A stretch of DNA of 64,000 bases, from NCBI RefSeq assembly GCF_002005445.1, contig NZ_CP014692.1:3554001-3618000 (forward strand), given 5' to 3'. A program made the translations under genes and the position numbers. Of this stretch, positions 1 to 64,000 are shown piece after piece. A model generated the notes under the pieces. That model made no database searches and was not told the DNA's origin. It was given only the letters and a program-made list of their open reading frames with translations. How positions within the stretch are numbered: position 1 is the first letter of the stretch; every line of letters begins with the position of its first letter. This stretch comes from Acetobacter aceti (lineage in GTDB: Bacteria; Pseudomonadota; Alphaproteobacteria; Acetobacterales; Acetobacteraceae).

Positions 1-123
1 GTGGGCGCGGGACGTTCTGGATGTGACGGAGGGAAAGGTGGACAGGAGGAGGGCGGCAATGTGGTGCCGCTCCGGAGTCAAGTCGGGGCAGACGAAGCTC
101 AGGAACTGGATATGGGTTACTGA
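1..123 (+). CDS. Possible 3' end of a gene cut by the window edge
   Basis: Frame 1 is open from the first base to a TGA at 121-123 and would encode the last 40 residues of a protein ending in ...QELDMGY. Frame 2 is also open, to a stop near 190, so the reading is not certain. I do not recognise the family. It lies upstream of the DUF4160 gene in what looks like a mobile-element remnant. Confidence 0.2.
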   Translation: MGAGRSGCDGGKGGQEEGGNVVPLRSQVGADEAQELDMGY

Positions 124-220
124 CAAAATGGCCTTCGTCGCTCTGCTGGATGCCTGTGTTCTATACCCTGCACCTCCGAATACTGTATCCTAATCGTTTG
201 GGTTATGGTATAGAGAGACA

Positions 221-463
221 ATGCCGACAGTCCTACGCTTCGCCGGGTTCCGTGTTGTGATTTACCCGAACGATCATCACCCGGCGCACGTCCATGTCAT
301 CGGGGGAGATGGAGAAGCGGTTTTCGTGATCGGGAAACCGGCCCGCCTGATTCGTTCGACCGGCCTGTCAGCAAGAGACATAACAACGGCACAGGACGTT
401 ATCGAGAAGAACGCTGAAAAACTCATTCAGGAATGGAGTGCGATACATGGCAACAGAAACTGA
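221..463 (+). CDS. DUF4160 domain protein
   Basis: The 80-residue protein matches the small DUF4160 family: an N-terminal 'FAGFRVVIYPNDHHPAHVHV' segment with the typical HxPxHVHV signature, followed by a short helical tail. DUF4160 proteins are usually encoded directly before a DUF2442 protein in toxin-antitoxin-like pairs on mobile elements and chromosomes. That is the case here: the next gene starts inside this one (17-bp overlap), implying translational coupling. The biochemical role of the family is not established as far as I know. The gene sits in a decayed element that ends at tRNA-Ala(GGC). Confidence 0.8.
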   Translation: MPTVLRFAGFRVVIYPNDHHPAHVHVIGGDGEAVFVIGKPARLIRSTGLSARDITTAQDVIEKNAEKLIQEWSAIHGNRN

Positions 464-860
464 GATCAGCCGCGCAAAGGCCAACGCGGCCCACCACGCG
501 GCGGCGGTTCCGCACGCAACATCAGCACACTTCATTTCATCTCGCCGCAGCCTGAATGTGACCCTGAGCAACGGTGTTGAAATGATCATTCCCGTCGATC
601 TTGTTCAGGGGCTGTCCGGAGCTGATGAGGCCGCGCTTGAGCGTATCGAGATCACCCCGAGGGGAACGGGGCTACACTGGCCGCTTCTGGATGCTGACGT
701 TCTTGTGGAAGGGATCATTCATGGCGCCTTCGGATCGCGTGCGTGGATGGCCAGGCAGATGGGACGTGCCGGAGGCTCCGCATCGACGGACGCCAAGAGT
801 GCGGCATCCCGGCGCAACGGCGCGAAGGGCGGGCGGCCTAAAAAGGAATTGGCGGACTGA
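447..860 (+). CDS. DUF2442 domain protein
   Basis: A 137-residue protein partnered with the upstream DUF4160 gene. The central part (about residues 30-95, from 'SRRSLNVTLSNGVEMIIPVD' to 'GLHWPLLDADVLVEG') fits DUF2442, which carries the recurrent 'sgxglHWPxLDxDi' pattern. The C-terminus is rich in Ala, Gly, Arg and Lys (ending GRPKKELAD), like the nucleic-acid-binding tails of many antitoxins. ATG 447 is preferred over an in-frame GTG at 438 because family members begin near it. A regulator or antitoxin role is inference. Confidence 0.8.
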   Translation: MATETEISRAKANAAHHAAAVPHATSAHFISSRRSLNVTLSNGVEMIIPVDLVQGLSGADEAALERIEITPRGTGLHWPLLDADVLVEGIIHGAFGSRAWMARQMGRAGGSASTDAKSAASRRNGAKGGRPKKELAD

Positions 861-956
861 GGTTCAGTTCCAGCCCCCAGGCGATCAGGACATATTTATC
901 TCCAACACAGTACGACCGAAAGCGGATGACAAACTTAAAGTTATTCGCTTGTCGAG

Positions 957-1586
957 ATGCATGGTTACCTCGCCAGACGCGGCATCGACCTCCGGGAGAT
1001 GGGACGGCAGCCGGGAAGCCTGCGGTTTCATCCGGCGGTCTGGTGTGGCGAGGTGCGGCGTCCATTGCCTGCGATGCTGGCCGCCATCTGCGGACCGTCC
1101 GGCAAGCTGGTGGCGGTTCATCGGACATGGCTGACGCCGACAGCCTCCGGCGACTGGACCAAGGCTGATCTACAGGCACCCAAAAAGGTTCTGGGCTCTT
1201 TTGCTGGTGGCTGCATCCGTCTGTGGCGTGGTGCCTCCGGAAAAAGCCTGAGCATGGCGGAGCAGGATGAAAGCGCCATTGTGGCGGAAGGGATCGAGAC
1301 CGGTCTTTCCGTGGCGCTGGCCTGTCCGGAACGGCGCGTCCTTTGCGCTGTCAGCCTGAGCAACATGAAGTCTCTCAAACTGCCTGAGGCAGTCAGGGAA
1401 ATCACCATCGCGGCGGACAATGACAAGGGCAACGAAAGCGCCCGGAAAGCTCTGAACGCCGCCATTCATGAATTCATCAGGCAGGGCCGCGTCGTGCGTG
1501 TCGCCATGCCGGAAACAGAAGGCCGGGACTGGAACGATGTCATCCGGGAAGAATATGACAGACAAGAAATCGACGAAGGGTCGTAA
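957..1586 (+). pseudogene. 5'-truncated Toprim-domain primase (DUF7146-like)
   Basis: The 209-residue reading frame holds the middle and C-terminal part of a mobile-element primase: 'YLARRGI', 'LRFHP' and 'PAMLAAICGPSGKLVAVHRT' blocks, then a Toprim-like core with 'IVAEGIETGLSV' (acidic Glu) and 'ITIAADNDKGNESA' (DxD-type metal site). Full-length relatives carry a zinc-binding primase domain of about 100 residues before YLxxRGI. Here the frame opens only after a TAA at 936-938, so that part is gone. The end overlaps the start of the DUF927 gene by 32 bp, the usual order for a replication module. It is most likely inactive as a primase. Confidence 0.7.
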
Positions 1587-3422
1587 GGGCGTTCGCGCCG
1601 GGATTGAAGGCGCTGAAGTCGTCGTTTTTCCGGGCAATGGCGACAATAAGCCAGCCAAGGCAGAAGACAGTCGTCCGCCTCCGGGTGTGTCGCGCCGCTT
1701 CAGGATGGATACATCCGGTCTGTATCGGAAAAATGGAGATGACAAACAGGATACTTTCGTCTGCGGCCCGATTGAGTGCCTGGCCGAAACACGCGACGCG
1801 GAAGGCAATGGCTGGGGGCTGCTATTCGGCTGGACAGACCGTGATGGCGTCCGTCATGAAGAGGCGTTTGCTCGATCCATGTTTTCGGGAGACTGCGGAG
1901 AATTACGGAGCCGTCTGGCCAACGGCGGCCTGACGCTGGCGTCGGGTCCGGCTGCGAAAAATGCCTTCAGTGAATGGATGGCCATGATATTCAGTTCGGA
2001 GCGGGCCCGTAGCGTGGCGCGGATTGGCTGGCATGAATTCCGCAATGGTTCTGTCTATGTGCTGCCGACCGAGGCTTTCGGTCGTTCTGATGAACGCGTC
2101 GTCCTACAGCAGGAATCACCGGAGCCTGATCTGTTCGGTGTGTCAGGCACGGCTGAAGAATGGCGGAACAGGATCGGTATCGTCTGTCGTGGCAATTCCC
2201 GCCTTGTTCTAGCGGCCTCCGCTGCCTTTGCCTCATGTCTGCTGACGATCCTTGGTGAAGACGGCGGTGGTTTTTCGTTGGTTGGGGCGTCGCGACTGGG
2301 CAAGAGCACTGCCCTCCGCGTTGCGGCTTCAGTTGTCGGAGGGACACCGCAAGCGGGTGCGGAAGGCTATGTGCGATCATGGCGGGCGACCGGCAATGCG
2401 CTGGAATCTGTAGCACTGGCGTCCTGTGACAGTCTTCTGTGTCTTGATGAACTGGGGCAGCTCGATCCACGCGAGGCAGGTGACACGGCCTACATGCTGG
2501 CCAACGGCAGCGGTAAGGCGCGTACCAACAGGACAGGCGGGGCGCGGGCTGTCTCACGCTGGAAAGTTCTGTTTCTGAGCACGGGCGAACGGACCCTTGC
2601 GGATCTGAACCGTGAAGGCGGACGGGCGACGAAGGCCGGACAGGAAGTGCGGTTTGTCGATGTGCCTGCCGATGCCGGAGCAGGTCTTGGTCTGTTCGAA
2701 CTGTTGCACCATGCTGATGAGCCGGGTGAGTTGGCTGAATATCTACGTGAACAGACAGGTCACCTCTATGGTGCGCCGTTCCGTATCTTTCTCAGGGCCC
2801 TGACGGATTGGATCGGAAAAGAAGGCCATCAATCTGTCCGCGAGGCATTGCGGTGCCGTGTCGTGGAGCTGACCTCCCTTTATTTACAGAACCGCCCGGA
2901 AGCGTCCGGACAGGTGCGTTCGGTTGCGCGGCGTTTCGCCATTGTCGCCCTGGGCGGTGAACTGGCGACTGGCTCCGGATGCGCGGCACGACCGGTCGCC
3001 GTGAGGATGAGCAGGCTATCGAGCAACTCCGCGATTTCATCACCAAGAATGGCGAAGGCCGCTTTGAGCGGTGGGTGGATCGCAAGGAAGCAGAAATTCC
3101 TCAGAGTGACAGTGATGCCGAACCGCCGGGCGAACGGTTCCGGACCCAGATGCGTGCGGGCTGGAAGCGATGGGAAAAGCTCGATGACGGAAAGATGGGC
3201 TGGACGTTCTTTCTGACGGCGGACGGCATGAATGAGGCCCTGAACGGACTGAACGGACTGAACGTCCGTGATGCCAAGCGCGTGCTGGTCGAGCGCGGCT
3301 TTCTTGTCCGTGGCGCTGATAACAAGCTGGCACGGGTTATCAGTCCGCCGGGCCTTAAATCGGTGCGGGCCTATCAGATCAGGTCGACGATCCTCGGATC
3401 AGACGCGGGGGATGCGGACTGA
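1555..3422 (+). pseudogene. DUF927 helicase-like protein, broken by an internal deletion/frameshift
   Basis: From ATG 1555 the frame encodes a DUF927 ATPase-like protein of mobile elements. A Walker-A-like 'GASRLGKSTALRVAASV' lies near residue 245, Walker-B-like 'SLLCLDELGQLDP' near 300, and 'VLFLSTGERTLADL' follows. At about 2965-2985 the frame breaks. 'GELAT' is followed in the same frame by 31 codons' worth of unrelated sequence and more, to 3216. The family C-terminus (RGTTGRREDEQAIEQLRDFI...) continues in another frame to 3422. Relatives have roughly 25 more residues between these blocks, so a small out-of-frame deletion is the simplest explanation. Together with the truncated primase this marks a dead replication module. 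Confidence 0.75.
3241..3267 (+). repeat. Tandem 9-bp repeat (TGAACGGAC, three copies)
   Basis: TGAACGGAC occurs at 3241 and 3250, and a variant TGAACGTCC at 3259, in perfect 9-bp register. In the broken DUF927 C-terminus it encodes LNGLNGLN. Direct repeats with nearly helical period inside a replication gene may act as initiator-binding iterons; that is inference. Confidence 0.6.
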
Positions 3423-3561
3423 ACCACATTCCTCTTTCCTGTCAGCCTCCGGAGGGTCGTCACACTGTGGCGGCTCTTTTTGATTGACAGATACATGTTG
3501 GTGTTTCTCATTCTTGGCGTGAAAGTCTTGTCGCCTCTACATATTTGAGAAAGGTAACGTG

Positions 3562-3807
3562 ATGCCACTGTATACTCACATAATGACATACAAAGGAGTT
3601 ACGAAAATATTTCAGAAGAGACGAAGTAATTACTCAGGATTTTTGCTTGATTCTATATCAGAAAAATTCCCTTCTCTTAAACATTCATTCGGGGATATCA
3701 TGAGAATAAAACCTGAGGCAATCTCAGGAGGCAAGCATGTGTGGACTTGTTCACTGGAAATATCAGGGGACATATTTACTCTATGTATCGTTGAAACACG
3801 CGAATAA
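3562..3807 (+). CDS. Small hypothetical protein (81 aa)
   Basis: An 81-residue protein starting at ATG 3562, with the purine-rich AGAAAGG about 6 bases upstream as a plausible ribosome-binding site. A GTG one codon earlier is an alternative. The sequence is basic in its first third (FQKRRSNYSG) and ends in a beta-rich stretch (WTCSLEISGDIFTLCIVETRE). The gene is clearly more AT-rich than its neighbours. I do not recognise a family. It lies between the dead helicase gene and a repeat-rich non-coding region, so it probably belongs to the mobile-element remnant. Confidence 0.45.
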   Translation: MPLYTHIMTYKGVTKIFQKRRSNYSGFLLDSISEKFPSLKHSFGDIMRIKPEAISGGKHVWTCSLEISGDIFTLCIVETRE

Positions 3808-4865
3808 TTATAATTATTATAATATAAATACATTAGAATTTTTCTGACAAGACATTCGTCAATAAAGGAAACCGGATACGCCTGTAACAACACGATCGAA
3901 CGGATTTTCTGATCGCACAACTCACCTGGATAGCGGAATGCAAGAAAGTCTTTTCCGAATAGGTAAACAACTCCAGAGGGGCTCATTGAGATTTGGCTAA
4001 GGCATATCTCATCTCCATCCGGATGATGAGCTGGTTATCCAAAAGCCTGTTTTCTTAGTCCTCTCAGTTCAAGTTTGATCAGTGTAACCCTTCGAAGTGT
4101 GTCCGGTGCGCGCGAGCAGCGCGATGGTTTTCTTCCCGACTTTTGGACACTTTAGACGTGAAAACGCCTAAAGACATGCTATTAACGCATAACTAAACAC
4201 ACCGAAAACACGTCTTTAAATGACGTTTCTCTTGTGGATAACTTCCTATCGCGACGTGCTGCCATTTTAAAAATGGCGGTTTTCTGCTGTTTACACCTGC
4301 GAAGTGGTTACACCTTTTCAAAAGGTGTAATGATCAAGCTCAAAAGGCGTAACTCGAAAATGATATTTTTTTCAGTATGTTATGTAGTTCCCTTACACCT
4401 TTACACCTCTTACACCTCTTACACCTTTTTTCGAACAATGCAGAGAAAGAGGGCAAGGTGAAGCGTCGAATATCCATGCACTTAATGCATGGGTCAGAAG
4501 GACCCGCCGGATGGAAAAGCCGTGGGTCCTTCCTGGGAGGGCCACCTGTCGGGGGTTGTTCGCGCCCCGGTTAGAGAGACTTTTTGAGCAAAGAAAAAAT
4601 GGCTTGGTGTTGTTGTCGTTCGCTCGGCGTGCGGATCTGCTGGTCGATGAGATGCAACGATGAGTGTGATTGGGTGGATGTCGACAACCAACACGCGTTC
4701 GCCAGTAGGGTGACAAGCGGAACTGGATGCCTGCCTAAGCGGCAACGTCCATCAATGCGGTCCTATGGTTCACCACAGCAGCGAGCAGGAATTTTGAAAG
4801 AGTCCGGAAGCTTTATTTCCGTCACCAGTTCAACGCACAGATTTTGAAAAATTGTAGGTGGGAAC
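3808..4865. other. Non-coding, repeat-rich AT-rich stretch between the mobile-element remnant and tRNA-Ala
   Basis: No convincing gene. The stretch has an AT-rich segment (3808-3850), a DnaA-box-like TTATCCAAA near 4036, one perfect DnaA box at 4233-4241 on the minus strand, and a perfect inverted repeat at 4261-4277 (8-bp arms). The TTACACCT repeats follow at 4291-4426. There are also hairpin-forming repeats at about 4473-4492 (CCATGCA arms) and 4498-4533 (GAAGGACCC arms). The layout resembles a plasmid- or element-type replication origin. Confidence 0.45.
4291..4426. repeat. Iteron-like TTACACCT repeats with a perfect palindrome
   Basis: TTACACCT occurs at 4291-4298 and 4308-4315, then as four near-tandem copies at 4393-4400, 4401-4408, 4410-4417 and 4419-4426. 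Positions 4308-4330 form a perfect inverted repeat with 11-bp arms (TTACACCTTTT / AAAAGGTGTAA) around one base. A perfect DnaA box lies 50 bp upstream. This arrangement is typical of initiator-binding iterons; the cognate initiator is not evident. Confidence 0.55.
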
Positions 4866-4941
4866 TGGTGGAGCCAATCGGGATCGAACCGACGACCTCC
4901 TGAATGCCATTCAGGCGCTCTCCCAACTGAGCTATGGCCCC
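4866..4941 (-). tRNA. tRNA-Ala (GGC anticodon)
   Basis: Read on the minus strand, the 76-nt sequence folds as a cloverleaf. The acceptor GGGGCCA pairs with TGGCTCC, the D-arm is AGCTCAGTTGGGAGAGC, and the anticodon stem CCTGA/TCAGG has loop ATGGCAT (anticodon GGC). The T-arm contains GGTTCGATCC. The 3' CCA is encoded (4866-4868). Its 3' end faces the decayed mobile element, the usual geometry for tRNA-targeted integration. Confidence 0.95.
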
Positions 4942-5031
4942 ATCAGGACGTCCTGTCTGTGACAGAGCGTCCGGGTGACGGGCGTATATCCTGTTGGTCT
5001 GTCGATGACAAGCCCTAATTCTTGTCCCCTG

Positions 5032-5703
5032 TTAGTTGGCAAGCACACCGAACCCTCTGAGAGCCGAGAACAGGGGAAGCAACGGCAGGCCGAGAATGGC
5101 GGAGTATTCTCCCTCAATCCGACTGAAAAGCTGGATTCCCGGTCCTTCAAGCCTGTAAGCGCCAACGCTGCTGAAACAGGATTCCCCTTCCGTATCAAGA
5201 TAAGCGTCGAGAAATACATCCGAGAAATCGCGCATCTCAAGTTCCGGCTCTTCGACATGCGACCAGACGACCTCCCCTCTCCTGCACAGCACGACCGCGC
5301 TATGAAGAAAATGTGTCCTCCCTCTCAGGCGACTTAGCTGCGCTCTGGCGGACTGGCGGGAGACCGGCTTGTCGAACCAGTCTCCTTCACAGCTCAGCAT
5401 CTGATCCGCACCGATCACAAACGCATCATTCTGTTCAGGTTCAAGACTGACCGCCTCCGCCTTTGCAGCAGCAAGACGGAGAGCGATACAGGCAGCGCTT
5501 TCTCCAGCCCGACTGCCTTCTTCTTTATAAAGACTTTCATCGATCGCCTGTGTCCGAACGGTAAAAGTAACACCGGCTCCCCGCAGCAATCCCTGCCGGG
5601 CAGAAGAACCGCTGGCCAGAACCAGAGAGAAACTGGAGGGCGTCAGTACTTCATGTTCACCAGTACTCGAGTCGATCATTTTTCCTCTGCCTTTCATTCC
5701 CAT
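5032..5703 (-). CDS. Maf-family nucleotide pyrophosphatase
   Basis: A Maf/Ham1-fold nucleoside triphosphate pyrophosphatase that cleaves non-canonical or modified NTPs to NMP plus diphosphate. The family signature is visible: 'LVLASGSSARQGLL' near the start, 'FVIGADQMLSCEG' (the usual GADTvv with Gln instead of Thr-Val), 'RGRTHFLHSAVVL', and 'GAYRLEGPGIQLFSRIEGEY' near the end. The total of 223 residues (214 from ATG 5679) is normal. It sits next to the probable chromosomal origin and hemE, as maf often does in alphaproteobacteria. The Thr-to-Gln change after GAD could affect substrate choice. Confidence 0.9.
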   Translation of the reverse strand: MGMKGRGKMIDSSTGEHEVLTPSSFSLVLASGSSARQGLLRGAGVTFTVRTQAIDESLYKEEGSRAGESAACIALRLAAAKAEAVSLEPEQNDAFVIGADQMLSCEGDWFDKPVSRQSARAQLSRLRGRTHFLHSAVVLCRRGEVVWSHVEEPELEMRDFSDVFLDAYLDTEGESCFSSVGAYRLEGPGIQLFSRIEGEYSAILGLPLLPLFSALRGFGVLAN

Positions 5704-5734
5704 GAGTTGAACAAGGATAATCCGTCATTCACCT

Positions 5735-6045
5735 CGTTAGTACTTCGGTGAGTACTGTACCGAGTACTTTGTGCGGTACTGGGGTACATGGGGATAGTAC
5801 CGACTGATTTTACAACCAGTACCGAGTACCGTGGACAAGTGACTCTCCGTCCGACACTGTGGGTTGTACACAGGGCTTCTGTGGGTTTTTCTGGATAACT
5901 CCCGAAAACCTTTATTTTCCGCGAGGATACATTCTGTACACAGTCGGGGAAAACTGGGGTACATTTTCGGAAAGGTGGGTACCCCGACATACACACCCCC
6001 TATAGAAACCTCATCATTTCTTTATTTTCTTTTATTCGTTAGAGA
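5735..6045. other. Probable chromosomal replication origin (oriC), GTAC-rich
   Basis: This gap between maf and hemE carries 13 GTAC tetramers in 243 bp (5740-5982), including TACCGAGTAC twice (5758 and 5820). DnaA-box-like 9-mers are TTGTACACA (5864-5872), CTGTACACA (5934-5942), TTATCCAGA on the minus strand (5890-5898) and CTTGTCCAC on the minus strand (5831-5839). A T-rich, easily melted stretch lies at 6004-6042. In Caulobacter and other alphaproteobacteria oriC lies beside hemE. parAB with parS lies 43 kb away in this window, consistent with an origin-proximal region. No box is a perfect match, so this remains a prediction. Confidence 0.55.
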
Positions 6046-6078
6046 TGTGGGACTGATGAAACGGACGGTAGACGGATA

Positions 6079-7149
6079 GTGAACGCCCCATACGGAACCG
6101 ATGAGAACCGACGACTTCTCCGCACGCTGAAGGGCGAGGCCATGTGGCCACCGCCAGTCTGGCTGATGCGTCAGGCCGGGCGCTTTCTCCCGGAATTTCG
6201 GGCGCTTCGGGAAAAGGCCGATTTTCTGACACGCTGCATGACGCCGGATATGGCGGCGGAAATCACACTTCAGCCTATCCGCCGTTTCGCCATGGATGGC
6301 GCCATTCTGTTTTCGGATATTCTCATCCTGCCATGGGCCATGGGCCAATCGCTCGAATTCATTGAAAAACGCGGTCCTGTTCTCACGCCTATCCGCAGCC
6401 GGGCCGATCTGGACAGGCTGGACCCGAAGCGTATCGCTGAACGCACGGCTCCTGTCGCGGAAACATTGCGTCGGGTGCGGAATGCTCTTGGAGAACAGGT
6501 AGGCGCCGCCGCTCCTGACACCGTCACCCTGATCGGTTTTGCTGGCGCTCCGTTCACTGTGAGCTGCTACATGGTCGATGGGGGCAGTTCGAAGGAATTC
6601 GCCCAGACCCGCCTGATGGCTTTCCGTGAGCCTGCCCTGTTTGACCGCCTGATTGATCTTCTGACCGAAACCACAGCGACCATGCTGGCGGACCAGATCG
6701 AAGCAGGCGCTCAGGCCGTCATGCTGTTTGATTCCTGGTCAGGGCTGCTGCCTCCACAGGAATTCCGACGTCACGTCATCAATCCTTCGCGCCAGATTGT
6801 CACGTTTCTGAAAGAGCGTTACCCCGATGTGCCGGTGATAGGTTTCCCCCGCCTCGCCGGTGTCATGGCTCCGGAATATGCGCGTGAGACGGGCGTGGAC
6901 GCCATGGCGCTGGATACCGGGGCGGATCTGGCTACTGTGGCCAGTCAGGTCCGTTCTGATCTGGTCCTGCAGGGTAACCTTGATCCGGTTGCCGTGCTTG
7001 CCGGCGGTGAGGCCATGGTGCGGGAAGCGCTGGCGATCCGGGAGGCTGGTCGTGGTCGTTCGCATGTCTTCAATCTGGGGCATGGCGTTCTGCCCGAGAC
7101 GCCGACCGAACATGTGGGTGAGTTGATCGCCGCCTTGCGGACTGTCTGA
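6079..7149 (+). CDS. hemE: Uroporphyrinogen decarboxylase
   Basis: HemE decarboxylates the four acetate side chains of uroporphyrinogen III to give coproporphyrinogen III in haem biosynthesis (cytosolic, cofactor-free). The 356-residue length is normal. Diagnostic blocks are 'PPVWLMRQAGRFLPEFR' near residue 25 (substrate-binding Arg residues), 'AILFSDILILPWAMG', 'LIGFAGAPFTVSCYMVDGG' near 155, and 'LQGNLDPVAVLAGG' near 300. It starts at GTG 6079, since no ATG fits. It is followed after one base by a HAD hydrolase and then hemJ, forming a haem operon next to the probable origin. Confidence 0.96.
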   Translation: MNAPYGTDENRRLLRTLKGEAMWPPPVWLMRQAGRFLPEFRALREKADFLTRCMTPDMAAEITLQPIRRFAMDGAILFSDILILPWAMGQSLEFIEKRGPVLTPIRSRADLDRLDPKRIAERTAPVAETLRRVRNALGEQVGAAAPDTVTLIGFAGAPFTVSCYMVDGGSSKEFAQTRLMAFREPALFDRLIDLLTETTATMLADQIEAGAQAVMLFDSWSGLLPPQEFRRHVINPSRQIVTFLKERYPDVPVIGFPRLAGVMAPEYARETGVDAMALDTGADLATVASQVRSDLVLQGNLDPVAVLAGGEAMVREALAIREAGRGRSHVFNLGHGVLPETPTEHVGELIAALRTV

Positions 7150-7150
7150 C

Positions 7151-7855
7151 ATGACGTCTGCTCTTGCACCTGAAGGTCGGTTGCAGCTTGTCATTTTCGA
7201 CTGTGACGGTGTGCTGATCGACAGCGAGGGGACGAGTTGTCGTCTCATAGCTGAGGACGCCCGTCAGGCGGGATGGGCGATCACGGATGAAGAGGCCGTG
7301 GCGCAGTTTGGCGGCAAGGCCCTGACCTTTCTGAAAAAGGAAATCGAGGAGCGGACCGCGGAAACTCTTCAGGAAGACTGGGTCATTGTCATGAGAGATC
7401 GCTTTGTCGATTCTTTCAATGTGTCTGTCGACATGATCGAGGGAACCCGGGACATGCTGGAGAAAGTGTCAGCCCTTGGTCTGCCTCTTCGTGTCGGGTC
7501 GAATTCGTCCATGCTGGAGATGAATGCAAAATTCAGAACGAGTGGACTGGCTGAACTGTTCGATGGTCGTATCCACTCGGCGACTGACATGCAGGCTCCC
7601 AAACCAAGTCCTGCGGTCTATCTGAAGGCGGCGGAAGAGGAAGGCGTCGCTCCTGAAAATTGCGTTGTCATTGAAGACAGCGATACAGGCGCGAAAGCGG
7701 CTCTTGCGGCAGGGATGACCTGCGTTCTTTTGAGAGCGGCTCATGAAGCTGTTCCGGACTGGCCGGGACTGGTGAGAATAGGCGCTCTTTCTGAACTGCC
7801 GGTTCTGCTGGACAAGACGCTGAACGCTCAAAATAAAGCGGCTCATCGTGAGTGA
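7151..7855 (+). CDS. HAD-superfamily hydrolase (Gph/YieH-like phosphatase)
   Basis: A 234-residue haloacid-dehalogenase-type phosphatase. Motif I is 'VIFDCDGVLIDSE' (nucleophile and acid Asp near residues 18-20), motif II 'LRVGSNSSMLEMN', motif III Lys in 'QAPKPSPAVYLKAAE', and motif IV 'CVVIEDSDTGAKAALAAGM'. The helical cap between motifs I and II puts it in the phosphoglycolate phosphatase/beta-phosphoglucomutase branch; the real substrate cannot be told. It lies between hemE and hemJ with a 1-bp gap upstream and an 8-bp overlap downstream, so it is co-transcribed. Confidence 0.88.
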   Translation: MTSALAPEGRLQLVIFDCDGVLIDSEGTSCRLIAEDARQAGWAITDEEAVAQFGGKALTFLKKEIEERTAETLQEDWVIVMRDRFVDSFNVSVDMIEGTRDMLEKVSALGLPLRVGSNSSMLEMNAKFRTSGLAELFDGRIHSATDMQAPKPSPAVYLKAAEEEGVAPENCVVIEDSDTGAKAALAAGMTCVLLRAAHEAVPDWPGLVRIGALSELPVLLDKTLNAQNKAAHRE

Positions 7856-8297
7856 AATGCTTCTGCCATGGTATCCCTGGATCAAGGCGTTTCATGTCAT
7901 GTCGGTCATGGCCTGGATGGCGGGTCTTTTTTATCTGCCACGGCTATTCGTCTATCATTGTCAGGTTACAGTCGGGTCTGAGGAAAGCGAGCGCTTCAAG
8001 ATCATGGAGCGTCGCCTTCTGAAAGCGATTACGACTCCCGCGATGATTTCGTCCCTGCTTTTTGGATTACTTCTTGTCTGCATACCGGGAGTGATAAACT
8101 GGTCTTATGGCTGGTGGCATGTGAAAATTGCCGCTCTCGTTGGCATGTTCATTTTTCATGGTTTCTGTGCACGCTGGCGTGCAGAATTTGCCAATGACAG
8201 AAACACACATTCAGAACGATACTACAGAATAGCAAATGAAATTCCGACAGTTCTGATGATGATTATTGTCATCATGGTTATTGTTAAACCATTTTAA
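7848..8297 (+). CDS. hemJ: HemJ-type protoporphyrinogen IX oxidase
   Basis: A 149-residue integral membrane protein with four predicted transmembrane segments. The family His is seen in 'WIKAFHVMSVMAWMAGLFYLPRLFVYH', the region that binds haem in HemJ, and a conserved 'WWHVKIAALVGMFIFHG' lies near residue 85. HemJ oxidises protoporphyrinogen IX to protoporphyrin IX, replacing HemG/HemY in most alphaproteobacteria. GTG 7848 overlaps the HAD gene; ATG 7857 is an alternative three codons in. Linkage to hemE supports the assignment. rho, which often follows hemJ in this class, is absent. Confidence 0.92.
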   Translation: MSEMLLPWYPWIKAFHVMSVMAWMAGLFYLPRLFVYHCQVTVGSEESERFKIMERRLLKAITTPAMISSLLFGLLLVCIPGVINWSYGWWHVKIAALVGMFIFHGFCARWRAEFANDRNTHSERYYRIANEIPTVLMMIIVIMVIVKPF

Positions 8298-8432
8298 TAA
8301 AAATTCTTTTATCAAAAGGATGATGATAGATTTACATTTCGTAGCAAATTTGCGGTTTTTTTGACACGTATCACTGCTTTTCTTGTCTCTGGAAAAACGG
8401 AGAGCAGCAGGTCTCTCCCGTTTCAAGAGTGG

Positions 8433-8912
8433 ATGGTGATGATGTCACGTAGTTCTTTTCTGATAGCTGGTATGACTGTTGGTGCATTGGCTATCGGTCA
8501 GGCTCATGCCCAGCCTCCCATGGGGCCTCATGGCGGCGGACCAGGCGAATTTTCCTTCCTCGAAGGAGTAGACCTGACGGCCAAACAGAAAGAATCTGTC
8601 AAAAAGATCTTCAAGGAAAGTCATGAAAGCATGAAAGGCCTGCATAAGCAGGAACGTGATCTTCATGACCGGCTTGAGTCAATTATCCTGACCCCGGGCA
8701 AGATCGATCAGTCGAAACTGGATGAACTTGTAACGGAACAGAATGCGCTGGACGCCAAGGAAAATGCGGCCAGACAGGCGACAGCCGTGAAGGTGCATGA
8801 CATTCTGACCGCTGAGCAGGTGACTGCCGCCAAAGATCGCCATGACAAGATACGCGCGCTGATGGATCAGATCCACGCTGTTGAACATGGTGAAAGCAAG
8901 GGTGACGAGTGA
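8433..8912 (+). CDS. Spy/CpxP-like periplasmic LTxxQ protein
   Basis: About 159 residues with a signal peptide (SSFLIAGMTVGALAIGQAHA, cleavage after AHA) and a mature, highly helical, charged domain. Two LTxxQ-type motifs are visible: 'DLTAKQKESVKKIF' and 'ILTAEQVTAAKDRH', the hallmark of the Spy/CpxP family. Members act as periplasmic chaperones, envelope-stress modulators or metal-responsive proteins. ATG 8433 was chosen because it directly precedes the signal peptide; ATG 8442 is also possible. A strong terminator follows. Confidence 0.8.
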   Translation: MVMMSRSSFLIAGMTVGALAIGQAHAQPPMGPHGGGPGEFSFLEGVDLTAKQKESVKKIFKESHESMKGLHKQERDLHDRLESIILTPGKIDQSKLDELVTEQNALDAKENAARQATAVKVHDILTAEQVTAAKDRHDKIRALMDQIHAVEHGESKGDE

Positions 8913-8985
8913 TCTTTATCTCAAGCGTCAGTGTTGTTTTCTTCCGTTTGAATAACTCTGTCTGAACGGACTGATCTTCAGTTGC

Positions 8986-9027
8986 AAAGAACCCCTTTCC
9001 TTTTCAAAAGGAAAGGGGTTCTTTTTT
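8986..9027 (+). terminator. Strong intrinsic terminator
   Basis: A perfect inverted repeat with 19-bp arms around one base (arms begin AAAGAACCCC and end GGGGTTCTTT), followed by a T-run (TTTTTT across the arm end). It terminates the Spy-like gene and may also serve the convergent phage-like genes. Confidence 0.9.
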
Positions 9028-9038
9028 ATGTTGCCTGA

Positions 9039-9344
9039 TCAGGGACGGGTTTGATTGACATCAAGTCCAAGGTTTTCAGCAATTTCTGAACGCGCTTTGG
9101 TGGCGGGGACCATGATGGCTTTTCTGTCGGGTTGATAAGCACTGGCGTTCCATCCCCTTGCCTGACCCACAGCACTGACGATGTGATAAATTGTGATCCA
9201 GCGAGACTCTTTTGAAGGAGGTTTCCAGAACCGCATGATCAGGGCGCAGGTTGCAATGACAAAGGAAATGATGGCGGTTGTCGTCGCCAGATAGGAAGGA
9301 GGTACGAATTGTAATATATTATTAAGAAATGTTGTAATATCCAT
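9039..9344 (-). CDS. Small phage-type membrane protein (holin-like)
   Basis: 101 residues: a short N-terminal amphipathic part (FLNNILQFVPPSYL), one strong transmembrane helix (ATTTAIISFVIATCALIMRF), then a hydrophilic tail with 'ESRWITIYHIVSAVGQARGWNA'. This layout matches small membrane proteins encoded beside tail genes in many prophages, where they are treated as holin or spanin-like. It is the third gene of a three-gene minus-strand cluster with two tail-type proteins. A lysis function is inference. Confidence 0.55.
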   Translation of the reverse strand: MDITTFLNNILQFVPPSYLATTTAIISFVIATCALIMRFWKPPSKESRWITIYHIVSAVGQARGWNASAYQPDRKAIMVPATKARSEIAENLGLDVNQTRP

Positions 9345-9357
9345 AGATTATTTCTTT

Positions 9358-9822
9358 TTAAATTCCACCATAAATCGTTTTTCCACCATCATCGGTGAGG
9401 TAGGAAATAATGGTCGTTGCTCCTGATTTGAGACTGACATCAGGTTTTGTTCCATCCTTGTAGTGAGCCGATGGCAGAGTGACAGCCATGCCGCCGTCCG
9501 CAGGCTGATGAAGAATAACGGTCAGCCGTTGCAGGATTCCCGCAGTCCCGCCTGCGAGAGACAGGGTGAGTGGCATATTGGGCGTGATGTCGTAACTGAT
9601 ATCACCCTGTTCCGGAAACGTGATCTGCAGGAGACTTCCGGGATTTGTAATGATCTTTACAGGTGCAGGTATACTACTCGTTGTTCCGGAAGATGTGGAT
9701 TGTGAAATGAACCCGGTGGTGGTCGCCGCAGCGTTGTTTTTTGCGAATTCCCGTGGGTCCATGCCGCTTTCAGGGATGAGAGGGAACTTGTCTTCTGTCG
9801 CAAGGTCAGGGGTGTCAGACAT
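9358..9822 (-). CDS. Phage tail-fibre-like protein (C-terminal-domain type)
   Basis: 154 residues without a signal peptide. The C-terminal half reads like the terminal domain of phage tail-fibre or structural proteins: 'AVTLPSAHYKDGTKPDVSLKSG' then 'ISYLTDDGGKTIYGGI'. The N-terminus is rich in Ala, Thr and Ser. It lies 14 bp before the holin-like gene and 64 bp after a second tail-like gene. I would call it a prophage remnant protein; the exact role is unknown. Confidence 0.5.
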   Translation of the reverse strand: MSDTPDLATEDKFPLIPESGMDPREFAKNNAAATTTGFISQSTSSGTTSSIPAPVKIITNPGSLLQITFPEQGDISYDITPNMPLTLSLAGGTAGILQRLTVILHQPADGGMAVTLPSAHYKDGTKPDVSLKSGATTIISYLTDDGGKTIYGGI

Positions 9823-9886
9823 GAATGAAATTATCTTTTTAAAATGATATCAGAGAGGTCCGTTCAGACGAACGGATGAAGATGTT

Positions 9887-10480
9887 CTAGCTTTTTATAG
9901 AGATAGACAGAAGATTTGCGTTCAGCCACAGGGATGTCCCATCGCCCGGATCGGATGTGGGCAAGCCCTGCATCAACTGTGACAAAAGCTGATTGAGTTG
10001 GGATAATGTAAAGGTTCCACTGCCTGAACCGGAGGTAGAACTGTTGCCTGCCATGGCAGGGGTCATGATACCGGCATAAACAGAAACAGGCTGACGAGCG
10101 ATGAGAGCGGTTCCACTTTCCGTGGTGCCAATCTGATCATTTACAGAGAAAAATCCTTCTCTCTGAATCAGCAATGACAGATATTCAGCCGGTACGGAGT
10201 ATGTCTGTCCCACGCTGATCGTGCGAGGCGAGACTGACCATGCAACCAGAGGCTCAGATGTTGCTGTATTGTCAGTATAAAGAGCCAGAGCGGTGACCGC
10301 CCCCCAGTCTGTTGTCGCATAACCAAAGCTGCATGATTGAGAAACGGACAGTGTCCGTCGTCCATCTCCAAGAGGAGTAAAGGCTATGGCCTGTCGGGCA
10401 TAACCTCCTCCTGATGATTCCATGGCGACAGTAGCGGGACCTGTCACCAGAAGACCTAGATATCCTTTGAAAAATGCCAA
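9887..10480 (-). CDS. Phage tail-associated protein ('SGGGYARQ' type)
   Basis: 197 residues. The N-terminal region contains 'ESSGGGYARQAIAFTPLGDG' and 'GAVTALALYTDNTATSEPL'. This is the pattern of a small beta-rich domain found in phage tail-fibre or baseplate-associated proteins (SGGxYARQxxxF...W...ixa). The C-terminus is Ser/Gly-rich and Gln/Leu-rich (TFTLSQLNQLLSQLMQGL). It is the first gene of the three-gene phage-like cluster. No capsid, terminase or integrase gene is nearby, so this is an isolated remnant or a small domesticated cassette. Confidence 0.6.
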   Translation of the reverse strand: MAFFKGYLGLLVTGPATVAMESSGGGYARQAIAFTPLGDGRRTLSVSQSCSFGYATTDWGAVTALALYTDNTATSEPLVAWSVSPRTISVGQTYSVPAEYLSLLIQREGFFSVNDQIGTTESGTALIARQPVSVYAGIMTPAMAGNSSTSGSGSGTFTLSQLNQLLSQLMQGLPTSDPGDGTSLWLNANLLSISIKS

Positions 10481-10875
10481 TAATTTTCTCTTTTATATAT
10501 TCTGAAGCATAGGCTTCCGGATTTTTTGTCAGCAGATTATGAACGTCCCCACACAGGCTGAGAAAGCGAACTGTGCGGCGGAGTCCGTGGTCACTTAAAT
10601 GAAACTCATCTGTAATGGATGAAGAAACCCTGCACTGAAAAATGAAAGAGGAATCGTTAAAAAATTTTCGTAAAATTCTTTATTTTTACAGATTTTTTTG
10701 GATTGTATGATTTTTCCATACTCAAGCGAGGGCTGGTGACACCTCATGGCAAGACCATAAATCCTGCCACAAAAGACCAGTGATCAATCAGAAACTGGAA
10801 CAATGGTTTCCTCACACAAGCCATGTATTAGATTGAGAGCCAGCGTGGGGACCAGCTCTCTCATGACCAGCATGA
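10481..10875. other. Intergenic stretch without a visible gene
   Basis: About 395 bp. AT-rich around 10640-10720 with several A and T runs. It would carry the promoter of the minus-strand phage-like cluster. I see no RNA gene or clear terminator. Confidence 0.4.
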
Positions 10876-11781
10876 TCAGGGAGTTGTCACATTTGAAGGA
10901 AGCTTCAGGAAACCTGCGGCAGGAGAATGCGCCTTTGGTGTCGTGCTGGAGGTTTCCGTCTGGTCATCCGGCATGCCGCCGGGGAAAATAGCGTTCGGTT
11001 CTGAAACAGCAGTGGAGGCAGCCTTGGACTCCGCTGCTGCAGGAGCCGCTTCCTTGACTGTAGCCGCCTCTGGAGAAGCTGAAGCCGGTGTCGCCGTGTT
11101 ATTGGTGCCGGGTAGGGAAGCTGTTTTGGTGGAACCTCCGAGTGTTTCTGTCTGGATGGCGGATGCTGTGGGGGTGCCCCCTGCATCCACCAGCCAGTCT
11201 TTCAGATTGTTCTTGATCTGGAATTCAAGCTCGACATTCATGTCCTGCATCATCTGACGCGTGATCTCGTAAAGATTTTCACGGCTGTCGGCGTCACCCC
11301 TGCTGAGATCAGGTTTCATGGTGCGGGTGACATGCGCTTCAACTTCCCCCACCTGCTGGCCTGTGGAGGACTGTATATCGAGATGGCTGTCCATCTTCCC
11401 TTCCAGATACCCACCCGGTTCATGCACGATCGAGGCGCGATCAATCGTGAAAATGGCGGCGCCCGACTGCCCGGCAGCCACAAGCCGCTGCTGGGCCATC
11501 TGCGTCAGCGCCTGATCTGGCGGAATGGGCGCATTCGCCGACTCGTCGCCGGGAATGGCTTCCGAGGAAGCGTGATCGGCAACCTGCATGGTGGCGACAT
11601 TCAGATGGATCTGGTTGAGATAGCCATACTGATAGGGAGCAAAGGCTGTTATCGCATCATCCGATGACGAGCAGCCGGCTATCAGTGTCACTGCGCCGAG
11701 CGTGCCCAGCATAGTCGTCCGGTGTATGGCCTTGAGTCTGGAGTGTGTCGTGACAGTGAGCCGTTTGCGGATGTTAAGCAT
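10876..11781 (-). CDS. Putative lipoprotein, conserved hypothetical
   Basis: 301 residues from ATG 11781, which has GGAG 9 bases upstream; an ATG five codons earlier is weaker. The N-terminus has basic residues, a hydrophobic core and a lipobox 'TLIAGCSSS', so the mature protein should be lipid-anchored at the Cys. Residues about 40-200 form a compact domain (DQALTQMAQQRLVAAGQSGAAIFTI..., LDIQSSTGQQVGEVEAHVTRTM, NVELEFQIKNNLKDWL). The last 100 residues are a low-complexity Ala/Thr/Ser/Pro tail. No function is known to me. Confidence 0.75.
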   Translation of the reverse strand: MLNIRKRLTVTTHSRLKAIHRTTMLGTLGAVTLIAGCSSSDDAITAFAPYQYGYLNQIHLNVATMQVADHASSEAIPGDESANAPIPPDQALTQMAQQRLVAAGQSGAAIFTIDRASIVHEPGGYLEGKMDSHLDIQSSTGQQVGEVEAHVTRTMKPDLSRGDADSRENLYEITRQMMQDMNVELEFQIKNNLKDWLVDAGGTPTASAIQTETLGGSTKTASLPGTNNTATPASASPEAATVKEAAPAAAESKAASTAVSEPNAIFPGGMPDDQTETSSTTPKAHSPAAGFLKLPSNVTTP

Positions 11782-11963
11782 CCCGCCATTCTCCATTTCT
11801 GAACTGCAGCCCGATGGATATCGTGGCCGGATATATGCGTTTCTTCAAAGAGGACTATCCGTCAGATCGTGATGAACGGAAAGCGTTTCATGAAAGATGA
11901 AGGATGCACACTGGACGGCTTCCTTTTTCACAAAAGTTCAATGGTCCGCGAAATTCCGGTCGT

Positions 11964-12920
11964 CTATGCCTTGCCCTGTCGGTTGGGCCAGTCACCGGGC
12001 AGGGAAGGCATGGACGTGGGCAGAGAGGACGCTGCTCCCAGTGCTGCAAGACCAGCCTTTCCAAAGTCCACGGTCAGTTCTCTGGGAGCCAGTTCAATCG
12101 AGTCCGGATTGCCGATGAAGAGTGACAGCAATCTCAGCGGGATGAGACGGGCGGGAGCCACATCTTTTTCCATCAGGATGAGATCCTGCTGTGGGCAGTA
12201 GATCACGGCGGTTTCCGCCTCTCCGGGCGGCTTCACCGTGCCGATATACAGTACGATATTGGCGGCAGGATCAGCAAAGCGGGTGAGTTCCATGTCCGGC
12301 AGACGCAGAAGCGGAAAGCCCCGCAGAATGGCGCCGCCATAAGGAGACAGGACAACAGGCGATGTCTTTGACGTCAGACCACGCGCGACAGACAGCAACT
12401 GCAGGAATGCCGTGGCTTTCAGAGGAGGGCTTTCGGCACGGAATGATAGCCCGTCCTGTGGCAGTATCTGGGGTGTGAAACGGCCGGGCGGAGGGAAGCG
12501 CTCCAGCCACGCGGCCAGGATGTCTTCACACAGGACACGCCCCAGATTGCGCACTTTCTCTGTAAGTGGAAGCGGGGTGGGTCTGAGGGCCTCCAGCGCC
12601 GAGGTGATCAGCGCCTTGAAAAAAGGCGACAGCGCGTCGATGATGGAATTCTGCTCTTCGGAGGAAAGGGCCGCGAAACGGCTGGAGCGGTAATTGAAGG
12701 AAGGGTCGAGAAACCAGAGCGCCTCCGCCCCCTTCTCATGGCGCAGGCGCAGAACCGGCAGGGGAAGCAGGCTGACATGCAGCGCAAAAGGGTTCCAGCC
12801 GGAGTAGAACTTTACCAGAGGCCGATGATTGACACTCAGCGTGTGCGGCTGTCCCTGAAGAGTAATGACAATGCTTCCGTCTTCAGCCGGGGTGACTTTG
12901 TCCTGCGATGCCTCGGGCAT
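11964..12920 (-). CDS. Conserved hypothetical protein
   Basis: 318 residues, no signal peptide or membrane segment. The protein is Leu/Pro-rich with blocks such as 'GWNPFALHVSLLPLPVLRLRHE', 'RNLGRVLCEDILAAWLERFPPPGRF' and 'NIVLYIGTVKPPGEAETAVIYCPQQDLILM'. The third codon position looks coding throughout. I do not recognise a family. It lies between a lipoprotein gene and hslO on the same strand with moderate gaps, so no operon inference is safe. Confidence 0.7.
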   Translation of the reverse strand: MPEASQDKVTPAEDGSIVITLQGQPHTLSVNHRPLVKFYSGWNPFALHVSLLPLPVLRLRHEKGAEALWFLDPSFNYRSSRFAALSSEEQNSIIDALSPFFKALITSALEALRPTPLPLTEKVRNLGRVLCEDILAAWLERFPPPGRFTPQILPQDGLSFRAESPPLKATAFLQLLSVARGLTSKTSPVVLSPYGGAILRGFPLLRLPDMELTRFADPAANIVLYIGTVKPPGEAETAVIYCPQQDLILMEKDVAPARLIPLRLLSLFIGNPDSIELAPRELTVDFGKAGLAALGAASSLPTSMPSLPGDWPNRQGKA

Positions 12921-12993
12921 GATCGTCTCTGCTGCCTCAGTGTCTGACCGGAAATTTTAACGATATTTCTTTTTTGCGCTCATCAGAAAGACA

Positions 12994-13971
12994 TTAGTCC
13001 GCACCCGACAGCGCGCCGACCTCATTGCGGGTGAAGCAGAAATCGTGATTGCAGAATTCGCACGTCATCCGGATGTTGCCGTCTTCCACCATGTGATCAA
13101 GATCATCATCTGAAAATCGCGACAGGACATCAGAGAGTTTCGCCTTCGAGCAGCGGCAGCCGTAAGCAAGCACCCGAGACTGGCCTACAACCAGATCTTC
13201 CTCGTGAAACAGACGATACAGCAGTTGTCCGGCCGGAAGAGCATCGTCCAGCAGTTCTGCATCCGTCAGTGTGTGCGCCAGAGCCAGAGCGGTGTCCCAG
13301 GCGTCTTCTCCCTGCTCATCAACGATGGCGAGATTTTCGCTGCTGCTCCCGGCCTCCGTGCCACCGCCGCCAGCGATGCGCTCAAGAATGAGCGCTCCGG
13401 CCCGCCAGCCTGCATCGGTCTGCTGTGCTGTCAGCATGGTCCAGCAGGCATGCTGTTCACTGGTCTGGAAGTAATGCATCGCCATATCGGCAAGGCTGTC
13501 ACCGGTTATTTCAACAATTCCCTGATGCCGGTCCATCTCCGGTCCCTGATCGACTGTCAGGGCGAGATAGCCGTCTCCGATCAGATCCCGATCCGTGACC
13601 GGTTTGCCGGAAGCAAGGAGGGCGTCAAGTTTTTCCTGATCCTGTCGGGCATAGAACCGTAGCGCTCCGGTATCGGTGCAATCCGCGAGCAGCAGGCTGA
13701 CAGGCCCGTCTCCCTTGATCTGCAATGAGAAAGACCCCTGAAATTTCAGGGCGCTGGAAAGACCGGCGACAAGGGCGAGCGCCTTTCCGCCAAGGGCTGA
13801 AACGGCAGGAGCATGGTCATGCCGCTTCAGGATGGCGTCCGCTACACGTCCGGGGCGGACCAGACGTCCGCGCACGGGCCTGTGGGCCAGATGGAAAGGC
13901 GTGACTCCCCCGGGCACAACGATATCCGGCACATCCGGCCGCTCGCGATCAAGAAACGCAGGGGTGTCCAA
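12994..13971 (-). CDS. hslO: Hsp33 redox-regulated chaperone
   Basis: 325 residues. Hsp33 is a cytosolic holdase activated when its zinc-binding cysteines are oxidised. The four ligands are present: Cys272 and Cys274 (GCRCS) and Cys304 and Cys307 (CEFC), the canonical CxC...CxxC at the C-terminus. The N-terminal chaperone domain includes 'GDGPVSLLLADCTDTGALRFYARQ' and 'GYLALTVDQG...YQGIVEI'-like blocks. The downstream neighbours on the same strand come after a gap; argF and argD lie just upstream. Confidence 0.95.
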   Translation of the reverse strand: MDTPAFLDRERPDVPDIVVPGGVTPFHLAHRPVRGRLVRPGRVADAILKRHDHAPAVSALGGKALALVAGLSSALKFQGSFSLQIKGDGPVSLLLADCTDTGALRFYARQDQEKLDALLASGKPVTDRDLIGDGYLALTVDQGPEMDRHQGIVEITGDSLADMAMHYFQTSEQHACWTMLTAQQTDAGWRAGALILERIAGGGGTEAGSSSENLAIVDEQGEDAWDTALALAHTLTDAELLDDALPAGQLLYRLFHEEDLVVGQSRVLAYGCRCSKAKLSDVLSRFSDDDLDHMVEDGNIRMTCEFCNHDFCFTRNEVGALSGAD

Positions 13972-14057
13972 GATGCCTCTCCTCTTTCCGGTCTTTTTCC
14001 GTCACGAGCCTGTCGGCCGCAAAGGAAGACCCTTATATGGTCACGTCACGAGCGGAT

Positions 14058-14408
14058 TTACAGGTCGGCCGTGAGCCGGGATTCCAGAGCCTCAAGCGCC
14101 AGTCTGAAAGCCTGCTGCCTGTCATCATCCAGTGGGAAAGCCGAATGCAGGGCGGTGAGAAGCCCCCGTCGGCAGGCGTCGTGCGCAACATCGAGATCCT
14201 GACCGCGGGGCGCAGAGGCAAGGCAGTCGATATAGGAATCCCGCAAGGAGCGGAGCTTGTCCGCAGGCAGGCCAAGCGTGGCGAACGCCTTGTCCACTTC
14301 GGGCTCCAGCCAGCCCGGAGCGGCGGGACCGTCTTCCGTGGAAGAAACTTGCGCAGGTCCGTCTTCAGGGCCTGTTCCCACGATCTTTTCGGCCTTGTCG
14401 TCGTTCAT
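14058..14408 (-). CDS. Small conserved hypothetical protein coupled to argF
   Basis: 116 residues, acidic, with a disordered N-terminus (GTGPEDGPAQVSSTEDGPAAP) followed by a helical region (EPEVDKAFATLGLPADKLRSLRDSYIDCL and ALEALESRL). Its ATG overlaps the argF stop in an ATGA quartet, so translation is coupled. I do not recognise a family; the position between argF and hslO suggests a housekeeping rather than mobile origin. Confidence 0.7.
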   Translation of the reverse strand: MNDDKAEKIVGTGPEDGPAQVSSTEDGPAAPGWLEPEVDKAFATLGLPADKLRSLRDSYIDCLASAPRGQDLDVAHDACRRGLLTALHSAFPLDDDRQQAFRLALEALESRLTADL

Positions 14409-15409
14409 TTCGCTTCCTCCCCAAACCGCGTCCAGTCCTCGCCGCCGAGCGCCCAGACAAGCAGGCCTTTCTGTGCATGAAGCCGGTTTTCGGCTTCATC
14501 GAAAACCACCGAAGCCGGACTCTCGAACACGTCCTCGGTCACTTCCTCTCCGATATGGGCCGGGAGGCAGTGCATGAACAGGGCGTCCCTGCCCGCACGC
14601 TTCATGAGCGCCCGATCCACACGATACGGCTCCAGCAGCGTGATGCGCTCGGCGGCGGCTTCGTCGGACATGCTGACCCATGTGTCTGTCAGAATGCAGT
14701 CCGCGCCTTCCACGGCCTCCTGTGGATCATTGGTCAGGAGCAGTTTCGCACCCTGCCGGCGCGCCCAGGCGACAACCTCGGCCTTGGGTGTAAGCTGCTT
14801 CGGGGTCGCGATCCGGAGCGTGAAATCAAACTGCGCGGCCGCTTCAATCAGGGACGAGGCGACATTGTTGCCGTCTCCGACCCAGGCGAGAGTGCGCCCT
14901 GCGATCGGACCCTTATGTTCCTCGAAGGTCATGATGTCCGCGAGGATCTGCACAGGGTGAGAGTCCGGCGTCAGGCCGTTGATGACCGGAACGGAACTCC
15001 AGCGGGCAAGTTCGTGCAGGGCGGCGGTCCGTCCTGTGCGCAGCACGATTGCATCGACAAAGCGGGAGAGAACACGGGCCGTATCCTGCACGGACTCTCC
15101 ACGACCAAGCTGCGTGTCGCCCGAGGAAAGCACGACGGCATCTCCCCCCAGCTGACGGACGCCCACTTCGAAAGAAACCCGTGTGCGCGTGGAGGGCTTG
15201 GAGAGCAGAATGCCAAGCGTCCGGCCTTCCAGCGGCTTCGCCGGATGCAGGGGGCGGCTTCTGCCATGCTGCATCCGCTTCATGCCGGCCGCGACATCAA
15301 TGATCTGTCTGAGAATGGTCTTGTCCAGATCGCGCAGATCAAGAAAGTGGCGGATCGCCTTCCCGGCAGGCTGGTGCCCCGGGGAAGCGGTCTTGGCAGA
15401 GGTCGTCAC
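14405..15409 (-). CDS. argF: Ornithine carbamoyltransferase
   Basis: ArgF transfers the carbamoyl group of carbamoyl phosphate to ornithine to give citrulline (arginine biosynthesis). Present are the carbamoyl-phosphate loop 'SKPSTRTRVSFEVG', 'LGRGESVQDTARVLSRF', 'LTPDSHPVQILADIMT' (the usual HPxQ), and the ornithine/catalytic 'FMHCLPAH' near the C-terminus. The GTG at 15409 forms a GTGA overlap with the argD stop and gives a normal 334 residues. An upstream start would run into argD. Confidence 0.95.
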   Translation of the reverse strand: MTTSAKTASPGHQPAGKAIRHFLDLRDLDKTILRQIIDVAAGMKRMQHGRSRPLHPAKPLEGRTLGILLSKPSTRTRVSFEVGVRQLGGDAVVLSSGDTQLGRGESVQDTARVLSRFVDAIVLRTGRTAALHELARWSSVPVINGLTPDSHPVQILADIMTFEEHKGPIAGRTLAWVGDGNNVASSLIEAAAQFDFTLRIATPKQLTPKAEVVAWARRQGAKLLLTNDPQEAVEGADCILTDTWVSMSDEAAAERITLLEPYRVDRALMKRAGRDALFMHCLPAHIGEEVTEDVFESPASVVFDEAENRLHAQKGLLVWALGGEDWTRFGEEAK

Positions 15410-16599
15410 GAAGTCGTCTCCAGAGTAGCAGCCCGGACGGTTTCGGCTGCCTGACGGAGACACTTTACGGCCTCAAGGCAATCCTGTTCCGAGATGATGA
15501 GAGGCGGCACAAGCCGCAGAACATTGTCTCCGGCGGAGACGGCGAGAAGTCCGGCTGCCTGAGCAGCGGCGATGACATCGGAGGCTTTGGGCACGCAGCG
15601 CAGACCGATCATCAGGCCCAGGCCCCGACGTTCCGAGAAAATGTCGGGAAAATCGCTGATCAGTGCATCCAGCCGGATGTCGAGAAACGCGGCGCGTTCC
15701 CGCACCTGCTCAAGAAAACCCGGAGCCAGCAGGATGTCCAGAACCGCGTTCGCCGCGGCACAGGCCAGCGGATTGCCTCCGAAAGTCGTGCCATGCGTAC
15801 CGGGCGTCAGGTGCTTCGCCACCGCTTCGCGTGCAAGGATCGCGCCGATGGGGAAGCCGCCGCCCAGTCCTTTGGCCGCCGACATGACATCAGGAGTAAC
15901 ACCCGACCATTCATGGGCGAACAGCCTGCCGGTACGGCCCACACCCGTCTGCACTTCATCAAAGCCGAGGAACAGGCCGAACTCGTCACACATGGAACGA
16001 AGTTCCTGAAGGAACCGTTTGTCCGCCGCCTTGATGCCGCTTTCACCCTGAATGGGTTCCAGCATCACACCAGCGGTTTCCGGCGTCACGGCGTCACGGA
16101 CCGCGTTCATGTTGTTGAGCGGCACATGGTCGAAACCCGGCGCACGCTCACCGAACCCGTCGAGGTAGGTCGGGTTGCCGGTGGCGGACAGCATGCCCAG
16201 CGTGCGGCCATGGAATGCGCCTTCGAAGCACAGGATACGGGTCCGTTCGGGGTGGCCGCTCTTCGCCTGCGCCCGACGGATGGCTTTCACCATCCCTTCA
16301 TTCGCTTCCGCGCCGGAATTGCAGAAGAACACGCTGTCGGCGAAGGTCGCCTCCACCAGACGGGCGGCAAGACGTTCGGCCTGCGGCACGCGGAACAGGT
16401 TGGAGACGTGCATGACCTTCGCGGCCTGCTCGGTGATGGCTTTCACGAGTTGCGGGTTGGCGTGTCCCACGGAGCATGTGGCGATGCCCGCCGCGAAATC
16501 CAGAAATCGTCGCCCGTCCGTCGTGTACAGCCAGGCGCCCTCTCCCCGCTCAAAGGCGAGGTCGGCGCGGTTGTAGGTCGGCATAAGGGCGGAAATCAT
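15406..16599 (-). CDS. argD: Acetylornithine aminotransferase
   Basis: A 397-residue class-III PLP-dependent aminotransferase that converts N-acetylglutamate semialdehyde to N-acetylornithine. Motifs: 'FCNSGAEANEGMVKAIRRA' (PLP phosphate site), 'AFHGRTLGMLSATGN', 'LGFDEVQTGVGRTGRLFAHEW' (cofactor Asp), 'SAAKGLGGGFPIGAIL' (Schiff-base Lys), and 'GTHGTTFGGNPLACA'. Coupled to argF by the GTGA overlap, so argD-argF-(14058 gene) form one operon. Confidence 0.95.
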   Translation of the reverse strand: MISALMPTYNRADLAFERGEGAWLYTTDGRRFLDFAAGIATCSVGHANPQLVKAITEQAAKVMHVSNLFRVPQAERLAARLVEATFADSVFFCNSGAEANEGMVKAIRRAQAKSGHPERTRILCFEGAFHGRTLGMLSATGNPTYLDGFGERAPGFDHVPLNNMNAVRDAVTPETAGVMLEPIQGESGIKAADKRFLQELRSMCDEFGLFLGFDEVQTGVGRTGRLFAHEWSGVTPDVMSAAKGLGGGFPIGAILAREAVAKHLTPGTHGTTFGGNPLACAAANAVLDILLAPGFLEQVRERAAFLDIRLDALISDFPDIFSERRGLGLMIGLRCVPKASDVIAAAQAAGLLAVSAGDNVLRLVPPLIISEQDCLEAVKCLRQAAETVRAATLETTS

Positions 16600-16994
16600 G
16601 AGAGCCGTGTGTCCAGCTAGGGGATTGAAAGGGCTGAAACAGAAACGGCCCGCTGCCTGTGGGGAGCGGGCGTCCGGTTTCGTTGCATATGATGACTGCG
16701 CTTGTGTGTGGAAGTCAAACTTACTGTGTCGAAATGAGGAGGGAGGCTGTGTCGATCAGCGTTCAGAGGCGTAGTTTGGCCTCCAGCTATGTTTGATTCC
16801 GGCGTTTGATAATGCAGCTGTGAACAGGTCTGGTGGAAGAATACATCCAGAAGTTTCCTGAACGCTTGATGCTCATCGTGACTGATCAGGTTTCCCTGCT
16901 TCTGACCGACAACGGCGCCCACAATGCTGAGGCCGGTAGAAAAAACATTTCTGATAATAGCAGGACAGGAGGCTTTCCGGGGAACCTGTGTGAG
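16600..16994. other. Intergenic stretch between argD and urtE
   Basis: About 395 bp with no convincing gene. It contains one GC-rich hairpin (GCCCGCT at 16648-16654 with AGCGGGC at 16665-16671) in the presumed argD leader; neither side has a T-run. The argD promoter and the end of the urt operon must lie here. Confidence 0.4.
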
Positions 16995-17711
16995 TCAGAC
17001 GGACAGCAGACGCGTCAAGTAGTCGATATCCGCGTCTGCACGCGTTGTTTCATGTACGATATATCCTCCTTCGATCACAATGATCCGGTCCGCGACATCC
17101 AATGCGAAGCTGAGCACCTGTTCCGACACCATGATGCCAAGTCCGCTTTCGTCACGAATTCCGCGGAGTGTCCTGGCCATATCCCGAATGATTGATGGCT
17201 GTATCCCTTCTGTCGGTTCATCCAGCAGCAGCAGTTTCGGTTCTGTCGCCAGGGCGCGGGCAATGGCCAGTTGCTGCTGCTGGCCACCGGACAGGTTGCC
17301 TCCTCGCCGTGATCCCATTTCTTTCAGAACCGGAAACAGCGTATAAAGCCTGTCCGGAATGCTCGACTTTCCACGCACGAATAAGCCGGTTTCGATATTT
17401 TCCTTCACAGTCATTGCCGGAAAGATCATCCGCCCCTGTGGCACGTAGGCCAGACCGGCCTTTACGCGATCACAGGCGGCCAGCGAGGCCAGTTCCGTCC
17501 CTTCCAGCCGAATTGTTCCCGATCGGATGTTCATGTTGCCAATAAGGGACTTCATGAGCGTGCTTTTGCCCATCCCGTTCCGTCCCATCAGAACGAGGAT
17601 TTCTCCCTGAGCGATTTGCAGGTTGATGCCATGCAGGACTTCGCTGGCTCCATAAGCGACGTGAAGATCGCCTACGTCCAGCAGCATATCCATAACCGGA
17701 GCCGGGGTCAT
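16995..17711 (-). CDS. urtE: Urea/amide ABC transporter ATP-binding protein UrtE
   Basis: A LivF-class ATPase of a branched-chain-amino-acid-type ABC importer. Walker A is 'GRNGMGKSTLMK', the signature 'LSGGQQQQLAIARAL' and Walker B 'LLLLDEPTEG'. The 'TEGIQPSII' immediately after Walker B is characteristic of UrtE rather than LivF. ATG 17711 was chosen to avoid overlap with urtD; longer starts exist. It is the last gene of the urtABCDE operon, which in this locus probably imports urea or formamide-like short amides. Confidence 0.9.
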   Translation of the reverse strand: MTPAPVMDMLLDVGDLHVAYGASEVLHGINLQIAQGEILVLMGRNGMGKSTLMKSLIGNMNIRSGTIRLEGTELASLAACDRVKAGLAYVPQGRMIFPAMTVKENIETGLFVRGKSSIPDRLYTLFPVLKEMGSRRGGNLSGGQQQQLAIARALATEPKLLLLDEPTEGIQPSIIRDMARTLRGIRDESGLGIMVSEQVLSFALDVADRIIVIEGGYIVHETTRADADIDYLTRLLSV

Positions 17712-17718
17712 GCCGCTT

Positions 17719-18465
17719 TCAGTGCCCAAGATACACCTCCACAACTTTAGGATCATTTTTCACATGTTCCATGGAGCCGTCTGATATGATGCGTCCCTGA
17801 TGCAGAACTGTGACCTGATGGGCAATTTTTTCGACGAAGCCCATGTCGTGCTCAATGACCAGAACCGAACGTGACTGGATGATGCGTTGCAGCAGTTCCG
17901 CAGTGCGTACCCGTTCGCTGATCGTCATGCCTGCAACCGGTTCATCCAGCATCAGTAACGCCGGGTCCTGGATCAGAAGCATGCCGATTTCCAGCCACTG
18001 TTTCTGGCCATGACTCAACCCGCTGGCCTGCTGATCCAGTTTGTCATCCAGATAGATCATCGCGGCAATGTCGTTGATCCGTTCGAGCATGGCCCGGTCC
18101 TGCCGGAAAAACAGAGCTTCGAAGACTCCTCGACCGCGGGGATAGGATATCTCCAGATTTTCAAACACCGTCAGATCTTCATAGACGGAAGGCGTCTGGA
18201 ATTTCCGCCCTACGCCTGAACGCACGATGTCGTATTCCTTCATCCGTGTCAGTTCGCGTCCAGCGAAACGGATGGACCCGGATGTGGCGGCAGTGCGGCC
18301 ACAGATCAGATCAAGCACCGTCGTCTTGCCTGCGCCGTTCGGCCCGATAATGACGCGAATCTCGCCGCGATTGATGCGGAACGACAGGTCGTCAACAGCC
18401 TTGAAGCCATCGAAGGACACGCTCAGCCCTTCAACTTCCAGAAGGGATTCGTTCGTCGTTGTCAT
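17719..18465 (-). CDS. urtD: Urea/amide ABC transporter ATP-binding protein UrtD
   Basis: A 248-residue LivG-class ATPase. Walker A is 'GPNGAGKTTVLDLICG', the signature region has 'LSHGQKQWLEIGMLL', Walker B is 'LLMLDEPVAGMT' and the switch His lies in 'VLVIEHDMGFVEKIA'. The LSHGQKQWLEI signature variant is typical of UrtD. It sits 12 bp after urtC and 7 bp before urtE, so it belongs to the same transcript. Confidence 0.93.
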   Translation of the reverse strand: MTTTNESLLEVEGLSVSFDGFKAVDDLSFRINRGEIRVIIGPNGAGKTTVLDLICGRTAATSGSIRFAGRELTRMKEYDIVRSGVGRKFQTPSVYEDLTVFENLEISYPRGRGVFEALFFRQDRAMLERINDIAAMIYLDDKLDQQASGLSHGQKQWLEIGMLLIQDPALLMLDEPVAGMTISERVRTAELLQRIIQSRSVLVIEHDMGFVEKIAHQVTVLHQGRIISDGSMEHVKNDPKVVEVYLGH

Positions 18466-18477
18466 GTTAAGCTCTCC

Positions 18478-19593
18478 CTACGCCTTTTCATCCGTGGGAC
18501 TGGACGCCTTGCTGCTCAGTGCGCTCAAAAAGCGGTCCACATACCGGTCGAGATGAGTTCGGTACAGGCTGGCAAGACCACCGGGGAGGAACAGCACGAT
18601 CCCGATGAACAGCCCGCCCATGGCGAAGGTCCAGAGTTCGGGTAGTGATTCCGAAAAGCTCGTTCGCGCCCAGTTGACGACCAATGTGCCGTACACTGCT
18701 CCGAACAGGGAGTTCCGGCCACCGACCGCGCAGTAAATGACCATTTCGATGGATGGCACGATCCCGACGAAGGTCGGCGACATGAATCCGACTTCCAGCG
18801 TGAACAGTGCGCCGCCGATACCGGCCATGGCCGCACAGAACGCAAAAATGAAAATCTTGAAGTTCGCCACGTTGTATCCGGAAAACCGGACACGATCTTC
18901 CTGATCCCGTATTGCGCGCAGGATACGGCCCAGCTTGCTGCGCCGGACGAAACGGACCATCAGCATGCAGACCAGAAGCAGGATCGCCCCGACGTAATAG
19001 AGAACCAGTTTCGCGTGGTCACTCTGGATATCCCAGCCATTCAGTGTTCGCAGATCGGTAATGCCGTTGACGCCACCGGTATAGCCCTGCTGCCCTATGA
19101 TGAGGATGGTCAGGATCGACGCGATGGCCTGGGTGATGATCGCAAAATAAGTGCCACCCACACGACGGCGAAACATGGCGATACCAATGACCATGGCCAG
19201 AAGTGTCGGAACTGCCAGCACGGCCAGAAATGTAAAGGACAGGCTGTGGAATGGTTTCCAGAACCATGGCAGGGCTGTGATCTGGTTCCAATCCATGAAA
19301 TCGGGAATCCCCGGAGTGGACTGGCTTTTGGTCGCTTCTGGTGTCGACGCCTGGAGTTTCAGGAACATCGCCATGCAATATCCGCCAAGGCCAAAGAATA
19401 TTCCCTGTCCCAGACTGAGGATTCCCGTGTCGCCCCAGCAGGCGACCAGCCCGATGGCCACGAAGGCGTAGGTCAGATATTTTCCGACCAGCGTCAGGCG
19501 AAACGCATCCAGCCCCACGGGCAGCACGACCAGAAGAACCACGGCGAGGATACTGAAGAACAGGATATCCTTGCGGTTCTGAAGGGAAAACAT
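18478..19593 (-). CDS. urtC: Urea/amide ABC transporter permease UrtC
   Basis: A 371-residue LivM-type permease with about nine or ten membrane helices and the 'YLTYAFVAIGLVACWGDTGILSLGQGIFFGLGGY' entry typical of UrtC. The 'RAIRDQEDRVRFSGYNV' EAA-like loop contacts the ATPases, and 'IPSIEMVIYCAVGGRNSLFGAVYG' is a further UrtC mark. ATG 19593 has a strong GGGAGA site just upstream; an ATG at 19641, three bases past the urtB stop, is the alternative. The protein works in the inner membrane with UrtB. Confidence 0.93.
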   Translation of the reverse strand: MFSLQNRKDILFFSILAVVLLVVLPVGLDAFRLTLVGKYLTYAFVAIGLVACWGDTGILSLGQGIFFGLGGYCMAMFLKLQASTPEATKSQSTPGIPDFMDWNQITALPWFWKPFHSLSFTFLAVLAVPTLLAMVIGIAMFRRRVGGTYFAIITQAIASILTILIIGQQGYTGGVNGITDLRTLNGWDIQSDHAKLVLYYVGAILLLVCMLMVRFVRRSKLGRILRAIRDQEDRVRFSGYNVANFKIFIFAFCAAMAGIGGALFTLEVGFMSPTFVGIVPSIEMVIYCAVGGRNSLFGAVYGTLVVNWARTSFSESLPELWTFAMGGLFIGIVLFLPGGLASLYRTHLDRYVDRFLSALSSKASSPTDEKA

Positions 19594-19643
19594 GTCTTTC
19601 TCCCGAAATATGGAAATTTTGGCCTGAACGCGCGTCAGCATTT

Positions 19644-20570
19644 TCAACGCCGGACCTTGAGTGCAAACAGACCCTGGGGACGGATCATCAGGATTCCCAC
19701 GACTGTCAGCAGGACGATCACCTGCGCCATTGAGCCGTTGAAGAAGAATTCGAGGATTGAACGCACCTGCGAAATGCTGAAAGCCGAGGCTATCGTTCCG
19801 CCCAGACTTTCTGTCCCACCGAAAGCGACCACCAGAAACGTGTCCACGATATATTGTTGTCCCGCCGTAGGACTGGTGGAACCGATCATGGTGAAGGCTG
19901 CGCCGGCGACGCCCGCAACTCCGCAACCGAGCCCGAATGTTGTGCGATCAACCCATTCAGTATCGATACCAACCGCGCCGGCCATGCTCCGGTTCTGCAT
20001 CACCGCCCGCACCTGCTTGCCCCAGCCGGAACGATAGAGGAGCGCATAGACGCCGCCGGTAATCAGCAGCGTCAGGGAGATGACGATCATACCGTTGATC
20101 GGGATCTGGATGGTGTCGGTCAGATTCCATGACCCCATCATCCATGAAGGCAATGTTACGCCGACCTCGCGTGCACCGAAAGTCGAACGCAGAACCTGTT
20201 GCAGGATCAGGCTGACGCCCCAGGTTGCAAGCAGCGTGTCGAGCGGTCTTTTGTAGAGAAAGCGTATCAACGACCACTCCAGCAACATCCCGATTCCTCC
20301 AGCAACGATGAAGGCCAGGATGACAGCGAAGAAGAAGTAAAGGCCGAACAGACCGGGCAACCACCGCTCGAAAATCTGCGAGCAGACATAGGTCGTGTAG
20401 GCGCCGAGAATCATGAATTCGCCGTGCGCCATATTGATGACGCCCATCTGGCCGAACACGATCGCCAGCCCCAGTGCCATCAGGAGGAAAACCGAAAACA
20501 GAATGAGTCCGGCGAAGCTCTGCATGACGAAAATCGACGCCAGATCGTTGACTGAATATCCCGCGAACAT
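19644..20570 (-). CDS. urtB: Urea/amide ABC transporter permease UrtB
   Basis: A 308-residue LivH-type permease with about eight hydrophobic segments. It contains the family stretch 'LFSVFLLMALGLAIVFGQMGVINMAHGEFMILGAY', the coupling loop 'VRAVMQNRSMAGAVGIDT' and 'FGGTESLGGTIASA'. ATG 20570 is preceded by GGGGGA at good spacing, better than the start nine codons earlier. It forms the membrane channel with UrtC and lies about 100 bp after urtA. Confidence 0.93.
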   Translation of the reverse strand: MFAGYSVNDLASIFVMQSFAGLILFSVFLLMALGLAIVFGQMGVINMAHGEFMILGAYTTYVCSQIFERWLPGLFGLYFFFAVILAFIVAGGIGMLLEWSLIRFLYKRPLDTLLATWGVSLILQQVLRSTFGAREVGVTLPSWMMGSWNLTDTIQIPINGMIVISLTLLITGGVYALLYRSGWGKQVRAVMQNRSMAGAVGIDTEWVDRTTFGLGCGVAGVAGAAFTMIGSTSPTAGQQYIVDTFLVVAFGGTESLGGTIASAFSISQVRSILEFFFNGSMAQVIVLLTVVGILMIRPQGLFALKVRR

Positions 20571-20668
20571 CGAGATCCCCCCTGATGAAGGACACATGGG
20601 CGCGACACAGGAAAACAGAGCCTGGACGCGACCTGATGATATGAAAAATTATTTTTGCAAAAAGAGTT

Positions 20669-21931
20669 TTACTGATAGCCAACCGGGAAAGGGTTAGGCT
20701 CGATCAGGTCAGGTGTCTGGTAGATGACATTGAACTGGCCATCCGTCCGCGCCTGCCCGACCAGCGTGCGGCTCCATAAATGATGATTCTTGGCGATGCG
20801 GACATAACCTTCGGGTGCGTCCTTGAATTCGATCCCCGGTGAGGCTTCGATAACCTTGTCGATATCGAACGATCCGGCTTTCTCGACGCTCATTTTCCAA
20901 AGCCACGGGCCCAGATAGGCGGCCTGGGTCACATCACCGATCACGCTGTTCTCCCCCCACATTTTCTTGAAGGCAGCGACGAATTTCTGATTTTCCGGAG
21001 TTGCAATGCTCTGGAAATATTTCATGCAGGCGTAGGCGCCGGCAATGTTCTCGCCACCGATACCAAGAATTTCGTCCTCAGTGACCGAAATGGTCATCAG
21101 GTTATGTTTCGACAGATCCAGCCCGGCAGCTTTCAGCTGCTTGTAGAAGGCGACATTCGAACCACCGACAATAATCGCGTAGATCACATCGGGCTTTGTG
21201 AGCTTGATCTTGTTGATGACCGAATTGAACTGTGAATCGCCAAGAGGGAAATATTCCTCTCCTACGACGCGAGATCCCTTCAGATGGTTTTCAATATGCT
21301 TGCGTGCGATCTTGTTCGCGGTACGTGGCCAGATATAGTCGGACCCAAGCAGATAATACGTTTTGGCGTTCTTTTCCTTGGAAATCCAGTCGAGGCCCGC
21401 CAGAATCTGCTGCGTCGCTTCCTGGCCCGTGTAGATCACGTTGCGGGACTGTTCCAGACCCTCGTAGAAAGTCGGATAGTAAAGCAACCCGTTATAATGC
21501 TCGAAAACCGGCAGCACCGCTTTGCGCGAGGCAGAAGTCCAGCAGCCGAACACCGAGGCGCATTTATCGTTTTCCAGCAGTTTGCGCGCCTTCTCGGCGA
21601 AGGTCGGCCAGTCGCTGGCGCCATCTTCCTGAATATACTTGATCTTGCGTCCCAGAACGCCACCCGCCTCGTTGATCTGCGTGATTGCAAGCTTCTCGGC
21701 TTCAACCGATCCGGTTTCGCTCAGAGCCATTGTGCCGGTGATGGAATGCAGGATGCCAACAGTCACGCTATCGTCGGTGACGGCCAGGCCGGTCTTGTTG
21801 ACCGATGCGGTGGCTGGGGTATCCGCTCTGGCCAGATGCGGTATCAGCGCACCGACGGGTAGCGCTGACATGCCCATCAGAACCTTGCGACGGCTATAGT
21901 GTATGTTCAACGGATTTTTTCTGTCAGGCAT
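20669..21931 (-). CDS. urtA: Urea/short-amide-binding protein UrtA, Tat-exported
   Basis: A 420-residue periplasmic binding protein. The N-terminus has a twin-arginine signal ('SRRKVLMG', then 'MSALPVGALIPHLARA'). The mature part begins 'TVGILHSITGTMALSETG' and contains 'GGVLGRKIKYIQEDGASDWP' and 'GCWTSASRKAVLPVFE', which are diagnostic for UrtA. Known homologues bind urea, and related proteins in methylotrophs bind short amides. With a formamidase and no urease nearby, formamide or another short amide is a plausible ligand here. ATG 21931 is chosen over a TTG 37 codons upstream. It reads divergently from the sensor kinase gene. Confidence 0.92.
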   Translation of the reverse strand: MPDRKNPLNIHYSRRKVLMGMSALPVGALIPHLARADTPATASVNKTGLAVTDDSVTVGILHSITGTMALSETGSVEAEKLAITQINEAGGVLGRKIKYIQEDGASDWPTFAEKARKLLENDKCASVFGCWTSASRKAVLPVFEHYNGLLYYPTFYEGLEQSRNVIYTGQEATQQILAGLDWISKEKNAKTYYLLGSDYIWPRTANKIARKHIENHLKGSRVVGEEYFPLGDSQFNSVINKIKLTKPDVIYAIIVGGSNVAFYKQLKAAGLDLSKHNLMTISVTEDEILGIGGENIAGAYACMKYFQSIATPENQKFVAAFKKMWGENSVIGDVTQAAYLGPWLWKMSVEKAGSFDIDKVIEASPGIEFKDAPEGYVRIAKNHHLWSRTLVGQARTDGQFNVIYQTPDLIEPNPFPVGYQ

Positions 21932-22146
21932 TATCTGTTCACCTTCGCTGCAAGTGTCCGTGTTCTTGGGGACGACATGACAAGGATTCAGATCAGACAG
22001 CGCATTTTCCATACGTCGATTGACGTAGCGTGCCGGAAGCAAAAGACACTATTTTATTTCGATTTCGATATGTAGAGTAAGGCCAACCGAAAATCGCTGT
22101 GTTCGGCCATACGGAAAGATCTATGTTTCCACATCAGCGAATCATT

Positions 22147-25100
22147 ATGTCACGTCGCAGCTACAACCGTCTGGTCGTGGACGAGACGATGGAAGACTAC
22201 GCCTTGCGTTTCACGCCGGCTTCGGCCCGGCGCTGGTCGCTGCCGAGCGTCGCCAACACGGCTTTTGGAGGCGTGTCGTTTCTGGCGCTGGAAATGATCG
22301 GCGGTCTGGTTTTTCTGCAATATGGTTTCACCAACGCAACATTGGCGCTGCTGATCGGTGTAGCACTGATTTTCCTGCTCAGCCTGCCTATCAGCTATCA
22401 TTCATCACGCTGCGGCATCGATATCGACCTGCTCACGCGCGGAGCGGGCTTCGGCTATATCGGATCGACGCTGACCTCGCTGGTCTACGCATCGTTCACA
22501 TTCATGTTCTTCGCCATCGAAGGCGCGATCCTGTCCGATATCCTGAAGCTGAGTCTGGGTATTCCGCTCTGGCTGGGATACATCCTGTCCACACTGGTTG
22601 TCATACCCATCGTCGCACGGGGCTTTACGCTCATCAGCCGGTTTCAGGCATGGACGGTCATACCGTGGCTGGCGCTTCAGCTTTTGCCCTTCGTGGTGAT
22701 CGCGTGGCGACAGCCCGATGCGGCGGCTGGGTGGTCGCATTATGCGGGACAGAATCCGTCAATGCCCCGACTGATGGGGATTGGAGCGGCATTTTCCATC
22801 ATCTTCTCTGTTGTTACCCAGATAGGCGAACAGTCGGATTTTCTGCGCTTCCTCCCCATCCCGCAGAATGGACGGCAGAAATGGGCATGGTGGATGGTCA
22901 TCCTGACCTGTGGTGCCGGATGGATCTTCGCGGGCGGGCTGAAGATCCTGGCGGGTATGTTCCTGGCCTGGCTGACCCTGCGTCAGGGAATGCCCTCCGC
23001 CGTCGCGCAGCAGCCGACGACAATGTATCTGATGGCGTTCAGACAGGTGACGGCTCACTCCGGCTGGGCGCTCGCCCTGACCACTCTTTTCATTGCGTTG
23101 TCTCAGATCAAGATCAATATCACCAACGCCTATGCCGGATCGATTGCGTGGTCCAATTTCTTCTCGCGCGTCACACACAGTCATCCGGGTCGCGTCGTGT
23201 GGCTAGCATTCAATGTTGGACTTGCGCTGCTGCTGATGGAAATGGACATCTACAGCACCATCATCAGTCTGCTGTTTCTGCATTCAACCGTCGCCGCCTC
23301 CTGGATCGGTGCGTTGACGTCCGATCTGGTCGTCAACAAGCCTCTGGGTCTCAGCCCACCGGGCATCGAATTTCGTCGCGCTTACCTGTACGACATCAAT
23401 CCTGTCGGTATTGGAGCCATGACCGGTGGTATTGTGGCGTCGGCAGCGTTTTATCTTGGAGCATTCGGGCCCACGCTGGCTGTTTTCGCGCCTATGGCCG
23501 CGCTGGTCTGCGCCTTCTGTCTGGCTCCCCTTATCGGTTGGGCGACGCGAGGCCGGTATTATCTGGCGCGTCGTCGCTTCGTGCCGCCGGCGGATTGCAA
23601 CCGGTATGTCTGTGTGGTCTGCCAGAACAGTTTTGAAGGCGAGGATATTGCCCGTTGCCCCGTATATGCGGGTTTCATATGCTCGCTGTGCTGCAGTCTG
23701 GATTCACGCTGCCGCGACGCGTGCAAGCCGGATGGCGCGCGTCTGAGCGGCCAGATAGCATCCGTGGCGCGCGTATTGCTGCCGCAGGCGCTCATGACGC
23801 CCAATCTCGGAATCATCTATCGCTATCTGGCTATCCTGTTTGCGCTGATGGCCTGTACCGGTGGTGTGCTTTGCGGACTGTATGTTGCGATCGTTCCATT
23901 CACCACGGTTCAGTCCTCCGGCCTGTATGCGGTTTTGTGGAAGACGTTCTTCCTGCTGCTACTGCCACTGGCAATGTTGGCATGGTTCGTGGTCCTGAAC
24001 CAGCGAAGCTATCGTGCCGCTGAAGACGAAAACCGCTACCAGACCCAGCTGTTGATGAAAGAAATACGCGCTCATCGTCGGACCGATCAGCAACTGAAGA
24101 AAGCCAAGGAGCGCGCAGAAGCGGCCAATCTGTCAAAAAGCCGCTTCATGGTCGGCGTGAATCACGAAATCCGCACTCCGCTCAATTCGATAATGGGATA
24201 TGCCTATCTTCTGGAAAACCGGATGTTGACCCCGGCGCGGCGGGATGAAGGGCTGAAGGTCATCCAGCGCAGCGCCGAGCATCTGAGTGGTCTGATCGAG
24301 GGTCTGTTCGACATCTCCAAGATCGAAGCAGGCCGGATGGACGTGCTGCACGAAAAAATCAACCTGCGCGACTTCCTGCGGCATCTGACCGATATGCTGC
24401 GATTTCAGGCCAATCAGAGGAATCTTGATTTCATTGAGGATATCCCGGACACTATTCCGGACTATGTCATCACCGACCAGCGTCGATTGAGGCAGATTCT
24501 GATCAACCTGCTGTCAAACGCGATAAAATTCACGAATCAGGGCTCCGTCTCACTTTCAGTCCGCTGGGGGACGGAGATTGCGATATTCGAAATCCGTGAC
24601 ACAGGGATCGGTATCCCGGAAGAGGATATGGACCGCATCCATGAACCATTTCAGCGGAGTTCGCACCCGAATTCCCGTAGTATTCCCGGAACCGGTCTCG
24701 GGCTGACCATAACGAGCCTGCTGGTCCAGATCCTGGGGGGAGAGTTGACGATTTCCAGCAAGGTCGGACAGGGGACGACCTGTCGCGTGCGGTTGATGCT
24801 GGCCAGCGCTCCGTCTGATACGGGAACGATGCCCCCGATAAGTCTGCTGACAAAAACAGGATCAATGGCGATGGGAGAGCGTCGGCCCAGTGTCTTCGTG
24901 GTCGATGATGACCCGATTCATAGGGGCATGATCAACGATACTCTGGAACCGCTGGGTTTCGTGGTCTATTCTGCCGCTGACGGACAGGAATGTCTGGATA
25001 TCGCCGCTCATGCTTCGATCGATCTGTTTCTGCTGGACGTCAACATGCCCGGCATGAACGGATGGCAACTGGCCCGCAGGCTACGGCAGGGGATCAATCG

Positions 25101-25476
25101 TGCCTCCGTTATCCTGATCATCTCTGCCGACGAGCAGGTAAGAACTCAGGCAAACAGCGAAGGATTGTGTGATGGCATCCTGTCCAAGCCAATTTCCATC
25201 TCCGAGTTGCTGACCCTGATTGACCGTACGCTGGTTCCGATGCCTCTCCCTCCCGAAGCTGCCTCTCAGACCATGACAGCTCGGTTACTGACGCCAGCCG
25301 CTCTGTCAGAACTCCGGCGTCTGGCCCGGCTTGGCCATATCGCCGGCCTGATACGTTTTCTGGACACGATTGCAGACACGGCGCCGGACGACGCGCGGAT
25401 TATCCGTGATCTGGCAAAAAATTTTCAGATCGGGGAATTGCGCGCTTTCTTCGATAACTACGAGGAGCGTCGATGA
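22147..25476 (+). CDS. NCS1-permease-like membrane domain fused to a hybrid histidine kinase
   Basis: 1109 residues from ATG 22147 (upstream in-frame starts are possible). Residues about 20-480 resemble cytosine/purine NCS1 permeases with some 12 membrane helices ('WSLPSVANTAFGGVSFLALE', 'GIDIDLLTRGAGFGYIGS', 'INITNAYAGSIAWSNFF'). A Cys-rich segment follows ('CVVCQNSFEGEDIARCPVYA', 'ICSLCCSLDSRCRDACKP'). Two more helices come next, then a histidine kinase with His673 in 'NHEIRTPLNSIMGY', 'NLLSNAIKF' and 'DTGIGIPEEDM', and a receiver domain with Asp964 ('LLDVNMPGMNG'). It overlaps its response regulator by 4 bp and diverges from urtA. The likely job is sensing, perhaps by transport, of the urea or amide ligand and induction of urt and amiF. 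Confidence 0.9.
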   Translation: MSRRSYNRLVVDETMEDYALRFTPASARRWSLPSVANTAFGGVSFLALEMIGGLVFLQYGFTNATLALLIGVALIFLLSLPISYHSSRCGIDIDLLTRGAGFGYIGSTLTSLVYASFTFMFFAIEGAILSDILKLSLGIPLWLGYILSTLVVIPIVARGFTLISRFQAWTVIPWLALQLLPFVVIAWRQPDAAAGWSHYAGQNPSMPRLMGIGAAFSIIFSVVTQIGEQSDFLRFLPIPQNGRQKWAWWMVILTCGAGWIFAGGLKILAGMFLAWLTLRQGMPSAVAQQPTTMYLMAFRQVTAHSGWALALTTLFIALSQIKINITNAYAGSIAWSNFFSRVTHSHPGRVVWLAFNVGLALLLMEMDIYSTIISLLFLHSTVAASWIGALTSDLVVNKPLGLSPPGIEFRRAYLYDINPVGIGAMTGGIVASAAFYLGAFGPTLAVFAPMAALVCAFCLAPLIGWATRGRYYLARRRFVPPADCNRYVCVVCQNSFEGEDIARCPVYAGFICSLCCSLDSRCRDACKPDGARLSGQIASVARVLLPQALMTPNLGIIYRYLAILFALMACTGGVLCGLYVAIVPFTTVQSSGLYAVLWKTFFLLLLPLAMLAWFVVLNQRSYRAAEDENRYQTQLLMKEIRAHRRTDQQLKKAKERAEAANLSKSRFMVGVNHEIRTPLNSIMGYAYLLENRMLTPARRDEGLKVIQRSAEHLSGLIEGLFDISKIEAGRMDVLHEKINLRDFLRHLTDMLRFQANQRNLDFIEDIPDTIPDYVITDQRRLRQILINLLSNAIKFTNQGSVSLSVRWGTEIAIFEIRDTGIGIPEEDMDRIHEPFQRSSHPNSRSIPGTGLGLTITSLLVQILGGELTISSKVGQGTTCRVRLMLASAPSDTGTMPPISLLTKTGSMAMGERRPSVFVVDDDPIHRGMINDTLEPLGFVVYSAADGQECLDIAAHASIDLFLLDVNMPGMNGWQLARRLRQGINRASVILIISADEQVRTQANSEGLCDGILSKPISISELLTLIDRTLVPMPLPPEAASQTMTARLLTPAALSELRRLARLGHIAGLIRFLDTIADTAPDDARIIRDLAKNFQIGELRAFFDNYEERR

Positions 25477-26375
25477 CCAGCATTGTACTCGTCGTGGACG
25501 ACGAACCTGTCAATCTCTCTCTTGCCACCGACATTCTGGAATCTGGAGGCTTTACGGTTCTTGTTGCGCAATCGGCTGACGACGGTCTGGCCATTCTGGC
25601 CGATGTTCCGGTGGATCTGGTGTTGCTGGATGCCGTGATGCCGGGGAAAGATGGATTCCAGATGTGCCGTATCATGAAGGCGGTCCCGGATTATCGTGAC
25701 ATTCCAGTCATTTTCATGACCGGACTGTCCGGGCAGGATGACATTGTTCTGGCATTTGAAACGGGCAGTGTTGATTATATCGTCAAGCCCATCAAGCCCG
25801 CTGAACTGCTGGCCCGCACGCGCACGCATCTGGACAATGCCAGAAAAACCAAGAAAATTTTTCGTGCCATAAACTTTTCCGGCCGTCATTTTCTGGCCAC
25901 TGACAGGGAAGGCGTGGTGCAGTGGTTCTCTCCGCAGGTTCCCTCCATTATCGGGAACACCGCAGCCTATGGCACGACGTTAAATCTGCCAGCGGACACT
26001 CTGTGCTGGCTGCTGGCCTGCATCAATACGCCGTCATCCGTTGATGTCAGCTACAGACAGCAGGATACGGATGTGGAGTACGGTGTTGAATTCAGTTTCA
26101 TGGGACAGCCTGAACCCCATGAATATCTGGTGCGTCTGGCCGTTGTCCGGGACGGACAGGACATTACATGTCTTCAGGTACGACTGGGCCTGACGGTTCG
26201 GGAGGCCGAGGTTCTGTTCTGGGTGGCAAAAGGCAAGACCAATCGTGACATTGCCGAAATCCTGTCGATCAGCCATCGAACGATCAATAAACACCTTGAG
26301 CAGATATACATAAAAATAGGCGTGGAAAACAGGACGGCCGCAACCGCCCGTGTTCTCCACGCTCTTCATGGATAG
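25473..26375 (+). CDS. Response regulator, receiver plus LuxR-type HTH
   Basis: 300 residues. The N-terminal receiver has 'VLVVDDEPVNLSLA', phosphoacceptor Asp53 in 'LVLLDAVMPGKDG', 'VIFMTG' and Lys in 'DYIVKPIKP'. A middle region of about 90 residues ('RHFLATDREGVVQWFSPQV...') has no family I recognise. The C-terminal LuxR/FixJ helix-turn-helix lies at about 236-295 ('LTVREAEVLFWVAKGKTNRDI'). The ATG overlaps the sensor stop (ATGA), so the two form a two-component system. It faces amiF; targets are probably the urtA and amiF promoters. Confidence 0.93.
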   Translation: MTSIVLVVDDEPVNLSLATDILESGGFTVLVAQSADDGLAILADVPVDLVLLDAVMPGKDGFQMCRIMKAVPDYRDIPVIFMTGLSGQDDIVLAFETGSVDYIVKPIKPAELLARTRTHLDNARKTKKIFRAINFSGRHFLATDREGVVQWFSPQVPSIIGNTAAYGTTLNLPADTLCWLLACINTPSSVDVSYRQQDTDVEYGVEFSFMGQPEPHEYLVRLAVVRDGQDITCLQVRLGLTVREAEVLFWVAKGKTNRDIAEILSISHRTINKHLEQIYIKIGVENRTAATARVLHALHG

Positions 26376-26378
26376 AAA

Positions 26379-27386
26379 TTATTTAGGCATTGGACCGAGT
26401 TTCACACCATCCGGATAATATTTCCAGCCATCCCGGATACGCACCTTGTTGTCCCAGGGAAGCTTGTACTCTCCGGCGGCAAGATCTCTTACCCAGGTCA
26501 GGTAATTGGCCTTCTCGCCACCCGGCTTACCGACATAGGCCCGGCATCCCAGATTGAAGATGTTGTTTTCCAATGCCCAGTTTTCGCGCGCCTTGTCCAC
26601 CAGGCGAGGGAACAGTTCTGCGGTAACGATTTCCCACGGGTTGCGGTGTCCCTGCTGGATCACGTTGCCGTCGTAATTGCAGACCGTACCTTCACCAAAA
26701 TAGTAGAACACATTGTCATATCCAGCCAGATTGACCGATATGGTGTACATCAGGTTATGCCAGGCGTTGGTTCTGTTGGTCCAGATCCACTGGTCGTTGA
26801 CCTGCGTCGAATAGCCGGAGATGCGAATATAGACATTCGCGCCTTTGTAAGCCGCCTCGCGCGCCAGTTCGGGGAACATGCCATCATGACAGATGCATAC
26901 CGCCAGACGGGATCCCTTGGGACCATCACAGACCGGCATCCCGAAATTTCCCGGTGACCAGGGTTCGATAGGCACCCATGGCTGCAATTTGCGGTAATGC
27001 AGTGCGATCTCACCATCAGCATTGATGATGATGGCTGTGTTGTAGGGAGGCAGCGACGGATCTTCGTTTCGCTCCATGAGCGAGAAGACACCCCATATAT
27101 CGTTGCGCTTGCAGGCTTCCTTGAAACGGGTGATTTCCGGGCTTTCGACCGTCAGCAGCATTTCGTCGTAAGTCCAGATCGACGTATTCAGGCCCTGTGT
27201 CGAATATTCCGGGAATACAATGACATCCAGGTCCGGGTATCCGGCCTTGGTTGAATCGACCGCGCGGCAGATCTGATCAACCTGCGTCTGAATATCTTCG
27301 GGGCCTTTGATGACCGGGACCGGATACTGAACCAGTGCGATCAGAAGAGCCTCTTCCCACGCGCTTACGCTCCCTGTGCTTCCCAT
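26379..27386 (-). CDS. amiF: Formamidase
   Basis: A 335-residue nitrilase-superfamily amidohydrolase very close to Helicobacter pylori AmiF, which hydrolyses formamide to formate and ammonia (EC 3.5.1.49). From ATG 27386 (AAGGA 7 bases upstream) the catalytic triad falls at exactly the H. pylori numbers: Glu60 ([11 protein letters not shown]), Lys133 (HYRKLQPW) and Cys166 (VCICHDGM). Blocks such as '[20 protein letters not shown]' and '[16 protein letters not shown]' are almost family-invariant. It converges with the response regulator gene with only a 3-bp gap. The ammonia would feed nitrogen metabolism. Confidence 0.95.
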
Positions 27387-27781
27387 AAACCGTTCCTTTG
27401 CAAAAACGACGACCGTATTCGGCCAGTCAGACAGCAGATCGAAGACGTATCGTCTCCAACCCATGAAGCAACCGTCACGCATCATGTGGATTCAGGCCCA
27501 TACGTCGTTTGACTTACGGTTTATAAAAAAAATCTTTTATCACCATGAAAGATGAGGAATTGTATTGTCTTCGGACTTACTGGCTGCTCGGATCATGTCA
27601 AAGCGTGTAAACGGCTGAAAGCGTTTAATGGTTTGTGCTGGAGGTCTTGTTCTGCCTGAAGGCATGTCCACTGGGGTCAGAAAATTCATTAAATGAAAGA
27701 TGTTTCTCAAATTATTTAAGCGTGGAGAGAGGAAAAACAGAGTGTCCAGAGAGGTCTTTCTGTGGCTGTCATCTGTAAATT
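27387..27781. other. Intergenic stretch between amiF and mntH
   Basis: About 395 bp without a supported gene. It must contain the amiF promoter; AT-rich segments lie at about 27515-27570 and 27680-27740. No clear terminator for mntH is visible. Confidence 0.4.
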
Positions 27782-29095
27782 CTATCCCATCAATGTATCA
27801 TAAAGCAGCTTGAAGTTCAGCACGAGGATGATGCCCGACACCCCCCACGCCAGCCCCGCGACAGGCCGGGAAATGGTGAACCGTCCCATCATGTCGCGCC
27901 GCGTCACGAACCAGACCAGAGGCACCACGGCGAAGGGAAGCTGCATGGACAGGATGACCTGACTCAGCAGCAACAGGTTATCCACGCTTTTGTCGCCAAA
28001 CCAGACGGAGGCGATCACCACCGGCACGATGGCGAGACCCCGTGTCAGCAGGCGTCGCGCCCAGTCGGGCAGACGCAGGTGCAGGAAGCCTTCCATCACG
28101 ATCTGTCCGGCGAGCGTGCCGGTGATGGTCGAGTTCATTCCCGCCGCGAGCAGGGCCACGGCGAACAGGGTCGAGGCCAGCGCCGCGCCGAGCACGGGAG
28201 AGAGCAGATGGTAGGCCACGCCGATCTCCGCCACGTTGCTATGACCCGTTGAATGGAAGGCGGCCGCAGCCACGATCAGGATGGCGGCGTTGATGAACAG
28301 CGCCAGTGACAGGGCGATGGTGCTGTCGAGCGTGGCGAAGCGGATGGCCTCGCGCCTGCCGTCAGGTGTGCGTTCATAGGCGCGGGTCTGCACGATGGAG
28401 GAGTGCAGGTAGAGGTTGTGCGGCATGACCGTCGCGCCGACGATACCGATGGCGATGTAGAGCATCGTGTGGTTGGTCAGGATGCTGGTCGTGGGGATGA
28501 ACCCGTGCAGGATACCGCCCGCCGGAGGGTGGGCCATGACCAGTTGCGCGGCAAAACAGGCGGCGATGATGCATAGCAACCCGATGATGAAGGCTTCGAG
28601 ATAACGGAAGCCTCGTCCCATCAGCAGCAGCACGATGAACGCGTCCAGCGCCGAAAGCAGCGAGCCGGTCAGCAGGGAAAAGCCGAACAGGAGTTGCAGG
28701 GCGATGGCCGTGCCGATCACCTCGGCCAGATCGCAGGCGATGATGGCCAGTTCGCAGGCCAGCCACAGCAGCAGATTGACCCCGGGCGAAAAACGCTCCC
28801 GACAGGCCTGCGCGAGATCCATTCCCGTTGCGATGCCCAGACGGGCTGAGAGCGCCTGAAGCAGGACCGCCATCAGGTTGGACAGCAGGACGACACTGAG
28901 CAGCGCATAGCCGAACTGCGCTCCGCCCTGCAGGTCTGTCGCCCAGTTGCCGGGGTCCATGTAGCCGACTGAAATGAGGTATCCGGGTCCGATAAAGGCC
29001 AGAAATCGTCTCAGTGTGGAAGCGTCGGGGCCGGGGACATGGATGGTCGCGAAAACATCCGGAAGGCTGCGGCGGGTGCTGTCTGCGTTCGGCAC
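27782..29095 (-). CDS. mntH: Nramp-family Mn(II)/Fe(II) transporter MntH
   Basis: 437 residues, about 11 membrane helices. MntH takes up Mn2+ (and Fe2+) with protons across the inner membrane. The metal-site motif Asp47-Pro-Gly-Asn50 ('[19 protein letters not shown]') is intact in helix 1, and the helix-6 motif appears as '[19 protein letters not shown]' with the metal-coordinating Met and the conserved His. The gene stands alone on the minus strand and diverges from an aminotransferase gene; a possible operator lies upstream. Confidence 0.95.
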
Positions 29096-29142
29096 GATTG
29101 ATCTCTGATCTGCTTGGCGTGAGCGGGTTCGCCCTCATAATA

Positions 29143-29166
29143 TGCACAATGCTATACAGGATTGCA
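29143..29166. promoter_or_regulatory. Possible metal-regulator operator upstream of mntH
   Basis: An imperfect inverted repeat, TGCACAAT (29143-29150) and ATTGCA (29161-29166), lies about 50 bp upstream of mntH and overlaps a TATTAT-like -10 element on the minus strand. Alphaproteobacterial Mur sites upstream of mntH are TGCAAxx...TTGCA palindromes, so this is a candidate. One arm has an extra base; evidence is weak. Confidence 0.25.
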
Positions 29167-29259
29167 TCAGGAAACAGTAATCAATTCATGCAAGGCATGG
29201 CCGGGGCTGGGTGTTTCGGGCAGAGTTAACATCTTCCTGCAACCTTCCGGAGCGTGTTG

Positions 29260-30411
29260 ATGACTGTTCCCGAGATTGATCCTTTCCACACTGTCACGCT
29301 CAGCACGCTGGCGCATCGTCTTGCGGCGGAAGGCCGAAGCATCATTCACATGGAATTCGGACAGCCCTCGACCAGCGCTCCGAAAGCGGCGGTGGCCCGG
29401 GCGCATCATGTGCTGGACACCGATCCGATGGGCTATTGGGAGAGTGACCCGCTCAAGGAGCGGATCGCCCGGCATTACGCAGAAAGCTACGGCGTGGCGG
29501 TGACGCCCGGCCAGATCACATTGACTGCGGGAGCATCGGTTGCGCTCGTGCTGGCCCTGACAAGCTGCTTCGTGCCGGGTATGCGGGTGGCGCTGGCGAG
29601 GCCGGGTTATGTGGCCTACCGCAATACGCTTCGTGCGCTCCACATGCAGCCCGTCGAGATTGCCTGCGGTGAGTCCGTACGTTTCCAGTTGACGGCAGAG
29701 GCAGTCGCCGCCCTGTCTCCGGCGCCGGATGGGCTGATCGTAGCAAGTCCCGCCAATCCGACCGGCACCATTCTATCCGCAGAGGAATTGTCCGCGATCG
29801 TGGAAGTCTGCCGGACACGCGGCATTCGCATTATTTCCGATGAAATCTATCACGGTCTGAGCTTTGGAGAGCCCACCCACAGCGTTCTCGAATATGATGA
29901 TGATGCGTTGGTGGTGAACAGCTTCTCGAAATATTTCAGCATGGCCCCGTGGAGGCTCGGCTGGCTTGTCACGCCTGAAGACAGGGTTGACGCCGTGAAG
30001 GCGCGGATGGGCAATCTGTTTCTCACGCCGTCCTCACTGAGCCAGCATGCGGCGCTGGTGGCGTTCGAGTGTCGTGATGAACTTGACGGTCATCTGGAAA
30101 CCTATCGGCACAATCGGGATCTGTTGCTGGAAGCTTTGCCAGTCTGGGGACTGCGGCATATCGCCCCACCCGATGGCGCTTTCTACATCTATGCCGATAT
30201 TGGTCATCTGACGGATGACAGCCTCGCGTTCTGCACCCGACTGCTGGAGGAGACCGGTGTGGCGACGGCCCCAGGCATTGATTTCGATCCGGTGGATGGA
30301 AAGCATTTCATCCGGTTCAGTTTCGCCGCATCGACGGATCGCGTCAGAGAGGCCATCCGCCGGATGACGCCGTGGTTTATCGAGCGGGCGGCAGAATCAA
30401 AAGCGCCCTGA
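29260..30411 (+). CDS. PLP-dependent aminotransferase, fold type I (AspC/AlaT-like)
   Basis: 383 residues from ATG 29260. A class I/II aminotransferase with 'TAGASVALVLALTSC', 'RPGYVAYRNTL', 'VASPANPTGTILSAEEL' (cofactor Asn), 'IISDEIYHGLSF' (Asp and Tyr) and the Schiff-base Lys in 'NSFSKYFSMAPWRLGW'. It ends with the substrate-carboxylate Arg in 'IRFSFAAS'. The amino donor and acceptor cannot be read from sequence; the closest-looking subgroup handles aspartate, alanine or aromatic amino acids. It stands alone, and its stop codon lies in the stem of the terminator. Confidence 0.9.
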   Translation: MTVPEIDPFHTVTLSTLAHRLAAEGRSIIHMEFGQPSTSAPKAAVARAHHVLDTDPMGYWESDPLKERIARHYAESYGVAVTPGQITLTAGASVALVLALTSCFVPGMRVALARPGYVAYRNTLRALHMQPVEIACGESVRFQLTAEAVAALSPAPDGLIVASPANPTGTILSAEELSAIVEVCRTRGIRIISDEIYHGLSFGEPTHSVLEYDDDALVVNSFSKYFSMAPWRLGWLVTPEDRVDAVKARMGNLFLTPSSLSQHAALVAFECRDELDGHLETYRHNRDLLLEALPVWGLRHIAPPDGAFYIYADIGHLTDDSLAFCTRLLEETGVATAPGIDFDPVDGKHFIRFSFAASTDRVREAIRRMTPWFIERAAESKAP

Positions 30412-30434
30412 TCCAGAGGAGATCAGGGCGTTTT
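30404..30434 (+). terminator. Intrinsic terminator of the aminotransferase gene
   Basis: CGCCCTGATC (30404-30413) pairs perfectly with GATCAGGGCG (30421-30430) across a 7-base loop and is followed by TTTT. The TGA stop of the aminotransferase gene is inside the left arm. Confidence 0.9.
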
Positions 30435-30507
30435 CTGACGATAAAAACTGTCGACCGTATCAGGTTGCCGGCAATTCCTGATGGCGTCGCTGGATGTATT
30501 GCTACTG

Positions 30508-30753
30508 TCATAATAGACGACATAGAGGGCTGAACCGCTTGATGCTGCCGTCATCGTTGAAGACAAGCGTTCCATTCAGTGTATTTCCAGACTGAATGGT
30601 CAGATCAGAATCCTTCAGAACGATGGTGGCATTGGCTGAATTCCCGGCCAGTTCCTTCGTCGTCAGGGCTATGTCATCCCGGCTACTATCCTGTCAGTTG
30701 TCCGAAACGGTCCAGTCGCTGCTTGCTGCGCCAGCCCAAGTTACTGTGGCCAT
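30508..30753 (-). pseudogene. Remnant of a Hint-type secreted surface protein, with premature stop
   Basis: From ATG 30753 (GAGAGGG just upstream) the frame reads 'MATVTWAGAASSDWTVSDN', then TGA at 30696-30694, then continues in the same frame with 'DIALTTKELAGNSANATIVL', 'SDLTIQSGNTLNGTLVF' and 'NDDGSIKRF' before a second stop at 30508. The opening matches the N-terminus of the intact Hint-domain protein at 56926 ('MATTYWNGSTSDDFFDPTNW'). The TGA falls where that protein has the Trp of NW, so a TGG-to-TGA change probably killed it. The Hint domain itself is missing. Confidence 0.6.
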
Positions 30754-31051
30754 TCCCTCTCCTGCAGGCCGTTGATCGTCCATCAGGCCGCTGACCAGAA
30801 TACCCGGATGCTTCCCAGTATGGATATCTGTTGTTGCCCCCCGAGGTGACATACGCCTGACAACAGGACCTGCTTTTATATTATGGTATTTCAAAGGTCG
30901 TGTTAAGAGTTTGGTGATATTATGTAATTTTATGGTATAAATTTCTGAATATTGGAGATTTATTTCATGATTGTAATTTATATTTTTAATTAAATTACAA
31001 TCATGAAATAAAAATCTGGGGAATTTTATTATGAAGCGCCTTGGAAATACG

Positions 31052-32134
31052 TCAGTCTCCACCTGCCGTGGTGTTTTCATAACTGGACCAGTGAAGCGCC
31101 AGTTCCCGCACAACCATGCTGCCGACAAGCCAGGACGCATCCAGAGAAGGAATGAACCCTGAAAAACCGGTTTCATCAGCCTCTTCTTTCAGAAGGGCTG
31201 CCGCGCTCTCGCCTGTCGGAGGCATGTCGTAGTTGCTTGCCGCACGCAGGATCAGCACGCGATTGATATCCACCCGTCCGGCTTTTGCCTGAGCGGAAAG
31301 CGCCTGCATCAGGCCGATGTCTTCTTCCGCCGTTGTTGCGAACTGGCCCTGATTGCCTGTCCAGTATTTAACCCAGCGTTCCGCCCAGGCGTTCATCTTC
31401 GCGCCGACCCAGAAAGTTTCGGAAGAAAGCGTATCACCTACCATGACCTGCGGCGGCTTCTGTGCGGCGGGATAGTCCCTGTAGCGAGCCCGGCTGGCCT
31501 GAAGTGAGGGGGCATCAGGAAGGACGATGGCGTGCGTCAGCGTATAGGCCCAGTTCACAAGGTGAGCGTTGAGCGTATAGGCCATGTCGCCCCATTGGGA
31601 GTGCAACGCGGGAACCGGACGCGGTGTAGGGCTGGCGCCCTGCACAGGCACAAAACCATCCTGCCAGTCAGAGGGAATTTCACGGGCGTCAATCATATGG
31701 GCCAGGCCGCCATTGATGACGCGGGGTGCCCAGACTGCCGACCCGACAGACCCGAAATTCGGATTGATCCCGCCAATTCCTGCCAGCAGGAAATAGGCTT
31801 TTCGCAGATCGAAGCGCGGATCGAGCACCAGTCCTGTCATGGCCGAGGCCATGTGGGACGGCCCCTCTCCGGTCACAATGCCCAGAACATGCAGTTCCGG
31901 ATTGTAGCGCAGGACTTCATGATAGCTGCCTCGCGCTGGCAGTTCTTCGCTGAGCGGAAGTTTCTCCACCCAGTGCTGGAATTCTCCGGGCACGTCTCCT
32001 GTGTCATTGCCGAGTTCGAATGTCGTCACAACCACGACACGCACAGGTATTTTCGCAAGGCTGGCGGCATGGGCCCGAGACAGCACACCGCATAAGGCAA
32101 GTGAGAGACAGACAAGAGAGGCAAGCTGGCGCAT
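31052..32134 (-). CDS. Purine nucleoside permease-type periplasmic protein (NUP family)
   Basis: 360 residues with a signal peptide (MRQLASLVCLSLALCGVLSRAHA). It has the NUP-family blocks 'IPVRVVVVTTFELGNDTGDVPGEFQHWVE'-like start, 'GIVTGEGPSHMASAMTGL', 'YFLLAGIGGINPNFGSVGSAVWA' and 'LRAASNYDMPPTGESAAALL'. The family resembles a nucleoside phosphorylase fold and was named after fungal nucleoside permeases; bacterial members are exported. It lies 27 bp after an exported adenosine deaminase, so both probably handle purine nucleosides in the periplasm. Transport versus hydrolysis is unsettled. Confidence 0.88.
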   Translation of the reverse strand: MRQLASLVCLSLALCGVLSRAHAASLAKIPVRVVVVTTFELGNDTGDVPGEFQHWVEKLPLSEELPARGSYHEVLRYNPELHVLGIVTGEGPSHMASAMTGLVLDPRFDLRKAYFLLAGIGGINPNFGSVGSAVWAPRVINGGLAHMIDAREIPSDWQDGFVPVQGASPTPRPVPALHSQWGDMAYTLNAHLVNWAYTLTHAIVLPDAPSLQASRARYRDYPAAQKPPQVMVGDTLSSETFWVGAKMNAWAERWVKYWTGNQGQFATTAEEDIGLMQALSAQAKAGRVDINRVLILRAASNYDMPPTGESAAALLKEEADETGFSGFIPSLDASWLVGSMVVRELALHWSSYENTTAGGD

Positions 32135-32161
32135 CAGGATATCCTTCAGGAAAAAACCGGT

Positions 32162-33733
32162 TCAGTTCTTGAGTGGCTGGCCGGTCGCCACCTGATGCTC
32201 AAACAGGCTGAACTGATTTTCGAGATCCCATTGCAGCCGGGCTTTCTGACTGTGCGTGAGCAATTCCCGGCACAAGCCCTCCGGCTCCACCTCTCCGGCA
32301 TCGATACCCGCACAGGCGGGCGCACGGTGAAAAGGCTTTGTAGCATCCCACAGGCTTTTCCCTGACACAAACCCGTGCTCCAGCCCCATGCGGGACAGAT
32401 CCTTCAGATCGGTATAGGACAGGGCATAGGTTTTCGCAGCCCGGAGATATTCGTCTGTCAGGCTGATGCGGGACACCCCCTCGTCATCCGTGGACAGGGC
32501 GACCGGCACGCCGTGCTCGCGATAGGTTGTGAACGGATGCGCATTGTCCTTGACGTCGAGGATCTGTTCATTGCTGCTCAGGTTGATCTCGACGAGGATA
32601 TTCCTCTGCGCCATTTCCGCGAGCAGGCCGTAGGGATCGCGCTCCTGCATGATGTCCACGCCATGGCCGATGCGCGAGGCTCCGGCAATTTCGACAGCCT
32701 GACGGATATGGTCGTCCAGACCACTCGGCTCGACCAGCCCCTTGGACAGTTCACCCGCATGCAGGGAGAGTTTCACCTTCGGCCAGCGTTCCGAAAGTGT
32801 GTGGAACATCTGCATATGCAGCGTGTAATCCTGCATGGCGATCGGATTGTCCTCCGGTCCGACGATATTGATGCCGACAAAGCGGGTATCGGCGGTGGCC
32901 AGCGTGTAGCCGAAAGCGATCTGGGCCAGCACCATGCCGGGGGGCATCGTTCTGATCGTCTGATACAGATACCTGACTGCGACATGGCAACCGGGCAGCG
33001 CCTCGCCAGTCCCGCATTTCATGGTCGTACGAGCCTTGCGTTCCATGGAGTCCGTCTCTTCCCGCGCCAGTCTTACAAAATGGTTGAGATGGGGCACGAT
33101 GCGAATTTCCGCCTGTGCGATGTCGCTCTCACGGCTGATCTTTTCAGAAGAACCCAGTCTGGCTACGGCGCTCAGTTGCGGCGACACCATCAGTTCGACA
33201 TAGGTGATATGATCCCGCGCCGCCTGAGAGAGGGCGTCCACCAGCATGTCAGCGTCATGACCGGTTGTGGCGGGCAGGAACTTGTCGAATGTCGCAAAAA
33301 AATGGTCATGACCGGACCGATCGTGCGGCGACGGGATAAAATTCCGCATTGAGAGTGCGTCGATGGCCTGCGTATAGAGGGTCTGGTCCTGCATGATCCG
33401 GCCGGCCGGGATTGCGTCCTTGGAAGAGTGGAATCCAAAGGCGCAGCGGGTCGGACCGATCGCGCCCGTCTCCGGGTTCACGCAAAGCTGATCCTGTCTG
33501 GCCCACTCCAGCAGATGTTCCGCGTAAATGGCGCCGACCAGATGGTTATGCAGATCCGCCCCTTTCGGGAAGGCGCGCATGAAGAGAGGAAGCTCCTGCG
33601 GATTGGAGCGGATAGCTTCAAATCGGCTTGAGACAGCCGCCTGATCGGGGCTGTCCGGAGAGGCGGCAAACGCCACGGTGACAAACGGAAGGCTCAGTAG
33701 AGCCGGCAGAAAGCGTCGGATCATAGCCTGCAT
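32162..33733 (-). CDS. Exported adenosine deaminase (ADGF-like)
   Basis: 523 residues, longer than cytosolic Add (about 340), with a signal peptide (RRFLPALLSLPFVTVAFA). The metal-dependent hydrolase motifs are present: 'GADLHNHLVGAIYAEHLLEW' (HxH), 'VKLSLHAGELSKG' (His plus catalytic Glu), 'RIGHGVDI' and 'VALSTDDEGVSRISLTDEY' (metal Asp). The extra length and export resemble the adenosine-deaminase-growth-factor class. It should convert external adenosine to inosine in the periplasm, upstream of the adjacent NUP-family protein. Confidence 0.88.
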   Translation of the reverse strand: MQAMIRRFLPALLSLPFVTVAFAASPDSPDQAAVSSRFEAIRSNPQELPLFMRAFPKGADLHNHLVGAIYAEHLLEWARQDQLCVNPETGAIGPTRCAFGFHSSKDAIPAGRIMQDQTLYTQAIDALSMRNFIPSPHDRSGHDHFFATFDKFLPATTGHDADMLVDALSQAARDHITYVELMVSPQLSAVARLGSSEKISRESDIAQAEIRIVPHLNHFVRLAREETDSMERKARTTMKCGTGEALPGCHVAVRYLYQTIRTMPPGMVLAQIAFGYTLATADTRFVGINIVGPEDNPIAMQDYTLHMQMFHTLSERWPKVKLSLHAGELSKGLVEPSGLDDHIRQAVEIAGASRIGHGVDIMQERDPYGLLAEMAQRNILVEINLSSNEQILDVKDNAHPFTTYREHGVPVALSTDDEGVSRISLTDEYLRAAKTYALSYTDLKDLSRMGLEHGFVSGKSLWDATKPFHRAPACAGIDAGEVEPEGLCRELLTHSQKARLQWDLENQFSLFEHQVATGQPLKN

Positions 33734-33841
33734 GGTGTGCTTTTCACGTTAGGATGACAATCGCGGACAATACCGTGTTCACCTTGACGATGCTATCTGA
33801 TGGGGTAGCACGGTAATCCGCCTGATGTCAGGAGACAGCGC

Positions 33842-36025
33842 ATGCTGAAGAAACAGCCTTCCCCCCATTTCGTTTCCCGGATCGGGCGGGAGGGTCTGAA
33901 ACGCGGCATGACTGGCCTGAAAAGGCCGGGTCTGCGTGGCGCGCTGCTGCTGACCGCCTTTGCGTTGCCCTGCCCTCTGACGTCTCTCCACGCGGCGGAT
34001 GCGGGGGCGACATCTGTGCAGGAGGCGGCCAGAATCTTCGCGCCTCTGGCCTATCCCGATGCGCCGAATGTCTATCGTTCCGGCAGCGGCCGCCGGGGAC
34101 CACAGGCCTGGCAGAACAGGGCTGACTACGACATCAGGGTGACGATCGACCCGACCAACCGGATGCTTTCCGGCAGCGAGATCATCACCTACACCAACAA
34201 CAGCCCGGATGATCTGGACGTGCTGTGGGTGCAGCTCGACCAGAACATCTATCGGGAAGGCTCCAGAGCGGATTTCGCCAACCCGGAGCGCCATGAACAC
34301 CATACCGACGGTATCTCCATCGAGAGTGTGTCCATTGAGGATGACGGTCGCAGCACACCGCTGGTTCCGGTCATTTCTGATACCCGGATGCAGCTTGCTC
34401 TGGCTGATCCGATGCAGAAGGGCGAGAAGCGGAAAATCCGCATTGTCTGGCACTATACCGTGCCGGGCGAGTGGGGAGGGCGCACCGCCGTCTCTCCCAG
34501 CAAAAACGGCGATATCTACGAGATAGCGCAGTTCTATCCTCGTATAGCCGTCTACGATGACATTCGGGGATGGGATACCGCGCCCTATCTCGGCCAGGAA
34601 TTTTATCTGGAATACGGGGATTTCGACTACAGCGTCACCGTGCCGTCGCACTTTGTCGTCGCGGGTTCGGGCGCTCTTGTGAATCCGGCTGAAGTCCTGA
34701 CGCAGGAGCAGCGTGACCGTCTGGCGCAGGCGGCGAAGAGCGAACAGCGGGTCATGATCCGCACGCAGGCGGAGGTCGAAGGCGCGCCTCCGCCACTACC
34801 TCAACCCCAGCCGGAAGCGGCTCCCGTGAAAAAGGGAGCCGAGCCGGACAAAAAAGCGGAACCGCCGGAACCCGCGACCAGAACATGGCATTTCCGGATG
34901 GCCAATAGCCGCGACGTGGCGTTCATGGCCTCCGCCGCGTTCCTGTGGGACGCCGCCAAGCTGGATCTGCCGCCTCTCTCGGCGGGAAACGACAAGGACA
35001 GACAGCCTGCGCCGCGCCTGGCCATGTCCTTCTATCCTGTCGAAGGCATTGGCGCGCATGGGTGGGACCGGTCCACGGCCTATGTGAAACATGCGATCGA
35101 GTATTTTTCGTCGCAATGGTCACCCTATCCCTGGCCTAACGCCATCAATGCCGCAGGGCATGGCGCGAGCATGGAATATCCCGGCATCGCCTTTGAGGAC
35201 GCGAAAAAGCGGGATCCCGACCTTTTCGCCATGACGACCCATGAACTTGGCCATCAGTGGTTCCCCATGATGGTCGGCTCGAACGAGCGACGACATGCCT
35301 TCATGGATGAAGGGTTTGACACCTTCATCGATACGCTGGCGTCCGTCCATTTCAACGGCGGAGAATTCGCGCCGAAACGGGACGCGGAATATGCGCCGCA
35401 AACCGGCAGACCTGCCATCGACATTGTGTCGTTGCTCAAGGACGGGGCCGCCCCAGTTCTGATGGCGCCTTCAGATACCGTTTCAGAGACCTATCGGCAT
35501 GATCTGACCTATTTCAAGTCAGCTTACGGGCTGACGTTGCTGAGGGAGCAGATTCTCGGACCGGACCGCTTCGATCGGGCGTTGCGCGCCTACATCAAGG
35601 AATGGTCTTTCCATCACCCCACGCCGTCAGATTTTTTCCGGTTCATGAACAGTGAGGCAGGCGAGGATCTCTCGTGGTTCTGGCGTGGCTGGTATTTCAA
35701 TAACTGGGCCGCGGATTATGCGGTCGGGTCGGTGTCCTATGTGGGAAATGACCCCAAAAACGGCGCCATCATTCCGGTCATCAACAGGGGACGCCTGCCG
35801 TTGCCGGTGGTGCTGCAGGTGACCTGGATGGACGGAAGTTCAGCCCGCATCCGCATTCCCACGGAAACGTGGATGCAGCGCAGCGAACTGAATGTGCAGG
35901 TCGCAGGCGCCCAGCCTGTCCGGACCGCCATTCTCGATCCCGACAGGGTCATTCCGGACATTGATCGCAGCAACAACAGTTTCGGGGAAATCCCGACGGC
36001 GTTTCCTGCGGCAGCCGGGCATTGA
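33842..36025 (+). CDS. Exported M1-family metallopeptidase
   Basis: 727 residues with an N-terminal signal (about residues 20-50, ending LTSLHAAD). The gluzincin site is complete: 'TTHELGHQWFPMMVGSNERR' with HExxH near residue 467 and the third ligand Glu 18 residues on in 'FMDEGFDTF'. The N-terminal M1 beta-domain precedes it ('YDIRVTIDPTNRMLSGSEII'), with an inserted Pro/Lys/Glu-rich linker near residue 310-345. The classical GAMEN motif is replaced by 'GASMEYPGIAF'. Most likely a periplasmic aminopeptidase. Confidence 0.92.
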   Translation: MLKKQPSPHFVSRIGREGLKRGMTGLKRPGLRGALLLTAFALPCPLTSLHAADAGATSVQEAARIFAPLAYPDAPNVYRSGSGRRGPQAWQNRADYDIRVTIDPTNRMLSGSEIITYTNNSPDDLDVLWVQLDQNIYREGSRADFANPERHEHHTDGISIESVSIEDDGRSTPLVPVISDTRMQLALADPMQKGEKRKIRIVWHYTVPGEWGGRTAVSPSKNGDIYEIAQFYPRIAVYDDIRGWDTAPYLGQEFYLEYGDFDYSVTVPSHFVVAGSGALVNPAEVLTQEQRDRLAQAAKSEQRVMIRTQAEVEGAPPPLPQPQPEAAPVKKGAEPDKKAEPPEPATRTWHFRMANSRDVAFMASAAFLWDAAKLDLPPLSAGNDKDRQPAPRLAMSFYPVEGIGAHGWDRSTAYVKHAIEYFSSQWSPYPWPNAINAAGHGASMEYPGIAFEDAKKRDPDLFAMTTHELGHQWFPMMVGSNERRHAFMDEGFDTFIDTLASVHFNGGEFAPKRDAEYAPQTGRPAIDIVSLLKDGAAPVLMAPSDTVSETYRHDLTYFKSAYGLTLLREQILGPDRFDRALRAYIKEWSFHHPTPSDFFRFMNSEAGEDLSWFWRGWYFNNWAADYAVGSVSYVGNDPKNGAIIPVINRGRLPLPVVLQVTWMDGSSARIRIPTETWMQRSELNVQVAGAQPVRTAILDPDRVIPDIDRSNNSFGEIPTAFPAAAGH

Positions 36026-36312
36026 CGAAGATCGGTATCGGGAGCCGACGTCCCTTCCGGCGCGAGGATGTTTTTATCGGGCTGCCCGGATGGCCGGACA
36101 GGCGCGAAGGAGCCGGGAGTGTTACAAAAGGGCACACGCTACCCGGAGAAGGCCGTTATTCAGTCATAAAACGGTGACGGATTCTGCTTACGTTCTGTTT
36201 TCATCCATATGACATCTTCAGTGGCATCAAGTTCTGATGATCCTCATATCGTCTTTTGCTTCCGTGATTCTGGCACGGAGAAAGATCTGATCGAAATTTC
36301 TGGAGAAGCGCC

Positions 36313-37062
36313 GTGAACACCAACCGATTCAAGTTGCTGCAGAGGGCTGCTGTTGCTGTCGTGTCCTTTTCGGTTCTTACGCCTGCCTTCGCTCATCCGG
36401 GTGGAGGCGGTGGTGGAGGATTCCATAGTGGCGGCGGCCCGGGTGGAGGTGGTGGCTTTCATGGTGGCCCCGGCGGCGGTGGCTTTGGTGGAGGCGGATT
36501 CCACGGCGGTGGCCCTGGTGGTTTTCGTGGTGGTGGTGGTGGGTTTGGTGGACGTGGTCCCGGCTGGGGCGGTGGCTGGCATGGTGGTTGGCATGACGGC
36601 TGGGGTGGCGGACGCGGTCCCGGCTGGGGCGGTGGCTGGCGTGGCGGCTGGCATGGTGGCTGGGGCGGCGGTTGGGGTGGACCCGGCTGGGGTTGGGGCT
36701 GGGGAGGATACCCCGCCTATTACGGCTGGGCGGGCTACCCTTATTGGGGCGGTTACGGCGGCTGGGGTTGGGGCTGGGGTTGGGGTGCGCCGTTTGCTTT
36801 CGGAACCCTGTTAGGGATGTCCGTCGGGGCCGCCAGCACAGAGACCGGATATTATGGTGACTATTACCAGCAATCCGGAGAGTATGCTCAGCCTTACGGC
36901 GATTATTCCCAAGGCTATGCCCAACCATACGGAAATGTCTATTATGGCGGGTATCAGCAGGCCCCTCCGCCACCAGTCGCGACACAGGTGCCCGACAATG
37001 TCGTCACATGCTCGCCCGGCCTGTATTTCAACAGGCTGACGGAAAGCTGTGATCGGCAGTAA
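36313..37062 (+). CDS. Glycine-rich secreted protein
   Basis: 249 residues. A signal peptide (AAVAVVSFSVLTPAFA) is followed by about 120 residues of Gly-rich sequence with repeated GGGFHGG, GPGWGGGWHGG and GWGWGW units. A Tyr/Gln-rich region (YYGDYYQQSGEYAQPYGDY) comes next, and a C-terminal 'NVVTCSPGLYFNRLTESCDRQ' with two Cys. A short hydrophobic stretch near residue 155 (FAFGTLLGMSVGAAS) may be a membrane segment. Probably a cell-envelope or extracellular structural protein; no enzymatic domain is seen. Confidence 0.75.
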   Translation: MNTNRFKLLQRAAVAVVSFSVLTPAFAHPGGGGGGGFHSGGGPGGGGGFHGGPGGGGFGGGGFHGGGPGGFRGGGGGFGGRGPGWGGGWHGGWHDGWGGGRGPGWGGGWRGGWHGGWGGGWGGPGWGWGWGGYPAYYGWAGYPYWGGYGGWGWGWGWGAPFAFGTLLGMSVGAASTETGYYGDYYQQSGEYAQPYGDYSQGYAQPYGNVYYGGYQQAPPPPVATQVPDNVVTCSPGLYFNRLTESCDRQ

Positions 37063-37090
37063 TGACCGGCTTTCGTGAATTCTGAAGACA

Positions 37091-37121
37091 GAAAACCCCG
37101 CCAGACAGGATCTGGCGGGGT
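37091..37121 (-). terminator. Intrinsic terminator downstream of yggT
   Basis: ACCCCGCCAGA (37095-37105) and TCTGGCGGGGT (37111-37121) form a perfect 11-bp stem with a 5-base loop. On the minus strand it is followed by TTTTC, fitting the YggT gene; it may also stop transcription of the glycine-rich gene from the other side. Confidence 0.8.
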
Positions 37122-37155
37122 GCAGGCATACTGACAGCCTGATTTGATACCGTGG

Positions 37156-37452
37156 CTACCCCGTAAGGCAGCTTATCATCTGGCGCGCCACGAAGGGCTC
37201 CACGAGATATTGCAGCACCAGAAGTACGACCAGCGGTGACAGATCCACATTTCCAAAGGATGGAAGAATGTTTCGCAGAGGTGTGAGGACCGGCTCTACC
37301 AGACCACCAAGAACGCGGCTTGCCTGCCAGACGGTCCGGTTTCGTGAATCAAGCACGCCGAAAGAATACAGCATGCTGAAAACACAATAGATGATGATGA
37401 CCGCTTCATAGAGCTTTACCACCGTCAGAAGCAGGCGCCACAGATCATACAC
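37156..37452 (-). CDS. YggT-family membrane protein
   Basis: 98 residues with two hydrophobic regions ('LLLTVVKLYEAVIIIYCVFSML' and 'LSPLVVLLVLQYLVEPFV') separated by the family loop 'VLGGLVEPVLTPLRNILPSFGNVDLSP', which contains the YggT signature EPxLxPxRrilP. YggT proteins are inner-membrane proteins linked to osmotic or division-related phenotypes; the exact role is not settled. The gene stands alone on the minus strand next to tRNA-Ala(CGC). Confidence 0.9.
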   Translation of the reverse strand: MYDLWRLLLTVVKLYEAVIIIYCVFSMLYSFGVLDSRNRTVWQASRVLGGLVEPVLTPLRNILPSFGNVDLSPLVVLLVLQYLVEPFVARQMISCLTG

Positions 37453-37607
37453 GGGAAACTGTATCCTCTCGCAAAAACATCAGGCGCACTTCGCGCACGA
37501 CAAAACAGACTACAGGACTCGTGGAATAGAGCACAATATGGTTCACTTCCGATGAACGATATGGCTTGACAGTTAAGGTCGCGGGCTATCTAGTCTCAGG
37601 CCAAGGC

Positions 37608-37683
37608 GGGGCTGTAGCTCAGATGGGAGAGCGCCTCGTTCGCAATGAGGAGGTCAGGGGTTCGATCCCCCTCAGCTCCACCA
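37608..37683 (+). tRNA. tRNA-Ala (CGC anticodon)
   Basis: A 76-nt cloverleaf. GGGGCTG pairs with CAGCTCC, the D-arm is AGCTCAGATGGGAGAGC, and the anticodon stem CCTCG/TGAGG has loop TTCGCAA, giving CGC. The T-loop is GGTTCGATCC. CCA is encoded at 37681-37683. Its 3' end faces the island with HicAB and an integrase remnant. Confidence 0.95.
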
Positions 37684-37757
37684 GCCGCCTTGTGTTTCAT
37701 CAGTAAAATCAAAATGTTGTAGGTTCAGAGCGCTGCTCTGAGGCTTGGAGAGACGTT

Positions 37758-38090
37758 TCAGCCTGCCACGTGCTCCAGCGCATCCTGAACAAGCCGATTC
37801 AGGCTGACGCCGCGGGCGGCTGCCATCTCGACGGCCCGAGCATGCGCTTCAGGCGGCAGACGCACCTGAAACTTGCCGGAATAGTGCTTCACAGGCTCGA
37901 TACCTTTTTCCGTACACATCTCCAGAAAGACACGCAGAGACGTTTTTCCTTCCTGCCGGAGACCTTCCACGCTGTCGGCATAAAAGTCAGCCCCGCCATT
38001 CAGGCCAACGAACTCGCCCCGAAACAGGCCGATTTCAGGATCAAACTGAATGACGGCCCGATGGCCGCTTATCTCCATCATGTTGTTCAT
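37758..38090 (-). CDS. hicB: HicB-type antitoxin
   Basis: 110 residues. The N-terminal HicB domain reads 'YRAVIQFDPEIGLFRGEFVG'-like (here 'HRAVIQFDPEIGLFRGEFVG') followed by 'ADSVEGLRQEGKTSLRVFLEMC'. The C-terminal ribbon-helix-helix DNA-binding part is 'GKFQVRLPPEAHARAVEMAA' and 'GVSLNRLVQDAL'. It neutralises HicA and autorepresses the operon in known systems. It overlaps the upstream hicA stop by 4 bp (ATGA), the toxin-first order usual for HicAB. Confidence 0.9.
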   Translation of the reverse strand: MNNMMEISGHRAVIQFDPEIGLFRGEFVGLNGGADFYADSVEGLRQEGKTSLRVFLEMCTEKGIEPVKHYSGKFQVRLPPEAHARAVEMAAARGVSLNRLVQDALEHVAG

Positions 38091-38341
38091 GGCGCCACCT
38101 CATTCTGCTCAAGCCATTTGCTTACCGCTGCAACAGCTCCCTTGTCAGTGTCCGGTTTGGGGTGCGGACGATGGAACGCCCGGCTCTCTCTAAACAGGAA
38201 CACGCCAACGCGGGAGCCTTCCCGTTCTGACACTTCCCCACCAAGAGCAATGAACAGGGCTTCGATGTCAGTCCATGGCACATTGCCGGAGACGGGACGC
38301 TTGAAGACAAGCTCCAGCGTGCGGCGATCTTTGGCTTTCAT
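38087..38341 (-). CDS. hicA: HicA-type mRNA interferase toxin
   Basis: 84 residues, the usual size. The dsRNA-binding-like HicA fold is indicated by 'PWTDIEALFIALGGEVSEREGSRV' and the conserved His region 'FLFRESRAFHRPHPKPD'. HicA cleaves mRNA independently of translating ribosomes when not bound by HicB. A Lys/Arg-rich N-terminus (MKAKDRRTLELVFKRP) precedes the fold. The pair lies beside tRNA-Ala(CGC), a typical spot for accessory stabilisation modules. Confidence 0.88.
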   Translation of the reverse strand: MKAKDRRTLELVFKRPVSGNVPWTDIEALFIALGGEVSEREGSRVGVFLFRESRAFHRPHPKPDTDKGAVAAVSKWLEQNEVAP

Positions 38342-38581
38342 GAATAAATGATACTATTTTTCAGTATCACAGGCAACGTATTTATCTGTTGAGTCGGCAG
38401 GCATAAGCCCCAATCAGCGCCGCCTCTGTCCGCCCGTCGCCACTCATGCAAGGACGGCCCTTACATACACCATTGCACCGCTGGCGCAGGTGGCACTACG
38501 ACGCCGCGCTACCAACCTCCAGCAGAGCGTGGTACTGAAAACGCATCACTCATCTGCATGCCGGGTCGCCCGGAAAATTTG

Positions 38582-38920
38582 ATGAAGCACGAAGAGTTCC
38601 GTGAGAGCGCGTCATTCTGGACAGCTTCCGGCGAATGGCGCTGCCCAGACGTGGGCCGCCGCACCATCATAGCCATTCAGCTTGAACTCCAGTTGGAGCC
38701 GTCTTGGTTCAAGGGGCTACTCTATGCTGTCGATCAGTCAGTATTCGACGACACGTTGCACCAAGCTGAGTCAGATAGGACTATGTGTAGAAAGGAGATG
38801 GCAGGATTGTGCCGCCTGCCGACGAAAACCTGCCAAGCTGGCGATATGACGAATAAACCGCTGCTCCATTGTCTGAATAGGAGCGAAGCAAAGACTGATC
38901 AACGAGGAAGAAATGTCTGA
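38582..38920 (+). CDS. Hypothetical protein of a small mobile-island pair
   Basis: 112 residues from ATG 38582 (an ATG at 38558 is possible). The first 65 residues look conserved-type: 'MKHEEFRESASFWTASGEWR', 'CPDVGRRTIIAIQLE' and 'PSWFKGLLYAVDQSVFDD'. The remainder is low in recognisable features and may be read-through after an old frameshift, since the conserved-looking part ends near 'VFDD'. The stop overlaps the start of the next gene by 8 bp. Function unknown. Confidence 0.5.
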   Translation: MKHEEFRESASFWTASGEWRCPDVGRRTIIAIQLELQLEPSWFKGLLYAVDQSVFDDTLHQAESDRTMCRKEMAGLCRLPTKTCQAGDMTNKPLLHCLNRSEAKTDQRGRNV

Positions 38921-39257
38921 GCCTAAACTTCTACGGTTGCATCTGTTGGCCCGAGCTAATGATCAGGAGCGCAAACTATGGTCAATTGGGTCGGGTGAAT
39001 GTGAAAGTGGCCACTGGGTAATGACAGAAGCGTTTGCCTCACATGCACAAGGGGCTGAAATTCATCTGCATGAGCGTCAAGGAGAGTGTTCATGGAAGGC
39101 TGGCAGGATTATAGGCTGGCGGCCTTCTGACTTATCCGGTCGAGTTGTGCTCCGTTTCAAAGTTGAGCCCTCGTTGCAACGAACTCACCGCAAAGGCTGG
39201 GGCAATGAGCAGTCCAGAGTATGGGAAAACTCTGAGAGCAAGGAACATATCAGTTAA
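38913..39257 (+). CDS. Hypothetical protein, partner of the preceding gene
   Basis: 114 residues starting at ATG 38913, overlapping the preceding gene by 8 bp. Visible blocks are 'KLWSIGSGECESGHWVMTEA', 'GAEIHLHERQGECSWKAGRI' and 'GWRPSDLSGRVVLRFKVEP', which read as a compact alpha/beta domain. The C-terminus is polar. I do not recognise a named family. The overlap with its neighbour and the position between HicAB and an integrase remnant point to a two-gene accessory cassette. Confidence 0.55.
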   Translation: MSEPKLLRLHLLARANDQERKLWSIGSGECESGHWVMTEAFASHAQGAEIHLHERQGECSWKAGRIIGWRPSDLSGRVVLRFKVEPSLQRTHRKGWGNEQSRVWENSESKEHIS

Positions 39258-39266
39258 AGTTTTTTT

Positions 39267-39644
39267 CTATGAGTCTCCGTATGGCGGGGACGCTGGGGTT
39301 ACGCTGAGGAAGGCGACGTCCACAAACGCTTCTTGAAAAGGTATATCTGCTGCCATCATCAGGTGAGCAACCAGGTAGATTTTTTGCCGATAGGGCAGTA
39401 GTATGGAGACTGCTGTACTGTTGCGTGAGGAGCGAAACAGGTGCGCAATGTCTTTCCAATCGATTATGGCGAAGTGGCCGCTCTTCATCACCTTGGACGG
39501 TGAAGCGAGTATGGCCGACAGATGCCCCCTCCACCGGGCCGGGTTTTCTCCGGTCCGCCAGCCCTGTGCGCGAGCATAGTTGCGGATACGCTCGATGCGT
39601 CCCCGCACCCGCGTGGCGGTCTCGATGCGGTCGGTCCAGATAGG
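39267..39644 (-). pseudogene. Tyrosine recombinase (P4-type integrase) remnant
   Basis: The minus-strand frame opens right after TAG (39647-39645) with 'PIWTDRIETATRVRGRIERI', then 'RNYARAQGWRTGENPARWRG' and 'HLSAILASPSKV' and 'IDWKDIAHLF'. This is the core-binding domain and linker of tRNA-targeting tyrosine integrases. The catalytic domain (R...HxxR...Y) does not follow; the sequence drifts after about residue 65. Both ends are therefore missing. Together with tRNA-Ala(CGC) 1.6 kb away it identifies an old integration site. Confidence 0.75.
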
Positions 39645-39941
39645 CTAAGGGGCATAATGTAGGTCAGTGTCGAGGCAGAGACATTGTGAAAAACTGACTG
39701 GTTTGCGCTGCAAAGGAACTCTCTCATCACGCTGAAGGGCCACAGTGCCATGGTGTTTGACCGGATTCATTCCCCGATGAAACGGAGAGTGGATTCGAGG
39801 CAGATTTTGAGAGTGTGACGGCAGTTCCAGAACGTAACTGCTTCCTCGGATCAGAAAAAATGAAATGCCCGGCATCAACCTCCTGTGAAGGATAATCGGT
39901 TTCTCTGTGGTGCTTCAGGTGTACAGAGAGGATCGGATGTA
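39645..39941. other. Non-coding junction between integrase remnant and next gene
   Basis: About 300 bp with no supported gene. Short minus-strand frames cross it, but none has a recognisable domain or ribosome-binding site. It would include the promoter of the secreted repeat protein at 39942 and perhaps the right end of the tRNA-associated island. Confidence 0.35.
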
Positions 39942-40352
39942 ATGCGGACGTTTTCAGGCCTCATGATAGGTCTCATTATAATGGCGTCACCTGTCATGGC
40001 TCAGGATTACTCCACCAGTCCGGGCAAAAAGCGCGGGCAATGGGATTACTCTACAGGCAGCCAGTCAGCGCCTCCCGGCGACAATTATGAAGGCTACCCT
40101 CCCCCGCCGACGCAGGTCATCATTTCACCAGGAATGGGTAGTGGCTATGGCGGTTATATTGGTGGCGCCGGGACGACATCCTGGAATAGCGGGCAGACCA
40201 CGCAGTCGGCGGGACGCGGGGGCGGTGTCAGTCCGGGCGGTGTTGGTTGGGGGAATACCGGTATGGGGAATGTGGGTGCAGGCAATATCGGCGCCGGAAA
40301 TGTTGGAACGGGTAATGTCGGATACGGCAATACCGGCGGTATGAGCCGATAA
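39942..40352 (+). CDS. Small secreted protein with Gly-Asn pentapeptide-like repeats
   Basis: 136 residues from ATG 39942. A signal peptide (TFSGLMIGLIIMASPVMAQ) is followed by a Tyr/Ser/Pro-rich region ('DYSTSPGKKRGQWDYSTG', 'EGYPPPPTQVII'). The Gly-rich tail has regular five-residue repeats GNxGx: 'GNTGMGNVGAGNIGAGNVGT' and on. Such pentapeptide GNxGx repeats form regular extended or helical structures in other secreted proteins. Envelope or extracellular role is inference. The uvrA gene follows on the same strand after about 115 bp. Confidence 0.7.
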   Translation: MRTFSGLMIGLIIMASPVMAQDYSTSPGKKRGQWDYSTGSQSAPPGDNYEGYPPPPTQVIISPGMGSGYGGYIGGAGTTSWNSGQTTQSAGRGGGVSPGGVGWGNTGMGNVGAGNIGAGNVGTGNVGYGNTGGMSR

Positions 40353-40466
40353 AGCCATCAGGCCGAAATGATCCCGATATGTTCTTTTTGGAGGGGCTAT
40401 CCCCTGTAAATCCACAAGAAGCGTCCTATATTGTTCGATCTGAACACAAGGACATACGACCGGACG

Positions 40467-43388
40467 ATGACAGCCAAACCCGTTTCAGGCCCCGCCATCC
40501 GTGTGAAGGGCGCTCGCGCCCATAACCTCAAGTCCGTCGATGTGGATATCCCGCGTGATCAGATGACGGTCATCACCGGCCTGTCTGGCTCCGGCAAATC
40601 GTCGCTGGCGTTCGACACGATCTACGCGGAAGGCCAGCGGCGTTACGTCGAAAGCCTCTCCGCCTATGCCCGCCAGTTTCTGGAACTGATGGGCAAGCCG
40701 GACATGGACTCGATCGAAGGGCTGTCACCGGCCATTTCCATCGAGCAGAAGACGACCTCCAAGAACCCGCGTTCGACGGTCGGAACGGTCACCGAGATCC
40801 ATGACTACATGCGCCTGCTCTGGGCGCGTGCGGGTGTGCCGTATTCACCCGCCACGGGTCTGCCGATCGAGGCGCAGACGGTCAGCCAGATGGTGGATCG
40901 CGTTATGGCCATGCCGGAGGGCATGCGCCTGATGCTGCTGGCTCCCGTTATTCGTGACCGCAAAGGCGAGTATCGCAAGGAACTGGCCGAACTTCAGCGG
41001 AAGGGTTTTGCCCGCGTGAAGGTCGATGGCGAACTCTACGATATTGAAGATGTTCCCAATCTGAACCGCAAGCTGCGCCACACGGTCGAAGCGGTGGTGG
41101 ACCGGATTGTCGTCAAGTCCGGGATTGAAAGCCGACTGGCTGACAGTTTTGAGACGGCGCTCTCGCTGTCGGATGGTCTTGTCTATGCGGAAGAAGTGAA
41201 GCGGGACAGCACGGAGCCTGCGGAACGCACGGTGTTTTCCTCGCGGTTCGCCTGTCCTGTCAGTGGGTTTACGCTGGAAGAGATCGAGCCGCGCCTGTTC
41301 TCGTTCAACGCGCCACAGGGGGCCTGCCCGGCCTGTGACGGGATCGGCACCGAGACTTTCTTCGATCCGCGCCTGATCGTACCGGATGAGCGTCTGTCTC
41401 TGGCGCAGGGAGCTGTCGCGCCCTGGCGGAATGACAAGACGCCGCTCTATGAGCAGACGCTCCAGAGTCTGGCCAAGCATCTGGGCGTCAGCATGGACAC
41501 GCCGTGGTGCGATCTGCCGGAAGAAGCGCGTGCCGTCATTCTCGATGGAACGGATGATGACGTACACTTCGTCTATCGTGACGGTGGAAAGTCCCATACG
41601 CTGACAAAACCGTTCGAGGGAGCCGTGGCGAGCCTCCAGCGTCGCCTGCGGAATACGGACAGTATCTGGCAGAAAGAGGAACTTTCCCGCTATCAGGCGG
41701 ACAAGCCCTGCCATGTCTGTCATGGCGCGCGTCTGAAACCTGAAGCGCTGTCAGTCAGGGTTGCGGGATTCAACATCGCACAGGCATCCGATCTGGCGAT
41801 CAAGGATGCTCATGACTGGTTCGAAAGCGTCCTGCCGACCCTGACGCCACAGCGTGCGGAAATCGCCCGTCGTATCCTGCGTGAAATCAATGACCGTCTG
41901 AAATTTCTTGTCGATGTGGGCCTGGATTATCTGACGCTCTCCCGTGGCTCGGCGACCCTGTCGGGTGGTGAAAGCCAGCGTATCCGTCTGGCCAGCCAGA
42001 TCGGGTCCGGTTTGACGGGTGTGCTGTATGTGCTGGATGAGCCTTCCATCGGGCTGCATCAGCGCGATAACGAGCGGCTTCTGGCGACGCTGCAACGTCT
42101 GAAAGCTCTTGGAAACACCCTGATCGTTGTCGAACATGACGAGGACGCCATCCGCAGTGCGGACTGGCTGATCGACATGGGACCGGGCGCGGGCGTGAAA
42201 GGTGGCACGGTGATCGCCAGCGGCACACCGACCGAAGTCGCCGCCTGCAAGGACAGTCTGACCGGTGCCTATCTGTCGGGACGCAAACGCATCGAAGTGC
42301 CGAAAGAACGCCGCCCGATCGATCCGAAGCGGTTTGTGACGGTCCGTGGCGCCACAGGCAACAATCTCAAGGACGTGACGGCCAAATTCCCGCTCGGCAC
42401 CTTCACGTGTGTCACGGGCGTGTCGGGTGGCGGCAAGTCCACGCTGGTCATCGATACACTCTACAAGACCCTCTCCCGGCGTCTGATGGGCTCGTCGCAG
42501 ACGCCCGCTCCGTGCGAGCGTGTGGACGGGCTGGAACTGCTCGACAAGATCATTGACATCAACCAGTCACCCATCGGTCGGACGCCGCGCTCCAACCCGG
42601 CGACCTACACCGACCTGTTTACGCCAATCCGTGACTGGTTCGCGGAACTTCCGGAAAGCAAGGCGCGTGGCTACAAGCCGGGACGCTTCTCTTTCAATGT
42701 GAAAGGCGGTCGTTGCGAAGCCTGTCAGGGCGACGGCGTCATCAAGATCGAGATGCACTTCCTGCCCGACGTGTTCGTCACCTGCGATGCGTGTAAAGGC
42801 GCGCGCTATAATCGTGAAACATTGGAAGTGAAGTTCAAGGGCAAGTCGATCGCCGATGTGCTGGCGATGAGCGTGGACGAGGCGCTGCCCTATTTCGAGG
42901 CGCAGACCCGTATCCGCGATCGCCTCGCCATTCTTCAGAAAGTTGGCCTTGGCTACGTCGCTCTTGGCCAGCAGGCCACCACCCTTTCCGGCGGTGAAGC
43001 GCAGCGCGTGAAGCTGTCCAAGGAACTGGCGCGGCGTGCGACAGGCCGCACGATGTATATTCTTGATGAGCCCACCACAGGTTTGCACACGGAAGACGTC
43101 CGCAAGCTGCTGGAAGTGCTCCATGCGCTGGTCGATCAGGGTAATACGGTCGTGGTGATCGAGCACAATCTGGAAGTCATCAAGACCGCAGACTGGATTA
43201 TCGACATCGGCCCCGAAGGCGGCAGCGGCGGCGGTGAAGTCGTGGCTGAAGGCACGCCGGAAGAGATCGTCCAGTGCAAGGCCAGCCACACGGGACGCTT
43301 CCTCGCGCCGCTTCTGATGCAGGAGGGTGAAGCTGTGCCGCCTGTGGCGAGGAAGGCTGTGCGTGGGCGGAAGAAGAAGGTGGGGTGA
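40467..43388 (+). CDS. uvrA: Excinuclease ABC subunit A
   Basis: 973 residues from ATG 40467, a typical length. UvrA dimer recognises DNA damage and loads UvrB in nucleotide excision repair. Two ABC ATPase halves are visible: Walker A '[20 protein letters not shown]' and '[16 protein letters not shown]', signatures '[16 protein letters not shown]' and '[16 protein letters not shown]', and Walker B '[12 protein letters not shown]' and '[12 protein letters not shown]'. Zinc modules have CxxC pairs ('CPACDGIG', 'CHVCHGARL', '[10 protein letters not shown]', 'CDACKGARY'). It appears to be a single-gene unit followed by palindromic repeats. Confidence 0.98.
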
Positions 43389-43411
43389 TTGCTGGGTGTG
43401 TTGGAGGGGAT

Positions 43412-43454
43412 TCAAGGGCGCTGCCCTTGACCCGCAAAGGGGCGCGGCCCCTTT
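43412..43454. repeat. Paired intergenic palindromes (REP-like), possible terminator
   Basis: Two adjacent palindromes: TCAAGGGC/GCCCTTGA (43412-43430) and AAAGGGGC/GCCCCTTT (43436-43454), each around 3 bases. Related GGC- and GCCCC-rich palindromes occur at 44673 and 47291. No T-run follows, so this is more repeat-like than a standard terminator. Confidence 0.65.
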
Positions 43455-43544
43455 GTTCCTGATTTGAGGATGAAGACCTTACTTCGACGTTTTTCAGGTG
43501 ATGTGTTGATAAGAAAATATTTTTCGTTTCAAACGAAGTAATTT

Positions 43545-44126
43545 CTACCACTCTATTGTTATAAATTCGGATTTTTCTCGACCAACATTCTTCAGGGTGT
43601 GAATCCCTGGTTCGATCCATGCAGTGCTGCCGGATAGCAGGGATATTTTTTTAGGGTTCCCTTTACGCCAGTTATCCTCCTCTCCCGACGTTATGGTGTC
43701 AGTGAGGGTCATGTTGTCCAACGCAACGAGCAGCGTCTTGTTTCTGTCGCTCGCATCCGACAAGGATTTTGCGGGAGAAAGGTTGGTAGAAGTAATCGTA
43801 AGAGGCTGGCTTTTTGTGTTAATGAATATGACAAGAATCTTGGATTTTTTTGTTTCATTGGAAGAAAAACAGACTTTTTCTTGTGCTTCCACTGTGCCGT
43901 AACTGCCTTTTTGTAACGGAGTCCGTCCGTTTTTTAAGGTGTTTTTGTCGAGTGCTACCCAAACCGCACCATATCTGTTTTCTGGCTGTAAAAGATAAGG
44001 TGTATTTATAATCTGAACCGAAGCTTCGCTCGTCGTATCTGTTGCTGTGATGATCTGCGCCTGTGATGAAACAGGACAGGCCATGATGGACAGGCCGACA
44101 ATAAATGCTAAATTTGCTTTCCACAT
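43545..44126 (-). CDS. Secreted hypothetical protein, candidate immunity partner
   Basis: 193 residues with a clear signal peptide (ANLAFIVGLSIMACPVSSQAQ). The mature part is beta-rich and Thr/Ser/Asn-rich ('RYGAVWVALDKNTLKNGRTP', 'ILVIFINTKSQPLTITSTNL', 'ISLLSGSTAWIEPGIHTLKN'), with one Cys. AT content is higher than in neighbours. It starts 2 bp after the stop of an L,D-transpeptidase-like protein that lacks a signal peptide. A periplasmic protein immediately after a cell-wall enzyme without export signal fits an immunity role, but this is inference; no known family is recognised. Confidence 0.6.
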   Translation of the reverse strand: MWKANLAFIVGLSIMACPVSSQAQIITATDTTSEASVQIINTPYLLQPENRYGAVWVALDKNTLKNGRTPLQKGSYGTVEAQEKVCFSSNETKKSKILVIFINTKSQPLTITSTNLSPAKSLSDASDRNKTLLVALDNMTLTDTITSGEEDNWRKGNPKKISLLSGSTAWIEPGIHTLKNVGREKSEFITIEW

Positions 44127-44127
44127 A

Positions 44128-44565
44128 TCAGTGTTTCCTGCGATTGTTTTTCACTGTTATGGTCAGAAGCGGATCTTGGGCCATGACGCCCGTTATGGCT
44201 TTCATGGCGTCTTCAGTCGTTCTTATACATCCTTGGGTAACATGATCCGGGCCGATACCTCGCAGGATGGACTTGTCAGGAGTATTTGCTCTTCCGGCAT
44301 GAACACCAACACCGGCATGACCATCGAAAGGCATCATACGAATGATACCGAAAGAGCCGTATTCACCATTGACCGTGTCCGCGTTAGGCGCGCTGTGACG
44401 GTGCGGCGCAGTCCTGTCCTGAAAAGGAAGGCTGCCATTGGGAACAAAATGTAAGGTTGCATGGCTGTCTGTACGGTTGTTGGCGTGCCATGAACCGACA
44501 GATTTGCCATTTTTGTCTATCAGAACCAGAGTTTCTTCTGTGCCATCGAATACAAGTTGCGACAT
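44128..44565 (-). CDS. L,D-transpeptidase-fold protein, Tlde1/DUF2778-like
   Basis: 145 residues, no signal peptide. The C-terminal half carries a YkuD-type active-site pattern: His89 in 'VGVHAGRANTPD', then His108, Cys113 and Arg115 in 'DHVTQGCIRTTEDAM' (consensus H...S/TxGCIR). The N-terminal half ('MSQLVFDGTEETLVLIDKNG', 'HFVPNGSLPF') resembles the DUF2778-type start found in T6SS peptidoglycan effectors such as Tlde1. The absence of an export signal and the presence of a secreted partner gene suggest a T6SS-type cell-wall toxin. No T6SS structural gene is in the window. Confidence 0.65.
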   Translation of the reverse strand: MSQLVFDGTEETLVLIDKNGKSVGSWHANNRTDSHATLHFVPNGSLPFQDRTAPHRHSAPNADTVNGEYGSFGIIRMMPFDGHAGVGVHAGRANTPDKSILRGIGPDHVTQGCIRTTEDAMKAITGVMAQDPLLTITVKNNRRKH

Positions 44566-44672
44566 AACATACTCTTTTTATGCATGATTATTAATTGTAA
44601 TTAATGGATGCAGGTCATTACAAGTGTATTGGAGAAATATTCTATACGAACACATACTTCAACAACCGGTTT

Positions 44673-44710
44673 CCAAAGGCGCCGCCTTTGGTGGGGTTCG
44701 GGGCAAAGCC
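44673..44710. repeat. Intergenic palindromic repeat (REP-like)
   Basis: CCAAAGGC/GCCTTTGG (44673-44691) followed by a GGGGCAAAGCCCC-type palindrome (up to about 44712). Very similar to the element at 47291-47336, which flanks the same helicase gene on its other side. Confidence 0.65.
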
Positions 44711-44750
44711 CCGCCCTCGCCCCGGCACAACACTCTCTCGACCCCAGCCT

Positions 44751-47189
44751 CTACCGCCGTTCTTTCTGCTTCCGTGTCCGGCTCTGCTGCCGCAGCACGC
44801 TTTCGATCCACTCGTTGAGTTTGCGGGTGGTGTCCTCGGCTGATTCCAGATCCGGGTAGGTCTCCGGGAATCGCAGCGCCAGCCAGCGCCACGCGACAAG
44901 CCGCTTGTGGCGCTTTTCGGCGCGTTCAAGCTCTTCCCGGCCTGCGCGGTCTGGCGGTGGGAGACGACCTGTGCCGGGCGGCGGGATACGGGCTCCGGCG
45001 GCGTGCTCGGCGGCCCAGCCAACGAGACGACTGATGCCGTTGTCACGGTCATCGACGGGACACATGGCGTAGGTCCAGCGCTGGGTGAGATCGAGCCCTT
45101 CCACACCTTCCAGAGCGGACGCAATGGCGAAAGGCTGCTCCATGTCCGACAGACGGTAGTTGGGGTCGTCGTGCCGAAGCACGGCGCGGCGGATGCGGGC
45201 CAGCACGCCGTAGAGACTGTCGGAGCCGATTTCCGTGGCGATGGCGCGGACGATGTCGGCGTCGGGCTGCACGAGCGGACGGAGTTCATCGGGCGGAACC
45301 GGGTCGGCGTTGAGGTGGTCGCGGATGAAGCGCGGGCTGCCAGCGTCAGCCAGCACGGCGACAATGCCTTCCTCGTGCTTGCCGTAACGGCCCGCACGAC
45401 CACCGATCTGCTTGACCTCCTGAATGGTCAGATCGCGGGTCTGGCGACCATCGAATTTTCTGAGGGCCGCGAACACCACGCGGCGGATGGACAGGTTGAG
45501 CCCCATGCCGATAGCGTCGGTGGCGATCAGGATGTCGGCAGCGCCCGAGTTGAAGCGCTGGGCCTCGGCGCGACGGACTTCCGGGCTGAGCGCGCCATAG
45601 ACGACGGCGACGCGGCGACCGCGCTCCATCAGGGCGGCGCGCAGATCCAGCACTTCACGGCGGGAGAAGGCGATCAGGGCGTCGCCGGCCCTGAGTTCGT
45701 TGAGTCGGACGGGGGAGGATGCGGCTTTCAGCGGGCTTTTGCGCTGGAGAGAGATTTCGTCGATCGGGTCGCCGCAGAGTTCGGCGATGCGACGGACCAT
45801 CGGAATACATTCGGGCGCGCCGAGAATATAGAGGTGGCGGGCGGGCGCGCCCATGATCGCGGCGGTCCAGGCGGCGCCACGATCGGGGTCGAAGAGCATC
45901 TGCGCTTCGTCGATGATGGCGACATCGACGGGATTGAAGAACGGGCACATCTCGACGGTTGCGGCGAGATGCTTGCTGCCTTCCACGATCATCCGCTCCT
46001 CACCGGTAGAGAGTGACGCTTCCACACCGCGGGCCGCCAGCGCCTCGCGGAACTCGTGGGCCAGCAGACGCAGAGGCGCCAGCGCAAGACCGCTCTCGGC
46101 TTTCGCCAGTGCGTCGAGCGCCGTGTGGGACTTGCCGCTGTTGGTCGGGCCTGTAATCAGCGTGATACGGCGTTCAAGGGCGCGAGCGGTGCGGAAATGG
46201 GCGGCGTAGCGGTCGAGGGCCGCCACGCGGGCGATGACCGAATTGGCGACATGCTTGCCGACCTTGGGAGGTTCCGGCAGTGGCGCGTCCCGTCGTCCGT
46301 CACGGTCGCGGCCACGCTTCTCCTTGCGGTCGAAAAACTCCTCGCTGATGCGCCGCCATTCAGGCAGGGCAGGGCGCAGGGCGATCAGTTCGTTGGGGTC
46401 GAACTCCCACAACTCCTGCCCGTCCTTCTGGAGGATGCGGCGAGCAACCGGGATGCGGTTTTCAGCGATCCAGCGCAGGGCCTCACGGTGCGAGCAGCGC
46501 AGGATTGCGGGGACTTCCTGAAAGCGGACAAGACTGCTTTCCCAGTCTTCGAGGCGCTTCTCCTCGCTCTCACGACGGGCGCGGGCCGTCTGCTCGATGG
46601 AGGCTTCCTGACGGACGCGGGCTTCCTCGGCTTCCTGTGCGCGTCCGACAAAGCGCTCACGGTCGGAGACGTTGAAGGCGTCGGCAATGGCGTCGGCCAG
46701 CCGTGCGGTCTGTCCTGCGGAGAGGACGCGCCCGGTGTCGAGCAGGTCCGCCTGCATACCAGCAAGCGCCTCTCTGGGTGTGTCGCCCAGCTCATGGAAA
46801 CGCGCCGCCATGACGGGCTTGAGGGCCGCGAAGAGATCGTCGTCCGTGGCGTCGGGGTTTTCGACGGCGCTGGCCGCCTGCTCCATATCCTCGCGCGAAA
46901 TCCAGATGCGCCCGTCGCGGCGGGTCTGGTCCATGAGGCGTGAGGCCCAGCGCTTGCGTCTGACGGCGCAGAGAGCGCTGATGAAGAGTTCGTCGGGCAC
47001 CTCCTGCGCGCCCGGTGTCAGGGCGCGGCCTATGCGCCGGAGAAGGGCTGGTTCTTCACGAGGCTCGATGGAGAGAGCCGTGCGGGCCAGAGCAGTCTGG
47101 AGAGCGGCTCTGGCGGGCGAGGTCGTCTCCGGAAGTGCGGAGGCGAGGGAGAGCGTATTGGTCGGGCGAGAGCCGCTGGGCGCATTCAT
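44751..47189 (-). CDS. Suv3-like ATP-dependent RNA helicase
   Basis: 812 residues from ATG 47189. It has an N-terminal region of about 330 residues with a long charged helix, then a superfamily-2 helicase like mitochondrial Suv3, the RNA-degradosome helicase also found in alphaproteobacteria. Motifs: I 'GPTNSGKSHTALDAL', Ia 'ALAPLRLLAHEF', II 'VDVAIIDEAQML' (DEAQ-like), 'GDALIAFSRREV', 'GALSPEVRRAEAQRFN', and VI 'QIGGRAGRYG'. The last 100 residues are Arg/Glu-rich and end in QRSRTRKQKERR-like basic sequence. REP-like palindromes flank both ends. Confidence 0.9.
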   Translation of the reverse strand: MNAPSGSRPTNTLSLASALPETTSPARAALQTALARTALSIEPREEPALLRRIGRALTPGAQEVPDELFISALCAVRRKRWASRLMDQTRRDGRIWISREDMEQAASAVENPDATDDDLFAALKPVMAARFHELGDTPREALAGMQADLLDTGRVLSAGQTARLADAIADAFNVSDRERFVGRAQEAEEARVRQEASIEQTARARRESEEKRLEDWESSLVRFQEVPAILRCSHREALRWIAENRIPVARRILQKDGQELWEFDPNELIALRPALPEWRRISEEFFDRKEKRGRDRDGRRDAPLPEPPKVGKHVANSVIARVAALDRYAAHFRTARALERRITLITGPTNSGKSHTALDALAKAESGLALAPLRLLAHEFREALAARGVEASLSTGEERMIVEGSKHLAATVEMCPFFNPVDVAIIDEAQMLFDPDRGAAWTAAIMGAPARHLYILGAPECIPMVRRIAELCGDPIDEISLQRKSPLKAASSPVRLNELRAGDALIAFSRREVLDLRAALMERGRRVAVVYGALSPEVRRAEAQRFNSGAADILIATDAIGMGLNLSIRRVVFAALRKFDGRQTRDLTIQEVKQIGGRAGRYGKHEEGIVAVLADAGSPRFIRDHLNADPVPPDELRPLVQPDADIVRAIATEIGSDSLYGVLARIRRAVLRHDDPNYRLSDMEQPFAIASALEGVEGLDLTQRWTYAMCPVDDRDNGISRLVGWAAEHAAGARIPPPGTGRLPPPDRAGREELERAEKRHKRLVAWRWLALRFPETYPDLESAEDTTRKLNEWIESVLRQQSRTRKQKERR

Positions 47190-47290
47190 GAAAGTGATTG
47201 TGCGCGATCCGCCGCACGCGAACAATAGTGGACACAGGTGGAGCGTGTGACGTTTTGCCGAAAGTGGTTCGGCTTCAGCGCAAACCGGGA

Positions 47291-47336
47291 TCAAAGGGAC
47301 GGTGCGCCTTTGTGGGGTATGGGGCAAAGCCCCATC
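47291..47336. repeat. Intergenic palindromic repeat (REP-like)
   Basis: AAAGG...CCTTT (about 47293-47311) followed by a TGGGGTATGGGGCAAAGCCCCA block (to 47334), the same two-palindrome design as at 44673. Located just upstream of the helicase gene. Confidence 0.6.
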
Positions 47337-47350
47337 GGACTGTCGGACAT

Positions 47351-47384
47351 AAAAAAAGCCGACCGGCGAAACCCGGTCGGCTTT
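47351..47384 (-). terminator. Intrinsic terminator of the DUF2501 gene
   Basis: AAAGCCGACCGG (47355-47366) pairs with CCGGTCGGCTTT (47373-47384) around a 6-base loop; on the minus strand it continues into a run of seven T. Confidence 0.9.
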
Positions 47385-47408
47385 CGTGACGTGCGGGAGG
47401 ATGGAGCC

Positions 47409-47933
47409 TTACTGAAGCTCCTGACCCTTTTTCGTCAGGTCACTGCACAGTTTGACGCGCTTGGACTTGTCGAGTGTGGAGATATCGAACGGCGTGGAGG
47501 TGGCGTTCGACAGCAGGCCCTGCCCACCGAGCGAGTAGTTCTGATCGTTCTTCACGTCCGCACGCTTCGCCAGCTTGCGGGCCACACTGCGGGATGTCGT
47601 GCCGTTCACGTATTTCTTGTGAATGCAGTAGGACAGGAGACCCGCGACGTTCCCGGGTGTTGCGTTGTCGATGGACGGGAGGCCGTTTTCACCGAGAGCG
47701 CCAGGCGTTGCGGCGGTTGTCGCGCCGGTGATGCCTTTTACCATCTGCGCGCCTTCCGTGGGGGCGGAGGCGGCGTTGGCCGGGTTGGTGACGGGCAGGG
47801 CGCCATTGGGTGCTGTCGACAGGGTCGTGCCGGCCGGAAGCTGCTGGGCTGCTGTCTGGGCCTGAGCTACGCCAACAGAAGCGAGCGCCATGCCGAACGA
47901 TGCGACAAGGGCGATATGCCGGGATGCAAACAT
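47409..47933 (-). CDS. DUF2501 (YjjA-like) secreted protein
   Basis: 174 residues with a signal peptide (HIALVASFGMALASVGVAQAQ). The C-terminal 85 residues match DUF2501: 'NATPGNVAGLLSYCIHKKYV' and 'YSLGGQGLLSNATSTPFDIS' with the two conserved Cys (the second in 'KRVKLCSDL'). E. coli YjjA is the reference member; it affects surface or biofilm behaviour, mechanism unknown. A low-complexity Ala/Thr linker separates signal and domain. It is a single-gene unit with its own terminator. Confidence 0.85.
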   Translation of the reverse strand: MFASRHIALVASFGMALASVGVAQAQTAAQQLPAGTTLSTAPNGALPVTNPANAASAPTEGAQMVKGITGATTAATPGALGENGLPSIDNATPGNVAGLLSYCIHKKYVNGTTSRSVARKLAKRADVKNDQNYSLGGQGLLSNATSTPFDISTLDKSKRVKLCSDLTKKGQELQ

Positions 47934-48282
47934 GAAAACCTCTTACAAATAATGCAACCTGTGATGCATGTATGGTCGGCGTATTGTTCTTGTTTCCGAA
48001 CATGGAGTGCAGGTCGCTGTCGTGTCCTTAAACTTCCGGGCGCAGGAAAGGTTCCGTCGGCACGGACTAAACGACATCTGACAATTTTGTGTAGTCCTGG
48101 GTCTGGTGTTGGAAAAACCCGGCACTGATGCGGACAGTAAGGGCAGTTACTATGAGAGACGCCGGTTATGCATATACGCGATCATGGCAGAGAGTCTTCG
48201 CGTGCATGCCGAGCGGCACAGTCCCGGTTTTCCATGACATGGAAAACGGGTAAATATTCTGCTGTGTGTCGGAGTAAAATCC
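47934..48282. other. Intergenic stretch upstream of the DUF2501 gene
   Basis: About 350 bp between the DUF2501 start and tRNA-Lys. No gene is supported. A short inverted repeat (TTTTCCATGACATGGAAAA, 48227-48245) is visible; the promoter of the DUF2501 gene must lie near 47940-48010. Confidence 0.4.
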
Positions 48283-48358
<76 letters not shown>

Positions 48359-48442
48359 AGGATTTCCAGTTCCAAGCCTGTAGGCTGGAATAAGGCGGGC
48401 TTTTAACAGCCGTTCCGCTCCAGCGCAAGAGAGGAATTACAA

Positions 48443-49360
48443 TTATCTGTTAAGAAGCGCCAGCAACCCATCAAGCTGATCCAGCGTCCGATAGGAAAAG
48501 CGGAGCGTGCCGCCCTTGCCATCAAACTGAATCTGCACAGGAAGCCCGAGTTTCGACGAGAGATCCCTCTCCAGCATGGCGATCTCGGGGTCGCGTCTCT
48601 CCCGCACGGGCTTCTGCTGCACGGGCTGTGCCGCCTCTCTGAGGGCTTTCTGGGCAAGGGCCTCAGTCTGTCGGACAGACATCTCTTTTGCGATAACGTC
48701 TTTTGCCGCGGCTTCCGGATGAGGATGCGTCAACAGGGCCCGGGCATGTCCTGCCGAAAGCCGACCTTCCACAACATCCGCCCGGAGTGCGGACGGGAGT
48801 CGCAGAAGTCGGAGCGTGTTCGTGATGTGCGGACGGGATTTGCCGATTGCCCGGGCCAGTTCGTCCTGTGTCAGGCGGTAGTCCTCGATCAGACGGCTGA
48901 AGCCTTCGGCCTCTTCCATCGGATTGAGATCGGCGCGCTGGAGGTTCTCCACCAGCGCTGCCGCCATGGCGTCGGTATCGTCGAGTTCACGGACGAGGAC
49001 AGGGACATCGTGCAGCCCGGCCTGCTGGGCTGCACGCCACCGACGCTCGCCACCGATGATCTGGTAGGTGCCGGGCTTGTCCGGATGCGGTCGTGCGAGA
49101 AGAGGCTGCAGAATGCCTCGGGCGCGGATGGATTCCGCAAGCTCGCCCAGAGCTTCGGGTGCGAAGTTCTGACGTGGCTGAAAGGGGCTGGGTTCCAGAG
49201 ATTCGACAGGCAACGAAGAAACGCCGTTACGCACAGGCTGGGACGAGGATACCTCGCCTGCTGTTGTGAGGGCTGGTTCTGACAGGATTGGCTGTTCACC
49301 GAGCAGGGCGGCGAGTCCGCGACCAAGACGTGGACGGGCGGGGGATTTCTTCGTGCTCAC
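48443..49360 (-). CDS. parB: Chromosome-partitioning protein ParB
   Basis: 305 residues from GTG 49360, just after the parA stop. ParB binds parS and spreads as a CTP-dependent clamp to segregate the origin region. Motifs: '[15 protein letters not shown]' N-terminal ParA-contact region, '[22 protein letters not shown]', the CTP-binding '[21 protein letters not shown]' and '[20 protein letters not shown]' (ENxQR), helix-turn-helix '[21 protein letters not shown]', and a C-terminal dimer domain. It lies in the order mnmE-mnmG-rsmG-parA-parB. Confidence 0.96.
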
Positions 49361-49370
49361 GCTCGGAACC

Positions 49371-50213
49371 TCAGTTGCTCGTGTTTTCAAGGCGCTTGCG
49401 CAGTTCAAGCGCAAGCGCCGTGTAGGACGTCGCGCCGCTCGAACGTGCGTCGTAGGTCATGACGGGCGTGCCATGGCTCTGGGCTTCCGAGATGCGGATA
49501 TTGCGCGGGATGATGGTTTCCATCACCGCATCGCCGAAGAAGCTGCGGGCGTCGGCAGCAACGAGTTCGGAAAGATTGTTGCGGCGATCATACATTGTCA
49601 GGACAATGCCTGTGGTCTTGAGCGCCGGATTGAACTGTTTTTTGACCTTCTCAATGGTGCGGGTCAGATGGCTGATGCCTTCAAGCGCGAAGAACTCACA
49701 CTGGAGCGGCGCAACGACACCGTCCGCCGCGACGAGCGCGTTGAGAGTCAGAAGGCCGAGGCTCGGCGGGCAGTCGATGATGATGTAATCCGCAGAACCC
49801 GCCAGAGACTTGATGGCCGATTTCAGCCGCTGTTCCCGCTCATCCTCGGTGATCAGTTCGATCTCCGCGCCGACAAGCTCCGTGCTGGCCGAAATCACGC
49901 CAAGATTTTCAATGTCCGTTTTCTGCACCAGCGCGGCGGCTTCGGCCTCGCCCATGAGCAGGGTGTAGGAGCCGCGTTTGCGGGCGTTATAATCCACGCC
50001 GATTCCGGTTGAAGCGTTGCCCTGTGGGTCGAGGTCGATCAGCACGACCCGCTGCCCGCTCTGGGCAAGGGCGGCGGCAAGGTTGATGGCGGTCGTTGTC
50101 TTGCCGACGCCCCCCTTCTGGTTGGCTATGGCGAGGGTAATGGGCTGGGCCGATCCGCGTGCCGGATGCGAGGCTGGTTTCGAAGTTTTCGTATTCTTTC
50201 TGGATTCAGACAC
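49371..50213 (-). CDS. parA: Chromosome-partitioning ATPase ParA
   Basis: 280 residues. Deviant Walker A '[20 protein letters not shown]' with the signature Lys, '[16 protein letters not shown]', Walker B region '[19 protein letters not shown]' and '[15 protein letters not shown]'. ParA forms a nucleoid-bound ATP-dependent gradient that moves ParB-parS complexes. It overlaps the end of rsmG by 8 bp and is followed by parB after 10 bp. Confidence 0.97.
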
Positions 50214-50805
50214 GCCTGATATCGCTTATTTTCAGAATGGTGCCGCCTGAAGTGCGGCTGGGAATGTTTGTGACTGTCATGTGCCAGTCGCGCTCGGCAT
50301 TGGTCAACTCATCGGCGGCCTGTTGCCCCTTCAGAAACAGCGCATACCCGTCATTGGCGACAAGTTTTTCTGTCCAGGTGAGAAGTTGGGACAGATTTGC
50401 CAGAGCGCGTGCCGTGACGACGGGCGCGGGCGGCACTGCAGCGGCTTCGATTCTCTGATTGACGATCGTTGTCCGGCAACCGGTTGCTCGGCTGGCCTCA
50501 CGCAGAAAAGTGGCCTTGCGTCGGTCGGATTCAACCAGCGTCACGTCCGCGTCGGCTGCGATGGCGATGATCAGCCCCGGAAAGCCGCCGCCTGAACCCA
50601 GATCGGTCACATGGCTGCCCTGCTCGATCAGTGGCGCGAGTTGCAGGCTGTCGAGGATGTGCCGCTCCCATAGATGCGGCACATCGCCGGGAGAAATCAG
50701 GTTGATCTTCGCTGTCCACCGGACCAGAAGATTGGCGAAGCAGGTCAGTCGCTCCAGTGTTTCACGTGAAACGCCGGGAATGGAGGATGGCGGAACAGGG
50801 GTCAT
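50206..50805 (-). CDS. rsmG: 16S rRNA (guanine527-N7) methyltransferase RsmG
   Basis: 199 residues. A SAM-dependent methyltransferase that makes m7G527 in 16S rRNA. Visible: '[30 protein letters not shown]' (family N-part), the SAM site '[17 protein letters not shown]' and '[19 protein letters not shown]'. Its ATG overlaps the mnmG stop (ATGA). A parS site lies within codons 11-16, where it encodes 'GVSRET', as in many bacteria. Confidence 0.96.
50758..50773. promoter_or_regulatory. parS site inside rsmG
   Basis: TGTTTCACGTGAAACG differs from the palindromic consensus TGTTTCACGTGAAACA at one base. It lies at the 5' end of rsmG, 545 bp upstream of parA. ParB is expected to nucleate here. Confidence 0.92.
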
Positions 50806-52664
50806 GCGGCCTGCCTGATGTGAGCGAGAAGAGCGACCAGCGCCGACGGTGTGATGCCCGGAATTCTCTGGGCGGCAGCAAAGTTGCCCGGACGCACCCG
50901 CTCGAACCGTTCTTTCATTTCCGCGCTCAGGCCACCGACCTTGCTGAAGTCGAAGCTCTCCGGAATGGTGACGGCGGCTTCAGCATGAAGCTGCCTGATT
51001 TCCCGCTCCTGCCTGATCAGATAGCCGCTGTAACGGGCCTCTGTTTCCACATGCAGACGAACACGATGCGGCAGTTCAGCGAACCATGGGGCCAGTCGTC
51101 CGGCGATGGATGTGTCTCCGCCGGACGCCATGATTTCAAAAAGAGATCGCCTGCGGCCATCCTGAGAGGCGGCGCCTCCGGCGTGGGTAATGTCTGCCGG
51201 AAGCCATGTCTCCGCCTTGGCGCGCTCGGTTGCGGCCTGAAGTTCATTGCTGATTTTCTCAAACTGACGGGCGCGCTCCGTGCCGACGCATCCGCAGGCA
51301 ATGCCGAGAGGTGTAAGTCGCAGGTCGGCATTGTCGGCGCGCAGGGTCAGTCGATACTCCGCACGCGAGGTGAACATGCGATAGGGTTCTGAGACGCCCT
51401 GCGTCACGAGGTCATCGATCATGACGCCCAGATAGGCCTCGCTCCGGCTGATGCTGAGCGCGTCACTTCCGGCGGCACGGCGTGCCGCGTTGATCCCGGC
51501 GAGAAGACCCTGCGCTCCGGCTTCCTCGTAACCCGTGGTGCCGTTGATCTGTCCCGCCATATAAAGACCGGGAATCGCACGGAGTTCCAGCGCGTGCGAA
51601 AGGGCGCGCGGGTCAATGTAATCATACTCCACGGCGTAACCGGGGCGGATGATACGGGCCTGCTCCAGTCCGGGAATGGTGCGGATCATCTGCTCCTGCA
51701 CAAAAGGCGGCAGGCTGGTCGAAATACCATTGGGGTAGACCAGATCTCCGCCCGGATTGTCGGGAAGCGCTTCCGGTTCCAGAAAGATCTGGTGGGACGT
51801 GCGCTCGGCAAAGCGGACGACCTTGTCTTCAATGGACGGGCAGTAGCGTGGGCCGCGTCCGGCGATGGCACCACCGTAAACAGCCGACAGGTGAATGTGC
51901 TCACGAATGATGGCATGAGTTTTTTCATTGGTCGCTGTGATGCGGCAACTTACCTGCGGGTTGCTGATGTGGGTCGTCAGATAGGAAAAAGGCTCCGGCT
52001 CCGTGTCGCCCTGATCCTCAGGAAGCGACTCCCAGTCGATGCTGGCGCGGTCAATACGGGCGGGCGTGCCGGTCTTGAGGCGCCCCATGGGCAGACCCAG
52101 CGCTTCGAGGCGGAGGCCTAATGCATTGGCAGGAAGATCGCCGACCCGCCCAGCCGGTTCGGTCTCATGGCCGAAGTGAATGACGCCCCGAAGGAAGGTT
52201 CCCGCAGCAATGACAACGGAAGGCGCCAGAAAATTTCTGCCATCTTCGCAAACGACACCAGCCACGGCCTGATCGGGCGTCAGAAGCAGATCGCCTACTG
52301 CCGCTTCGATGATGGTCAGATTGTTGGTTGCCTGCAGGAGTGTGTGGATGGCGCTCCGATAGAGGCCGCGATCGGCCTGTGCGCGGGGACCGTGAACGGC
52401 AGGCCCCTTTGAGCGGTTCAGCAGTTTGAAATGAATTCCGGCGGCGTCAGCGGCGCGTCCCATAAGCCCGTCGAGCGCATCGATTTCGCGCACAAGATGT
52501 CCTTTGCCGATCCCGCCGATGGCAGGGTTGCAGGACATGGCGCCAACAGTATCCATGCGATGCGTAAGGAGGGCCGTTTTCGCTCCGCACCGGGCCGCCG
52601 CTGCCGCCGCCTCGCAGCCCGCGTGTCCGCCTCCGACGACGATGACATCGAACCGCGTTTCCAT
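50802..52664 (-). CDS. mnmG: tRNA uridine-5-carboxymethylaminomethyl modification enzyme MnmG
   Basis: 620 residues. The FAD-binding partner of MnmE in making (c)mnm5-U34 in tRNA. FAD site '[20 protein letters not shown]' at the start, '[36 protein letters not shown]'-type block near residues 30-65, '[17 protein letters not shown]' near 275, and '[25 protein letters not shown]' near 370. It is followed by rsmG with a 4-bp overlap and preceded by mnmE after 12 bp, the classical order. Confidence 0.97.
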
Positions 52665-52676
52665 GATGTTTCCCTC

Positions 52677-54011
52677 TTACTTCCCGATACAGAACTGACC
52701 GAAGATGGTATCCAGTATATCCTCAACGCCGACTTCGCCAGTCAGTCGTCCCAATGCGCGCATGGCCAGACGCAACTCCTCACCGCGCATTTCCGGCCAG
52801 TCCATGCTCAGCGCTGCTTCCAGGCTGGTTGAAGCCGCTTCCGCTGCCGCCCGGTGACGCGCACGCGTCAGGGGTGGCGGTCCGCTTCCTTGTGTCAGTT
52901 TGAGGGCTTCTCTTTCAAGTGTTTTCCGTAGCTCTGCAACGCCGTCGCCGTTCTGAAGGCTGATGCCGAGCACGGGATGCTGGTCCAGCGTGGCGGGGGC
53001 GGGAGCCAGATCGGTCTTGTTGCAGACAGGGAGCGCCTGAGGAATGACCGTGGGATAGGGTTGATCTGAAGGGAAAAGCTGGAGAACGAAATCGGAATGT
53101 TCCACGTGAAACATCGCCCGCCGGACGCCTTCTGCCTCGATCGGATCGCTGGTCTCACGCAGGCCGGCTGTATCGACGAACGTGACTTTCACCCCGGCCA
53201 GAATGGTCGCGATTTCAATCGTGTCGCGGGTGGTGCCGGCAATGGGAGAGACGATGGCGGCGTCGCGTTCCGCCAGCAGGTTCAGAAGGCTGGATTTTCC
53301 CGCGTTCGGTGGTCCGACAATCGAAAAGACGAGTCCGCGTCGGATGCGTTCCCCGCGTTCCCCGTCCGCGAGATGATGGCGGATTTCAGTGTTCAGTGTC
53401 GCGATTTCAGCGAGAAGGGCGTGTTCCACTTCCGGGGGAAGCTCCTCGTCAGGAAAGTCGATCAGGGCTTCCTGCTGAGCGAGAACACTGCGCAGTCTGG
53501 TCGCCCAGTTTTTGTAAAGACTTCCAAGAGCGCCATCGGCCTGCGCAAGGGCCTGCTTGCGTTGTGTCTCGGTCTCGGCTTCGATCAGGTCCGCAATGCC
53601 CTCGGCTTCCGTCAGATCCACACGTCCATGCATGAAGGCCCGGCGCGTAAATTCACCCGGTTCGGCAGGTCTGGCGCCTGTTTCCACCAGAGCGTCAGCC
53701 ACGGCGGAAATGATCGCTGGACCAGCATGGAGATGGAGTTCGAAACTGTCCTCGCCGGTGTAACTGTTGGGGCCGGGTGACCAGATCACCACAGCATCGT
53801 CCAGATGGTCTTCATGAAGTGCGGCGTTGCGCCAGAGCTTGCGAAAAGACGCCCTGCGCGGAAAAGGAAGTCGTCCTGCAAGAGTATGAAGGATGGTGTC
53901 GCTGCCTGCGCCGCTGACACGTATGATGGCGATGGCGCCGCGTCCTGATCCCGTGGCGAGAGCAAAGACCGGTGGCAGGGCGTGGTGCTGAAGTGATGCG
54001 TTTGACGGCAT
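52677..54011 (-). CDS. mnmE: tRNA modification GTPase MnmE
   Basis: 444 residues from ATG 54011; longer in-frame starts lack family similarity. N-terminal folate-binding domain ('[19 protein letters not shown]', '[20 protein letters not shown]'), then an inserted G domain with G1 '[12 protein letters not shown]', G2 'GTTRDTIE', G3 'DTAGLRE' and G4 'NKTD', and the C-terminal catalytic 'FCIGK'. It works with MnmG on U34 of tRNA. A parS-like site lies within the G domain coding region. Confidence 0.97.
53098..53113. promoter_or_regulatory. parS site inside mnmE
   Basis: TGTTCCACGTGAAACA matches the parS consensus at 15 of 16 positions. On the coding strand it spells 'MFHVEH' in MnmE. It is 2.3 kb from the rsmG site, giving a two-site parS cluster next to parAB. 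Confidence 0.88.
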
Positions 54012-54128
54012 GATGTGCAGTATCTCGTTCGAAAATCTTAAGTGAATATTGACGGGAGGCTGACTGGCGCGGACAAGAGGTAGCACGTCCTGTGCGCATC
54101 TGTGTGGCCATCTTGCCGGAGTGTTTCC

Positions 54129-54584
54129 ATGCCTCAGTTATCCCTGCATTCTCCGTTGGGGCCTCTTACGATCACGGAAGAAGATGGAGCGATCGTCGCA
54201 TTGGACTGGGGGTGGGGACGTGATCAGACCGAGACGCCTTTGCTGTGCGAAGTGCGGGACTGGCTGGATCAATGGTTTGATACGCCGACAGGCGTGTTTC
54301 CATATCCGATGAAGCCGCAGGGTACGGATTACCAGAAAAAGGTCTGGGCGGCTCTGTGTGAGATTCCTCTCGGTGAGACGCGAACCTACAAACAGATAGC
54401 GGAACTGGCTGGAGGTTCTGCCCGGTCCGTCGGACAGGCTGTGGGACGCAACCCTGTTCCGATCCTGATCCCATGCCATCGTGTCGTGGCTGTACACGGA
54501 TTGGGTGGTTATTCCGGTGATGGCGGGATCGATGACAAGATGTGGCTGCTGGAGTTTGAAGGGGTGGCCGTCCCTGGAGCGTGA
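54129..54584 (+). CDS. ogt: Methylated-DNA--[protein]-cysteine S-methyltransferase
   Basis: 151 residues from ATG 54129. The suicide repair enzyme for O6-alkylguanine. The active-site motif '[10 protein letters not shown]' places the acceptor at Cys116. The helix-turn-helix with arginine finger is '[30 protein letters not shown]', and '[22 protein letters not shown]' closes the protein. The N-terminal domain is short and lacks the Cys pairs of Ada. It reads divergently from mnmE. Confidence 0.93.
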
Positions 54585-54627
54585 TGCCGCGCAAGTAGAG
54601 TGTCCTGTTTGAAAAGAACGGGCCAAG

Positions 54628-55611
54628 ATGGTTTTGTTGTTTGGGTCAAATGTATCCGGGACGGCGGAGGAGTGTCTGCGCCGTCAGGTAATCGTGGAAA
54701 GAATGCAGATCATGACGGATCTTCCTGTTGAGCCGAAAGTCATTGTTGGTTTGGCGTCCTCGGGACGTGCGCCTGTTCTGGTTGCACTTATAGAGGAATT
54801 GAACAGGCAGAGTGTAAGGCCGGACGCGATTGTCATCTGCTATAAAAACCCGGCCGATATCGAAGGCATCACAGATGAACTTGTGCCGGGATGTGATCTT
54901 GTTCTGCTTCAGGGTAGTCGTGGTCTGCCTGCGCAAAGAAACGTCATTCTGGATCATGCTCTGGATGCTGACATCATGCTGTTTCTTGACGATGATTTCT
55001 TTCCACAGCAGGATTATATCGCAAACATGCTGGCTGTCTTCAGGAGTGACAGCCGGATTGCCGGAATGACGGGCAAGGTTCTGGAAGACGGAGCTGTCGG
55101 TCCCGGACTGCCTGTGGATCATGCGCTTGCAGAACTGGCGAAGCCATTGACTCAGCGGGATGATATGATCGTTGACGTATTCAACACGTATGGATGCAAT
55201 ATGGCTTTTCGCCTGGATGTGATCCGGCATACTGGTGTTCGCTTTGATGAGCGTCTGCCTCTGTATGCGTGGTATGAAGATATCGACTTTTCGAGGCGAA
55301 TTCTGCCTTACGGTCGTATTGTCCGGGGCAACGGCGCCAAGGGTATTCATCTTGGCAGTAAAAAGGGCAAGACATCAGGCGTACGTCTGGGATATTCCCA
55401 GATTGTCAATCCGTTGTACCTTGCCCGCAAGGGATCATATCTCTGGGGGCACGCGTTCAGGAGCGCCGGGCGCCATACGCTGATCAATGTCGCAAAAAGT
55501 TTTCGTCCGGAGCCATGGGTTGATCGTAAAGGACGCACGAAAGGAAACTGGCTTGCGTGGAGGGACGTGCTGCGCGGGCGTCTCAGGCCAGAGCATATTC
55601 TGAATCTGTAG
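54628..55611 (+). CDS. Glycosyltransferase family 2 protein
   Basis: Up to 327 residues; the catalytic domain begins at about residue 37, so ATG 54703 or 54712 may be the true start. A GT-A fold is shown by 'VIVGLASSGRAPVLVALIEEL', 'LLQGSRGLPAQRNVILDHAL' and the metal-binding DxD region 'IMLFLDDDFFPQQDYIANML'. 'LPLYAWYEDIDFSRRI' (general base ED) and a membrane-proximal C-terminus follow. Donor and acceptor sugars are unknown. It is the first of three glycosyltransferase genes around the Hint-domain protein. Confidence 0.88.
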   Translation: MVLLFGSNVSGTAEECLRRQVIVERMQIMTDLPVEPKVIVGLASSGRAPVLVALIEELNRQSVRPDAIVICYKNPADIEGITDELVPGCDLVLLQGSRGLPAQRNVILDHALDADIMLFLDDDFFPQQDYIANMLAVFRSDSRIAGMTGKVLEDGAVGPGLPVDHALAELAKPLTQRDDMIVDVFNTYGCNMAFRLDVIRHTGVRFDERLPLYAWYEDIDFSRRILPYGRIVRGNGAKGIHLGSKKGKTSGVRLGYSQIVNPLYLARKGSYLWGHAFRSAGRHTLINVAKSFRPEPWVDRKGRTKGNWLAWRDVLRGRLRPEHILNL

Positions 55612-55650
55612 AAGTGAGTCGTTTTCGTTTGAAATGAGCTGGTAAAGCTG

Positions 55651-56529
55651 ATGCGTTTCTCTCTCGTCATTCCAACGCTGGACCGTCCCGGTGATGTCCG
55701 GGCTTTTCTGGATGCTCTGGCGCGCCAGTCCTTCCGTGACCTTGAAGTCATCCTCGTCGATCAGAGCGGCAGTAATATCTACGATACTGTCATTGCTGAT
55801 TTTTCAAAACTCTGGCCGATCCGGCATATCAGGATCAATATCCAAAAATGTCGCTATGCCTGTGTGGTGGGAGCCTCGTATGCCTCCGGGGACATCATAG
55901 CTTTCCCCGATGATGACTGCCTTTATCTCCCGAAGACGCTGGAACAGGTGGATGCCAGCTTCAGGGAGAACCCTTCTCTGGGGCTGCTGACTGGGGCTGT
56001 GCTGAATCAGCATGGCCTTCCATCGCAGATGGGGCGGTGGCTGGATACAAGCGCAAGACTGAATGAAAGCAATATCTGGACGGGTCTTGTGGAGTTCAGC
56101 ATGTTCATACGCCGGACTGCCTATGAAGCTGTGGGAGGTTTCGACGTCAATATGGGGCCTGGCTGCCGGTTTGTTGCTGCAGAAGGACAGGATCTGGGGT
56201 TGCGGCTGCTGGCCTACGGTGTTCAGGGCTATTTTGACACGCGAATTCGCGTGATTCATCCGGATAAATCGATAGGCATCAATCTGGCGCGCGCCAGAAG
56301 CTACGCCAGAGGCATGGGATATGCGCTGAGGAAAAACGCTGCGCCTTTAGGCATTCTCCTGGAGTTCACGATCAGGCCTGTTGGGGGAATTGTCTTCAAT
56401 GTCCTGAAAGGCAATCGTAGCGCAGCCCTTTATCATGCGTATGTCATTCTTGGGCGGATGGAAGGATATTGTTCATTCGCAGCACGGCGGGCGGCTAAAG
56501 TGCATAAAGAAATGCGAACACAAATCTGA
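55651..56529 (+). CDS. Glycosyltransferase family 2 protein
   Basis: 292 residues. 'RFSLVIPTLDRPGDVRAFLDALARQS' is the classic GT2 start; 'IIAFPDDDCLYLPKTLEQV' is the DxD site; 'GPGCRFVAAEGQDLGLRLLA' carries the acidic catalytic region. The C-terminal part is basic and ends with a helix near 'GRMEGYCSFAARRAAKVHKE'. It follows the first GT2 gene after 39 bp, so the two are probably co-transcribed. Likely builds a surface glycan or glycosylates a surface protein. Confidence 0.9.
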   Translation: MRFSLVIPTLDRPGDVRAFLDALARQSFRDLEVILVDQSGSNIYDTVIADFSKLWPIRHIRINIQKCRYACVVGASYASGDIIAFPDDDCLYLPKTLEQVDASFRENPSLGLLTGAVLNQHGLPSQMGRWLDTSARLNESNIWTGLVEFSMFIRRTAYEAVGGFDVNMGPGCRFVAAEGQDLGLRLLAYGVQGYFDTRIRVIHPDKSIGINLARARSYARGMGYALRKNAAPLGILLEFTIRPVGGIVFNVLKGNRSAALYHAYVILGRMEGYCSFAARRAAKVHKEMRTQI

Positions 56530-56925
56530 GAGCTGTATATTTGGATTTTTCCAAAATAGAAGTGAGTTGGTGTCTTATTGGCATGCCCGTGTACGGCTGA
56601 CGCTGCCGATATTATTGGGAAAAGAGTATAATCTGGTGCGGGATCATCAATGAAACAAGCGTTCGGATGTCTTTTTTTTTAAATCAATAGAATCCGAATA
56701 AGTGTCTAAAATAAATAAAAACATTAAAAAACAAAGAGTTGCGAATATCATGTATATTTTTTGGAACTAATCGTTTGAAAAAGGTTAACAAACAGTATAC
56801 GCATGCGATAGAAAAATACCTGTAATAATCCTTTTCTGCGCTCGCCCTGACAGTTCAGCCAAAATTTGGGGAGAGTGACGGATGCCCGGTTCTGGCCGGC
56901 GCTTTCAGCGAATGAGGTCCGTAAG
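56530..56925. other. AT-rich leader region of the Hint-domain gene
   Basis: About 395 bp, strongly AT-rich at 56650-56820 with long A and T runs. No gene is supported. It probably carries the promoter and a long 5' leader for the downstream surface-protein gene; TGAGGT before ATG 56926 is the likely ribosome-binding site. Confidence 0.45.
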
Positions 56926-59766
56926 ATGGCTACAACATACTGGAATGGGTCAACGTCGGACGATTTTTTCGATCCCACGAACTGGTCAAACAATGATCTG
57001 CCTCAGAGTCATACATGTCAGGCAGCTGCTATTGCTGGCGTCAGTGAAGATGATCGTGGTGTCGCTGTCGCTAACGCTGTCTCTTACGGGCAGATACGGT
57101 CTCTGAGTATTGGCGACTACGGGACTCTGAAGATTACGGCTCAGGCGTCGTCAAACGATGCGGGAAATGTCTTCGCGACATACGGCATGGAAATTGCCCC
57201 GACCGGTGAGCTGATCATTGATACACCGTCGCAGGTGGAACTGGGTCTCTATACCCAGAATCGTGGTGGTACAATCACGATCATTGATAATCCGGGTAAA
57301 GTTGTTCTGGATGGCAACAGTCTCAACGGGACAGGCAACCTCAATCTGGTCAACTCGACGCTTGGAAGCCCCGAGGCCCCTGTCAGTATCTCTGATATGG
57401 ACATCACGCTTCAGAATGGCAGTACACTTTATACCGGTTGGAACGCGACGGGACATTCGATCACGTTCGACCCATCCACGAACAATACACTTGTACTGCA
57501 TGCAAACGACTCGACGATTTCCACACCGATTTATGGTGTTTCAGAAAATTCGCACTTTGCCATCAACGGATCTGACGGTGTCACGCCAGTCAATGCCGTT
57601 GTTACCGAGAATAGCGACGGTTCTTACAGCTACACGATCTCTTTCACTAACGGGAAGTCCCTGACACTGTCGGATGTGGCGGCGGCGAACGGCTTCACGC
57701 CCGGCAATGTGTCGTTCAGTAAAGATGGTTCTGGAAACTGGGTGTTTACAGAGTCAAATACCAACCCTGTCACGCCGGGTTACACGTCCACGACAGAATA
57801 CCAGCAGCTTCAGGCCGTCGTGGCGCATGCTGACAGTGTTGGTTCCGGAACGGCGTCGAGCACGGACGGTTATACAAACCACTCAGCCGTAGCCACGGAT
57901 GCGTTCATCGGCACAGGCACGGCAGACAACCCCGCAAGCTGGTCTGACAGCAGCAACTGGTCTCTGGGCGCAATTCCTCAATCCGACAGTTGCTATCATG
58001 CAGCCTTGAGTGGATCAGAGACTGATCCGTTGTATGTTGTTGCTGATCAGCAGAATGTGGGGCAGTTCGTCAGCCTTTCGGTCAATCCGAATGCGACGCT
58101 GACAGTCACTGCCAGTAACCCGGAAAATCCTAACAGCTACGTCTTCTCGACAGCCGGTTTCGAAGTCCGGGGTAATGGCGTTCTGAACATCGACACGCCA
58201 GCAAAGGTTGAGCTTGGCGGGGTCAGCGCCATGGATGGCACGCTCAATATTACCGGCAATGATGGAAACGTTGTTTTCGACAGCAGCCATCTTGCAGGTG
58301 GCGGCACGCTGAACCTTTCGAACTCCACGCTTGGCACGCAGGCCAATTCCGTGATGGTCGATCTGCCGCACATCAATCTGACGGATGACAGCACGTTTTA
58401 TGCGCGTCTCTATGGCATCACGAGCACGATCAGCTTTGACGACAGCAACAACACACTTGTTCTGGCTGGCGATACAAAGCAGGTTGGCGCAACTTTTGTC
58501 GGTGTCAACGCCAACACGCATTTTGCGATTGATGCGGACCTGAATGCACAGCCGACGGCAGCCGTTTATACCAAGAACGATGACGGCAGCTATTCGCTGA
58601 ACATCACGCTTGATAACGGTCAGACCTATACGCTGTCTCATATCGAAACAGCCGACGGCTTTGTTCCAGGCTCCTCCACATTCTCCAAAGATGCTGCTGG
58701 CGATTGGCTGATCAACACGGTTGCGACGGATGTCTGCTTCCTTGAAGGCACGCTCATTCGCACGACACGCGGTGATGTGGCTGTTGAAGATCTGTCGGTT
58801 GGTGACGAACTGATTGTTCTTGGTGCTGGTGAGGCAACCCGGCCGGTTGTCTGGGTCGGTTTCCAGAACGCCGTCGTGCGTCCGGCTCTGGACGATACAG
58901 AAGCCGGTTATCCTGTCCGAATCCTGAAGAACGCCATTTCCGAGAACGTGCCTTCCAATGATCTTCTGGTCACAGCGGAACATGGGCTCTACCTTGAAGG
59001 CGGATTCGTGCCGGTGCGTATGCTGGTGAACGGTTCGAGCATTTTCTATGACCGCTCCGTCTCCTCCTACCGCTATTTCCATGTCGAGACAGAGCAGCAC
59101 AGCGTTATTCTCGCTGAAAATGTTGCAACAGAGAGCTATCTCGATACGGGAAACCGTCGCTCCTTCACGGGTGGCGCTGTCGTTTCACTGACGTCGCGCA
59201 GCCTGACATGGGCTGATGCTGCGGCTCCTCTGGTCACGGATCGTGAGACGGTGGAAATGCTGCATCAGCGCCTGTCCGCACGCGCCACGACGGCTCTTGG
59301 CCTGGCAGCTTCCACCAAAATTTCCCTTACCCGGAAATCAGATCTGTCATTCCGCACTCTTTCCGGTGAGGCGCTGCGTCGTCTTGATGAAAAGAATGGT
59401 GTTGTGACAGTCGAAATTCCCGCAAATGTAACGGAAATCCGGATCTGCTCACGGGCAAGCAGGCCATCTGACGTCGTCGGCCCGTTTGTCGATGATCGTC
59501 GTATGCTGGGTGTTCTTGTTGGAACAGCAACCTTGCTGGAGGGTTCCTCCCATGGTCGCGTTATCAACAGCCACCTGGACGGTCAGTCGAACATTGGCTG
59601 GCATGGTCTTGAGAATAACGGCAAGGTTCGCTGGACCAACGGCGATGCTGTCCTTAACCTTGGAGAGAGAGTGTCTAACACAAAAGCTCTGCTCAAAATC
59701 CAAGTTGAAGCAGCAGCGACATATCGTCTCGAAGTTAGTGACAAGTCATTTAGCCTCTGCGCCTGA
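56926..59766 (+). CDS. Large surface protein with two repeat modules and a C-terminal Hint domain
   Basis: 946 residues from ATG 56926 (TGAGGT upstream). No classical signal peptide. Two homologous modules lie at about 1-290 and 325-600: each opens with 'SDDFFDPTNWSNNDLPQS' or 'PASWSDSSNWSLGAIPQS' and contains 'GNLNLVNSTLGS' or 'GTLNLSNSTLGT' and 'SHFAINGS/THFAIDAD'. Both end with 'DGSYSY/LNITLDNG...FSKDGSGNWVFT'. A Hint_2-type domain starts at Cys604 ('DVCFLEGTLIRTTRGDVAVE') with the TxxH block 'VTAEHGLYLEGG' and 'VETEQHSVILAENVATESY'. Such proteins are common in acetic acid bacteria; Hint domains cleave or splice themselves. It is flanked by glycosyltransferases. Confidence 0.88.
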   Translation: MATTYWNGSTSDDFFDPTNWSNNDLPQSHTCQAAAIAGVSEDDRGVAVANAVSYGQIRSLSIGDYGTLKITAQASSNDAGNVFATYGMEIAPTGELIIDTPSQVELGLYTQNRGGTITIIDNPGKVVLDGNSLNGTGNLNLVNSTLGSPEAPVSISDMDITLQNGSTLYTGWNATGHSITFDPSTNNTLVLHANDSTISTPIYGVSENSHFAINGSDGVTPVNAVVTENSDGSYSYTISFTNGKSLTLSDVAAANGFTPGNVSFSKDGSGNWVFTESNTNPVTPGYTSTTEYQQLQAVVAHADSVGSGTASSTDGYTNHSAVATDAFIGTGTADNPASWSDSSNWSLGAIPQSDSCYHAALSGSETDPLYVVADQQNVGQFVSLSVNPNATLTVTASNPENPNSYVFSTAGFEVRGNGVLNIDTPAKVELGGVSAMDGTLNITGNDGNVVFDSSHLAGGGTLNLSNSTLGTQANSVMVDLPHINLTDDSTFYARLYGITSTISFDDSNNTLVLAGDTKQVGATFVGVNANTHFAIDADLNAQPTAAVYTKNDDGSYSLNITLDNGQTYTLSHIETADGFVPGSSTFSKDAAGDWLINTVATDVCFLEGTLIRTTRGDVAVEDLSVGDELIVLGAGEATRPVVWVGFQNAVVRPALDDTEAGYPVRILKNAISENVPSNDLLVTAEHGLYLEGGFVPVRMLVNGSSIFYDRSVSSYRYFHVETEQHSVILAENVATESYLDTGNRRSFTGGAVVSLTSRSLTWADAAAPLVTDRETVEMLHQRLSARATTALGLAASTKISLTRKSDLSFRTLSGEALRRLDEKNGVVTVEIPANVTEIRICSRASRPSDVVGPFVDDRRMLGVLVGTATLLEGSSHGRVINSHLDGQSNIGWHGLENNGKVRWTNGDAVLNLGERVSNTKALLKIQVEAAATYRLEVSDKSFSLCA

Positions 59767-59787
59767 GTGAAAATTCAGGACTGACTG

Positions 59788-59827
59788 AAAAGGCCGTGAC
59801 AGATTTCTGTCACGGCCTTTTTTTGTG
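59788..59827 (+). terminator. Intrinsic terminator of the Hint-domain gene
   Basis: AAAGGCCGTGACAG pairs with CTGTCACGGCCTTT around a 4-base loop and runs into seven T. Located 20 bp after the stop codon. Confidence 0.93.
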
Positions 59828-60035
59828 GCGTTTGCAATTGTTATAAATATTGCGGTGCAGGTGAGTGTTTTGCAGGATTTCGCCCCACAACCATAAAAAA
59901 GTGTAACATCTTTAATGCCGGTTTATTTGCACAGCATGTTGTCAACTCTATTGAAACCCGAAGGCTCGCCTGTTTTCGTGGTTAATGAAAAACCTCTGAA
60001 TAAACAGGCATTCCCTAAAAAATTCTGTGCGCTGA

Positions 60036-60998
60036 TCAGTCAGTGATTTTGAAACCGCTTTTTATATCGGCGTCCTGCTCATAAGCGAGAATGCGCTGCA
60101 AACGTTCACCTGACCATTCCCGCCTTTCCTGCCAGCGCTTGTATCTTTGCTGGAGTTCATACCGTAGACGTCGGCCCAGGCTTATCTGTGTTCTGTAGGG
60201 CGCCAGCTCCGGAAAAGTCATCATGATTTCGTCGTAAGGTAAGGATGCGGTGATATCCCAGGGTGGTACAGTCACGTCCCATGGCTTTGGCGATGACATG
60301 AAGTGATAGATACAGGGTGAGATAATGGTATCGAGACCAATATTTCGAAAAAATATTGGAAAATTCCAGGCAAAAGACATCGAAACACGATGGTCACGGC
60401 CGACAAGATTAAGGACATCCTGGTCAGGGTAACGGGTTTTCGACTGAAACAGACCAAATTTTTCCCATGCTTCCCTTCCTATGCGCCCCCATCCCGCTCT
60501 ATCGGCATAGATGACACCAGAGTTGAAATACTGTTTTGCGTGCTCATCAGAAAAGCCGAACGCAGAAAAATGTTCCTGAAATGAGCGGGCGGTCTGATCG
60601 TCATCTCCCACGGCAAGACTCATGGGGTCCGTTACGGCTGCAAATGTTCCGCTAGCAAGAGGTTGTTTCAGGAGGCGGTCGAGATCACCCCGTATCTGTG
60701 TATCTCCGTCCACATAAAGGAAGCGTTCGTAAGAAGCGGGTAGAAGATCATCGAGAAACAGACGAGCCAGCATGGCAGGAGCCTGCCCGATATCCTTCGC
60801 CTGAAATGAAAGAAAGATAATATCATTCCGAGCGCAGAGGCTGGAAAAGATTTTCTGTGTCGCTGGATTTATATCGATTCCGATCAGAAGGATATCGGTA
60901 TGCTCCTTGCTGGTATTGTCTCTTGCCTGTATGGCGCTGACGAAACTTGGAAACAGATATCCGGCGTCGGATGTATAACAGACACAGACTTCAGGCAT
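60036..60998 (-). CDS. Glycosyltransferase family 8 protein
   Basis: 320 residues. 'CVCYTSDAGYLFPSFVSAIQA' (GT8 N-terminal nucleotide site), the DxD motif in 'RFLYVDGDTQIRGDLDRLL', 'YFNSGVIYADRAGWGRIG' and 'RYPDQDVLNLV' are all GT8 marks, as in LgtC- and glycogenin-like retaining transferases. The C-terminal 50 residues are basic and Arg-rich, typical of membrane association. It lies on the opposite strand from the Hint gene and the GT2 pair, with a shared surface-glycosylation context as inference. Confidence 0.9.
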   Translation of the reverse strand: MPEVCVCYTSDAGYLFPSFVSAIQARDNTSKEHTDILLIGIDINPATQKIFSSLCARNDIIFLSFQAKDIGQAPAMLARLFLDDLLPASYERFLYVDGDTQIRGDLDRLLKQPLASGTFAAVTDPMSLAVGDDDQTARSFQEHFSAFGFSDEHAKQYFNSGVIYADRAGWGRIGREAWEKFGLFQSKTRYPDQDVLNLVGRDHRVSMSFAWNFPIFFRNIGLDTIISPCIYHFMSSPKPWDVTVPPWDITASLPYDEIMMTFPELAPYRTQISLGRRLRYELQQRYKRWQERREWSGERLQRILAYEQDADIKSGFKITD

Positions 60999-61263
60999 GG
61001 AAACTCCCTACAGACGTCAGCATTCTCTTTGATTCTGTTGTCGTATATTTTTTGCCATCAAAATATAACCAGAAGAGAGGAAATATGAAAACATATCAGG
61101 GAATTTTTCACAATAATTTATTCATTGTAACGGAATGAATTTGAAGTGTCTTTTCCTGATTCAGTAAGATTTCTGAAGATTTATAAAATTTCCATATGAT
61201 AACAAAAGAAGGAGTCAGATGTGTGTCTTTGGAAATGAGCTGAAATTACAATGATATTTTAGT

Positions 61264-63333
61264 TCATTTCTCTTCGATGGCTCGAATGATCAGGGCTGGT
61301 GTCAGAATTTGCGGGAGGACTCGTCCTTCTGCGTGAGATGGGTAGTAGACATAAAGAGGTACGCCGTCACGGCCATGGTCACGCAGGAATGCTGTGATAT
61401 TCGCATCCTTTCTGGTCCAGTCCCCCTTCATGAAAGTAACGCCATGCTGTGAAAAGGACTTCTGCACGAAAGGACTTTCGAGGGCTACATGCTCATTGAC
61501 GAGGCATGTGATGCACCATGCCGCGGTCATGTCCACGAAAACAGGCTTTCCATCCTTTCTCAGAGCCGCGAGGCGTTCCGGAGAAAACGCAGTTTCCCCA
61601 TCCGGAGCGCCGTTTACTGAATCCGTTGATATTTCTGATGATAACGACAAGAGAGGTAGCAGCGCGACTGGCGACAGTGCGATGACGACCGCAGCAAGCG
61701 TCACGGGACGTGATCGACCCGATGCGCCACCTGCCCGTGAAAGGTTCATGAGCCAACCACTGAAACCCAGCGCCAGAAGACCGGCGCAGCCAACCGCTAC
61801 CAGGTTGCCGCCTCCCTGCTGCGCAAGAACCCAGACCAGCCAGATGCAGGTCGCAAACATGGGAAAAGCCAGACTCTGCCGGACGATATCCATCCAGCGA
61901 CCGGGACGGGGAAGAAATCGTCCTGCATTCGGAACAAGGGTTATCGCGAGATAGGGGCAGGCAAGGCCAAGGCCCATGGCCAGAAAAATACCCAGAGCTG
62001 TCATGGGAGGAGCCGTAAGCGCTCCGGCGAGGGCGGCCCCCATGAACGGTGCGGTGCAGGGGGTCGCGACAAGCACAGCGAGTAGTCCTGTCAAAAAATC
62101 TCCTGACAGGCCACGGTACCGGCTAAGAACAGACTGTCCTGTGCTGATCACGGGTAATTCAAAAATACCCAGCATACCCAGACCAACCGCAAACAGAAGC
62201 CAGCAGATTCCAGCGACAAACAGGGGGGACTGGAACTGAAACCCCCATCCTGCGGAAAGTCCGGTATTGCGAAGGGCAAGTGTCAGACTGCCAAGAAATC
62301 CGAACATCGCCAGCACGCCTGCCGTATAGGCAAGACCGCTCTGAAAATGTTTCCGGTCTTCATGCAGGCGTAAAATGGCCAGCGCCTTCATGGCCAGAAC
62401 CGGAAAGACACAGGGCATCAGGTTCAGAATAAGGCCACCAAGAAAGGCAAAGACGACAAGCGCCAGCCAGCCGTTCTCCGGTATGGGGCTTGCTGCTGCG
62501 ACAGGCGTGGCGTTGAAGGACAGCACGCTTTTTTCGTTGGCCGCATCCCGTAGTTCCAGAAGACCGGTGAAGGATTTCCCTTCGGCAAATCCTTCCTCGG
62601 GTTTCAGGCGGAGCGTCATCTGGTTCTGACCGACCGTCAGAGATTGCGGCGCGACCTGATCAATTCGTCCGGCGACGTCAGGGATGACCCACGCCTGCCG
62701 CACGGCCTGTGATGACAGACCCTCTCCCTGCACAGTCAGCAGACCATTCGGGGTGATCGTTATCTGAAAAGGCGAAGGACGAGGCTGCCTTTCCGCAGAC
62801 TGCGTGAACAGAGGCGACTGCGGGGAAGAGGTGACTGCTCCCGTTGGCAGATCAAGGTGGAAGTCAGCCTGTTCCGGCACGCAGACGGCGGCGCAGACAA
62901 GCCAGTCCGCATGGGCGCTGACACTGGTGTCACGAGTTTGCGCGTCAGCGGCTTGAGGTGTGATCGTGACCGGCAGAAGTACGTCGCCGGTATAGCCGTA
63001 AGACATCAGCGGGCCTTCCGGCAGACGCTCCGGCGCGGGCCATTCAATGGCATCCGCCTTGCCTGAAAGGTGGCCGGAGAGTGTGACCGTGAGGTTTACC
63101 GGCTCTCCCGCGTCTCCGGGGTTCTTCCAGTAGGTGTGCCAGCCAGGTTTCAGATGCAGGAGCAGCCCGGCCTTGAAAGGATGTCCCGCTTCAATCCGGT
63201 CGCTGTCGGTCACAAGGCTGGCGGTGTCCCGTTCGCTTGTGACCGGCTGGCTTTCAGCGGCGGAGGCGGACAAGGAGAGGAACAGTCCGGCAAGCGCGAG
63301 GAAGCTGGTGGACAGGGTGCGGAGAGTGCGCAG
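61264..63333 (-). CDS. DsbD/ScsB-type thiol:disulfide interchange protein
   Basis: 689 residues if started at CTG 63333 (TTG 63273 gives 669). The N-terminal periplasmic domain contains 'AGLLLHLKPGWHTYWKNPGDAGEPV' and a CAAVCVPE cysteine pair. The central membrane domain has about eight helices with Cys in 'NLMPCVFPVLAMKALAI' and 'VATPCTAPFMGAALAG'. The C-terminal thioredoxin domain has 'DMTAAWCITCLVNE'. It moves reducing power from cytosolic thioredoxin to periplasmic proteins. The longer start supplies a complete signal peptide. It reads divergently from hrpB. Confidence 0.9.
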   Translation of the reverse strand: MRTLRTLSTSFLALAGLFLSLSASAAESQPVTSERDTASLVTDSDRIEAGHPFKAGLLLHLKPGWHTYWKNPGDAGEPVNLTVTLSGHLSGKADAIEWPAPERLPEGPLMSYGYTGDVLLPVTITPQAADAQTRDTSVSAHADWLVCAAVCVPEQADFHLDLPTGAVTSSPQSPLFTQSAERQPRPSPFQITITPNGLLTVQGEGLSSQAVRQAWVIPDVAGRIDQVAPQSLTVGQNQMTLRLKPEEGFAEGKSFTGLLELRDAANEKSVLSFNATPVAAASPIPENGWLALVVFAFLGGLILNLMPCVFPVLAMKALAILRLHEDRKHFQSGLAYTAGVLAMFGFLGSLTLALRNTGLSAGWGFQFQSPLFVAGICWLLFAVGLGMLGIFELPVISTGQSVLSRYRGLSGDFLTGLLAVLVATPCTAPFMGAALAGALTAPPMTALGIFLAMGLGLACPYLAITLVPNAGRFLPRPGRWMDIVRQSLAFPMFATCIWLVWVLAQQGGGNLVAVGCAGLLALGFSGWLMNLSRAGGASGRSRPVTLAAVVIALSPVALLPLLSLSSEISTDSVNGAPDGETAFSPERLAALRKDGKPVFVDMTAAWCITCLVNEHVALESPFVQKSFSQHGVTFMKGDWTRKDANITAFLRDHGRDGVPLYVYYPSHAEGRVLPQILTPALIIRAIEEK

Positions 63334-63345
63334 GGTCGCGCTCCT
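63331..63345 (-). promoter_or_regulatory. AGGAG ribosome-binding site in front of a CTG start
   Basis: AGGAG (63345-63341) lies 7 bases before CTG 63333-63331, in frame with the dsbD-like gene. Translation from this CTG gives MRTLRTLSTSFLALAGLFLS and then LSASAAES, an ideal signal peptide. The frame is closed by TAA shortly upstream, and it has no ATG, GTG or TTG before the TTG inside the signal peptide. Confidence 0.55.
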
Positions 63346-63536
63346 GTGGCTGTGACGGATGGAGGGATCTCTTTACAGCAAAGAGGCGGCGGCGGGGAGC
63401 GGCGTTCTGTCACATGAAGAACGGCTCCAGATCCGAGAGAAATTTTTGATGAAGCTTTTTCCAGAAAACCTCCCATGAAACAGGCATCCCATCCCGGAAG
63501 ATTGCCCCGATCCACGCCTCCCGTCATAACCGAACC

Positions 63537-64000
63537 ATGAACGACAGAGCCGCCATCATTGCCACTCTTCTGAACACACCAGGCGAGGATCTTCCGGTCC
63601 GGGCGTGCCTGCCGACCCTGACCGCGACACTGGAGACGCAATCCAGCGCCGTGCTGGTGGCGCCTCCGGGGGCGGGCAAGACCACACTCGCGCCTCTGGC
63701 GCTGCTGGCGGCGACGTGGCGCGGTCAGGGTGAGCGGATCATCATGCTCGAACCCAGACGGCTGGCGGCACGGGCGGCGGCGCAGAGGATGGCGTCCCTG
63801 CTGGGTGAGAGGGCTGGAGAGACAGTCGGGTTTCGCACACGACTGGAAAGCGCCGTCTCGGAGGTGACCCGCATCGAGGTGGTGACGGAAGGGCTGTTCC
63901 TGCGCCGCCTGCTGTCCGATTCGACACTGGACGACGTGGCGTGTGTGATCTTTGATGAAATCCACGAGCGGTCTCTGGATGCCGATCTGGCGCTCGCCTT
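63537..64000 (+). CDS. hrpB: ATP-dependent helicase HrpB (5' part, cut by window end)
   Basis: The first 154 residues of a DEAH-type helicase are visible; the gene runs past the window. After a short N-terminus ('LPVRACLPTLTATLETQSSA') come motif I 'VLVAPPGAGKTTLAPLALL', Ia 'IIMLEPRRLAARAAAQRM' and 'GETVGFRTRLESAVS'. Motif Ib is 'VVTEGLFLRRLL' and motif II 'VIFDEIHERSLDADLAL' (DEIH). The block order and GFRTR/ TEGLF wording are typical of HrpB rather than HrpA. The role of HrpB in bacteria is not well defined. Confidence 0.92.
   Translation, partial: MNDRAAIIATLLNTPGEDLPVRACLPTLTATLETQSSAVLVAPPGAGKTTLAPLALLAATWRGQGERIIMLEPRRLAARAAAQRMASLLGERAGETVGFRTRLESAVSEVTRIEVVTEGLFLRRLLSDSTLDDVACVIFDEIHERSLDADLALA

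Follow-up and report, generated by a model that had tools for sequence, protein, structure and literature searches.

A urea-type importer, a hybrid kinase and a formamidase gene as a candidate formamide module in Acetobacter aceti

Which substrate is carried by a UrtABCDE importer whose genes lie next to a formamidase gene, and what switches the two on? The question is raised by a locus of Acetobacter aceti (Acetobacteraceae; GCF_002005445.1, NZ_CP014692.1, 3,554,001 to 3,618,000 of the forward strand). The 64,000 nucleotides analysed are called the window, and positions are window coordinates unless given in Mb. The answer for which I argue, and which I hold to be very probable, is that the locus constitutes a sense-import-hydrolyse module for formamide, perhaps also for other short amides, governed by one switch through a shared operator.

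Genes of the locus

Gene calls and profile matches agree with the original prediction that amiF is grouped with urtABCDE, a LuxR-type regulator and a hybrid kinase whose sensor resembles a transporter, without an adjoining urease (Table 1). All five Urt subunits score above the cut-offs of the NCBIfam urea-transporter models. The start of urtC was placed at M112 of the longest ORF, the TIGR03408 match beginning at residue 137 of that ORF; the amiF start proposed earlier, 27386, is the better one, being M34 of the longest ORF, where the match to the formamidase model begins. The kinase and regulator genes share 4 bp.

Table 1. Features of the urt-amiF locus, in window coordinates.
Feature	Position	Strand	Remarks
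urtE, ABC ATPase	16995..17756	-	TIGR03410 316 bits, cut-off 286
urtD, ABC ATPase	17719..18465	-	TIGR03411 372 bits, cut-off 304
urtC, permease	18478..19593	-	TIGR03408 438 bits, cut-off 296
urtB, permease	19644..20597	-	TIGR03409 402 bits, cut-off 250
urtA, substrate-binding protein, Phe (amide) class	20669..21931	-	F156 and W202
Operator 1 (candidate)	22012..22027	.	TACGTCGATTGACGTA, between urtA and kinase gene
Hybrid histidine kinase	22099..25476	+	NCS1-permease-like sensor, Cys-rich tail, HisKA, HATPase, REC
Response regulator	25473..26375	+	REC, ~120-residue linker, LuxR/NarL-type HTH (GerE)
amiF, nitrilase-type formamidase	26379..27386	-	NF009803 602.7 bits, cut-off 406; convergent with regulator gene
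Operator 2 (candidate)	27501..27516	.	TAAGTCAAACGACGTA read towards amiF, 1 mismatch

AmiF aligns with H. pylori AmiF (2dyu) without gaps over residues 1-309, and in this alignment the triad E60-K133-C166 is exact, as had been claimed. In contrast to the formamidase score listed in Table 1, the aliphatic amidase model gives 236.9 bits, below its cut-off of 427. FmdA (PF03069) has no match anywhere in the genome.

In the kinase, a Cys-rich tail (C505, C508, C528 and C531) follows the sensor, and the His of HisKA is that in NHEIRTPLN. Assignment of the sensor to the NCS1 permeases by eye alone was set aside, as sequence searches yielded neither a Pfam hit for NCS1 at E<=5 nor a direct PDB hit. 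A profile-profile comparison with controls was therefore needed. Against PF02133 proteins hhalign returned 96.6% (E 6.7e-10; 19 rows), and 97.5% (E 7.2e-12) once two doubtful rows had been removed, whereas the controls UrtB, UrtC and MntH gave 0.2-0.6%. This comparison bears out the NCS1-type sensor, although it is invisible to Pfam. Members of the kinase family occur widely in Proteobacteria (591 found); the named sample comprises the nearest 80 of the 591 and hence favours the amide class.

The UrtA pocket and its genomic company

TIGR03407 calls both UrtA proteins of this genome urea-binding, with nearly equal scores of 546 and 550 bits. Q144 of P. marinus UrtA is described as contacting both urea nitrogens, its mutation reducing or abolishing binding (excerpts of PMC10392092). 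On alignment, Q144 and F192 of that protein fall on F156 and W202 of the window UrtA, while the contacts W120, S122, Y141, E146, Y190, N246 and S274 are all seven unchanged. The window UrtA thus departs from the urea-contact set by having Phe in place of Q144. The same position is Phe in all 69 distinct UrtAs of the window class (the window included; a single outlier, L062, is not counted) and Gln in all 24 of the paralogue class, among them the second UrtA of this genome. Six further UrtA rows agree, five having Phe with FmdA and one Gln with UreC; they were left out of the counts because a stop interrupts the match in its first 27 residues. By itself, the Gln-to-Phe exchange does not prove that UrtA excludes urea.

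Gene neighbourhoods follow the same division. FmdA is nearby in 38 of the 69 Phe-type cases, FmdA with AmiE in 21 and AmiF in one, and in nine the sequence ends before the place concerned. Wherever the sequence reaches far enough, then, a formamidase accompanies the Phe-type UrtA (60/60: 59 FmdA and one AmiF, that of the window); UreC was seen near 0/69 in the surrounding sequence covered and near 15 of the 24 Gln-type proteins. The window, with its importer beside amiF, has the importer-plus-formamidase or -amidase arrangement of FmdA-type modules. Pocket and neighbourhoods together support import of amide rather than urea by this UrtABCDE, the first of the options suggested earlier, and the importer labelled 'urea' here is most likely an importer of formamide (small amide). 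Such clusters carry the annotation of urea transporters, and both UrtA classes pass one urea model; the Phe/Gln position may offer a one-residue test by which they can be re-annotated as amide transporters.

A relative of UrtA, the amide sensor AmiC of Pseudomonas aeruginosa, binds amides and, in its regulatory role, holds the antiterminator AmiR. AmiC (PDB 1pea; 159 bits) likewise has no Gln at the pocket position, where it carries Pro; unlike the UrtA and the sensor kinase of A. aceti, it is neither a transporter subunit nor a kinase. A similar description of AmiC/AmiR is found in PMC13209695 (excerpts).

Candidate operators at urtA and amiF

NarL/LuxR-type regulators commonly bind 7-2-7 inverted repeats at their target genes, and the regulator of the window has the REC and GerE domains of this type. 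Repeats of the form TACGTCR-NN-YGACGTA are present at urtA/kinase and at amiF and are its predicted sites. Operator 1 lies 80 bp from urtA, 71 bp from the kinase GTG at 22099 and 95 bp from the ATG at 22123, operator 2 114 bp upstream of the amiF start; no usable signal came from a promoter and terminator consensus scan. In the whole genome the pattern, whose letters R/Y were chosen after both window sites had been seen, occurs with <=1 mismatch at these two sites only, against three for the reversed pattern. The counts at <=2 mismatches are 18 versus 43, and the exact core TACGTN6ACGTA occurs once, at operator 1, versus four times for the control. These numbers are not above the control; the weight of the argument lies in the location of the two sites.

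The palindrome recurs upstream of such kinase genes in other Proteobacteria. In 530 bp around the sensor start of 109 distinct kinase loci, a site was found at 61 with <=1 mismatch and at 92 with <=2, versus 0 and 22, respectively, for the reversed pattern. A matrix built from 39 named loci, members of the acetic-acid-bacteria family being dropped where recognised and the sites being picked for their resemblance to the core that was first noticed at this locus, ranks 22012 (25.9 bits) and 27501 (21.0 bits) as the top two in the window; the third scores 8.3 bits, and the best score on 1.5 Mb of random sequence is 13.9 bits. The same layout, both operators included, is found in four further genomes, whose related loci each have, in the sequence covered, exactly two exact TACGTN6ACGTA cores, one at urtA/kinase and one upstream of amiF. 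Among related loci the sequence flanking the amiF operator has diverged, with the core site kept. That the kinase controls both urtA and amiF, as first proposed, is backed by this candidate operator pair.

The genome does contain a urease. Its sole alpha-subunit match lies at 1.15 Mb, outside the window, and a second urtABCDE-kinase-regulator set at 1.23 Mb, both 2.3-2.4 Mb from the window locus along the contig. The statement that urease genes are absent accordingly holds for the locus and fails for the genome, where a second urt set, separate and of urea type, is also present. The original prediction had named a urease elsewhere, co-regulated with urt, as evidence against itself: a urease does exist elsewhere, but a shared operator was not found for it genome-wide at <=1 mismatch. 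The window urt set is not linked to the urease, near which no copy of its operator lies at <=1 mismatch, and the second set carries a different variant, TACGCA-N4-TGCGTA. Urea appears to be served by its own separate gene set. The operator variant was rejected as a universal divider of amide from urea systems, as the site (<=1 mismatch) is present at 8 of 30 loci of urea type as well.

Proposed switch, known systems and alternatives

In the mechanism proposed here, the hybrid kinase would respond to a small amide through its transporter-like sensor and phosphorylate the LuxR-type regulator, which would then bind the operators between urtA and the kinase gene and upstream of amiF. I infer that binding activates rather than represses, so that importer, the regulator's own genes and formamidase would be turned on together. 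UrtA, with Phe replacing the urea-contacting Gln, would hand the amide to UrtBCDE, and AmiF would free ammonia and formate from it. Urea would go through the set at 1.15-1.23 Mb, with its Gln-type UrtA, second kinase and regulator, operator variant and urease.

Phe pocket, operator pair and recurring arrangement together indicate that the locus represents the FmdA-type amide module already known, AmiF taking the place of FmdA and an NCS1-like-sensor/LuxR pair being in control. A wider reading, somewhat favoured although with less assurance, is that the widespread proteobacterial NCS1-sensor kinases and their LuxR partners form an operator-borne switch for urt systems of both urea and amide type, that Gln-to-Phe alone parts urea- from amide-binding UrtA, and that AmiF has replaced FmdA here with an operator copy of its own. 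The operator would be a regulon signature for this transporter-derived sensor family, and AmiF standing in for FmdA, with the operator conserved, would exemplify neatly how an unrelated enzyme can be brought into one and the same regulon. With two paralogous systems, one for amide and one for urea, carrying different operator variants in a single genome, both the specificity of the sensors and their insulation can be tested directly.

The original prediction held such a module to be little described in acetic acid bacteria; the type of module as such is not new, FmdA-type modules being already known (excerpts of PMC10781810, PMC3098086 and PMC13209695). According to a review, the fmd cluster of Methylophilus methylotrophus, fmdCABDEF, is induced by formamide and urea, and both short-chain amides and urea are named as substrates of its FmdDEF system (PMC10781810, excerpts). 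By that description it is set apart by an FmdA-type formamidase, FmdB and a porin, whereas the A. aceti locus has AmiF, in a genome without FmdA, and adds the kinase/LuxR pair and candidate operator. In Bradyrhizobium (blr0968-0973) and Pseudomonas veronii Yu15, as in the A. aceti type, urt lies beside amide-hydrolysing genes, FmdA and AmiE where A. aceti has AmiF, and these urt-fmdA-amiE clusters have already been suggested to carry amides (excerpts of PMC3098086 and PMC13209695). The same excerpts do not mention kinase, pocket change or operator for these clusters, and 'histidine kinase' occurs 0 times in PMC13209695; Bradyrhizobium and Pseudomonas relatives do have such a kinase and regulator beside clusters of the urt-fmdA-amiE type. 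A literature search found no study of an NCS1-like-sensor/LuxR system. With classical UrtABCDE accompanied by urease, the A. aceti importer shares all five subunit models, differing by the pocket Phe, the lack of a linked urease and the linked formamidase.

CrbR, the partner of CrbS, is a LuxR-type regulator. In CrbS/CrbR and CbrA/CbrB a transporter-like membrane domain is likewise joined to a histidine kinase, and CrbS also ends in REC (PMC6591292, excerpts); the A. aceti kinase differs in its NCS1-like rather than SLC5-like membrane part, in having a Cys-rich segment after this part where CbrA has STAC, and in its presumed nitrogen, rather than carbon, substrates.

While a urea-only module is ruled against by pocket, linkage and operators, the importer might be broad, UrtABCDE taking urea and formamide and supplying the distant urease as well as AmiF, under a kinase that senses either. 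This is unlikely: the genome does have a urease, and seven of the nine contact positions are as in urea-binding UrtA, but the same genome has another urt set, with a Gln-type UrtA and a kinase and regulator of its own, the urease has no operator copy nearby at <=1 mismatch, and none of the 69 Phe-type UrtAs shows a urease in the surrounding sequence covered. Far less probable still is that the locus scavenges nitrogen in general and that amiF, under unrelated control, adjoins it by chance. AmiF occurs in 24 genomes of the acetic-acid-bacteria family, in 19 of which amiF (42-47% identical) shows no urt or such kinase nearby, some of the sequence stretches being short, and in the window the gene is convergent and outside the urt operon. 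However, the five genomes with a close AmiF (90-100% identical) all keep it beside the regulator gene, even where the kinase is only ~66% and the regulator 57% identical, and all five have an operator-like copy upstream of amiF; with order and operator so conserved, chance neighbourhood was rejected.

It is also doubtful that the NCS1-like domain itself transports the amide and that its signal, as has been suggested for CbrA, arises from this transport and not from binding alone. Standalone sensor homologues without a kinase adjoin urease genes in relatives (L070, L071, L073, L074 and L075), and the polar residues Q241, E244, Q245, N340 and N343 are invariant in sensor and homologues, yet the transmembrane part of CbrA is reported not to be required for histidine uptake (PMC6591292, excerpts). 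The module with a single amide-responsive switch remains the preferred reading.

Across 200 genomes of the acetic-acid-bacteria family there are 25 exact operator sites, for 16 of which a kinase locus accounts. Two of the remaining nine precede an OprB-type porin gene, three lie inside ORFs, two precede unrelated ORFs and two are without a 100-aa ORF starting within 450 bp; the porin alone was retained. Some sensor positions distinguish amide-linked from urea-linked kinases, I242, next to the invariant Q241, being among the clearest.

The locus and its formamidase

A locus made up of urtABCDE, a hybrid kinase gene, a LuxR-type regulator gene and amiF had been predicted in the window, and family-model scores and domain content bear out both the positions and the identities of these genes. 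All five Urt proteins pass the NCBIfam urea-transporter cut-offs; AmiF scores 602.7 bits with the formamidase model, above its cut-off of 406, and 236.9 bits with the aliphatic amidase model, below its cut-off of 427. The regulator combines a REC domain with a LuxR-type helix-turn-helix, and the kinase has a REC domain as well as HisKA and HATPase; their genes overlap by 4 bp, and amiF is convergent on both. The alignment of H. pylori AmiF with the window AmiF is gap-free over residues 1-309, and the E60-K133-C166 triad attributed to the latter is found complete. An mntH-type Nramp gene adjoins amiF upstream, on the same strand; such a gene is also next to amiF in one relative (G375), and none was seen in the stretch from another (G295).

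Features of the window, of the second urt set and of stretches from relatives
Feature	Sequence	Position	Strand
urtEDCBA	window	16995-21931	-
candidate operator, urtA/kinase	window	22012-22027	
hybrid kinase gene	window	22099-25476	+
LuxR-type regulator gene	window	25473-26375	+
amiF	window	26379-27386	-
candidate operator, 114 bp upstream of the amiF start	window	27501-27516	
mntH-type Nramp gene	window	27782-29095	-
second urtABCDE-kinase-regulator set (L033)	G000:C1 (own genome)	1222500-1242000	
split kinase core	L066	5478-8907	
exact operator near porin gene	L270	4016	
exact operator near porin gene	L271	3866	
exact operator, small genome	L273	5107	
exact operator, small genome	L274	5044	

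The claimed lack of urease genes holds for the locus but not for the genome, a single contig of 3.73 Mb (the window is C1:3554001-3618000), in which ureC and neighbouring urease genes are located at 1.15 Mb. A second urtABCDE-kinase-regulator set, which I call the paralogue, lies at 1.23 Mb, about 80 kb from urease; its UrtA is of the Gln type (see below) and 40% identical to that of the window, and the two sensors are 48-49% identical. FmdA has no match anywhere in the genome. AmiF scores above the cut-off in 24 of 397 Acetobacteraceae genomes, and the neighbourhoods of all 24 were inspected, some of them on short stretches. In five (the genome itself, three of the same genus and one of another genus), amiF lies beside the regulator and kinase genes in the same order; in G254 the contig ends, and the order can be followed only up to urtA. 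The AmiFs of these five are 90-100% identical to the window AmiF. In the two more distant ones AmiF is 90-94% identical and the regulator only 57-63%; the arrangement has therefore been kept across some divergence. In the other 19 (AmiF 42-47% identical), neither regulator nor kinase was seen beside amiF. ABC ATPase genes (26-34% identical to UrtD/UrtE) occur nearby in 14 of these 19 distant stretches (L176, L194-L211), away from urt and this kinase.

The UrtA pocket and the two UrtA classes

In P. marinus UrtA, Gln144 binds both urea nitrogens, using main-chain as well as side-chain contacts, and mutating this residue leaves binding weakened or absent (PMC10392092, in excerpt). The corresponding residue of the window UrtA is Phe156. 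The position of P. marinus Phe192 is occupied by Trp202 in the window UrtA and by Tyr in the paralogue class, and W120, S122, Y141, E146, Y190, N246 and S274 are unchanged in the window protein. Gln is found at the pocket position in the solved sequences 8hic, 7s6e and 7s6f and in the top match, 8tg1, whereas AmiC has Pro where the window UrtA has Phe. As far as an alignment can indicate, Phe in place of a residue contacting the second amide nitrogen would be compatible with a mono-amide ligand.

A sensor homologue is present in 43 of the 200 Acetobacteraceae genomes sampled (own genome included). When 29 aligned sensors (A1) were used to search the species-wide collection, at least 591 confirmed candidates emerged among the at least 597 pattern matches listed; the best 80 of these candidates (L080-L159) come from Alpha-, Beta- and Gammaproteobacteria. 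The window proteins, the paralogue proteins, FmdA and AmiE served as queries against the window itself and 127 stretches (47 from the family and 80 named, with four duplicate pairs); FmdA, FmdB and AmiE were confirmed with family models in representatives only. One class of UrtA is 66-82% identical to the window UrtA and is accompanied by FmdA, often with AmiE; the other is 60-83% identical to the paralogue UrtA, often with urease alongside. Since similarity to the window sensor set the ranking of the named sample, the balance of the classes is not a census. Of 102 UrtA matches longer than 330 residues, 96 were read; the six dropped, each interrupted by a stop among the first 27 matched residues, agree with them. 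The pocket residue is Phe in 69/69 UrtAs of the window class (window included, identical rows removed) and Gln in 24/24 of the paralogue class, the UrtA of L062 (45% identical, Gln) being counted separately. The enzymes beside the Phe-type UrtAs are FmdA (38), FmdA with AmiE (21) and AmiF (1, the window); the remaining nine have none, and all nine stretches end before the place of fmdA. UreC was seen in none of the 69, within the stretch compared. It accompanies 15 of the 24 Gln-type UrtAs, eight more have none of these enzymes in sight, and the last stretch, L138, holds FmdA and also a Phe-type UrtA. In L060 and L061, urease genes, FmdA, a hybrid kinase, a regulator and a standalone sensor-like permease share a single locus.

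Amide use has already been suggested for such urt clusters in Bradyrhizobium (PMC3098086, in excerpt) and for that of P. veronii Yu15, a strain that grew on formamide and acetamide (PMC13209695, in excerpt). An Ectopseudomonas urt set with hybrid kinase and LuxR-type regulator, described as a urea transport operon (PMC13296017, in excerpt), adjoins fmdA, judged from the locus-tag order given there. The kind of module is already known; the AmiF-for-FmdA variant, the operator pair, the UrtA pocket signature and the sensor family seem new. The full-text literature, available in part and with subscription papers mostly uncovered, yielded no study on this kinase, its operator or the pocket change, which is weak evidence of absence.

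A candidate operator pair

A short block upstream of amiF is conserved in five genomes (TACGTCAAACGACGTA in two relatives, TACGTTAAACGACGTA, TACGTCAAACAACGTA and, in the window, TAAGTCAAACGACGTA), with diverging flanks. A palindrome of like shape between urtA and the kinase gene, TACGTCGATTGACGTA, is the only exact TACGTN6ACGTA of the genome, and these two places are the only sites genome-wide of the pattern TACGTCRNNYGACGTA with at most one mismatch. The number of sites is not above chance: two versus three for the reversed pattern at up to one mismatch, 18 versus 43 at up to two, and one versus four for the exact core. What is unlikely is the location: at 2-3 sites per 3.7 Mb, a given 400-bp upstream region has a probability of roughly 3 in 10,000 of containing one. 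Because R and Y of the pattern were picked with both sites already seen, a matrix was built from 39 named loci, with recognised family members excluded (some metagenome bins carry no family) and sites picked at up to one mismatch to the core. In the 64-kb window it ranks the two candidate operators first (25.9 bits) and second (21.0), followed by a site at 8.3; the maximum in 1.5 Mb of random sequence was 13.9. Among 109 distinct kinase loci (duplicates, loci lacking a kinase core and regions shorter than 300 bp left out), 61 have a site at up to one mismatch and 92 at up to two, whereas the reversed pattern gave 0 and 22; by class, the 61 divide into 52/73 amide, 8/30 urea and 1/6 other loci. 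All four related amiF stretches contain exactly two core sites (up to one mismatch), upstream of amiF and between urtA and the kinase gene. In its main lines, the original prediction of amide import with joint control of urtA and amiF appears to hold, on sequence evidence better than that on which it was made.

NarL-type sites have a 7-2-7 shape, and in this respect the candidate operator fits a LuxR-type partner. The paralogue set has a variant, TACGCA-N4-TGCGTA (TACGCAAACTTGCGTA), of which the genome contains a single exact copy, located at the promoter of this set, and one further site at one mismatch elsewhere (reversed control, 9). In 200 family genomes, the exact operator pattern occurs 25 times, distributed over 22 genomes with the own genome among them (reversed control, 5), and kinase loci account for 16 of the 25. 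In two genomes (L270, L271) a second exact operator lies far away from the kinase, some 125 bp ahead of a gene for an OprB-type porin; this porin may belong to the regulon as an outer-membrane component. The exact operators of two small genomes (L273, L274) have the letters of the amiF operator of two relatives, and the 450 bp around them contain no start of an ORF of 100 aa.

The sensor domain

Sequence search assigned the window sensor to no Pfam family and to no convincing solved structure. A distant sensor homologue (L079) matches PF02133, and a profile of 40 sensors matches a 19-row profile made from PF02133 hits over 389 columns (96.6% probability, E 6.7e-10), or at 97.5% (E 7.2e-12) once two doubtful rows whose frame was guessed (L237, L240) are removed; the controls UrtB, UrtC and MntH gave 0.2-0.6%. 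C505, C508, C528 and C531, after the membrane part, do not vary across the 120 rows compared (L076 excluded). A tree of 121 sensors, duplicates included and with two cut contigs (L050, L156) labelled standalone, groups by class of linked transporter, with 14 changes versus a shuffled mean of 41.7 (as low in 0/200); the exact place of the window row is unsure because its branch is long. The nearest known analogues are CrbS/CrbR and CbrA, whose sensors are of the SLC5 type (PMC6591292, in excerpt). Standalone NCS1-like homologues of the sensor, kinase-less and with a shorter Cys-rich tail, adjoin urease genes in relatives (L070, L071, L073, L074, L075) and are candidate urea permeases. In a same-genus genome (L066), about 2 kb of sequence separates two parts of the kinase core, as if through an insertion.
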